In this document: one piece after another, positions 1 through 34,804 of the stretch
Position numbering within the stretch: the stretch's first letter is position 1
How the letters are laid out: each line of letters opens with the position of its first letter
DNA from: Saprospiraceae bacterium
GTDB lineage: Bacteria; Bacteroidota; Bacteroidia; Chitinophagales; Saprospiraceae
Direction: 5' to 3'
Length of the DNA stretch: 34,804 nucleotides
NCBI GenBank assembly: GCA_020631105.1
Contig: JAHDHW010000002.1
Coordinates: forward strand, 1 to 34,804
Position numbers and translations under genes: made by a program
The notes under the pieces: model-generated
What the model was told of the DNA's origin: nothing
The model's input: only the letters and a program-made list of their open reading frames with translations
Database searches by the model: none

Positions 1-1431
1 TTACTCTATTTCTGCAATCTTTTCAAGTAGCCATTTCTTTGAGGCCAGGGCCTTACAGGCCACTACCTGTTCCTTTATTTTGCTGACTGATTGACGGTCT
101 CCCGGAGGAAGTGTTGCTAACCGTTTAGTAAATCGAAGTACATTGAGATACTGTTGTTTTACTTCTTTGGGGACTTTGGTGCTACGGCGCAGGTAAATTC
201 TAAAACTGTCTATTAAAGAATCCAGCGCAAGGAATTCATCGAGCTCGAAATAAGTTTTTAGAAGCATTAGTTTTCCTCCAAGGGAGTAGATAACTTTTCG
301 ATATTCCACTTCTCTTAATTGCTCAATTACTTTTTCGTAATCTTTTTTGTGGAAGTAAACTTTCGCAAGATTGTAGTTTCGGTCATTATCCTGATCCTCT
401 GGTGGTAGCATATCTGTATACTCCTGAATGAAATCCTCTACCCATTCGAACTCCTTGATATGTAAGGCGACTGTGATAATATTTTTATAATTCTGTGGAG
501 TGATTAAGTCATCTTCCAGGATTAATCCAGAGCGTACTTGCTCTTTGTATAAATCAAAAAGTTCACGGAAGTAATCAGAGCGACCTGTGTTGATCTTTGT
601 GTCTATACAATAGTTTCTCAGGTGGGTATAGAGTAACTTGATATCCTCAAAGCCGAATTCTTCCTGTCTATTTTTAAGTAGTTTTTTTAATTGAAAATAA
701 TAGTCTTCCTCTTCTGTATCCAACAGCATTTCACTTACTAAGAAGAAAGCACTGATTGAAGCTTCTTCAATAAATGGCGAAGCCTTGACAAAGGCTAAGA
801 AAGAGGGCATAAGTGTGATCTCAACATCAATCGGCATAATGTTTTTGTAGCCAAGATGCTCACAGTAGTTTTTTAATTTCTGTAAAATGTAAAAACTATC
901 CAGATGGTAATCTGCTTTTTCGAAGTTTTTAAAGTTTGATCGTTTTTTGCCAAGGAATTCAAGATTCTTATGACAACTCCATTCTATTTGAAAGCTATTA
1001 TAATGGAAGTCTACATCTCTGGAGCTTAAGTTTGATTGGTGACTATGCACCTTTCGAAGAATGCCGTTGAAGTGCTTGCTAAGCTTTGGTTGATTCACCG
1101 CAGAAAGTGTAATGGTATCGGAGAGTAATGACTTTTGTTTGAAGGATTTTAAAGCCAGAAAATTGAGCGCTAATTGCGTCATATCCGAGCAGATTCTTCG
1201 CAGCAATGTATCATTGTATGTTTTCTTTGGGAATAGTTTTTTCCATACTTCTTGCTTGCGTAATGCCTTTTTATCCGGAGTGTTATCTCGGATGTAAAGG
1301 TTGAGGGTATGGAAGAGTCGAAGCTGGTCTTCGTTCTCGTTGAAGAACGGAGAACTGAGGTATTTTTCGAATCTATTTAGGTCGATTTTCGAAAAGGACT
1401 GTAAAAGACTAAGCAGTTTGTCACTAAACAT
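1..1431 (-). CDS. Hypothetical helical repeat-like protein
   Basis: A complete 476-residue reading frame; its stop codon is the first three bases of the window. I do not recognise a named family. The protein is rich in Leu, Lys, Glu and aromatic residues, has no signal peptide or membrane segment, and should be cytoplasmic and largely alpha-helical. Residues about 350-415 (YNLAKVYFHKKDYEKVIEQL and following) resemble tetratricopeptide helices, so a scaffold or protein-interaction role is possible, but this is inference. The start at 1431 is the first ATG and is followed at once by coding-like sequence. It is transcribed away from the secreted PKD protein across an AT-rich gap of about 180 bp. 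The frame is long and uninterrupted, so I am confident it is a gene although not of its role. Confidence 0.85.
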   Translation of the reverse strand: MFSDKLLSLLQSFSKIDLNRFEKYLSSPFFNENEDQLRLFHTLNLYIRDNTPDKKALRKQEVWKKLFPKKTYNDTLLRRICSDMTQLALNFLALKSFKQKSLLSDTITLSAVNQPKLSKHFNGILRKVHSHQSNLSSRDVDFHYNSFQIEWSCHKNLEFLGKKRSNFKNFEKADYHLDSFYILQKLKNYCEHLGYKNIMPIDVEITLMPSFLAFVKASPFIEEASISAFFLVSEMLLDTEEEDYYFQLKKLLKNRQEEFGFEDIKLLYTHLRNYCIDTKINTGRSDYFRELFDLYKEQVRSGLILEDDLITPQNYKNIITVALHIKEFEWVEDFIQEYTDMLPPEDQDNDRNYNLAKVYFHKKDYEKVIEQLREVEYRKVIYSLGGKLMLLKTYFELDEFLALDSLIDSFRIYLRRSTKVPKEVKQQYLNVLRFTKRLATLPPGDRQSVSKIKEQVVACKALASKKWLLEKIAEIE

Positions 1432-1615
1432 ACGTATGAATAAAATAATGAGTTGTATAAATATGGATAAAGATACATGTTAAAAAATTGATAATCAATT
1501 AATTAAAGAGTAATTGACTTAAAATTGACATGTACAAATATTTTTTCCTGCTCTTTTTTTATTGACATTTTTGTTGCAACTTTATATAGCTATTTCGAAA
1601 ACTAAAGCTCACAAA

Positions 1616-3016
1616 ATGAAATTAGTTCTACGGTTCACCTTTTTATCTGCGTTTTTGTTTGCCTTAAGTGGCATTTTCTCACCCTTGCAAGCTCAATGTA
1701 CTGCAGGCTTCGATTATACTGATTATGATGGCCCACTTCCTGTAGTGGGAGGGATCACTTTTGAAGATTTATCAACTGGACCTTATACGGACTTTAGTTG
1801 GGATTTTGGAGATGGTCAGTTTGACTCAGAAACAGTAGGAAGTGTTACACACTTTTACGAAGAGGGAGGAACCTACGAAGTGGTCCTTACCGTTTGGAGT
1901 GATGACCCTGATAACTGCTTTGATCAATATGCTCAGTATATTGATGTTGTCGTTTCTGATGATCCGTGTGAGCAAATAGAATGTGTATGGCCTGGAGATA
2001 CCAATGCAGATGGTAAAGCGGATTTAGCAGATTTGGTCAACATAGGGCTTGGATTCGGAATGACTGGCCCGGCGAGAGACTCGATGACTGTTGATTGGTC
2101 TGCACAGCCTGCTACAGATTGGGATCAGTCAAATGGTCTTGGTGTAAATTATAAGCACTTCGATTGTAATGGAGATGGAGAGATTAATCTGGAAGATGTT
2201 GCTGGTATCGAGCAAAACTACATCATGCTGGAAGACGGGACATCAGTAACAGAATCCGATGGTATTCCAATCTCTATGAGTTTTAATGTGGATACTGTAG
2301 TCATTACTGACCCTGATCAACATCTTGAGGTGAGCGCAGCGCTTAAATTCGGAAGCTCGGCTACGCCGATGAACGAGGTTTTTGGAGTTGTTTTATATTT
2401 GACTTATCCTAAGCACTTTGTGGTTGAAGAAGATCCTATTGATTTTGATTATAACGAAAACAGTTTCTTTGGAAATGCTGCCGAAGCTTTACCACTTGCG
2501 AACAATATTCAGGAAGAAGGACAAATGGATATTGTACTTACTCGTAGAAATGGACTGAATACTAGTGGACAAGGTAGAGTTGCAACGATTAGCTTTATTA
2601 TTGATAGTGATATCATTGATGGTCGAGTTATTAATGACGGACAAGATTTTCCGGTAGGCGTACATGTAGTAGGTGCTTTGGATATAGATGGAAATGAATT
2701 AGATATCTCTTTGCCGGAAGAACCTGCTGGTGTATTTTTTCAGAATGGTATTGTGACTAGTCTGACACCTGTGCTTAAAGATGATCAGTTTGAAGTAAAC
2801 CCTAATCCGGTTAGTAATTTATTACAAGTTAAAGTTAGCGACGATGTTCATCCAGAATCATTTGAAGTCTTTGACCTTTTAGGTAAACGACTACTTTATG
2901 ATGAAACTGATCGGAACGCTTTTAATGTAAATATGAGTTCCCTTCAGGATGGAATGTATATTCTTAGAATACAGACGGAAGAGGGCGTTGGCTCTAAACG
3001 AATAATGAAACGATAA
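1616..3016 (+). CDS. Secreted PKD/dockerin-like protein with T9SS type A sorting domain
   Basis: Predicted exported protein of 466 residues. I chose the ATG at 1616 over the in-frame ATG at 1562 because it begins a classic signal peptide (MKLVLRF, a hydrophobic core, then LQAQ/C). Domains in order: a PKD-like beta-sandwich (about 28-110, with SWDFGDG and a GGTYEVVLTV strand); two EF-hand-like dockerin loops (D128-T-N130-A-D132-G to D139, and D183-C-N185-G-D187-G to D194) separated by an unusually long linker; a cohesin-like or generic beta region (about 210-370); and a C-terminal T9SS type A sorting domain (about 393-466, NPNPVSNLLQV, GKRLL, LQDGMYILRI, ending KRIMKR). Known family behaviour: such proteins cross the outer membrane by T9SS, with the terminal domain usually removed. 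Substrate or ligand is not evident. The gene ends 18 bp before a strong terminator. Confidence 0.88.
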   Translation: MKLVLRFTFLSAFLFALSGIFSPLQAQCTAGFDYTDYDGPLPVVGGITFEDLSTGPYTDFSWDFGDGQFDSETVGSVTHFYEEGGTYEVVLTVWSDDPDNCFDQYAQYIDVVVSDDPCEQIECVWPGDTNADGKADLADLVNIGLGFGMTGPARDSMTVDWSAQPATDWDQSNGLGVNYKHFDCNGDGEINLEDVAGIEQNYIMLEDGTSVTESDGIPISMSFNVDTVVITDPDQHLEVSAALKFGSSATPMNEVFGVVLYLTYPKHFVVEEDPIDFDYNENSFFGNAAEALPLANNIQEEGQMDIVLTRRNGLNTSGQGRVATISFIIDSDIIDGRVINDGQDFPVGVHVVGALDIDGNELDISLPEEPAGVFFQNGIVTSLTPVLKDDQFEVNPNPVSNLLQVKVSDDVHPESFEVFDLLGKRLLYDETDRNAFNVNMSSLQDGMYILRIQTEEGVGSKRIMKR

Positions 3017-3034
3017 GTTAGCTGTGTTTATAAA

Positions 3035-3072
3035 CAAAAGCGCCAATAGTAAAATAGCTATTGGCGCTTTTG
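3035..3072. terminator. Bidirectional intrinsic terminator
   Basis: A perfect 15-bp inverted repeat (3035-3049 with 3058-3072, core GCGCCAATAG) closes an 8-nt loop. The arms begin and end in A4 and T4 runs, so the hairpin has a U-rich tail on either strand. It sits between the convergent genes ending at 3016 (plus) and 3076 (minus) and should terminate both. Confidence 0.9.
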
Positions 3073-3075
3073 TCT

Positions 3076-3765
3076 TTAGTACTTTTGACTCGGTTTTTTT
3101 GTGTTGGCGCCTTCTACCACAATGACAATCTCTCCTTTGATTTTTTTCGTTCCGAAATGAGTCTGTAAATTTTCTAAGTTGTCTGTTTTGACTTCTTCAT
3201 GTAGCTTGGTTAGTTCTCGCGCTACACAAGCCATTCGATCAGCTCCACAATGTTCTGCAAGTTGCCCGAGGCATTTTAGTAAGCGGTGTGGAGATTCATA
3301 AAGAACAAAGGTATAAGGTAAACCAGCCAGGTATTGCAAACGAGTCTGTCTACCTTTTTTATGTGGTAAGAATCCTTCAAAATGAAATTTGTCGCAAGGC
3401 AAGCCACTAGCAACTAACGCCGGGACAAAGGCTGTTGCTCCGGGTAAACATTCTATCTTAATATCATTTTGCATACAGGCTCTGGAAAGAAGAAATCCAG
3501 GGTCAGAAATTCCCGGGGTACCTGCATCAGAGACTAATGCATAAGTTGCTCCTTGCAGGAGTTGAGCTACAATGGGCTCTACTGAGGCATGCTCGTTATG
3601 TGCATGAAAAGATTTTAAAGGGGTATCAATTTCAAAATGTTGGAGTAGTTTTTTACTGGTACGAGTATCTTCTGCGAGAATTAGATCAACGGACTTTAGT
3701 ACATTCAATGCACGTAGCGTGATATCTTCTAAGTTGCCGATAGGTGTTGGGACAATGTACAGCAA
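3076..3765 (-). CDS. rsmI: 16S rRNA (cytidine-1402-2'-O)-methyltransferase RsmI
   Basis: Tetrapyrrole-methylase-fold enzyme that uses SAM to 2'-O-methylate C1402 in the decoding centre of 16S rRNA. Family motifs are plain: the N-terminal VPTPIGNLEDITLRAL (6-20), LAEDTRTSKKLL (30-40), FHAHNEH (52-58), and the glycine-rich SDAGTPGISDPG (78-89), which binds SAM. The 229-residue length is shorter than the Escherichia coli protein because the C-terminal extension is absent; short versions are common in Bacteroidota. It lies 7 nt downstream of pssA on the same strand and is probably cotranscribed with it. The start at 3765 matches the conserved N-terminus with no room for extension. Confidence 0.96.
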   Translation of the reverse strand: MLYIVPTPIGNLEDITLRALNVLKSVDLILAEDTRTSKKLLQHFEIDTPLKSFHAHNEHASVEPIVAQLLQGATYALVSDAGTPGISDPGFLLSRACMQNDIKIECLPGATAFVPALVASGLPCDKFHFEGFLPHKKGRQTRLQYLAGLPYTFVLYESPHRLLKCLGQLAEHCGADRMACVARELTKLHEEVKTDNLENLQTHFGTKKIKGEIVIVVEGANTKKPSQKY

Positions 3766-3772
3766 GGGCAGT

Positions 3773-4480
3773 TTAATTTTTGATGAGTAGATGCTGCGTT
3801 ACCGAGTAAAGAACATAAAGTAGAATTAATAACGAAAATGCAAGTTCTTTAAAGACAACCAACAAGATCACTGAAAGGATCAGAAATATAAACCTGGGTT
3901 CATTGCCTTTCCACTGAAAACTCTTGAACTTAAAACTAATCATCGGAATCTCAGCAACCAATAGCAGGGATAGTATAATTATTGTACTGTAGAGTAACCA
4001 GGGTTGTAGGATCAGCGAACGTAGGCCCAGCGTATCCCATTCATAAATCAACATTAGGCCAGTTACAAAGATAGTAGCTGCTGGAGTATTAAGACCCAGA
4101 AAATTTTCCGATTGTCTGGTATCAATGTTGAATTTTGCCAGGCGTAAACATGCGAATAAGGATAAAATAAAACCAGGCGCTGCAAGCCACTGCACACCTC
4201 CATCTGTAGGAAGGTCAAACGAAATATTTAAAAGCATATAGAGTATTGCTCCGGGAGCTACTCCGAAAGAGACCATATCTGCTAAGCTGTCTAATTCTTT
4301 TCCCAAAGGAGAGTTTACACCTAGTGATCGTGCAAGCAGGCCATCTCCATAATCTGCTAGTCCTGCAACGAATAAGAAATAAAAGGCCGGAACAAATTGA
4401 TGATTTAGAATACTTACAACTGCAGCACAGCCACAGAATAAATTAAGAAGCGTTACAATATTAGGTATACCTTGTCGCAT
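3773..4480 (-). CDS. pssA: CDP-diacylglycerol--serine O-phosphatidyltransferase PssA
   Basis: Integral membrane enzyme that makes phosphatidylserine from CDP-diacylglycerol and L-serine, the first committed step to phosphatidylethanolamine. The CDP-alcohol phosphotransferase signature is complete: D43-x2-D46-G47-x2-A50-R51-x8-G60-x3-D64-x3-D68, the metal and CDP binding residues. Several hydrophobic helices follow. I place the start at 4480 because the usual N-terminus (IPNIVTLLNLFCGC) begins four residues later. The reading frame is open back to an ATG at 4603, but the extra 41 residues look non-coding and would precede a conserved start region. This gives 235 residues, normal for the family. 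rsmI follows after 7 nt. Confidence 0.93.
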   Translation of the reverse strand: MRQGIPNIVTLLNLFCGCAAVVSILNHQFVPAFYFLFVAGLADYGDGLLARSLGVNSPLGKELDSLADMVSFGVAPGAILYMLLNISFDLPTDGGVQWLAAPGFILSLFACLRLAKFNIDTRQSENFLGLNTPAATIFVTGLMLIYEWDTLGLRSLILQPWLLYSTIIILSLLLVAEIPMISFKFKSFQWKGNEPRFIFLILSVILLVVFKELAFSLLILLYVLYSVTQHLLIKN

Positions 4481-4832
4481 TAAGTTTATTAATAAAATAG
4501 TCGTATAAATTATAACAGGGCTCGGGTTGATAATATTTAGAGGCCTTAAATAACACTTAGTGTCATTTCTTAGCAAAGATTCAAATTGTGATGACATCCC
4601 CAAGCTGTGTTCCTTACACTCTTGAATAGTGCACGGAATGCTGTAAATGTAGCATTTTTGGTACAGTATCCCTCTAATGTTTTAGTACTTTTGTGTTTTA
4701 TTAAGCTTTTACGACGGTTCGACGTTTTTTGTACAATAGGGGCTTGAAATTATTGGTTAATTATGAACCAGAGGCCCTTAAAAGCCTCATTGTTAAGCTA
4801 TGGATCGTTATACTAAAGCAAATTAATCTTCT
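4481..4832. other. Gene-free divergent intergenic region
   Basis: About 350 bp between pssA (minus, using the start at 4480) and the surface protein gene (plus). It holds a TAnnTTTG-type -7 element on the plus strand (4686-4693) and a near match on the minus strand at 4651-4644 (TACATTTA). The plus leader has a short GAGGC/GCCTC hairpin at 4771-4788. I see no other gene, repeat array or RNA signature here. Confidence 0.5.
4686..4693 (+). promoter_or_regulatory. Bacteroidota -7 promoter element
   Basis: TACTTTTG matches the TAnnTTTG -7 consensus exactly. The nearest TTTG upstream (4657-4660) is 25 nt away, longer than the usual 19-21, so the -33 part is weak. It would start a transcript near 4700 with a leader of about 130 nt before the ATG at 4833. 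Confidence 0.45.
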
Positions 4833-6911
4833 ATGTATCGAATGATTTTGATGTTAGGCTTGTGGTGTTGTAGTACAATTGCCTTTGCACAGCCTGCCAA
4901 TGATGAATGTATTAATGCCACTCTGCTTACTAATCTAAGTAATTGGTGTTCTGATGCAGGCGAATTTAGTACAGTTGGAGCAACTGCTTCTGCTGAAACC
5001 TTGCCTACCTGCTTTCCTGCTACTGGAGATAGCCATGATGTATGGTTTGTTTTTCAGGCACAAGCTAACACGGTGAATATTTCTGTCAATGGAGCTACTG
5101 GTGGAGTTGGGAATGCAGGAACCTTAGAGAATCCCGGTGTCGCGCTTTACAGCGGCACTTGTGGAGCTGGACTGGTTCAGGAAGAATGTCTTTCAGATGC
5201 TGCCGGAAATAATACTGTGGAAACCTTTGGAGGCCCTCTTAATATTGGCCAGTTTTACTATATAAGAATAGATGCCAGAAATGATAACGAAGGTACATTT
5301 CAACTTTGCCTGAACAACTTTAATCAAATCCCTGAACCATCAAGTGATTGTGATGATGGAGTGATTCTTTGTGATAAATCACCCTTCACCGTTCAGAGTG
5401 TAGTAGGCGCCGGCAATAATACTAACGAAATTGATCCGAGCTCATGTGTGCAAGTGGAGATTAGCTCCGTATGGTATAAATGGACCTGCGATCAACCAGG
5501 TACTTTAAGTTTTAGCTTAACACCTAATCAGTCGACCGATGATCTTGACTTTGCAGTTTATGAATTACCAAACGGTATTGATAATTGTTCAGGAAAAGAA
5601 CTAATCCGTTGTATGGCATCGGGTGAAAATGTTGGTCAGCCTTTTGAAAGCTGGGAGCCATGTACAGGTGCAACGGGACTAAGTGAAGGAGAAGGGGATA
5701 CAGAAGAGTTCCCGGGCTGTGGGCCTAATGATAATAACTTTGTATCGGCTATTGATATGCAGGCAGGGGTGAGTTATGCCTTAGTCGTAAATAACTTTAG
5801 TAATACTGGTAGTGGATTTTCAGTGGAGTGGGGCGGAACAGGAACTTTTTTGGGACCATTGGCAGACTTTGCCATTAACCCGGAGCTAGGAGTTGTCTGT
5901 GAAGAATTGGTAAACATCATTGATGCTTCTGTTGATAATGCGGGGGATATTGTTGGGTGGAATTGGAACTTTGGTGCAGGAGCTAATCCTCCGGTTGCAA
6001 ATACACAAGGCCCTCATGCCGTAGAATTCGAATCAGTGGGCACTAAATTTATCGTCCTTACAGTGGAATCATCTGCAGGATGTATCGTTACAGAAGTTTT
6101 AGAATTAGAGGTAGAGTCTTGTTGTCAGGCTTTGTTTGATTTAGAACTTAGTCTGGATGAAGCGATAGATCCGAATTGTACCGGAGAAGCAAGTGGCTCT
6201 ATAAGCGTATCAGCTACCGGTGAAAACCCTTTGTTTGAATATAGCTTGGATGGCGAAAACTTTTTTAGCTTCTCTACCTTTAATGGTTTGGAAGCAGGGA
6301 CTTATACCGTCTGGGTTCGTGATATAAAAGGCTGCTTAGATTCGATCGAAGTTACCTTAGTTGACCCACCTCCAATTTTTGTAGATGCCGGAGAAGATGT
6401 AACAGTAGAATTAGGTTACGATACAGATTTATTAGCAACTACTACACCTTCGACGGGATTGTTTACGCTAGCATGGACTCCGGATTCGCTTTTGAGCTGT
6501 AGTAATTGCCCCAATCCAAATGCTTTGCCTCCTACTACTACAACCTTTGTTGTCACTGCCACAGATGCTGACGGCTGTACCGTAGAAGATGATGTAATCG
6601 TAACGGTTGAGGTTAATCGACCTATTTATATTCCAAATGCTTTTTCACCTGACGGAGATGGGATTAATGACACTTTTATTCTTTATGGAGGACGAAGTGC
6701 ACGACAAATTCAGGTAATTCGTATCTTCAATCGCTGGGGAGCATTAGTGTACGAAGGACGAGAAATTATGCTTGGAGATGAATCCCGAGGCTGGGATGGC
6801 CGTTTCAAAGGAGAACTGGTGAATAATGATGTATTTGCTTTCTATGCTTTAATAGAATTTATCGATAACGAAGTGATTCTTTTTGAGGGAGATGTCACCG
6901 TAGTAAAATAG
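4833..6911 (+). CDS. T9SS type B (gliding-motility C-terminal) surface protein with PKD and SprB-like repeats
   Basis: Exported 692-residue protein. A signal peptide (MYRMILMLGLWCCSTIAFAQ) is followed by two Cys-rich beta-sandwich modules (about 21-165 and 170-340; each begins with a DECINA- or DCDDGVILC-like segment and contains an SHDVWFVF- or VWYKW-like strand), a PKD-like domain (about 343-430, WNWNFGAG), an SprB-type repeat (about 440-510, FEYSLDGENF and GTYTVWVRDIKGC), a linker with a CSNCPNP motif, and a C-terminal CHU_C/gliding-motility domain (599-692, IPNAFSPDGDGIND, IFNRWG, GWDGRFKGE). The terminal domain is the T9SS type B signal, so the protein is probably secreted or anchored on the surface as an adhesin. 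Its stop lies 2 nt before the LptC-like gene, suggesting cotranscription. Confidence 0.9.
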   Translation: MYRMILMLGLWCCSTIAFAQPANDECINATLLTNLSNWCSDAGEFSTVGATASAETLPTCFPATGDSHDVWFVFQAQANTVNISVNGATGGVGNAGTLENPGVALYSGTCGAGLVQEECLSDAAGNNTVETFGGPLNIGQFYYIRIDARNDNEGTFQLCLNNFNQIPEPSSDCDDGVILCDKSPFTVQSVVGAGNNTNEIDPSSCVQVEISSVWYKWTCDQPGTLSFSLTPNQSTDDLDFAVYELPNGIDNCSGKELIRCMASGENVGQPFESWEPCTGATGLSEGEGDTEEFPGCGPNDNNFVSAIDMQAGVSYALVVNNFSNTGSGFSVEWGGTGTFLGPLADFAINPELGVVCEELVNIIDASVDNAGDIVGWNWNFGAGANPPVANTQGPHAVEFESVGTKFIVLTVESSAGCIVTEVLELEVESCCQALFDLELSLDEAIDPNCTGEASGSISVSATGENPLFEYSLDGENFFSFSTFNGLEAGTYTVWVRDIKGCLDSIEVTLVDPPPIFVDAGEDVTVELGYDTDLLATTTPSTGLFTLAWTPDSLLSCSNCPNPNALPPTTTTFVVTATDADGCTVEDDVIVTVEVNRPIYIPNAFSPDGDGINDTFILYGGRSARQIQVIRIFNRWGALVYEGREIMLGDESRGWDGRFKGELVNNDVFAFYALIEFIDNEVILFEGDVTVVK

Positions 6912-6913
6912 AT

Positions 6914-7477
6914 ATGCTCATGAAAAATTATTACTACATTAGTATATTAAGTATTGCTGCAATACTACTATATGCTTGTGGTGGGGATGATTCGAATGAT
7001 ATAGAAAGAATGATTGATGAAGAGCAGGTGAACTATGAAGAAGCAATCGATGTAAATATGATTTATAGTGACTCTGCCATTATTAGAGTCAATGTCTCAG
7101 GACCTCGTTTACTTCGTTACGTAGAAAAAAATAGCCCTCGGCAGGAATTTCCGGATGGGATCAAAGTGGTTTTCTATAGCCCTAATGGACGCTCTCAATC
7201 AACCTTAACTGCCAAGAGTGCTACCCGACTAGATAAGAATAATGAAATTACCATTCGGGATAGTGTGATTTGGAAAGGATACGATGGCAAGCGACTTGAA
7301 ACGGAGGAGCTAATCTGGAACGAACGCGAAGAGCGAGTTTATTCCAATCGCTTTGTCAAAATTGTCAAACCGGATGAAGTTATATTTGGTTATGGTTTTG
7401 AAGCGAATCAAGAATTTACAGAGTGGACGATTAATGCGGTAGAAGGAGAGTTTTTACGGACCATGATTGATCAATAA
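6914..7477 (+). CDS. lptC: LptC-like lipoprotein (LPS transport periplasmic component)
   Basis: 187 residues. A lipoprotein signal with lipobox LLYA/C places the acylated Cys at residue 22. The rest forms repeated short beta strands with the LptC/DUF1239 pattern (GIKVVFYSPNGRSQSTLTA, then TIRDSVIWKG, LETEELIWNEREERVYSN, and FEANQEFTEWTI). LptC hands lipopolysaccharide from the LptBFG ABC transporter to the periplasmic LptA bridge. In Bacteroidota LptC homologues are often lipoproteins rather than bearing a transmembrane anchor, as here. ATG at 6914 or 6920 could start it; the latter gives a more usual MKN signal. It starts 2 nt after the surface protein and ends 8 nt before the CorC-type gene, so it lies in a run of envelope genes. 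Confidence 0.85.
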   Translation: MLMKNYYYISILSIAAILLYACGGDDSNDIERMIDEEQVNYEEAIDVNMIYSDSAIIRVNVSGPRLLRYVEKNSPRQEFPDGIKVVFYSPNGRSQSTLTAKSATRLDKNNEITIRDSVIWKGYDGKRLETEELIWNEREERVYSNRFVKIVKPDEVIFGYGFEANQEFTEWTINAVEGEFLRTMIDQ

Positions 7478-7485
7478 ATAAGGTA

Positions 7486-8760
7486 ATGACCCTAGGATTA
7501 ATTTTAATTTTTCTTTTGTTATCAGCACTATTCTCTGGTACGGAGATAGCGTTCATCTCAGCAAGTAAAATTGCTGTGGAACTAAAGCGCACGAAAGGGT
7601 CTCGTCAAGGGAAAGTATTGGCCCGTTTTTATGATAAGCCAGCCAGTTTTCTAAGTACAATGTTAGTGGGGAATAATATTGCCCTGGTCATCTTTACTAT
7701 TTTGATGACCATTCCGCTCGAGCATTTCTTTACGACCTTTATTGGTTTTCAAGTCGATAGCTTAGTACTATTGTTGATTAACACTTTGATCATTACGGTG
7801 GTCATTTTGTTGTTTGGAGAGTTTTTACCAAAGACTTTATTCCGATTATATTCGAACGAAGTTTTATACTGGTTTGCGTATCCATTGGAGTTATTACGGA
7901 TTATTCTTTTTATTCCAGCCTGGATAATGACCTCATTATCAAATATAATCTTACGAGTGTTTTTGCGAACAAGAGTGGATAAGATGGAAAACGTAATTAC
8001 CCGGCTTGATCTTGAAAACTTTATTAAGGATACTCAGATTATTGATTCCGAAGATGAGATTGATCATTCACTGTTTGGGAAAGCCCTCAATTTGAAGTCT
8101 GTTCGCGTTCGAGATTGTATGGTGCCTCGTACGGAGATAGAGAATGTGGATATTGATGCGAGTGTAGAGGATCTCAAGCAAGTAATAATTGAAAGTAACT
8201 TGTCTCGAATTATTGTTACTAAAGACGATATAGACAATGTGAAGGGGTATGTTCATCACCAGCAATTATTATCGATGCCCAAAACGATAAGAGGAATAGT
8301 ACTGAAAATTCCTTTTATACCTGAAGCGATGCCTGTTAGAGATTTAATGTATAAATTTATTCGGGAGCATCTGAGCATAGCTTGTGTTGTAGATGAGTTT
8401 GGTGGGGTCGCTGGGATCATAACAATGGAAGATATCCTTGAAGAGATATTTGGGGAGATAGAAGACGAACATGATCAGGAAGAATACGTAGAAACACAAA
8501 TCTCAGAGGATGAATATATATTCTCGGGACGATTAGAGGTTATGTACCTGAATGATAAATATGATAATCTAAATTTTCCAGAAGGAGAATATTCTACCCT
8601 GTCCGGGTATTTAGTAACGATTACTGAAACAATCCCTGCGCAAGGAGCAGAAATTGAGCTGGAGGGCTTTAAATTTATCCTTGAGCTGGTAAGTAATACT
8701 AAGATCGAAACCGTCAGAGTGATCAAGTTAAGGGAAACCGATGAAAAAATGGATCAGTGA
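7486..8760 (+). CDS. CNNM/CorC (HlyC) family membrane transporter, GldE-like
   Basis: 424 residues. An N-terminal DUF21/CNNM membrane domain (1-190) has about four hydrophobic helices and the FSGTEIAFISA motif. It is followed by a CBS pair (about 205-320, with the hallmark VRDCMVPRTEI at 207-217 and VDEFGGVAGIITMEDILEEIFGEI starting at 302, written here in two parts as VDEFGG and MEDILEEIFGEI) and a C-terminal CorC_HlyC transporter-associated domain (about 335-420, FSGRLEVMYLN, STLSGYL). Family members are linked to Mg2+/Co2+ export, and in Flavobacteriia GldE belongs to this family. Neighbouring an LptC gene is usual in this phylum as far as I recall. Its end overlaps the patatin-like gene by 20 bp in another frame, implying translational coupling. 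Confidence 0.9.
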   Translation: MTLGLILIFLLLSALFSGTEIAFISASKIAVELKRTKGSRQGKVLARFYDKPASFLSTMLVGNNIALVIFTILMTIPLEHFFTTFIGFQVDSLVLLLINTLIITVVILLFGEFLPKTLFRLYSNEVLYWFAYPLELLRIILFIPAWIMTSLSNIILRVFLRTRVDKMENVITRLDLENFIKDTQIIDSEDEIDHSLFGKALNLKSVRVRDCMVPRTEIENVDIDASVEDLKQVIIESNLSRIIVTKDDIDNVKGYVHHQQLLSMPKTIRGIVLKIPFIPEAMPVRDLMYKFIREHLSIACVVDEFGGVAGIITMEDILEEIFGEIEDEHDQEEYVETQISEDEYIFSGRLEVMYLNDKYDNLNFPEGEYSTLSGYLVTITETIPAQGAEIELEGFKFILELVSNTKIETVRVIKLRETDEKMDQ

Positions 8761-11026
8761 TATTTTTTACTCTTTTCCAATACAACTTCTTGTATTGCAC
8801 TGTAGAAATAATCTACTGCTGATCTTTATTTGGTTGTTATTAACGGGACTGATGACGGGGACACTAGGTCAGGTTTTTGGTATCAAATATCTCTTTTTAA
8901 CTCCAGAGTATTTAGGCCAGGTTGACTTTTGGAGCTTTTCAATTTTAGGGCTGGCTTTTGGTGCTTTTTTTATCACCTGGAATCTTACCGCCTATCTTTT
9001 GGATGCTCAGAATTTCCCCTTTTTAGCGACGCTTGCGCGACCATTTACCAAGTTTTGCCTCAATAACTTTATCATTCCCTTAAGCTTTCTTTGTGTCTTT
9101 TTGTACTACACTATCCATTTCCAGTCGTATGGAGAATTTTGGAAAGCCAAACGTATTTTTTATAACTGCCTTGGTTTTTTTGCGGGCGCAGTAAGTACCG
9201 TTTTGTTGGTGGCGATTTACTTTCAGTTTACTAATAAAGACATCGGTGCATTTAGAAAAAAACGTAGAAAAAGGATGCCACCGAATCTTTTGAAGAATGT
9301 TGCTCCTAATCGTAATATTGACCTGGAAGAGATACGATCCGAAGTAAAAAGATGGAGGGTTGACACCTATCTGACGGAAGCCTTAAGGCCACGACTAGTA
9401 CGGAGTGTTTCACATTATGAATTGAGAATATTAAAAAAAGTCTTTCGGCAAAATCATCTAAATGCGCTCGTGGTCCAACTCTTTAGTTTTATTATTTTGA
9501 TTGCGCTGGGGTACCTCATTGATCAACCTGGATTCCGAATTCCGGCAGCTGCGAATATTTTAATCTTAGCAAGTGTACTCGTCGCAATAATCGGTGCAAT
9601 TACCTACTGGTTTGATCAATGGAAAGTGACGGTAGTAATTGGTCTTTTGCTACTCGTAAATTACCTCACTAGCTTTGATATTTTTTCGCATAAGAATAAA
9701 GCCTACGGAATGAATTACACTGCCGAACCGGCAGAATATTCTTACGCCCGCTTAGACTCTTTTAGCCGACCCTCTTTTGTTGAAAAGGATAAGGCCGCAA
9801 CGCTTAAAGTACTTGAAAACTGGAAAGAGAAAGCGAGCAAAACATCCGCAGGACAAAAGCCTAAAATGGTGATTTATTGTGTCAGTGGAGGAGGATTAAA
9901 AGCAGCAGTATGGGCAATGCAGGTAATGCAACAAACCGACAGCCTTACACAAGGCACCTTAATGAATCAGACGGCCTTGATTACTGGTGCCTCTGGTGGA
10001 ATGGTTGGTGCCGCTTACCTGAGAGAAGTGTATTTGCAACGTGCTCAAGGAGAAACGATTGATGTTTATGATCAACGTTATATCGACAATATATCCAAGG
10101 ATTTATTGAACTCGATTACCTTTACTATAGTTGCCAATGACTTGTTTCTACCCTGGACCAATTTTGAGATTGATGGACAAAAGTATAAAAAAGATCGTGG
10201 GTATATTTTTGAGCAACAACTAAATGAGAATACCAATAATGCATTCACAAGAACAGTTGGGGATTATCGAATCATTGAAGAGCAAGCTTTGATCCCAATG
10301 CTCTTTGTAACGCCTTCGATTGTAAATGATGGACGGCGTATGATCATTTCTCCACACGGTGTTTCTTATATGACGATTGCCCCGATCGGTGTTGAGAAGC
10401 GAGAACTCTTAGAAATTGATGCAGTTGACTTCGGAAGAATGTTTGCAGAGCAAGGCGCTAATGATATGTTATTTTCTACGGCCTTGCGAATGAATGCGAC
10501 TTATCCTTACATCTTGCCTAATGTATTTTTGCCGAGCGAACCGGGAGTAGAAGTAATGGACGCTGGCTTTAGAGATAATTTTGGAATTACTTCTGCCACT
10601 AGATTTATCCATGTTTTTCAAGACTGGATAAAAGAAAATACAAGCGGGGTTGTACTGATTCAAATTAGTAGTTTGGATAAAATCGAAGAGATTTATTCCA
10701 GCGATGAAGGGGGCGTATTGGAAACTATCTTAAACCCCTTAGGTATCGCCACTCAAATTATGAACCTTCAGGATTATGAGCATGATACGAATCTTGGATT
10801 TATCTATGATATTCTGGGAGAAGATAAGTTCAATATAGTCCGATTTATCTATAATCCGGGGAAAGACAATGAACGGGCGTCACTTACTTTTCACTTGACG
10901 AAAAGAGAAAAAGAAAATATTTTGAATTCTTTTTACTTGCCGAATAACCAGAAGAGCTTCAGACGTCTAAACGAAATTTTGTACCCACCGCCTACTAAAG
11001 ACCAAGCGTCTCTACCATCTGAGTAA
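8741..11026 (+). CDS. Membrane-anchored patatin-like phospholipase
   Basis: 761 residues. The first about 330 residues contain several strongly hydrophobic segments (about 24-45, 63-85, 105-125, 140-160, 242-262, 270-290, 295-312) interrupted by a basic cytoplasmic-looking stretch (FRKKRRKRMPP). The C-terminal half carries the patatin serine-hydrolase signature: a glycine-rich oxyanion loop (SGGGLKA, 382-388), the nucleophile elbow G-A-S418-G-G, and the Asp partner in D607-A-G, in place of the common D-G-G/A. The Ser-Asp dyad predicts acyl hydrolase activity on membrane lipids, perhaps in membrane remodelling. It overlaps the CorC-type gene by 20 nt at its start and converges on truC with a 32-nt overlap at its end. 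The family call rests on motif pattern; substrate is unknown. Confidence 0.85.
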   Translation: MKKWISDIFYSFPIQLLVLHCRNNLLLIFIWLLLTGLMTGTLGQVFGIKYLFLTPEYLGQVDFWSFSILGLAFGAFFITWNLTAYLLDAQNFPFLATLARPFTKFCLNNFIIPLSFLCVFLYYTIHFQSYGEFWKAKRIFYNCLGFFAGAVSTVLLVAIYFQFTNKDIGAFRKKRRKRMPPNLLKNVAPNRNIDLEEIRSEVKRWRVDTYLTEALRPRLVRSVSHYELRILKKVFRQNHLNALVVQLFSFIILIALGYLIDQPGFRIPAAANILILASVLVAIIGAITYWFDQWKVTVVIGLLLLVNYLTSFDIFSHKNKAYGMNYTAEPAEYSYARLDSFSRPSFVEKDKAATLKVLENWKEKASKTSAGQKPKMVIYCVSGGGLKAAVWAMQVMQQTDSLTQGTLMNQTALITGASGGMVGAAYLREVYLQRAQGETIDVYDQRYIDNISKDLLNSITFTIVANDLFLPWTNFEIDGQKYKKDRGYIFEQQLNENTNNAFTRTVGDYRIIEEQALIPMLFVTPSIVNDGRRMIISPHGVSYMTIAPIGVEKRELLEIDAVDFGRMFAEQGANDMLFSTALRMNATYPYILPNVFLPSEPGVEVMDAGFRDNFGITSATRFIHVFQDWIKENTSGVVLIQISSLDKIEEIYSSDEGGVLETILNPLGIATQIMNLQDYEHDTNLGFIYDILGEDKFNIVRFIYNPGKDNERASLTFHLTKREKENILNSFYLPNNQKSFRRLNEILYPPPTKDQASLPSE

Positions 11027-11675
11027 ATACTTTCGGTCGCGGGGCTATAAGCTGCAAAGGAGCATTCGTCAATGGATGCTTGATGGATAAATTAACTGCA
11101 TGTAAAAGCATTGATGTCATTTTCCACCGCTCCTTGAATAATTTGTTTTGTTTGTTGCAGCCATGAGGTCTGTCCCCAATGATTGGATGACGGAGATGGT
11201 TAAGATGTTTTCGGATTTGATGCATACGACCGGTCTCAGGCCTGGCTTCTATTAAAGAATATCGAGAGCTAGGATGTTTACCAAAAGGAATTGGTAGCTC
11301 CGTTTTTCGAACTAATTTGAAATGCGTAATGGCGGCCTGCGTCTTGCCCCGGTCATTAGTCAAAGGGTAATCAACAATACTTGACTCCGGAAAATAACCT
11401 CTGACAATCGCTTCGTATTTTTTATCTACAGTACCTTCGATAAATTGTGATTGCAGGTTTTTGGTGACCGCACTTTCAAATGCAAAAAGTAAAACACCAG
11501 ATGTTTTACGATCTAGTCTATGGACAGGGTGTACTCGCTTACCAATTTGATCCCGAAGTAACTGTACTGCAAAGGTGTCTTCATGCGCAGCTATCTGCGT
11601 TCGGTGCACTAGTAAGCCATTAGGTTTGTTGATAGCTATCAGGTAGTCGTCTTGGTAAATAATCTCTAGTTCCAT
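10995..11675 (-). CDS. truC: tRNA pseudouridine synthase of the TruC type
   Basis: 226-residue RluA-family pseudouridine synthase. Residues 51-61 (VHRLDRKTSGV) hold the catalytic Asp55 in the HRLDRxTSG motif. LLVHRTQ (21-27), YEAIVRG, TGRMHQIRKHLNHLRHPIIG and MLLHA match TruC, which isomerises U65 of certain tRNAs, more closely than RluC or RluD; there is no S4 domain, as expected for TruC. Its start shares one base with the stop of the GNAT gene (TAATG at 11677-11673 read on minus), so translation is probably coupled. Its last ten codons lie antisense to the end of the patatin-like gene. A subfamily with a different RNA target cannot be excluded from motifs alone. Confidence 0.9.
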   Translation of the reverse strand: MELEIIYQDDYLIAINKPNGLLVHRTQIAAHEDTFAVQLLRDQIGKRVHPVHRLDRKTSGVLLFAFESAVTKNLQSQFIEGTVDKKYEAIVRGYFPESSIVDYPLTNDRGKTQAAITHFKLVRKTELPIPFGKHPSSRYSLIEARPETGRMHQIRKHLNHLRHPIIGDRPHGCNKQNKLFKERWKMTSMLLHAVNLSIKHPLTNAPLQLIAPRPKVFTQMVETLGL

Positions 11676-12523
11676 TACGGTCGATCAAACTTTATTTCTA
11701 AAGATTTCGATACGGGATAATAACCCATTTGTTGATAGATTTTATTTGACGTTGGGTTATCCCGATCTGTAAAAAGGCTGCAAAATTGAAAATCCTTAAG
11801 CATTAACTGACTGAGATCATGTACACAATTACTAGCGTAGCCTTTCCCTCGAAATGCCTTCGGAGTGTAAACATAATTAATGGTTATGCCATGACGAGTT
11901 GGGCGTGTAATGCCTGCCATACATACTGGTACTTCATCTTCCCAAAGAAAAAACTTACCATGCTTTAGTTTATATCTAATGGCTTTTTCATTTCCTGTTG
12001 CATTCAGGTTTCCCATTGCTTCGATTTCGAAATCAATCATCCATTTGAAAATAAGGTCAAAATCTTCTGGTGTTGCCGTACGAAGTTTTCCTTTGGCAGG
12101 AGAGACTTCTTTTAAGTTGTCGAGTTGATAAGCGAGTTGCCTGAAGTTGATTCGCCACGAATGACCTTTTTGTACTTGCCATAATTTGGCAAAAGAGATG
12201 GAAAGTTCCTCTGGACCAATGATGCCAGAAGTTTGAATATTGGCGTCAGCCAGCTCTTTGATGAGCGCTAGAAGGGATTGATCAGAGATTAAATCTGCAG
12301 CATAAATTAAAAAATTATGAGGAGGAGTTTGTACTAATGAAAAGAGGACATCTCCTTGCTCATCTTTGATGCTATACAGATTAATTTCATCATAGAAAGC
12401 CTGGCCAGACAGTATTGATCTGGGGATACCGATGAGTAAATTATTGGCTGCTTCTTCTTGTTCGAGAAACTCAAGATTCTCATCAAGAAATGCATTGATA
12501 TTAGAGTAGCGAATAATTTTCAT
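11675..12523 (-). CDS. GNAT family N-acetyltransferase
   Basis: 282 residues. The C-terminal half (about 145-280) is a GNAT fold: VYTPKAFRGKGYASNCV at 218-234 contains the acetyl-CoA binding R-G-K-G-Y-A loop, and NPTSNKIYQQMGYYPV (256-271) is the usual beta-strand/helix that closes the site. The N-terminal half (1-140) resembles the non-catalytic half of two-domain GNAT proteins and lacks the loop. The substrate cannot be told. It is the first gene of a two-gene unit with truC (one-base overlap) and lies downstream of a strong terminator, so it needs its own promoter; I saw no clear TAnnTTTG element in the short gap. Confidence 0.88.
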   Translation of the reverse strand: MKIIRYSNINAFLDENLEFLEQEEAANNLLIGIPRSILSGQAFYDEINLYSIKDEQGDVLFSLVQTPPHNFLIYAADLISDQSLLALIKELADANIQTSGIIGPEELSISFAKLWQVQKGHSWRINFRQLAYQLDNLKEVSPAKGKLRTATPEDFDLIFKWMIDFEIEAMGNLNATGNEKAIRYKLKHGKFFLWEDEVPVCMAGITRPTRHGITINYVYTPKAFRGKGYASNCVHDLSQLMLKDFQFCSLFTDRDNPTSNKIYQQMGYYPVSKSLEIKFDRP

Positions 12524-12550
12524 AAGAGGGGCTAGTATTATTGAAAAAAA

Positions 12551-12588
12551 TAAGGATTCATTAGCAGTGTTAGCCTAATGAATCCTTA
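12551..12588 (-). terminator. Intrinsic terminator after the sugar dehydrogenase gene
   Basis: A perfect 14-bp stem (12551-12564 with 12575-12588) closes a 10-nt loop. On the minus strand it is followed directly by a run of seven T, so it terminates the minus-strand transcript that ends at 12624 and insulates the GNAT-truC pair. Confidence 0.9.
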
Positions 12589-12623
12589 AACGATAATTAA
12601 ATTTTTATCGTTCCTTTAATTCT

Positions 12624-13832
12624 TTATCCTTCGTAGCTTACGCGATAAATGACATTCGCATAGTCGTCAGAAATCAGCATAGATCCATCAGGCATCCATT
12701 CAATATCAACCGGTCTTCCCCAAACGGAATCTTTCTGGGGATCCATCCAGCCCTTGATGAAAGGTTCGTAAGAATCTACTTCATTTTTATCATTAAGACT
12801 TAGTAAAGAAATTTGATAACCGGATTTTTTACTTCGGTTCCAGGAACCATGTTCCGCTACAAAAATTTGCTTCTTGTACTGATCTGGGAAAGTGTTACCC
12901 GTGTAAAATTCAATGCCAAGCGGTGCAACGTGTGCGCCTAAGTTTTGTGCTGGTGCTGTAAAATCAGAACAAGGGCGAGTTGAAAATTCCGGATCTGGGG
13001 TATCACCTTGATGGCAGTATGGATATCCAAAGTGCATTCCATCTTCAGGAGCTCTGTTGACTTCGCAAGCAGGCATGTCGTCTCCCATCCAGTCCCGGCC
13101 ATTATCCGTAAACCATAAATCTTTATTGTCTGGATGCCAGGTAAAGCCTACCGTATTTCGGACACCATGTTGTACTACTTCCATATCACTACCGTCTGGA
13201 TTCATACGAGTGATAGAGGCATATATTTCATCAGATTTACAGATGTTACATGGTGCTCCGACTGGGACATACAATTTGCCATCAGGTCCAAAGGCAATGT
13301 ACTTCCAGCCATGATGACTTTCCGTAGGATATTTATCAAAAACAACAACAGGCTCTCCCGGTTTGTCTAGTTTGTTTTCAATATCATCAAAGCGAAGAAT
13401 GCGATTTACTTCTGCTACATATAAGCTGCCGTCCTTGAAGGCAACCCCATTTGGCATATTTAAACCACTGGCCAGCGTATAAACTTTATCCGCTTTATGG
13501 TCCCCATCTTTATCAATAATAGCGTAAACATTTCCTTTTTGTCTGGTGCCAACGAATAAAGTGCCATTAGGACTTAGTGTCATTGAGCGTGCATTTTTTA
13601 CTTTTTCTGCAAAGACTTCAACTTTGAATCCTTCCGGTAATTGTAGTTTGTCCAGTTCAACTTTCCGATCTTCTTCCGCTACTTTTGCAGGAGCATTTCG
13701 AACGCCCTTTTTCTCTGGTTCTTTAGTATTAGCGACGGGAGTTGCGTTTGCTTCAGCCGTAGGCTGTTCAGCGTCAGTGCAAGCACCAAGGAATAAAAAC
13801 AAAGAAAGCAAGAGGACTATTGATCGTTTCAT
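12624..13832 (-). CDS. Sorbosone/glucose dehydrogenase-like beta-propeller lipoprotein
   Basis: 402 residues. A lipoprotein signal peptide with lipobox LGA/C18 is followed by a low-complexity Ala/Glu/Lys linker (19-60) and a six-bladed propeller of the soluble PQQ-dependent aldose/sorbosone dehydrogenase type: LPEGFKVEVFA start, repeated NPDG/SPNG/GPDGKLYV turns, NGVAFKDGSLYVAE, FTDNGRDWMGDD, and GRPVDIEWMPDGSMLISDD near the end. Two CxxC-like clusters (CNIC and nearby Cys) may be structural. It is predicted to be membrane-tethered in the periplasm and to oxidise a sugar, if it binds PQQ; cofactor binding is family knowledge, not visible here. It lies 33 nt downstream of the mutase gene on the same strand and may be cotranscribed. 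Confidence 0.88.
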   Translation of the reverse strand: MKRSIVLLLSLFLFLGACTDAEQPTAEANATPVANTKEPEKKGVRNAPAKVAEEDRKVELDKLQLPEGFKVEVFAEKVKNARSMTLSPNGTLFVGTRQKGNVYAIIDKDGDHKADKVYTLASGLNMPNGVAFKDGSLYVAEVNRILRFDDIENKLDKPGEPVVVFDKYPTESHHGWKYIAFGPDGKLYVPVGAPCNICKSDEIYASITRMNPDGSDMEVVQHGVRNTVGFTWHPDNKDLWFTDNGRDWMGDDMPACEVNRAPEDGMHFGYPYCHQGDTPDPEFSTRPCSDFTAPAQNLGAHVAPLGIEFYTGNTFPDQYKKQIFVAEHGSWNRSKKSGYQISLLSLNDKNEVDSYEPFIKGWMDPQKDSVWGRPVDIEWMPDGSMLISDDYANVIYRVSYEG

Positions 13833-13865
13833 AATAGAAGGTTTTTAATCTAAGGTTTGATTGTT

Positions 13866-16800
13866 TTACATGTTTCGCCGGTATTGTCCTCCGACATCGT
13901 ATAATGCATTTGTAATCTGCCCAAGAGAGCAGTACTTCGTTGCGGTCATTAGATGTTTAAAGAGATTCTCATTGCGCAATGATGCTTGCTGTAGCTGCTT
14001 GAGTTGTTCTTGGGCGATCGCCGTATTGGCTTTTTGTAAGTTTTGTAAGGTATTAATTTGATCTTCTTTTTCGTCATTCGTTGCCCGAATTACCTCTTGA
14101 GGGATAACGGTCGGTGATCCTTCTTTGGAAAGGAAAGTATTGACACCAATTATTGGAAGTTCGCCAGTATGTTTCAAGGTTTCATAATAAAGACTTTCGT
14201 CCTGAATTTTACCTCGCTGGTACATGGTCTCCATTGCTCCGAGTACTCCTCCTCGTTCGGTAATTCGATCAAACTCTAAAAGAACAGCCTCTTCCACGAG
14301 GTCCGTCAATTCTTCTATGATAAAAGATCCCTGGTTTGGGTTTTCGTTTTTAGCAAGGCCCAATTCATGATTAATGATCATTTGAATGGCTACTGCTCGG
14401 CGTACGCTCTCCTCAGTCGGAGTGGTGATCGCTTCATCGTAGGCATTTGTATGTAATGAATTACAATTATCATAGATTGCATAAAGCGCCTGTAAGGTAG
14501 TTCGGATATCATTGAAAGATATCTCTTGCGCGTGTAAGGATCGACCACTGGTTTGAATGTGGTATTTTAATTTTTGAGATCGGTCATTCGCGTCATATTT
14601 AAGCTTCAAAGCTTTAGCCCAAATCCGTCGAGCTACTCTGCCAATTACCGCATATTCCGGATCAACTCCGTTGGAGAAAAAGAAAGAAAGATTCGGTGCA
14701 AACTTGTTGACATCCATTCCCCGTGAAGCATAATATTCAACAAAGGTAAAACCGTTTGCCAGGGTAAAGGCTAATTGAGAAATTGGATTAGCACCAGCTT
14801 CTGCAATGTGGTAGCCAGAAATAGAGACGGAATAAAAATTACGAACATTATGCCCGATAAAATATTCTTGTACATCTCCCATGAGTTTCAAAGAGAACTC
14901 TGTGGAGAAAATACAAGTGTTCTGAGCCTGATCTTCTTTAAGGATATCCGCTTGGACAGTTCCCCTTACAGAGGATAGCGCTTTGGCTTTAAGCTCTTCG
15001 TAAATTGCAGGCTCTAAAACCTGATCCCCGGTTAGTCCTAATAACAAAAGACCAAGGCCATTATTCCCTTCCGGTATGTCTCCGATATAAGTCGGTCGCT
15101 GTAAATTCCGGTCATCGTAAAGTGCTTTTAGTTTTGCCTCTACCAAATCTTCTAATCCATTTTCGCGAATATATATTTCACATTGCTGGTCAATTGCAGC
15201 ATTCATGAAGAAAGCACAAATGGTAGCAGCCGGGCCATTGATCGTCATTGAAACCGATGTCTTGGGATCGCAAAGGTCGAAGCCAGAGTATAATTTTTTG
15301 GCGTCATCTAAACAGCAAACGCTTACGCCAGAATTACCCACTTTTCCGTAAATATCAGGACGATGATCCGGATCTTCTCCATATAGTGTTACAGAGTCGA
15401 AAGCGGTTGACAGTCGATTGGCGGGCATGTCAGAAGATAGATAGTGGAATCGACGATTCGTTCTTTCTGGACCTCCTTCTCCGGCAAACATCCGAGTTGG
15501 ATCTTCGCCTTTGCGTTTGAATGGAAATACACCTGCGGTGAAAGGAAATTCGCCAGGAACATTTTCTTGTAGTACCCAGCTTAGTATTTCTCCCCAGTCT
15601 TTGAATTTTGGTAAAGCGACCCGAGGGATTCTAGTATGGGCCAGCGATTTGGTGAAAGTAGGAACCCGGATTTCTCGATCTCTAACTTTGTAGATGAATT
15701 CATCAGCAGCGTATTGAGATTTCTTTTCTTCCCAGGTATCGAGAATCCGCATGCAGCGACCATCAATATCTAAAGCTAAATCATCATAGGCTTTTTGCAA
15801 ACCAGCAATAAGCAATTCCTTGTGTTCTATTCGTTCTTGCTTTTCAATGGCTTTGATGGATTGCTTTATTCCAAAAAGGCGACGAGCGATTTCGGATTGT
15901 TGCTCTGCCCAGCGATCATACTGGCGATTGCTTTCGGAAATCTCAGAAAGATACCGGGTACGGGCCGGAGGTATTATAAATATTTTTTCGCTGGTTCCTT
16001 CGACCATGACCCTGTCGGATTGGAAACTTACGCCTGTTTTCTCAGTGATGGTGCCCATGAGCTCCTGATATAGGGTGTTCATTCCCGGATCGTTAAACTG
16101 AGAAGCGATTGTTCCAAAAACAGGTATATCCTCGAGTGGAGTTTCCCAGGCTTGATGGTTTCTTTGATATTGTTTTTTGACATCGCGAAGTGCATCCTGA
16201 GCCCCGCGTTTATCAAATTTGTTTATGGCAATGATATCTGCAAAGTCCAGCATGTCAATTTTCTCCAACTGAGTTGCCGCCCCGTATTCAGGTGTCATTA
16301 CGTAAAGCGAAACATCCGAATGGTCAACAATTTCAGTGTCGGACTGACCGATACCGGAGGTTTCCAAAATGATTAGATCAAAATTGGATGCTTTTAGGAT
16401 ATCAACTGCTGCCTGAATATGTTTGGATAATGCAAGATTAGATTGTCGAGTTGCGAGAGAGCGCATGTAGACGCGTTCCTGATTGATCGAGTTCATACGA
16501 ATTCGATCGCCTAAGAGTGCACCACCGGTTTTTCGTTTCGAAGGATCAACCGAAATAATGGCAATGGTTCGATCTTCAAAATCGAGTAAGTATCGACGAA
16601 CCAGCTCATCCACTAAACTGGATTTTCCGGCACCCCCTGTTCCTGTGATACCCAGTACAGGGATCGTTTTTTGTTCTATTTCTTTTCGGATACTGGTCAG
16701 CCAGTCATTGTTTTCTTCTGGAAAATTTTCGACGGCGGAGATCAAGCGAGCGATGGATCGGGGAGAACGGTTATCTATATGTTTTAATTCACCGTTAAGG

Positions 16801-17249
16801 TTCGTTCCTAGAGGGAAATCACATTGCTTAATAACATCATTGATCATGCCTTGAAGCCCCAGTTGGCGTCCATCATCCGGAGAGTAGATACGGGTGATTC
16901 CGTAAGCTTGTAATTCCTCAATTTCGGTAGGGAGGATAGTTCCTCCTCCTCCTCCAAAGATTTTGATGTGTCCGGCTCCGTTTTCTTTTAGGAGGTCATA
17001 CATATATTTGAAGAACTCATTATGGCCACCTTGGTAAGAAGTAATGGCAATTCCCTGAACATCTTCTTGTATTGCGCACTTGACAATTTCTTGTACAGAG
17101 CGATTATGCCCGAGGTGGATGATTTCTGCGCCGGAGCTTTGCATAATTCGTCGCATAATGTTGATTGCCGCATCATGTCCATCAAATAAGGAAGCTGCGG
17201 TAACAATACGGACCTTATGCTTAGGTTGGTAAGGTGCTATCTTTTCCAT
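13866..17249 (-). CDS. icmF: Fused B12-dependent acyl-CoA mutase with GTPase chaperone (IcmF type)
   Basis: 1127 residues with the full IcmF order: N-terminal cobalamin-binding domain (1-145; F22-D23-G24-H25, where His25 should ligate cobalt); MeaB-like G-domain (about 190-430; P-loop GTGGAGKS 203-210 and an NKFD base-recognition motif); linker; and the TIM-barrel mutase domain (about 560-1100). In methylmalonyl-CoA mutase a Tyr and an Arg hold the substrate carboxylate; by hand alignment these positions are Phe601 (NRRFHY) and Gln776 (AQNTCIF), as in isobutyryl-CoA mutases. The enzyme therefore most likely interconverts isobutyryl- and n-butyryl-CoA or related branched acyl-CoAs, with its own GTP-driven chaperone for B12 loading. 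It follows a -7 promoter at 17287-17280 and precedes the sugar dehydrogenase gene. Length is close to known IcmF. Confidence 0.95.
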
Positions 17250-17279
17250 TGGTTATTATCTTGGTCTAATTTGGTTCTG

Positions 17280-17287
17280 CAAAAATA
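17280..17287 (-). promoter_or_regulatory. -7 promoter element for the mutase gene
   Basis: On the minus strand TATTTTTG matches TAnnTTTG exactly. It sits 30 nt upstream of the mutase ATG, predicting a short leader. I found no convincing -33 TTG at the usual distance. Confidence 0.5.
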
Positions 17288-17356
17288 CGAATTTTTGAGG
17301 CTGCAGGGTTGATCTTTTTATAGAAGTTGTGTGAGCTTAATAAACCGGAGACGAAT

Positions 17357-17983
17357 CTAATGAGGTTTGATGGTGTCCAGGATTTCAACGAATTCACTGA
17401 TCATCATTGCTGTTGCGCCCCATACAATATGGTTATTGACATTATAGTAAGGGACATTTTTCAGCGTGATATTCCCCGATAGCTTCATGTCTGTTTTTTG
17501 AATTGTTTCTTTTCGTTGAAAAGTAGCAACAGGTACTTCAACGATTGATTTTACTTCGGTAGGCTGAGGAATGAACGTTGGTTGATAATCCAATACCCCA
17601 ACAAATGGATGTACCTGAAAATTACTGACCGGGATATAGAGATCAGTCAGTTCCCCTAGCACATCAATATCTTTTTCAGGAACTCCGACTTCCTCCTGCG
17701 TTTCTCTGAGGGCGCAAGCGATCAGCGAATCATCAGTTTTATCTTTGCTGCCACCTGGGAAGCTAATCTGACCGCTATGACGATCATTGGGATTGGTAGA
17801 CATTCGTTCGATTAAAACCATGTGCCATTCTGATGACTTTGGGTAAAGCAGGGCCATTACACAAGCAATTCTTGCATTTGAAGGCGGTGGCGGATAGTTA
17901 GTGCGGACCGCATGTGCCATCTTATACTGTGCCGGTCGGCCCGGAAGTTCTTGTTTAAGTTGATGTCTTATTGCATCTATCAT
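17357..17983 (-). CDS. Nudix CoA pyrophosphatase (NudL-like)
   Basis: 208 residues. A Nudix hydrolase with the extra coenzyme A motif of the NudL/UPF0035 group: RMSTNPNDRHSGQISFPGG (60-78) followed by a Nudix helix with R93-E94-T-Q-E97-E98-V-G. The Glu usually found early in the Nudix box is Asp here, as in other members of this group. It should hydrolyse CoA or acyl-CoA to 4'-phosphopantetheine and 3',5'-ADP, using Mg2+. It starts downstream of the hemD terminator and lies about 100 bp before the acyl-CoA mutase on the same strand, a setting that fits CoA turnover, although the mutase has its own promoter. The C-terminal end (VWGATAMMISEF) is also typical of the group. Confidence 0.9.
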   Translation of the reverse strand: MIDAIRHQLKQELPGRPAQYKMAHAVRTNYPPPPSNARIACVMALLYPKSSEWHMVLIERMSTNPNDRHSGQISFPGGSKDKTDDSLIACALRETQEEVGVPEKDIDVLGELTDLYIPVSNFQVHPFVGVLDYQPTFIPQPTEVKSIVEVPVATFQRKETIQKTDMKLSGNITLKNVPYYNVNNHIVWGATAMMISEFVEILDTIKPH

Positions 17984-18006
17984 ATTATAATGGATATGTT
18001 CAAAAT

Positions 18007-18045
18007 AAAAACTGCCACGACTTCAAAAAGTTCGTGGCAGTTTTT
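18007..18045 (-). terminator. Intrinsic terminator after hemD
   Basis: A 14-bp perfect stem (18007-18020 with 18032-18045, core CTGCCACGA) and an 11-nt loop. On the minus strand the stem ends in T5, followed by A and T4. It closes the DUF4271-hemD transcript before the Nudix gene. Confidence 0.9.
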
Positions 18046-18096
18046 AAAAGCAATAAATAGGGTCGAATAAAAATATTCGATTTATAGATAGAAGGG

Positions 18097-18873
18097 TTAT
18101 TTATTAGACTTCCGAAGGTAATTTTCCAGTGCCATTGTCATGGAAGGAGATTCGGGAGCCGGAGCTTTAATATTAATAGTAAGTCCCAGATCATTAACTG
18201 CTTTCGATGTTTTGTTGCCCCATACAGCAATACGCGTTTCGTTTTGCTTGAAGTCCGGGAAGTTCTCGAAAAGAGAAGTTAGACCAAGTGGACTAAAGAA
18301 TACCAGGACATCATAAAACACATCACTTAAATCCGATAGATCACTAGCGACAGTTTTATACATCATGGCGTCTTGCCAAGTTAATTCCAGTTCGTTTAGA
18401 AATGCAACCGCATCTTTTGCACCAAGATTAGAGCAAGGCAATAGGAAGTTTTCTTTTTCCTTATGCTTGAGGAAGTATGCCTTCAAATCCTGAATTTTAC
18501 CTTTTCCTGTAAAAACTTTACGTTTACGGTAAACGATAAATTTCTGTAAGTAATTAGAAATAGCTTCAGACAAACAGAAATACTTCGTGTCTTGAGACAT
18601 TTTGATGCGCATTTCTTCACAAATACGGAAGAAATGATCAATTGCGTTTTTACTGGTAAAAACAACAGCCGAGTACTCGTCGGGACGGATTCTCGCTTTA
18701 CGGAACTCTTTAGAAGGTACGGGGTCTACCTGAATAAATTGTCGCCAATCAATTTGCAGACCATATTTCTTTTCAAGGTCGTAATAAGGAGAACGTTCTG
18801 GTTTGGGTTGAGATATTAAAATACTTTTTACCTCTTTGAAAGTTTCACCCACAGCTTTTCCTTTTATAGCCAT
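18097..18873 (-). CDS. hemD: Uroporphyrinogen-III synthase HemD
   Basis: 258 residues. Cyclises hydroxymethylbilane to uroporphyrinogen III in haem (and cobalamin) synthesis. HemD is poorly conserved in sequence, but the pattern is right: an early ILISQPKPERSPYYDLEKKYG segment, VVFTSKNAIDHFF (68-81) where the two domains meet, LLPCSNLGAKDAV near the centre, VLVFFSPLGLTSLFENFP, and IAVWGNKTSKAVNDLGL in the second domain. The protein lacks a signal or membrane segment. It follows the DUF4271 gene by 23 nt; that pairing is common in Bacteroidota. A strong terminator follows. The link to B12 use by the nearby mutase is only suggestive. Confidence 0.9.
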   Translation of the reverse strand: MAIKGKAVGETFKEVKSILISQPKPERSPYYDLEKKYGLQIDWRQFIQVDPVPSKEFRKARIRPDEYSAVVFTSKNAIDHFFRICEEMRIKMSQDTKYFCLSEAISNYLQKFIVYRKRKVFTGKGKIQDLKAYFLKHKEKENFLLPCSNLGAKDAVAFLNELELTWQDAMMYKTVASDLSDLSDVFYDVLVFFSPLGLTSLFENFPDFKQNETRIAVWGNKTSKAVNDLGLTINIKAPAPESPSMTMALENYLRKSNK

Positions 18874-18896
18874 TCAAACTTGTTCTTAATGAAAAT

Positions 18897-19904
18897 CTAT
18901 TCAACACCAACCCCTGTTATCAATAGCTTAGTTATTATCAATAAAGGGGCTATTTCGATCGTGCAAAGGTACATAAAAAAATGAAATTTGTGAAACGCAA
19001 GATATTTTGAAGAAATCATTAGGGATCGTAATAAACGGAAGAGGTAAAGGGCGCCAACGACCAATAAACCGAGGATGATTCCACCAAAAGTGAAGTTTTC
19101 CTGAGCAAATGCGATGAAAATGTTGAATGGAACAAGTAAAATTCCAAGGATTATATTGAAGATTATGATGGTGAAACTATACTGTTTTATCTCTTTTGAA
19201 ATGGGGAAAATGCTTTCAATTAGCTTTAAAAGAATATGCTTTACCAGGAAAAAAGCTGCTACTCCAATCACACAAAAGGCCATGAATTGAAATTCATGTG
19301 GGATATAATTTTTGTATCGGGCTATTTGAAAGATGAAGATTCCAGCGTTAGCAAAGTATAAAAGGTACCAAAACCAGTAAGGGGGCTTTACAACACCTCC
19401 TTGCTCCCTTTGAAGTAATTTAAGAACATTTTCATTAGAGAATGCACGATAAATTTTATTCAGTAGCGATCGGTATAAGGTAATTAGGAATGCTAATAAG
19501 ATTAATACGCCAAGTAAAGACCAGAATATAAATCCACCTCTGGTATTTTGTGCAGTGGCTGTTGGGGAGTTGTCAATAGGAGGCGTGTAGGGGTTGAGCT
19601 CCTCCACAGGTGCAGAACCCGGTCGACTGATATCGAAGGGGTTACTTGGTTTTTCGGTAGTCTGCGATGTCTTTGCTTGGGCAGAGATATTGTCTGCAGG
19701 ATTAGCTGGGGTATTAGCTCGGGCTTCGAGGTCAAAAGGATTCGTATTTTTAGGAGCGGATAATGTGTCCGTTGTTCCCTGGTTTTTTAGCCGATGTTGT
19801 AGATCAAAAGGATTAGAACCATTTTGTCCGATCGCCAAATTGTTAAAGGAAAACAAGATTCCTAAAAACAGGAAATAGAGAGTTATGCCTCGTCGCTCTG
19901 CCAT
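18897..19904 (-). CDS. DUF4271 membrane protein with NPFD repeats
   Basis: 335 residues. After a signal-like hydrophobic start (to about residue 27) comes a low-complexity segment of about 90 residues rich in Asn, Pro, Ala, Thr and Ser. It carries NPFDL at 31-35 and 55-59, NPFDI at 88-92 and an NPYTP variant at 104-108. The C-terminal 210 residues hold about six hydrophobic helices (for example FIFWSLLGVLILLAFLITLY, YLLYFANAGIFIFQIA, FGGIILGLLVVGALYLF) and match DUF4271 in style and location beside hemD. No catalytic motif is visible and the function is unknown; a link with haem metabolism is only guilt by association. The repeats lie outside the membrane domain and may be a short binding motif. 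Confidence 0.82.
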   Translation of the reverse strand: MAERRGITLYFLFLGILFSFNNLAIGQNGSNPFDLQHRLKNQGTTDTLSAPKNTNPFDLEARANTPANPADNISAQAKTSQTTEKPSNPFDISRPGSAPVEELNPYTPPIDNSPTATAQNTRGGFIFWSLLGVLILLAFLITLYRSLLNKIYRAFSNENVLKLLQREQGGVVKPPYWFWYLLYFANAGIFIFQIARYKNYIPHEFQFMAFCVIGVAAFFLVKHILLKLIESIFPISKEIKQYSFTIIIFNIILGILLVPFNIFIAFAQENFTFGGIILGLLVVGALYLFRLLRSLMISSKYLAFHKFHFFMYLCTIEIAPLLIITKLLITGVGVE

Positions 19905-19953
19905 AGAGCGGAAAATTACAAAGAATATTGGATTTTGGTAAAGTGAAAGGCAT

Positions 19954-20031
19954 ACAGAGACTATTTTCTTTTAGTAAAACGTCAAAGTCAAACAAGAGAA
20001 AAAGCTTTTACCAAAGAAAATGAGTCTCTGT
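19954..20031. repeat. Imperfect long inverted repeat
   Basis: Arms at 19954-19979 and 20006-20031 (outer ends ACAGAGAC and GTCTCTGT) pair over about 22 of 26 positions around a 26-nt centre. It lies between the end of the DUF1573 gene and the start of the DUF4271 gene, both minus strand. It may terminate the first or structure the leader of the second; there is no T run after it. Confidence 0.6.
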
Positions 20032-20051
20032 AAGGGGTGTACTATCTAAAT

Positions 20052-20468
20052 CTATTCAGCGATTACTGTACCTTTCAAAGTGAGAGGAATTGGGGTATCA
20101 CTTAGGTTAGTAAGTACCTTAACGGTTTTTTGGAATTTACCCGCTTTCTTAGCATTATAAGTTGTTGTGATCTCGGCAGTTTCGCCAGGAAGTATAGGTT
20201 CTTGAGGATAATTTGCTACCGTACAACCACATGATGGTTTAACTTCTTTTAGCAATAATGGTTGATTGCCTTGGTTCGTTAACTTAAATGTAGCAGTTGC
20301 CGGAGTATTCTGAGTAATTTCACCAAATTGATGCGTTGTTTGCTCCCATTGGATAGCTTTACTTTCTGTAGCTTCAATTTTGTTGGATGTAAGTACAGCA
20401 TTCTGAGCTTGTAAACTAACGCATGTACCAGCAAGGATTAAGCATAGGGTGCACAATAAATTTTTCAT
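20052..20468 (-). CDS. Exported DUF1573 protein
   Basis: 138 residues. A signal peptide (MKNLLCTLCLILAGTCVSLQ, cleaved near AQ) is followed by one ASH/MSP-like beta-sandwich. HQFGEITQNTPATATFKLTN and KPSCGCTVANYP are the DUF1573 hallmarks, the second holding the paired Cys of the CGC motif; LPGETAEITTTYNAKKAGKF and LTLKGTV complete the domain. These small periplasmic or secreted proteins are abundant in Bacteroidota but have no proven function. The gene is monocistronic or leads the DUF4271 unit; a -7 element about 107 nt upstream gives a leader of about 100 nt, and Pho-box-like repeats lie just beyond it. Confidence 0.9.
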   Translation of the reverse strand: MKNLLCTLCLILAGTCVSLQAQNAVLTSNKIEATESKAIQWEQTTHQFGEITQNTPATATFKLTNQGNQPLLLKEVKPSCGCTVANYPQEPILPGETAEITTTYNAKKAGKFQKTVKVLTNLSDTPIPLTLKGTVIAE

Positions 20469-20574
20469 AAAGTATAATTTTTTGATCTTTGAAGTCTTTG
20501 GAAGTAATTATGCATCAGATCACTTTTAAGGCTTCAGGGTTAATTAATAAAATGCTTGATCAGCATTGTTAGGA

Positions 20575-20582
20575 CAAATATA
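20575..20582 (-). promoter_or_regulatory. -7 promoter element for the DUF1573 gene
   Basis: Minus-strand TATATTTG is an exact TAnnTTTG match, about 107 nt upstream of the DUF1573 ATG. No TTG lies at the usual -33 distance, which leaves room for activation by a regulator at the repeats at 20603-20641. Confidence 0.45.
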
Positions 20583-20602
20583 TTGGCAAAAGCTCCATGC
20601 TG

Positions 20603-20641
20603 CTGTTAATGAGAATTCAATAATTGTTAATGAGCTGTTAA
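20603..20641 (+). promoter_or_regulatory. Tandem Pho-box-like direct repeats
   Basis: CTGTTAA at 20603, TTGTTAA at 20624 and CTGTTAA at 20635, with a degenerate AATTCAA at 20614, form an array at steps of 11, 10 and 11 bp. Seven-base direct repeats every helical turn are how OmpR/PhoB-type regulators bind. The array lies between the DUF1573 gene and the methyltransferase operon that encodes such a regulator, so autoregulation is likely but unproven. Confidence 0.5.
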
Positions 20642-20715
20642 TCGATTTTTAGCTCAACTTTATTGGGCTTAACTTGCAGTAGAATGGAGCCTAAATACTA
20701 TTACTTATCATCACT

Positions 20716-21642
20716 ATGAAAAAATGGATACTTAAAGCGGTCGTTCAAAAGACCATCTCTTATTTACCTTTTAGTACTCGTATCAACTACTTCTTTCAGA
20801 AGTATGTAACGAAAGGGGTCTACTTAAGTGATGAATATTTTTATGATCGTTTAGGACATGCAAAAGATCATCTAGCAGCCTATGCTAAGTATGGAGAAAA
20901 AAAGCTCCCTTCAGTTTGTCTTGAACTGGGGACCGGGTGGTATCCAATTGTGCCTATTGGTTTTTTTCTGGCAGGAGTAGATAAGACCTATTCGGTTGAT
21001 ATTAGTTTTTTGACATCGAAAGAACGAATCAAAACCACACTTGATAAGTTTAAGATTGCGATCGATAAGGATATACTCAAAGGATATATAAATATTCAGG
21101 CAGAACGCTTACAGGAATTGATGAAACTCTATGACACTTACGATGCATTACCCTTAGAGGAAATATTGTCAATTCTCAAAATTGAATACCTTTTACAAGA
21201 TGCCCGCAAGCTCTCACTAGCTGATAATTCGATTGACCTGGTAAATTCTAATAACACTTTCGAACACATTTATCCGGTAATATTGCAACCCATAGTCGCG
21301 GAATTTGGTAGAGTAGTAAAGAAAAACAGCGGAGTGCAATCCCATTTTATTGATATGTCGGACCACTTTGCGCACTTTGACCGATCGATTACGATTTATA
21401 ATTTCTTACAATTCTCTGAAGCACAATGGGCGCGTATTGATAATAGCATTCAACCTCAGAGCAGGCTTCGCATTGATGATTATAAAGCGATGTATAAAGC
21501 GATTGATTTATCGATTGATGAGGAGTTTTGCCGACCAGGAAATCTGGAAGAACTTAAGACTGTAAAACTTGATAAAGTATTTGCTGACAAACCTATAGAA
21601 ACGGTGGCCATTAGTCATTGTCATTTTATTTCTAAGATGTAA
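20716..21642 (+). CDS. SAM-dependent methyltransferase, first gene of a two-component operon
   Basis: 308 residues. A class I methyltransferase fold is suggested by motif I (VCLELGTGWYPIVPIGF, about 77-93), an acidic SAM ribose position in YSVDISFL, LLQDARKLSLADNSIDLV (motifs II/III) and NNTFEHI (motif IV). The N-terminal 70 residues are basic and amphipathic (MKKWILKAVVQ, then an aromatic helix), which could dock on membrane or nucleic acid. I cannot tell the substrate. There is no signal peptide. Only 4 nt separate its stop from the histidine kinase start, so the three genes are one transcription unit. This linkage makes it a candidate output or modulator of the signalling pair. Direct repeats upstream may regulate the operon. 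Confidence 0.85.
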   Translation: MKKWILKAVVQKTISYLPFSTRINYFFQKYVTKGVYLSDEYFYDRLGHAKDHLAAYAKYGEKKLPSVCLELGTGWYPIVPIGFFLAGVDKTYSVDISFLTSKERIKTTLDKFKIAIDKDILKGYINIQAERLQELMKLYDTYDALPLEEILSILKIEYLLQDARKLSLADNSIDLVNSNNTFEHIYPVILQPIVAEFGRVVKKNSGVQSHFIDMSDHFAHFDRSITIYNFLQFSEAQWARIDNSIQPQSRLRIDDYKAMYKAIDLSIDEEFCRPGNLEELKTVKLDKVFADKPIETVAISHCHFISKM

Positions 21643-21646
21643 GCTC

Positions 21647-22909
21647 ATGAAAGATTACCTAATTCGGCGGGTTGTGGTACTAGGGGCATTAGCGATCATT
21701 GGGATCATTGGTGTACAGTCTTATTGGGTAATGAAAACCTGGGATTTACGGGAGCAGGATTTTCACCGTTCGGTCAATATTGTATTGCGGAAAGTGGCAG
21801 AAGATTTATCGGAATTAAACGGTAGTGTATTACCAATGCGTAACTTGATTACCAGAGTATCTTCTAATTATTATGTGGTCAATATGGAAGACTTGATTGA
21901 TGCAGCACAGTTGGAGTTTTTCCTCTATAAAGCTTTTGAGGAGCTTGCAATGAACATAGATTTTGAATATGCAATTTTTGACTGCTCGAGTAATGAAATG
22001 GTATATGGCAACTATTGTAGTTACACAACTAACGGTGTTAACGGAGCGGAGTTAGGGAAACTACCTAAGCTCGAAGAGCTGAACTATTATTTCGGAGTAA
22101 AGTTTCCTACACGTTCTAGTTATCTGGTCGGACAGATGCAAAGGACTTTTGTTTTTACAGTAATTCTATTGCTATCGATTCTGTTTTTTATATACTCCAT
22201 TTTTGTCATCCTCCGGCAGAAACGTTTGTCTGAAATGCAAAAGGAGTTCATCAACAATATGACCCATGAATTTAAGACCCCGATTTCGACAATTCGCGTT
22301 TCATCTGACGTATTTCTGGGAAATGAAATGATTCAAAAAAATCCTCGCTTATTCAAATATGCAAGCATTATAAAAGAGCAAAATCTTCGACTGAATAATC
22401 AGGTTGAAAAAGTCCTACAGATCGCAAAATTAGAGAGTGATTCTTTTCAGTTGAAAAAAGAACCAGTCGATATGCATGCGCTTATTGCACAAATACTTCG
22501 ATCTAATGAATTAGGGGCTAATCAACTTGGCGGTCAATTGAAATCAGTACTGAATGCCTCGAGTTGGATCATTGAGGCAGATAAATTTCACACAACTAAT
22601 ATATTACACAACCTGATTGATAATGCTATAAAATATAGCAAAGGCGCTCCGGAAATAAAAATCGAAACCTTTGACAAGGATAATCGATTCCAGTTGGTTG
22701 TAGAAGATAAAGGAATCGGTATTGACAAAGAGTTTCAGAATAAAATATTTGATAAATTTTTTCGAGTACCTACCGGAAACATACACAATGTTAAGGGTTT
22801 TGGTCTGGGCTTATTTTATACCCGAAAAATCTGTGAACTTCATGGCTGGAAGCTTAATTTAGAAAGCGAAAAAAATGAAGGGACCCAGATAAAAATTTCA
22901 ATGAAATAA
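21647..22909 (+). CDS. Membrane sensor histidine kinase (RprX-like)
   Basis: 420 residues. TM1 (about 8-25) and TM2 (about 167-190) bracket a periplasmic sensor region of about 140 residues with three Cys (FDCSS, NYCSY). The cytoplasmic half has no PAS domain and only a short linker; the H-box follows (NNMTHEFKTPISTI, phospho-acceptor His207), then the catalytic domain with N-box (NLIDNAIKYS), G1 (EDKGIGIDKEF), F-box (KIFDKFFRVP) and G2 (GFGLGLFYT). All residues needed for autophosphorylation are present. The family resembles RprX of Bacteroides. It is placed 4 nt after the methyltransferase and 18 nt before its partner response regulator. The stimulus is unknown; the small periplasmic domain with Cys might sense redox or a ligand. 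Confidence 0.93.
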   Translation: MKDYLIRRVVVLGALAIIGIIGVQSYWVMKTWDLREQDFHRSVNIVLRKVAEDLSELNGSVLPMRNLITRVSSNYYVVNMEDLIDAAQLEFFLYKAFEELAMNIDFEYAIFDCSSNEMVYGNYCSYTTNGVNGAELGKLPKLEELNYYFGVKFPTRSSYLVGQMQRTFVFTVILLLSILFFIYSIFVILRQKRLSEMQKEFINNMTHEFKTPISTIRVSSDVFLGNEMIQKNPRLFKYASIIKEQNLRLNNQVEKVLQIAKLESDSFQLKKEPVDMHALIAQILRSNELGANQLGGQLKSVLNASSWIIEADKFHTTNILHNLIDNAIKYSKGAPEIKIETFDKDNRFQLVVEDKGIGIDKEFQNKIFDKFFRVPTGNIHNVKGFGLGLFYTRKICELHGWKLNLESEKNEGTQIKISMK

Positions 22910-22927
22910 ATTTAATCTTAGTAGCAT

Positions 22928-23614
22928 ATGGCACATTTACTTTACGTAGAAGATGATGAAAGCTTAAGTTTTGTAACCAAGGACAACCTGGAATTGAAAG
23001 GCTTTAAGGTAACCCATTTTCCAAATGGTAAACAGGCTATGCAGTCTGTTCGAAATGCTAGCTATGATTTATGTATTCTCGATGTCATGTTGCCGGATGT
23101 TGATGGATTTACGATCGCAGAAGAAATTCGAAAATTTGATACTCAGGTACCTATTCTCTTTCTGACAGCACGATCTTTAAAAGAGGATAAAATTCACGGA
23201 TTGCGTTTGGGCGCTGACGATTATATCACCAAACCCTTTAGTATTGAAGAGCTCATTCTGAAGGTCGGAATATTTTTAAAGAGACGAAACGTAATTGGAA
23301 CGAGCAAAACACAACAGACAGAATTTGAACTGGGGCTATATCATTTTAATTACAGAAATCTAGAACTCAAAGCTAAAGATGCACTAAAGAAACTTACTCA
23401 AAAAGAAGCGGACCTTTTACGATATTTTGTTTTGAATCAAAATGAAGTACTTAAACGATCTGATATTTTAGAAACGATTTGGGGAGAGGATGATTACTTT
23501 ATGGGACGATCACTGGATGTGTTTATCTCTCGTTTGCGAAAGTACCTTAAACTTGATGAATCTTTGAAAATTGAAAATATTCATGGTGTAGGATTCCGAC
23601 TTAAAACCGATTAA
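22928..23614 (+). CDS. OmpR/PhoB-family response regulator (RprY-like)
   Basis: 228 residues. Receiver domain 1-120 with acidic pocket Glu8, Asp9 and Asp10, phospho-acceptor Asp52 (CILDVMLPDVDG), conserved Thr in FLTARS and Lys in DYITKPFS; then a winged-helix DNA-binding domain (about 130-228, LTQKEADLLRYFVLNQ, VLKRSDILETIWGEDDYF, RSLDVFISRLRKYL, IENIHGVGFRL). It should be phosphorylated by the upstream kinase and bind direct repeats in DNA; the Pho-box-like array at 20603-20641 is a plausible site. Its stop codon overlaps the stop of the convergent glycosyltransferase gene in the palindrome TTAA. Confidence 0.95.
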   Translation: MAHLLYVEDDESLSFVTKDNLELKGFKVTHFPNGKQAMQSVRNASYDLCILDVMLPDVDGFTIAEEIRKFDTQVPILFLTARSLKEDKIHGLRLGADDYITKPFSIEELILKVGIFLKRRNVIGTSKTQQTEFELGLYHFNYRNLELKAKDALKKLTQKEADLLRYFVLNQNEVLKRSDILETIWGEDDYFMGRSLDVFISRLRKYLKLDESLKIENIHGVGFRLKTD

Positions 23615-24720
23615 GAAAGTTCAGTATCCAGACTTAAGATAGACTTATAAATTGTTAGTGTTTTTGCGGCTGTTTTATCTTTGGTGAACGCACGGAGTCG
23701 AGCTGATCCTCCCTCGACGATTTTCGATTTTAAGGATTTGTTGGCCAAGATTCTCTTCACTCCTTCCGCGAGGAGTACTGCATTTTTAACCGGGGCTAAA
23801 AGTCCGCTTACTTCATGTTCAATAATTTCAGGGATTCCTCCTGCAGCTGTGGCAACGATGGGGACTTTACACGCGAGTGCATCAAGCAAGCTGGTACCTA
23901 AGCCTTCCTCCTTACTGGTGAATAAAAATATATCTGCCCCAGGGAGCACCTCCGGAATATCTTTACGAAAGCCTGTGAATTTTATGTATTCATTGAGTTG
24001 CAGCCGCTGAACGTACTGACGTACGGCGTCGGCTTCGCCGCCGTCCGCTCCTATGATGAGGAATCTTGCATCCGGTCGTTGCTGTACAATTATTTTTGCC
24101 GTATCTACAAAGGTGAAGTAATCTTTATGAGGGGCAATTGCTGCTACATTTACAATTAGGGGAGCTGCTTTGTCAATATTAAATTCGTCCCGAAGTTTGT
24201 TATTCCTTTTGTAAGGAAAACGATTCAGGTCAATGCCAGAATGCACGACCTTTATTTTTTCTGGTGCGTGAATTCTGTTTTCAATAATGGACTTTATGAA
24301 ATGCGAAACACAGATGATTGCTTTGATAGATGAATGGTTATATTTCCAACTTGAAATCGGACTATTGCTAATGGGGAAATCTACCCGGCGACTAAGTACA
24401 AACGGAGTTTTTGCTCCAAAAAAACTCGCGCCCATGCAAGCGTAAGTATGTGCATGGGAGTCATGAATATGGACAAGACTGATAGATTGATTTTTGCAAA
24501 TTTTTGCCATCATCCGTGCCGGTGCCGGGTTGATACTACTTCTCTTTCGATATCCGTAATACTGAATTTCATTTTTTTGACAGTGCTTTGCCAAAGGTGC
24601 TTCGTCAACACACAAAACGATTTGCTTGATAGATCGCTTAGAAAGAGATTCAATCAGGTAGGCGATCTGTTGTTCGCCTCCGCGCCAGGAAGTTGCCGAT
24701 GAAAAATGAAGTATGGTCAT
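23611..24720 (-). CDS. Family 4 glycosyltransferase (GT-B fold)
   Basis: 369 residues. An N-terminal Rossmann half begins with the glycine loop (SWRGGEQQIAYLIESL), which in this fold opens the acceptor site. The C-terminal half carries NVAAIAPHKDYFTFVD, FLIIGADGGE, FTGFRKDIPEVLPGADIFLF and the donor-binding motif KEEGLGTSLLDALACKVPIV followed by ATAAGGIPEII. These are features of GT4 retaining transferases that use nucleotide-sugars. It probably acts at the cytoplasmic face on a lipid-linked glycan such as LPS core or capsule. It overlaps the GT2 gene by 4 nt (ATGA) and ends in a TTAA shared with the response regulator. Donor and acceptor cannot be assigned. Confidence 0.9.
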   Translation of the reverse strand: MTILHFSSATSWRGGEQQIAYLIESLSKRSIKQIVLCVDEAPLAKHCQKNEIQYYGYRKRSSINPAPARMMAKICKNQSISLVHIHDSHAHTYACMGASFFGAKTPFVLSRRVDFPISNSPISSWKYNHSSIKAIICVSHFIKSIIENRIHAPEKIKVVHSGIDLNRFPYKRNNKLRDEFNIDKAAPLIVNVAAIAPHKDYFTFVDTAKIIVQQRPDARFLIIGADGGEADAVRQYVQRLQLNEYIKFTGFRKDIPEVLPGADIFLFTSKEEGLGTSLLDALACKVPIVATAAGGIPEIIEHEVSGLLAPVKNAVLLAEGVKRILANKSLKSKIVEGGSARLRAFTKDKTAAKTLTIYKSILSLDTELS

Positions 24721-25466
24721 GACTGATGAAGCGATCGAAGAATCTTATATTTTAAATGGACAAGTTGTGCATTTCGAATGCTGATGATCCAGCCGTTTTT
24801 ACCATCCAAAAATCCAGCTTTAATAAAGTAGGTACGTAAAAAGCGAATCATAGGTGAAATCCAGAGCTTAATAAAACTGGCTCGTTTTCCATTAGTATGC
24901 ATTTCCTGTGCAGACAATGCTGCATATTTTTCAATACGATCCCAATGATCTTCAAGACTTTTGTAAGAGTAGTGAAACAACTTACCAGTTAACTTTTCTA
25001 CTTTGATACCTTCTGTATATTTCAATCGTTCATGGACGTAGTCTCCTTCCCATTGACTAGAATCACGATGAAACAAACGAACTTTCCACTCCGGGTACCA
25101 ACCACTATGCTTGATCCATTGCCCGCAGTAGTTTGTTAAACGATCTAGAGCGTATACTTTTTTGGAGTCAAGATTTAAGTTTTTGATACTTTCGCCTAAT
25201 TCTTCAGAGATTATTTCATCTGCGTCAATAGAAAGTATCCAAGGGTGTGCCGCCAGAGAATTCCCATAGTTTTTTGTAGCTGCGTAGCCTTTCCATTCTG
25301 TTGAAATTACCCGTGCACCTAATTGCCTTGCAATAGATATGGTTTGGTCTTTACTACCCGAATCAAGCACTAATACTTCTGCGACGACTGGTTTCAATGA
25401 TTTGATACAAGCCTCAATATTGTCTGCTTCGTTAAGTGTGATGATCAAGGCAGAAATGGCTGACAT
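24717..25466 (-). CDS. Family 2 glycosyltransferase (WaaE/KdtX-like)
   Basis: 249 residues. A GT-A fold with SALIITLNEADNIEACIKSL at the start, VLVLDSGSKDQT (31-42), and the metal-binding DxD as D81-A-D83-E in LSIDADEIISEEL. The C-terminal KVRLFHRDSSQWEGDYVHE and LFHYSYKSLEDHWDRIEKYA segments match the LPS core beta-1,4-glucosyltransferase group (WaaE/KdtX). A hydrophobic, basic tail (SPMIRFLRTYFIKAGF) may bind membrane. It is the middle gene of cysQ - GT2 - GT4, starting 1 nt after the cysQ stop and overlapping GT4 by 4 nt, so the two transferases probably act on one glycan. Confidence 0.92.
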   Translation of the reverse strand: MSAISALIITLNEADNIEACIKSLKPVVAEVLVLDSGSKDQTISIARQLGARVISTEWKGYAATKNYGNSLAAHPWILSIDADEIISEELGESIKNLNLDSKKVYALDRLTNYCGQWIKHSGWYPEWKVRLFHRDSSQWEGDYVHERLKYTEGIKVEKLTGKLFHYSYKSLEDHWDRIEKYAALSAQEMHTNGKRASFIKLWISPMIRFLRTYFIKAGFLDGKNGWIISIRNAQLVHLKYKILRSLHQS

Positions 25467-25467
25467 A

Positions 25468-26253
25468 TTAATTAATTACTTCGTTTCCGATTGCTACAAA
25501 CTCTGGGTTCAATAGATTTTCTTTATTGTATTGCAAAGGATCGTCATTGCTTACCTGTAGTACTTTGCCACCTGCTTCTTCGAGTACAATTTGTGCGGCT
25601 GCAGTATCCCATTCCATTGTTGGTGCCAAACGAGGATAAATATGCGCTTCGCCTTTAGCAATGATGGTAAATTTTAGAGAACTTCCAGTAGCTACTAATT
25701 TAGGGGCATCATACTGGTCGATAAACGCTTGTGTCGCATCATTCAAGTGTGAACGAGAACAAACAATACCCAGGCCGCTTTCATTTTTGGAAAAACTTGG
25801 ACATTGTAGTTTTATTGTATTCCCTTCTAACTCTTGAAATGCGCCCTCTCCTTTAATTGCCCGAAAGAGTTCGTTTGTCACCGGAACATATACTACTCCT
25901 GCAATGGGTTGTTGCTGATGAATTAAGGCAATGTTGACAGTAAACTCGCCATTGCGTTTGATGAATTCCTTTGTACCATCGAGAGGGTCGACTAACCAAT
26001 AGTATTCGTATTGACTTCGTTGTGCATAATCGACTTGCTTATTCTCTTCTGAAATTATTGGCCATTCTGGAGTAAGTTTTTCTAAACCCTCACAAATCTT
26101 ATCATTAGCTGCTTTATCCGCACGGGTTAATGGAGAGTCATCCTGTTTGTATTCAACGCCAAAACTTGGCTCATCAGCATAAATTTTGAGAATTTCTGCT
26201 CCGGCTATTCTGGCAATGTCGCTAACCGCTTTAATTATCTGATCCAGATTCAT
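25468..26253 (-). CDS. cysQ: 3'(2'),5'-bisphosphate nucleotidase CysQ
   Basis: 261 residues. Inositol-monophosphatase superfamily enzyme that removes the 3' phosphate of PAP (and PAPS), the by-product of sulfation and sulfate assimilation. The metal site is intact: SEE (68-70), D89-P-L-D92-G-T94-KEF and W215-D216-T-A-A-A. GLGIVCSRSH and TGSSLKF are also conserved in CysQ. It heads a minus-strand unit with two glycosyltransferases and diverges from galE; the -7 element at 26327-26320 lies about 67 nt upstream. Its role with glycosyltransferases may be recycling of PAP if a surface glycan is sulfated, which is only inference. Confidence 0.95.
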   Translation of the reverse strand: MNLDQIIKAVSDIARIAGAEILKIYADEPSFGVEYKQDDSPLTRADKAANDKICEGLEKLTPEWPIISEENKQVDYAQRSQYEYYWLVDPLDGTKEFIKRNGEFTVNIALIHQQQPIAGVVYVPVTNELFRAIKGEGAFQELEGNTIKLQCPSFSKNESGLGIVCSRSHLNDATQAFIDQYDAPKLVATGSSLKFTIIAKGEAHIYPRLAPTMEWDTAAAQIVLEEAGGKVLQVSNDDPLQYNKENLLNPEFVAIGNEVIN

Positions 26254-26311
26254 CTTAATTTTCTTTATGTTATAATAAACTTATGTAACTTCTCTTACGT
26301 AGATAATTGAA

Positions 26312-26327
26312 TATCTTTGCAAAAGTA
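26312..26327. promoter_or_regulatory. Back-to-back divergent -7 elements for galE and cysQ
   Basis: TATCTTTG on plus (26312-26319) and TACTTTTG on minus (26327-26320) both match TAnnTTTG exactly and abut without a spacer, giving a near-palindromic 16-mer. Each would give a leader of about 60 nt to its gene. No good -33 element was found on either side. Confidence 0.6.
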
Positions 26328-26388
26328 AACATTTACAGCATTTCGTTTAACCTTCTTAAGCGAACTAAGAAAGCTTAAAGTTCATAAT

Positions 26389-27426
26389 ATGGCAAAAAAT
26401 AAAGTACTCGTCACGGGCGGTTGTGGTTACATTGGAAGTCACACCATCGTAGATTTAATTGATAATGGCTTTGACGTAGTCTCTGTAGATAACTTAGGGA
26501 ACTCATACGAATCCGTAATGGATCAAATAGAAGCTATTACCGGAAGAAAAATTCAAAATTACGCGATTGATCTCTGTAACCTTGAGGATACCAAACAAAT
26601 TTTTGAGGATCATCCTGATATTGGTGGTGTGATTCATTTTGCAGCTTTGAAAAGTGTCGGAGAATCCGTCAATCAACCACTCCGTTATTTTAAGAACAAT
26701 CTCAATTCCTTACTGAACATTCTTGAATGTTGTCGGGATTATGGAGCAAATAGCTTTATCTTTTCAAGTAGTTGTTCGGTCTACGGAAATGCAAAGGAAT
26801 TGCCGGTGACCGAAGAAACCTTATTCGAAGAAGCAGAAAGCCCTTATGCAAGAACCAAACAGATAGGGGAGAAGATAACGATGGACTTCGCAGTGAATAA
26901 CCCTCAGGTGTCTTCCATTATGCTTCGATATTTTAACCCTGCCGGAGCGCACGAATCAAATCTTATCGGAGAACAACCAAAACAGATTGCGCTAAATCTG
27001 GTACCGGTAATCACCGAGACCGCTTCAGGACTAAGAGATCATATGATGGTTTTTGGAGATGATTATGATACGAGAGATGGGAGCTGCGTTCGTGATTATA
27101 TCCATGTAATGGATATTGCGAATGCGCATACAAAAGCGATTCAGTATTTGTTTGCGGAAAAGAACGATAAAAACTACGAAGTTTTCAACTTGGGGATTGG
27201 TGAAGGCGTCAGCGTTTTTGAAGCAATTAATGCTTTTGAGAAGGTGACCGGAGAATCTTTAAACTACAAAGTGGCTCCACGTAGAGAAGGAGATGTTATC
27301 GCAATTTATGCGAATAATGATAAGGCTAAACATAAACTCGGGTGGAATCCGAATCGTGGAATTGAAGACATTATGAAAACAGCCTGGGACTGGCAAGTAA
27401 AGCAGAATACATTGGCTAAAAGTTGA
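26389..27426 (+). CDS. galE: UDP-glucose 4-epimerase GalE
   Basis: 345 residues. Short-chain dehydrogenase-fold enzyme that interconverts UDP-glucose and UDP-galactose with bound NAD. The nucleotide loop is G10-G-C-G13-Y-I-G16 and the catalytic pair is Y153-x3-K157 (SPYARTK), with the SSSCSVYG serine region before it. HFAALKSVGESV, RYFNPAGAHES, VRDYIHVMDIANAH and a C-terminal GWNPNRGIEDI motif are those of GalE rather than other epimerases. Length matches the E. coli enzyme (338) closely. It provides galactose donors, which suits the glycosyltransferase genes across the divergent promoter. The gene is followed by a 234-bp gap that contains a probable small RNA gene. Confidence 0.97.
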   Translation: MAKNKVLVTGGCGYIGSHTIVDLIDNGFDVVSVDNLGNSYESVMDQIEAITGRKIQNYAIDLCNLEDTKQIFEDHPDIGGVIHFAALKSVGESVNQPLRYFKNNLNSLLNILECCRDYGANSFIFSSSCSVYGNAKELPVTEETLFEEAESPYARTKQIGEKITMDFAVNNPQVSSIMLRYFNPAGAHESNLIGEQPKQIALNLVPVITETASGLRDHMMVFGDDYDTRDGSCVRDYIHVMDIANAHTKAIQYLFAEKNDKNYEVFNLGIGEGVSVFEAINAFEKVTGESLNYKVAPRREGDVIAIYANNDKAKHKLGWNPNRGIEDIMKTAWDWQVKQNTLAKS

Positions 27427-27493
27427 TTTTGCTTAGCAAAAGGTATGAAAGCGGACCTGAACGGTAAGATTTTGTCCATAACAAGGTGTTATC

Positions 27494-27524
27494 TTGGCTG
27501 CCCTGCTTTTTTTTTGCATCTTTG
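27494..27524 (+). promoter_or_regulatory. Probable promoter of the candidate ncRNA
   Basis: TTG at 27494-27496 and CATCTTTG at 27517-27524 (one mismatch to TAnnTTTG) are 20 nt apart, the normal spacing of Bacteroidota promoters. It would start RNA near 27530. A run of nine T lies in the spacer, so part of it might instead be the tail of the galE transcript. Confidence 0.5.
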
Positions 27525-27530
27525 GTAAAC

Positions 27531-27644
27531 GGTCTCAGGTGGCCGAAAACAAACAATCTATGGGTAAAAGTTCGATGAGAACAGTCATAGGGTGTCCATA
27601 GTCTTGTTACCTTGTCGAGCCTACTCTCTCGACAAGGTTTTTTT
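27531..27644 (+). ncRNA. Candidate small structured RNA of about 110 nt (6S-like?)
   Basis: No reading frame of note covers this stretch, yet it has a promoter-like site just upstream and ends in a strong terminator. The body folds on paper into one long hairpin: 27552-27556 with 27604-27608 (AACAA/TTGTT), a small internal loop, then 27558-27563 with 27596-27601 (CTATGG/CCATAG), enclosing a GTTC/GAAC hairpin (27570-27582). CATAG at 27586-27590 competes for the same partner, so two folds are possible. A long rod with internal loops of this size would suit a 6S-type RNA, but I cannot confirm the family. It lacks the GGAAG-type apical loop of signal recognition particle RNA and is not a tRNA. 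Confidence 0.5.
27609..27644 (+). terminator. Intrinsic terminator of the candidate ncRNA
   Basis: An 11-bp perfect stem (27609-27619 with 27628-27638, ACCTTGTCGAG) with an 8-nt loop, followed on plus by seven T (27638-27644). There is no T run on the minus strand, so it serves the plus-strand transcript, 180 nt beyond the galE stop. Confidence 0.92.
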
Positions 27645-27660
27645 ATGACAAAGGGAATAA

Positions 27661-28254
27661 TTATTTTACTTTGGTTAAAACTGCCCGCTGATAACCACCT
27701 ATTGGGAAAGTACTGACAGCAGGAATATCTTCTCCTTGATACTTTTGATCTCCGGTAATACTGACAGGCTCTGAGCTTCCAAAAATAATTTCAAAAATGA
27801 TTTTATCTCCCCTCTTTTCATAAATGCTTAGAATTTGGCTGCCCATAACTTCATACCAGCAAAGCAATTTGTTGCCGTATAAATAAGATTCAAGAAGGAT
27901 ACTGTTTTTCTCATCAATTCGATATTGACCTTTATCGGTATCTATAAGCTCAAGCTCATAAGGACGACGTCCAGTTTCTTTGTCTTCACCATAGATGATT
28001 GCCCAGGTAAAGTTTGCGGAACTGTCCATCTGGGCAAGCTCCAATTCCATTGGTACATTCTGAACGACCTTATTGTCTTTAAATATTTTTAATGTTCCTT
28101 CCCAATCGCCTAACCAAGATTGCGGAAAAGGCAGACTGTCTGTCAGGGTGGCTTGCTCTGGTCTTGAAGGTAGATTAGTAGATTTTTTTTCATTTGACTC
28201 AGAACAAGCTGATAAAATGAAGCAAATCCAGCAAAAAATCGTAAAACGTTTCAT
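27661..28254 (-). CDS. Hypothetical lipoprotein
   Basis: 197 residues. The lipoprotein signal peptide (MKRFTIFCWICFILSA/C17) is followed by a Ser/Asn/Lys-rich tether and one compact beta-rich domain (about 45-197). That domain begins WLGDWEGTLKIFKD and holds PMELELAQM, WAIIYGED and YELELIDTDKGQYRIDE strands, a pattern that resembles lipocalin/calycin-like barrels, often seen in small Bacteroidota lipoproteins. I recognise no named family or catalytic motif. It diverges from the M1 peptidase gene (114-bp gap with a perfect palindrome) and converges on the ncRNA candidate. Confidence 0.8.
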   Translation of the reverse strand: MKRFTIFCWICFILSACSESNEKKSTNLPSRPEQATLTDSLPFPQSWLGDWEGTLKIFKDNKVVQNVPMELELAQMDSSANFTWAIIYGEDKETGRRPYELELIDTDKGQYRIDEKNSILLESYLYGNKLLCWYEVMGSQILSIYEKRGDKIIFEIIFGSSEPVSITGDQKYQGEDIPAVSTFPIGGYQRAVLTKVK

Positions 28255-28321
28255 AATCTTAGATTAAAATTCTTTTAAAGCATCCATATCTGGATTCGAA
28301 GTAGAGCGTTTCTTAGTTGTA

Positions 28322-28341
28322 GTATCGACAAAAGTCGATAC
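28322..28341. repeat. Perfect 8-bp inverted repeat in a divergent promoter region
   Basis: GTATCGAC and GTCGATAC (28322-28329 and 28334-28341) flank an AAAA centre. It lies 27 bp before the M1 peptidase start and 67 bp before the divergent lipoprotein gene. It could be a dimer-binding operator or an RNA hairpin in the peptidase leader. Confidence 0.5.
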
Positions 28342-28368
28342 GGAACTCAGCGAATAAAAAATAAAAAC

Positions 28369-31300
28369 ATGCGATACCCTTACCTATTGATGTTCGTATT
28401 TGTCCTTTGGACGCATCAGCTTTATGCACAGTCAGCATATTTTCAACAAGAAGTAAATGTCAAGCTCAATGTAACACTTAACGATGTAAATCATACACTG
28501 ACCGGAGATATTGAAATGGAGTATGTAAATAATTCTCCTGATGCACTCGATGAGATTTACATGCACCTATGGGCTAATGCCTATAAAAATCGACAGTCTG
28601 CTTTTAATCAACAAAAGCTTCGGCAGGGAAGCACCCGTTTTTACTTTGCAAAAGAGGAGGACTTAGGAAATTTTTCTGAGCTTAATTTCAAAGTGGATAA
28701 TTTGACTGTCGACTGGAATTATGATTCAGGTAATCCTGATATTGCTTTACTGAAATTGAATGAGCCGCTTCAACCAGGCGCCCGGATTAATATTACTACT
28801 CCGTTTCGCCTAAAGATTCCGGCGTCTTTTTCCCGATTGGGACATGTGGGACAATCTTACCAGATGACCCAATGGTACCCCAAGCCAGCAGTTTATGATA
28901 AGGATGGTTGGCATCCTATGCCTTATTTGGATATGGGAGAGTTTTATTCTGAGTTTGGAGATTATGAAGTTAATATTACGCTTCCTAAAAACTATGTCGT
29001 CGGAGCTACCGGAATGCTGCAAAATGAAGAAGAGTTCGAGTTTTTAGAGGAGCGCATTAAATATACCAATGAAGTATTGGAGTATGTTGATACCTTGCCT
29101 CCGACCAGTGTCTTCCCTGAGTCAGATTCCGGAACTAAGACCCTTCAGTTTTTAGCGGAGGATGTGCATGATTTTGCCTGGTTTGCAGATAAACGATTTT
29201 ATGTTCAGAAAAGTCAGGTCACTTTAGCTTCTGGCCGGAAGGTAGACACTTGGGTAATGTTTACGAATCAGGAAGCGGATATGTGGAAAGATGCGATCAA
29301 TTATGTTGATCGATCGGTAGCGTTTTATTCTGATAAGGTTGGAGAGTATCCTTATCCACAAGCTTCAGCAGTACAATCTGCATTGAGCGCAGGAGGCGGA
29401 ATGGAGTATCCTATGATCACCGTAATCGGATTGATGGGAACCCCTCAGTCTCTGGATGGGGTGATCACGCATGAAGTGGGACACAATTGGTTTTATGGTA
29501 TTCTTGCATTTAATGAGCGGGATCATGTTTGGATGGATGAAGGATTAAACTCCTACTATGATCATCGATACAACGATTTATATTATGAAACAGAAGGTAT
29601 AGAAGTACTTCCGGAAGGCCTGATGAAAAGTAGTGATCTTACTCAATTAGAAACTGCATATCTTTTTCAGGCACGACGTAATAAAGATCAGGCACCCGCA
29701 ACCCATTCGGATAAGTTTTTACCCATTAATTATTGGCTTGGCGGTTATGAAAAACCTGCGCAATTTTTTAAGATGACCGAAATGTATCTGGGGACCCCAG
29801 AGTTTGATCGGATCATGAAAAGCTTTTATAAGCAGTGGGCCTTCAAGCATCCACAACCAGAGGATTTACGACAGCATTTTGAATCCTCAACAGATAAAGA
29901 CTTAGACTGGCTCTTTGATGGTATGATCAACTCCAATGGTAAGATTGATTATGCGATTAAAGGAATCCAAAAAGGGAGTAAGTTGAAGCTAAGTATTTCT
30001 AATGAAGGAGATATTCGCTCACCATTTCCTGTGTCAGGAGTCAAAAACGGAGAAGTGGTACACACACAATGGTACGAAGGATTTGAAGGAACCAAAGAGG
30101 TTGATTTTGTCGCGGGGGATTATGACTTAGTTGTGATTGATCAAGAACATCATACCCTGGATATTGACCGTCGAAATAATAATATCAAAACCTCTGGCCC
30201 TTTTAAAACAGTGGAACCATTTCGCTTGAAATTCCTAAGTGGGATTGAAAATTCGAAAAAAACAACACTTTATTGGCTGCCATTGCCAACCTATAATGCT
30301 TATGATGAATTAATGCTAGGAGCGGTGTTTTACAATACTTCATTGCCAGCGAATAAGTTTGAATTCTCCGTGGCTCCAATGTATGCTACCGGATCAAAAG
30401 ATATTGTTGGCTTGGCTAATTTCAAGTACAATATCTTTCCGAAAAGTGAAAAATTAAATCGGGTCTCTTTTGATCTCGCCCTAAAACGATACAATTATAA
30501 TTATATCGAGCGGGATGATTATCACCTAAATTATAATCGAATTAGCCCGGGTATTACACTTAAATTCGGGGGCAAGAATGCCTCTCCAATAAGGCAAACT
30601 TTAAGTGCGAGAGCAATCCTGATTTGGGATGAAGTTGCAGAACGGGATACTTCCGGAACTTACCTGGGGAATGAGTTGGAGGATTCCAAAATATTCCGCT
30701 TAACGTACCAATTACGTAATCGAAAAGCTCCTAATCCATATGCTTTACAAGTGCAATTGGAGCAACAAAATTATACTTCATTTACCGGAGATCAGAATTA
30801 TTTGAAAGCATCGTTGACTTTCAAAAATGCTTTTACCTATAAACCTGGGCGGGCAATTTATATTCGATTATTTGCTGGTGCTTTTTTACAGAATTCTCGC
30901 CGAAATGCGGGGAACGTTTCAAACCGTGGAACACGTGGAACTTTTGCGCTTACTTCGCAAGGGTTTAATGATTATGCTTATGATCGGTTATATCTTGGTC
31001 GAAGCGAGCAAGACGGGCTTTGGTCGCAACAAATCAATATCCAGGATGGGGGTATGAAAAATGCTTTTGGAAGTGCTTACTCTATTGGACAAAGTAATAG
31101 TTTTATTTTCTCGTGTAATATCAAAGCGGATCTTCCTCGTCGATTACCACTGGGGCTACCGTTAAAACCCTACTTCGATTTTGGTTACTTTGATAATGCT
31201 ACCCCCTTAGGTAATGATGCGGAGTTTAATGATCAGTTTTTGTGGAGTGGAGGACTTATGCTTGACTTTTTTGATGGTCGATTAGGGTTTTATTTCCCGC

Positions 31301-31425
31301 TACTTAACTCCAGTAATATGGATATTCCTTATGCCGATAAGGATAATTATTGGGGAAGAGTAACGTTTAATATTGATTTCAAAAGAATGAATCCCTGGGA
31401 TATTGTTGATGGATTAGAATTCTAG
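28369..31425 (+). CDS. M1-family metallopeptidase fused to a probable outer-membrane beta-barrel
   Basis: 1018 residues. Signal peptide (to about LYAQ), an N-terminal beta saddle (about 25-230), and a gluzincin catalytic domain with GGGMEYP (substrate N-terminus binding) and the zinc motif H368-E369-V-G-H372 with E391 after 18 residues (WMDEGLN). Then follow a helical domain and, from about residue 617, some 400 residues of alternating polar/hydrophobic strands ending in Phe, as expected of a beta-barrel inserted by BAM. Canonical M1 aminopeptidases are soluble, so the barrel would display the enzyme on the outer membrane. It should cut N-terminal residues from peptides, but specificity is unknown. 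Its stop overlaps that of the convergent M16 gene in CTAG. Confidence 0.88.
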   Translation: MRYPYLLMFVFVLWTHQLYAQSAYFQQEVNVKLNVTLNDVNHTLTGDIEMEYVNNSPDALDEIYMHLWANAYKNRQSAFNQQKLRQGSTRFYFAKEEDLGNFSELNFKVDNLTVDWNYDSGNPDIALLKLNEPLQPGARINITTPFRLKIPASFSRLGHVGQSYQMTQWYPKPAVYDKDGWHPMPYLDMGEFYSEFGDYEVNITLPKNYVVGATGMLQNEEEFEFLEERIKYTNEVLEYVDTLPPTSVFPESDSGTKTLQFLAEDVHDFAWFADKRFYVQKSQVTLASGRKVDTWVMFTNQEADMWKDAINYVDRSVAFYSDKVGEYPYPQASAVQSALSAGGGMEYPMITVIGLMGTPQSLDGVITHEVGHNWFYGILAFNERDHVWMDEGLNSYYDHRYNDLYYETEGIEVLPEGLMKSSDLTQLETAYLFQARRNKDQAPATHSDKFLPINYWLGGYEKPAQFFKMTEMYLGTPEFDRIMKSFYKQWAFKHPQPEDLRQHFESSTDKDLDWLFDGMINSNGKIDYAIKGIQKGSKLKLSISNEGDIRSPFPVSGVKNGEVVHTQWYEGFEGTKEVDFVAGDYDLVVIDQEHHTLDIDRRNNNIKTSGPFKTVEPFRLKFLSGIENSKKTTLYWLPLPTYNAYDELMLGAVFYNTSLPANKFEFSVAPMYATGSKDIVGLANFKYNIFPKSEKLNRVSFDLALKRYNYNYIERDDYHLNYNRISPGITLKFGGKNASPIRQTLSARAILIWDEVAERDTSGTYLGNELEDSKIFRLTYQLRNRKAPNPYALQVQLEQQNYTSFTGDQNYLKASLTFKNAFTYKPGRAIYIRLFAGAFLQNSRRNAGNVSNRGTRGTFALTSQGFNDYAYDRLYLGRSEQDGLWSQQINIQDGGMKNAFGSAYSIGQSNSFIFSCNIKADLPRRLPLGLPLKPYFDFGYFDNATPLGNDAEFNDQFLWSGGLMLDFFDGRLGFYFPLLNSSNMDIPYADKDNYWGRVTFNIDFKRMNPWDIVDGLEF

Positions 31426-32666
31426 GTGGTGGACTCTGCCAAATATTGCAGTTCAGAGCAATTTTCGCGAAGTAGAAATTTATTAGCTACGCGATGAATA
31501 TCGTCTACGGTCAACTTGCGATAAAAGTCAACTTCCTGATTGATCAGGTCCGCATCCCCAAGTAGCTCGAAAAATGCAATATTGATCGCCTTATTAAGGA
31601 TGCTTGCTTCGGAGAATACCAGGGTACTTTCGACCTTGTTTTTAAATTTTTGTAATTCTTGTTCGCTGATCCTTTGCGCTCTGAGTAGCTCGAGTTCCTG
31701 CCAAATGGCGGCTTCCGCCGCATCCAGGCTAACGCCTTCCGCTGGTCGACCTTCGATGATTAGCAATCCCGGTTCGATATTACCAGAGACATAAGCATCA
31801 ATTTGAGAAAAGAGCTTTCTTTCTTTTAGGAGTTTTCGGTAAAGACGGGAAGACTTTCCGTTACAAAGAACATCCGAAAGAATGTCTACAGCATAATAAT
31901 CCTTATCATCTCGACCGGGTATATGAAAGGCCATGTATAAAGCATCAAGCGGAACGTTCGTTCGATGCTTGATTTGATTAAATTGCACTTGAGGGGGTTC
32001 TGCTTGAAAGTTTCGTTGCGGAGGATTGCCTTTCGGAATATCACCAAACCACTTTTCAACCATTTCTTTTATCTCCGCTACTTTTACATTTCCGGCAATG
32101 ACGAGTATAGCATTATTAGGACAGTAGAATTTTTCATAAAAGGCTTTTACATCCTTTAATTTTGCTTTTTGGATGTGAATGAGTTCTTTTCCAATCGTAG
32201 GCCAGCGATAAGGATGAACCTTATAAGCAAGGTCTGTTAATAAGTGCCATACATCGCCATATGGCTGATTTAGGCAAGTTTCCTTGAATTCTTCTACTAC
32301 TACTTTTCGCTGGACTTTTAGATTTTTTTTGTTGACTTCCAGGTTTATCATTCGATCAGACTCCAGCCAAAGAATGGTTTCCAGATTTTCAATAGGAACG
32401 ATGTCATAGTAATTAGTAATGTCACTATTGGTGAATGCATTATTCTCTCCTCCTGCTTCCTGAACTGGAATGTCAAAGTCCGGAGCATGTTTGGACCCAC
32501 TAAACATCAAATGCTCGAATAAATGTGCAAAGCCGGTCTTGTCCGGTGCTTCATCTTTAGCTCCCACATTATAGAGTACGTTGACGGCGGCCATTGGAGT
32601 GCTATGGTCCTCGTGTACAATTACACGTAATCCGTTGTCAAGTATAAATCTGGAGAATTTGATCAA
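31422..32666 (-). CDS. M16-family zinc peptidase (insulinase/MPP-like)
   Basis: 414 residues. The inverse zinc motif H48-L-F-E51-H52 (FAHLFEHLMFSGS) and a downstream acidic segment EEFKE (125-129) that supplies the third ligand define an active M16 subunit. FTNSDITNYYDIVP, WLESDRM and FYCPNNAILVIAGNV are usual for bacterial members. The C-terminal half is the non-catalytic M16 fold. No signal peptide is seen, so it may be cytoplasmic or exported by other means. In many Bacteroidota an active M16 gene is paired with an inactive one; here no partner is adjacent, so it may pair with a distant subunit or act as a homodimer. Its stop overlaps the M1 gene. Confidence 0.92.
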   Translation of the reverse strand: MIKFSRFILDNGLRVIVHEDHSTPMAAVNVLYNVGAKDEAPDKTGFAHLFEHLMFSGSKHAPDFDIPVQEAGGENNAFTNSDITNYYDIVPIENLETILWLESDRMINLEVNKKNLKVQRKVVVEEFKETCLNQPYGDVWHLLTDLAYKVHPYRWPTIGKELIHIQKAKLKDVKAFYEKFYCPNNAILVIAGNVKVAEIKEMVEKWFGDIPKGNPPQRNFQAEPPQVQFNQIKHRTNVPLDALYMAFHIPGRDDKDYYAVDILSDVLCNGKSSRLYRKLLKERKLFSQIDAYVSGNIEPGLLIIEGRPAEGVSLDAAEAAIWQELELLRAQRISEQELQKFKNKVESTLVFSEASILNKAINIAFFELLGDADLINQEVDFYRKLTVDDIHRVANKFLLRENCSELQYLAESTT

Positions 32667-32891
32667 GTTAGTAGCTTTTGATAGATGAAAAGGTCTGCGA
32701 AATTACTGGTTTTGTGCTGGCTTTGCAAGCATTATTTTTTTGGAAGAGCGGATGCGTGAAAAAAATATTTTTCGGTGATTATGTAATCGTGGACTTTTTA
32801 TCATCCATTGATAAACTATTCTTAACAAGTAGCTCAGGAGGAATTGCTTAATTGTCATTTCGATTGACTATTTACACAAAACATTGAAGTT

Positions 32892-34787
32892 ATGAAAACG
32901 ATTTACGCTCTTCTTATTTTTTTTATTGGTAGCCTGAATATTCAGGCTGCTGAGGATCCTAAGGATGTGAAATCTTCGATAAAAGAGGTAACGGTATTTG
33001 CGAAGGGAGCGCAAGTGAACCGTAATGCCAAGGCCAGAATTCCTGCAGGGAATTCGTTGATTCTTTTCAGCGGCATCGCTCCGGGAATAGATAAAAATAG
33101 TATCCAGGTAAAAGCTGAAGGAGACTTCGTAGTGCTGTCGGTGACGCATCGGCTTAATCATTTTGAGAGCCCTTTAGAGACGAGTAAAATTAGTCAATTA
33201 ATCAATCAGAGAGATACCTTACAGGTTAAAATTGATGATGAAAACATGCTGATGCAAGTGCTCGGCGAGGAAGAATCGCTTATCCTGACTAATAAGAATT
33301 TATCTGGAAAGGAAAAAGGAGTAGATATTGATCAATTGAAAGAAACAGCTGCTTTCTATCGCTCTCGGTTGAAATCAATCCGCCTGGAAAAACTTCGCCT
33401 CGCTAGAAAATTAAAAGGGCTACGGATAGACTTGGGAAAGCTAAATAATCAACTCGCTGAGCTTAATGTCACTGAGAAAAAGATAACCAGTGAAATCTTG
33501 GTTGCCATCAATTCTGAACGATCTACCCAAGGGGATTTTACGATTAGTTATCTGGTGCCAAACGCGGGATGGACACCCCACTATGATTTTAGAGTAAAGG
33601 ACATTAATAATCCTGTACAGCTAGCCTATAAGGCTAAAGTTTATCAAAACTCCGGTGAATCCTGGGAGAAAGTTAACTTGACTTTGTCAACGGGAGATCC
33701 GTCTTTGACAGGACAGAAACCAACCTTAAACCCCTGGCGTCTTGATTTTTACAACCCGTATGCTTACCAAAAGAACCAGTACTCTAATGATCAGTCTCTT
33801 GGTAATTATAACCCAAATGTCCGACGAGTAAATGGTGTGATTACAGATGGGGAAACTGGTGAGGCACTAATTGGGGCTAGTGTTTTTATTAAAGAAACGG
33901 GCACTGGGACGGTAACTGATTTTGATGGACGTTATGCTTTAGATGTTCCGGCTTACGGCAAAACACTAGTTATTTCTTATACTGGATATTCAAATACAGA
34001 GGTGGCGATCAGTCAAAGTAATATGAGCTTATCCTTGCAGGGAGGAGTATTGCTAGAGTCTGTTGTGGTAACAGGGTATGCTGGTCAATCCAAATTGAAA
34101 AGCCTTTTTAAGAAAAAAGATAGAAAGCAGAGTCGCGAAGAGATTATTTCGAAAGCGATCCCTATTGAAGAGGTTGAAAAAGCTACTAGTGTATCATTCA
34201 AGATTGAGTTGCCATATGATATTCCGACTGATGGAAAACCCTATGATGTAAGTATTAAGCAGCATGAGCTTGAAGCATATTATGAATATTACTGTGCACC
34301 TAAGTTGGATGAGGATGCATTCCTTACGGCTTTGGTGACGGGATGGGAAGAATATAATTTGTTAAGTGGTCAAGCGAGTTTATTCTTTGAAGGGACTTAC
34401 CTCGGGAAGTCTTACCTCGATGTACAAAGTGTAAACGATACTTTAGAACTTTCATTAGGTAGGGACAAAAATATTGTTGTAAAACGAACCCGGAAAAAAC
34501 AGCAAACGAAAAAGAAATTTCTTAGTGGTAAACGGGTAGATACCCGTTCCTGGGACATCGAAGTACGAAATAAGAAAAAAGCGAATATCAATATTGTTAT
34601 TGAAGATCAAATTCCTATTGCAATCAATAACGAAATAGAAATCGAACATTCTTTTGATAGGGCAGCATTCGATAAGGATTCCGGTATCCTGACCTGGAAG
34701 TTTACGCTACCTACGCAGCAGACGAAGAAATTGGATTTTAAGTATACGGTTAAATACCCTAAGAAAGAACAGGTGCGGTTGGAGTAA
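32892..34787 (+). CDS. DUF4139 (MuiA-like) protein with an inserted TonB-receptor-type regulatory domain
   Basis: 631 residues. Signal peptide (MKTIYALLIFFIGSLNIQAA); DUF4140-like start (30-130, SSIKEVTVFAKGAQVNRNAKA); coiled-coil (about 145-200, Leu/Lys/Glu-rich); DUF4139 beta domain (from about 212, DFTISYLVPNAGWTPHYDFR) that is broken at about 310 and resumes at about 432 (SVSFKIELPYDIPTDGK) to the end. The break holds a carboxypeptidase-regulatory-like domain (312-385, RRVNGVITDGETGEALIGAS, DFDGRYALDVP, ISYTGYS) and then LLESVVVTGY (387-396), the sequence that opens the plug of SusC-type TonB-dependent receptors. No receptor barrel follows. The DUF4139 family is implicated in mucoidy control in other phyla, but the function here is unknown. 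Divergent from the M16 gene. Confidence 0.85.
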   Translation: MKTIYALLIFFIGSLNIQAAEDPKDVKSSIKEVTVFAKGAQVNRNAKARIPAGNSLILFSGIAPGIDKNSIQVKAEGDFVVLSVTHRLNHFESPLETSKISQLINQRDTLQVKIDDENMLMQVLGEEESLILTNKNLSGKEKGVDIDQLKETAAFYRSRLKSIRLEKLRLARKLKGLRIDLGKLNNQLAELNVTEKKITSEILVAINSERSTQGDFTISYLVPNAGWTPHYDFRVKDINNPVQLAYKAKVYQNSGESWEKVNLTLSTGDPSLTGQKPTLNPWRLDFYNPYAYQKNQYSNDQSLGNYNPNVRRVNGVITDGETGEALIGASVFIKETGTGTVTDFDGRYALDVPAYGKTLVISYTGYSNTEVAISQSNMSLSLQGGVLLESVVVTGYAGQSKLKSLFKKKDRKQSREEIISKAIPIEEVEKATSVSFKIELPYDIPTDGKPYDVSIKQHELEAYYEYYCAPKLDEDAFLTALVTGWEEYNLLSGQASLFFEGTYLGKSYLDVQSVNDTLELSLGRDKNIVVKRTRKKQQTKKKFLSGKRVDTRSWDIEVRNKKKANINIVIEDQIPIAINNEIEIEHSFDRAAFDKDSGILTWKFTLPTQQTKKLDFKYTVKYPKKEQVRLE

Positions 34788-34804
34788 GGAGGTATTGAGT
34801 GGGA

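Follow-up and report, generated by a model that had tools for sequence, protein, structure and literature searches.

A predicted RNA gene between galE and a convergent lipoprotein gene

Does the gap behind the galE-like gene of this Saprospiraceae contig hold an RNA gene of its own, and of what kind is it? In the window, i.e. the whole stretch of 34,804 nucleotides analysed here, the gap is bounded by the galE-like gene (26389-27426, plus strand; Pfam Epimerase family) and by a convergent lipoprotein-like gene (27661-28254, minus strand). A preliminary description had placed an orphan RNA gene there, with a promoter box and a terminator of its own. This is supported by the conservation of the locus, its several gene contexts and the covariation of its terminator. 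The sequence shows a conserved locus that has a terminator of its own and a -7 box, lacks a coding frame and keeps a constant 14-nt motif. This motif, AGUCAUAGGGUGUC, lies directly before the terminator, and it is the constant part of the RNA, rather than the rod into which the window RNA can be folded.

A putative -33-like TTG (27494-27496, plus strand) stands 20 nt ahead of the -7 box CATCTTTG (27517-27524, plus strand), both where they had been described. The box resembles TAnnTTTG, the Bacteroidota-type -7 consensus given in PMC7366714. Judged by the distance to this box, the 5′ end would fall at about 27530-27532, and together with the terminator the box predicts a long-form RNA of about 115 nt (27530-27644, plus strand). 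The RNA would begin with a small hairpin, CGGTC/GGCCG (27530-27545, plus strand), which appears in the folds. The sequence of this hairpin is not conserved among loci, and at L119, where the box ends 5 nt before CTATGG, there is no space for it. About 80 nt of foldable sequence separate the promoter pair from the terminator. The intrinsic terminator (27609-27644, plus strand) comprises an 11-pair stem (27609-27638) and a run of seven T (27638-27644), in agreement with the earlier reading. It was the sole plus-strand terminator-like site that a consensus scan found in 27300-27800. In an alignment fitted to a terminator model, 7 of 10 stem pairs were changed on both sides, which none of 500 shuffles reached; the alignment held 44 distinct sequences, and 99.1% of its cells were paired.

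That the element has no coding frame was confirmed. No plus-strand frame of at least 40 codons overlaps the window RNA; on the minus strand, a frame of 46 aa spans 27416-27556. The conserved frame start is GTG in 45 of the 47 loci read and GTA in two. Frames opened at the conserved GTG stop at scattered lengths, from 5 to 92 codons, and three have no stop within the stretch. On these two grounds, the scattered frame lengths and the missing plus-strand frame in the window, a coding reading was rejected.

Just 5′ of the RNA promoter there is another hairpin (GGTAA/TTATC plus an inner stem, 27463-27493), 13 nt before a run of nine T. It may be a weak terminator of galE; the consensus terminator scan did not list it. 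The lipoprotein-like gene matched no Pfam family, and a segment of it, FPxSWLGxWxGEL, recurs in relatives.

Distribution and gene contexts

Apart from the window itself, a BLAST search of 59 relatives returned clear homologues in four genomes (G001, G002, G003 and G019) and some short matches, one of which (G030) turned out to be real. When up to three mismatches were allowed, a 21-nt core turned up in 13 of 396 genomes of the order, and seven of these were real after the loci had been read. The exact 18-nt core occurred in 14 stretches of the genome contigs scanned, all named Saprospiraceae or Saprospirales, several of them from the same genomes as the relatives already searched. From the names of these 14 records we infer that the family concerned is the Saprospiraceae.

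With a covariance model, R1, built from 16 loci, 46 of the family's 398 genomes reached at least 36 bits; 30 of these had contributed no locus to the model. The margin is thin, since the weakest accepted match scored 36.2 bits and the best rejected one 33.7. At a loose limit R1 lists 200 of the 398 genomes, mostly with weak terminator-like matches, and those below 33 bits were mostly left out of the reading. The refined model R3, made from 45 of the 46 loci plus G462, recovers the same 46 genomes at 54 bits or more, with the next match at 40.6; 45 of the 46 belong to R3 itself. The window RNA (27582-27646) scores 78.6 bits with R1 and 77.0 with R3, being part of both models. Three weaker matches, in G462, G410 and G412, were accepted in view of their sequence and gene neighbours, which brings the total to 49 of 398 genomes and 21 of 112 genera. 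In a sample of the phylum, five of 395 genomes matched R1 at E ≤ 1e-5, and the two real ones were both from the window's family. Weak members may have been missed, because searches over 40 genomes ran with stricter filters. A single degenerate pattern matched nothing in viral contigs.

There is usually one gene per genome: R3 gave one accepted match in each, and the window genome (G000) has one copy. G487 and G555 each had a second match, which was rejected or fell on the identical place. Loci L157-L159, L203, L205 and L206 were rejected for want of the motif, and R3 matches in G379, G633 and G637 were left out of the reading. L123, which is the same place as L156, was dropped from the loci read. 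The counts of promoters, folds, motifs and frames also leave out L154 (33.7 bits, motif missing) and L149 (the place of L156 again, cut by a contig end). The promoter test covered 46 loci, as L155 has only a short upstream stretch.

The frequent upstream neighbour is galE or a gene of the inositol-phosphatase family, and downstream there are lipoprotein and M1 peptidase genes; the protein clusters of these common neighbours have 15, 19, 20 and 29 members. At least four other contexts were seen (L144/L145, L147/L148, L152/L153 and L129/L042). Judging by eye, we take the neighbours in L144/L145, L147/L148 and L152/L153 to be glycolytic genes, a PpiD-like gene, and NadA-like and ComM-like genes. 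Since the RNA occurs in several unrelated neighbourhoods, it is not the leader of one particular gene. Of the features expected of a trans-encoded small RNA, it has a promoter of its own (as far as sequence can tell), its own terminator, no coding capacity and independence from its neighbours.

Two architectures around one motif

The 14-nt motif is near-invariant (AGTCATAGGGTGTC in the window, 27583-27596, plus strand). In alignment A6, which leaves out L135, 11 of its 14 positions are identical in all 46 rows, an upper estimate because the models favour the motif. Its invariance is partly a product of how the loci were found. Diverged forms are AGTCTAGGGCGGTC in G412 and AGTCATAGGGTATT in G410. 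The motif is constant while the remaining RNA and the neighbouring genes vary.

The RNA around the motif has two forms. Among the 47 loci read, 13, including the window, are long: CTATGG or TTATGG is followed by a hairpin, mostly GTTC/GAAC, then by the motif and CCATAG. The other 34 are short, and the CTATGG arm and the GTTC/GAAC hairpin are missing upstream of the motif; two short loci, L117 and L118, retain a weaker 5′ arm. In a tree of 29 neighbouring M1 peptidases, 11 long forms fell within one supported clade of 15 rows, together with four short forms.

The promoter boxes differ in position accordingly. A box matching NATNTTTG, a loosened pattern picked after the loci had been read, lies between 95 and 25 nt ahead of the motif in all 13 long-form loci, the chance being 0.064 per sequence. 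In 21 of 33 short loci, a -7 box with at least five of six matches starts at -17 to -12 from the motif (shuffled sequences: mean 2.8, maximum 8). With a box 12-17 nt before the motif, the short RNA would start near AGUCAUAGGGUGUC and extend for about 60 nt. In 34 of the 47 loci the motif is probably near the 5′ end of an RNA of about 60 nt, with the end itself predicted near the A of AGUCAUAGGG. The 34 short forms were folded from this assumed start. Their 5′ half showed little structure, and the motif was only partly free, with a mean unpaired probability of 0.58 over the 34.

Folds of the long form

All pairing elements of the rod that had been described were read at their positions in the window. 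AACAA (27552-27556) is complementary to TTGTT (27604-27608), CTATGG (27558-27563) to CCATAG (27596-27601) and GTTC (27570-27573) to GAAC (27579-27582), all on the plus strand. In fold A, which consists of CTATGG/CCATAG and the outer stem, the 5′ arm AACAAtCTATGG (27552-27563) pairs with the 3′ arm CCATAGtcTTGTT (27596-27608); fold A came out lowest in energy for 12 of the 13 long forms when folding started 12 nt before CTATGG. The inner hairpin GTTC-loop-GAAC (27570-27582) is present, with varying loop lengths, in most long forms and differs in L036 and L116. The outer stem is AACAA/TTGTT in several loci, AATAT/ATATT in L143 and CAAG/CTTG in L109 and L112, and is lacking in some. The competing CATAG noted earlier (27586-27590) is an alternative partner of CTATG, giving fold B, which in the window differs from fold A by no more than 0.1 kcal/mol. 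CATAG is present twice there, 11 bp apart; the second is altered in the TGTAAT variants.

The thermodynamic evidence is weak beyond the terminator. The fold z-score of 27528-27650, terminator included, was -3.07, compared with -1.69 for the wider 27427-27650 and -1.68 for 27530-27612 without the terminator, where 36 of 500 shuffles folded equally well. The rod by itself is therefore no proof of an RNA, and the real evidence is conservation. In relatives the covariation that had been looked for was found in the terminator stem. For the main stem of the long form, alignment A2 shows changes on one side only and no double change.

The preliminary description also allowed a switch between two folds. 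Both folds can be drawn, and in the window they tie (-30.1 and -30.0 kcal/mol with the 5′ hairpin left out; with it included, the minimum is fold B). Across the 13 long forms, folded from the start given above, A and B were at most 0.7 kcal/mol apart in five, the window among them, while fold A was favoured by at least 1.3 kcal/mol in seven and fold B by 3.6 in one. The tie is therefore not shared by eight of the 13, and the switch is weakly supported.

Relation to 6S RNA

From its size, its rod shape and its standalone expression, the window RNA had been likened to 6S-type RNA, which would mimic an open promoter and bind RNA polymerase. The likeness was not upheld. The window gave no match at the gathering threshold to Rfam 6S families, including 6S-Flavo, and a permissive search of 27400-27680 returned two matches, neither of them 6S. 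The conserved closed rod with an internal bubble that characterizes 6S RNA was not found, as the rod arms are missing in 34 of 47 loci. Moreover, 17 of 41 member genomes (12 of 31 plus 5 of 10) carry a separate 6S-like RNA on another contig, and these include the three congeners of the window. This RNA was identified with model R2, made of three sequences, so that G004, G017 and G030 match by construction. It was found in 11 of the 13 long-form genomes and in five of five family genomes tried that are without the motif RNA. Its identity as 6S is sub-threshold: the two such RNAs scored with Rfam reached 38.0 and 35.1 bits against a cut-off of 85 for RF01685. When RF01685 was run over the 59 relatives, 17 matched at E up to 10, at other loci, and none exceeded the cut-off; the best, at 38.0 bits, was that of G030. 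The family motif was no more similar to the 6S-like RNA than shuffled motifs were (fractions 0.12 to 0.43).

R2 found no 6S-like RNA in the window genome, in G350 or in 22 other members, i.e. in 24 of 41, which may reflect assembly gaps, divergence or absence. The argument is therefore strongest for the long-form clade, and for the window genome it rests on the congeners. Together with the rod-like fold and size of the window RNA, this gap in the survey speaks for a 6S reading, as does the member in G412 described below. Set against the missing Rfam match, the missing arms, the separate RNA and the shuffles, these points leave that reading highly improbable; the window RNA is most probably not 6S RNA. 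6S-Flavo (RF01685), as described in PMC2864571, is alike in the size range of the long form and in its rod-like fold, and differs in sequence, conserved structure and genome position.

The diverged motif of G412 (L202, 2925-2990) shares an identical 11-nt stretch, GTCTAGGGCGG, with the core of the 6S-like RNA in G004 and G030; in the G412 assembly, which is 74% complete, a 6S-like RNA was looked for and not found. A bolder idea would make the motif a UAGGG-rich recognition element common with the 6S core, and the RNA a 60-nt mini-6S or a 6S antagonist, directed at polymerase or sigma factor and switchably enclosed in the window lineage. The G412 identity is the sole direct hint for it, the common form of the motif having no such likeness beyond shuffles, and we regard it as far-fetched. 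Among the divergent 6S-like RNAs themselves (L178-L194), TAGGGCGGGC occurs in 16 of 17 sequences, a chance match (L195) being excluded. A short 6S-like pattern had one exact match in the window genome, rejected because the stretch has no other 6S features.

Proposed mode of action and known relatives in kind

We consider it rather probable that the RNA is a free-standing, trans-acting base-pairing small RNA of the Saprospiraceae, with the motif as its seed for several mRNAs, working without Hfq. In the window it would be transcribed from about 27530 to 27644, and the 14-nt motif would pair in trans with several mRNAs, probably at translation starts. In the short form the seed would be close to a free 5′ end; in the long form of the window the 5′ extension would fold around the seed and may limit access to it. 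An Hfq match was found in none of 10 member genomes at E up to 0.001.

The window RNA matched no Rfam family even at permissive thresholds, and no description of a small RNA in Saprospiraceae was found in the literature searched; we class it as a new family within a known kind of RNA. By analogy, the best reading is that it works like FopS and GibS of Bacteroides. According to PMC11697453, FopS RNAs are about 65-70 nt long, have sigma-ABfr-type promoters and a conserved 5′ seed, and repress mRNAs near the start codon. The Saprospiraceae RNA has the same plan of small size, promoter type and, as proposed for the short form, 5′ seed, whereas FopS has 14 paralogues there and our RNA usually one copy per genome. 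The hosts are likewise without an obvious Hfq, in Bacteroides according to PMC7366714. FopS is likened to our RNA by description, the two real R1 matches in the phylum sample being both from the window's family. We know of no counterpart in FopS or GibS to the 5′-extended long form.

Rfp18 of Flavobacterium psychrophilum is another conserved non-coding RNA of Bacteroidota predicted to pair with several mRNAs. It can be set apart by description, since in PMC9723704 it is strongly structured and its predicted pairing region is in the third stem-loop. To our knowledge, regulatory RNAs have been little studied in Bacteroidota beyond Bacteroides and Flavobacterium. Saprospiraceae are common in wastewater plants, as stated in PMC9304909. 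The family described here is a compact RNA that can be aligned and whose exact motif can be tested in Saprospiraceae. Its two architectures around one motif provide a way to ask how a fold that covers or exposes a seed evolves in an RNA.

Target searches and alternative explanations

The target searches were negative, though weak as tests. Near-perfect complements of the motif were not enriched: 18 lay beyond the RNA genes in 32 genomes, compared with 27 for the reversed pattern. Read individually, the 18 sites had no gene in common; eight carry their mismatch at the third position (GAnACCCTATGACT), where one or two would be expected if mismatches were even, in unrelated places. Start regions of the flanking genes (29, 19, 19, 14 and 10 in the duplex-energy test) on average paired no better with the motif than with shuffled seeds, with mean z-scores between -0.68 and +0.09. 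The lowest single z-scores were -10.06 in the inositol-phosphatase group, which may be explained by overlap with the RNA gene, and -4.05 for galE. Base pairing consequently rests on analogy, and protein binding fits the invariance too. A small RNA that sequesters a protein through the 14-nt motif, with no mRNA pairing, would account for the 11 identical positions in 46 of 46 loci, for the lack of a conserved near-complementary target and for the duplex results. However, protein sponges usually repeat their site, while this RNA has one copy of the motif, and presents it in two differing structural settings. We judge this alternative unlikely.

The remaining explanations tie the RNA to its place in the genome. 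Control of the M1 peptidase gene, or of some other gene downstream, by a leader, attenuator or riboswitch acting in cis might be suspected from the two alternative folds of the window and from six loci (L122, L126, L127, L130, L138 and L150) with an M1 peptidase gene on the same strand within about 100 nt. Such an element should have a same-strand gene directly downstream, but the window RNA is followed by a convergent gene, a strong terminator ends the RNA, and L129, L042, L144, L145, L147, L148, L152 and L153 have unrelated neighbours; we find it quite improbable. We give very little credence to a cis action directed against the message of the convergent lipoprotein gene, a message whose 3′ end may cross the RNA gene. 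The lipoprotein stop codon does lie in or near the terminator at many loci, and in the window no T run follows the hairpin on the other strand, yet the RNA is kept where the gap is too short for a lipoprotein gene (L111, L036, L122, L126, L129, L144 and L152). The doubled CATAG of the window could also suggest an element acting as DNA, an operator or a decoration of the terminator, with no RNA at all. Against it stand the altered second CATAG of the TGTAAT variants, an unchanging orientation and position ahead of the covarying terminator, and a motif that adjoins the promoter box in most short forms and lies tens of nucleotides downstream of it in most long ones; its chances seem slight.

Two complement sites are recorded here in their own right. 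In the window genome (L163, near 795), a sequence nearly complementary to the motif, GAAACCCTATGACT, continues into repeated TAATGAC units. In G225 (L174, near 803), an intergenic sequence, GACACCCTATGTCT, complements the motif at all positions but one; an inverted repeat comes after it on that strand, and this site could be a second RNA that pairs with the first.
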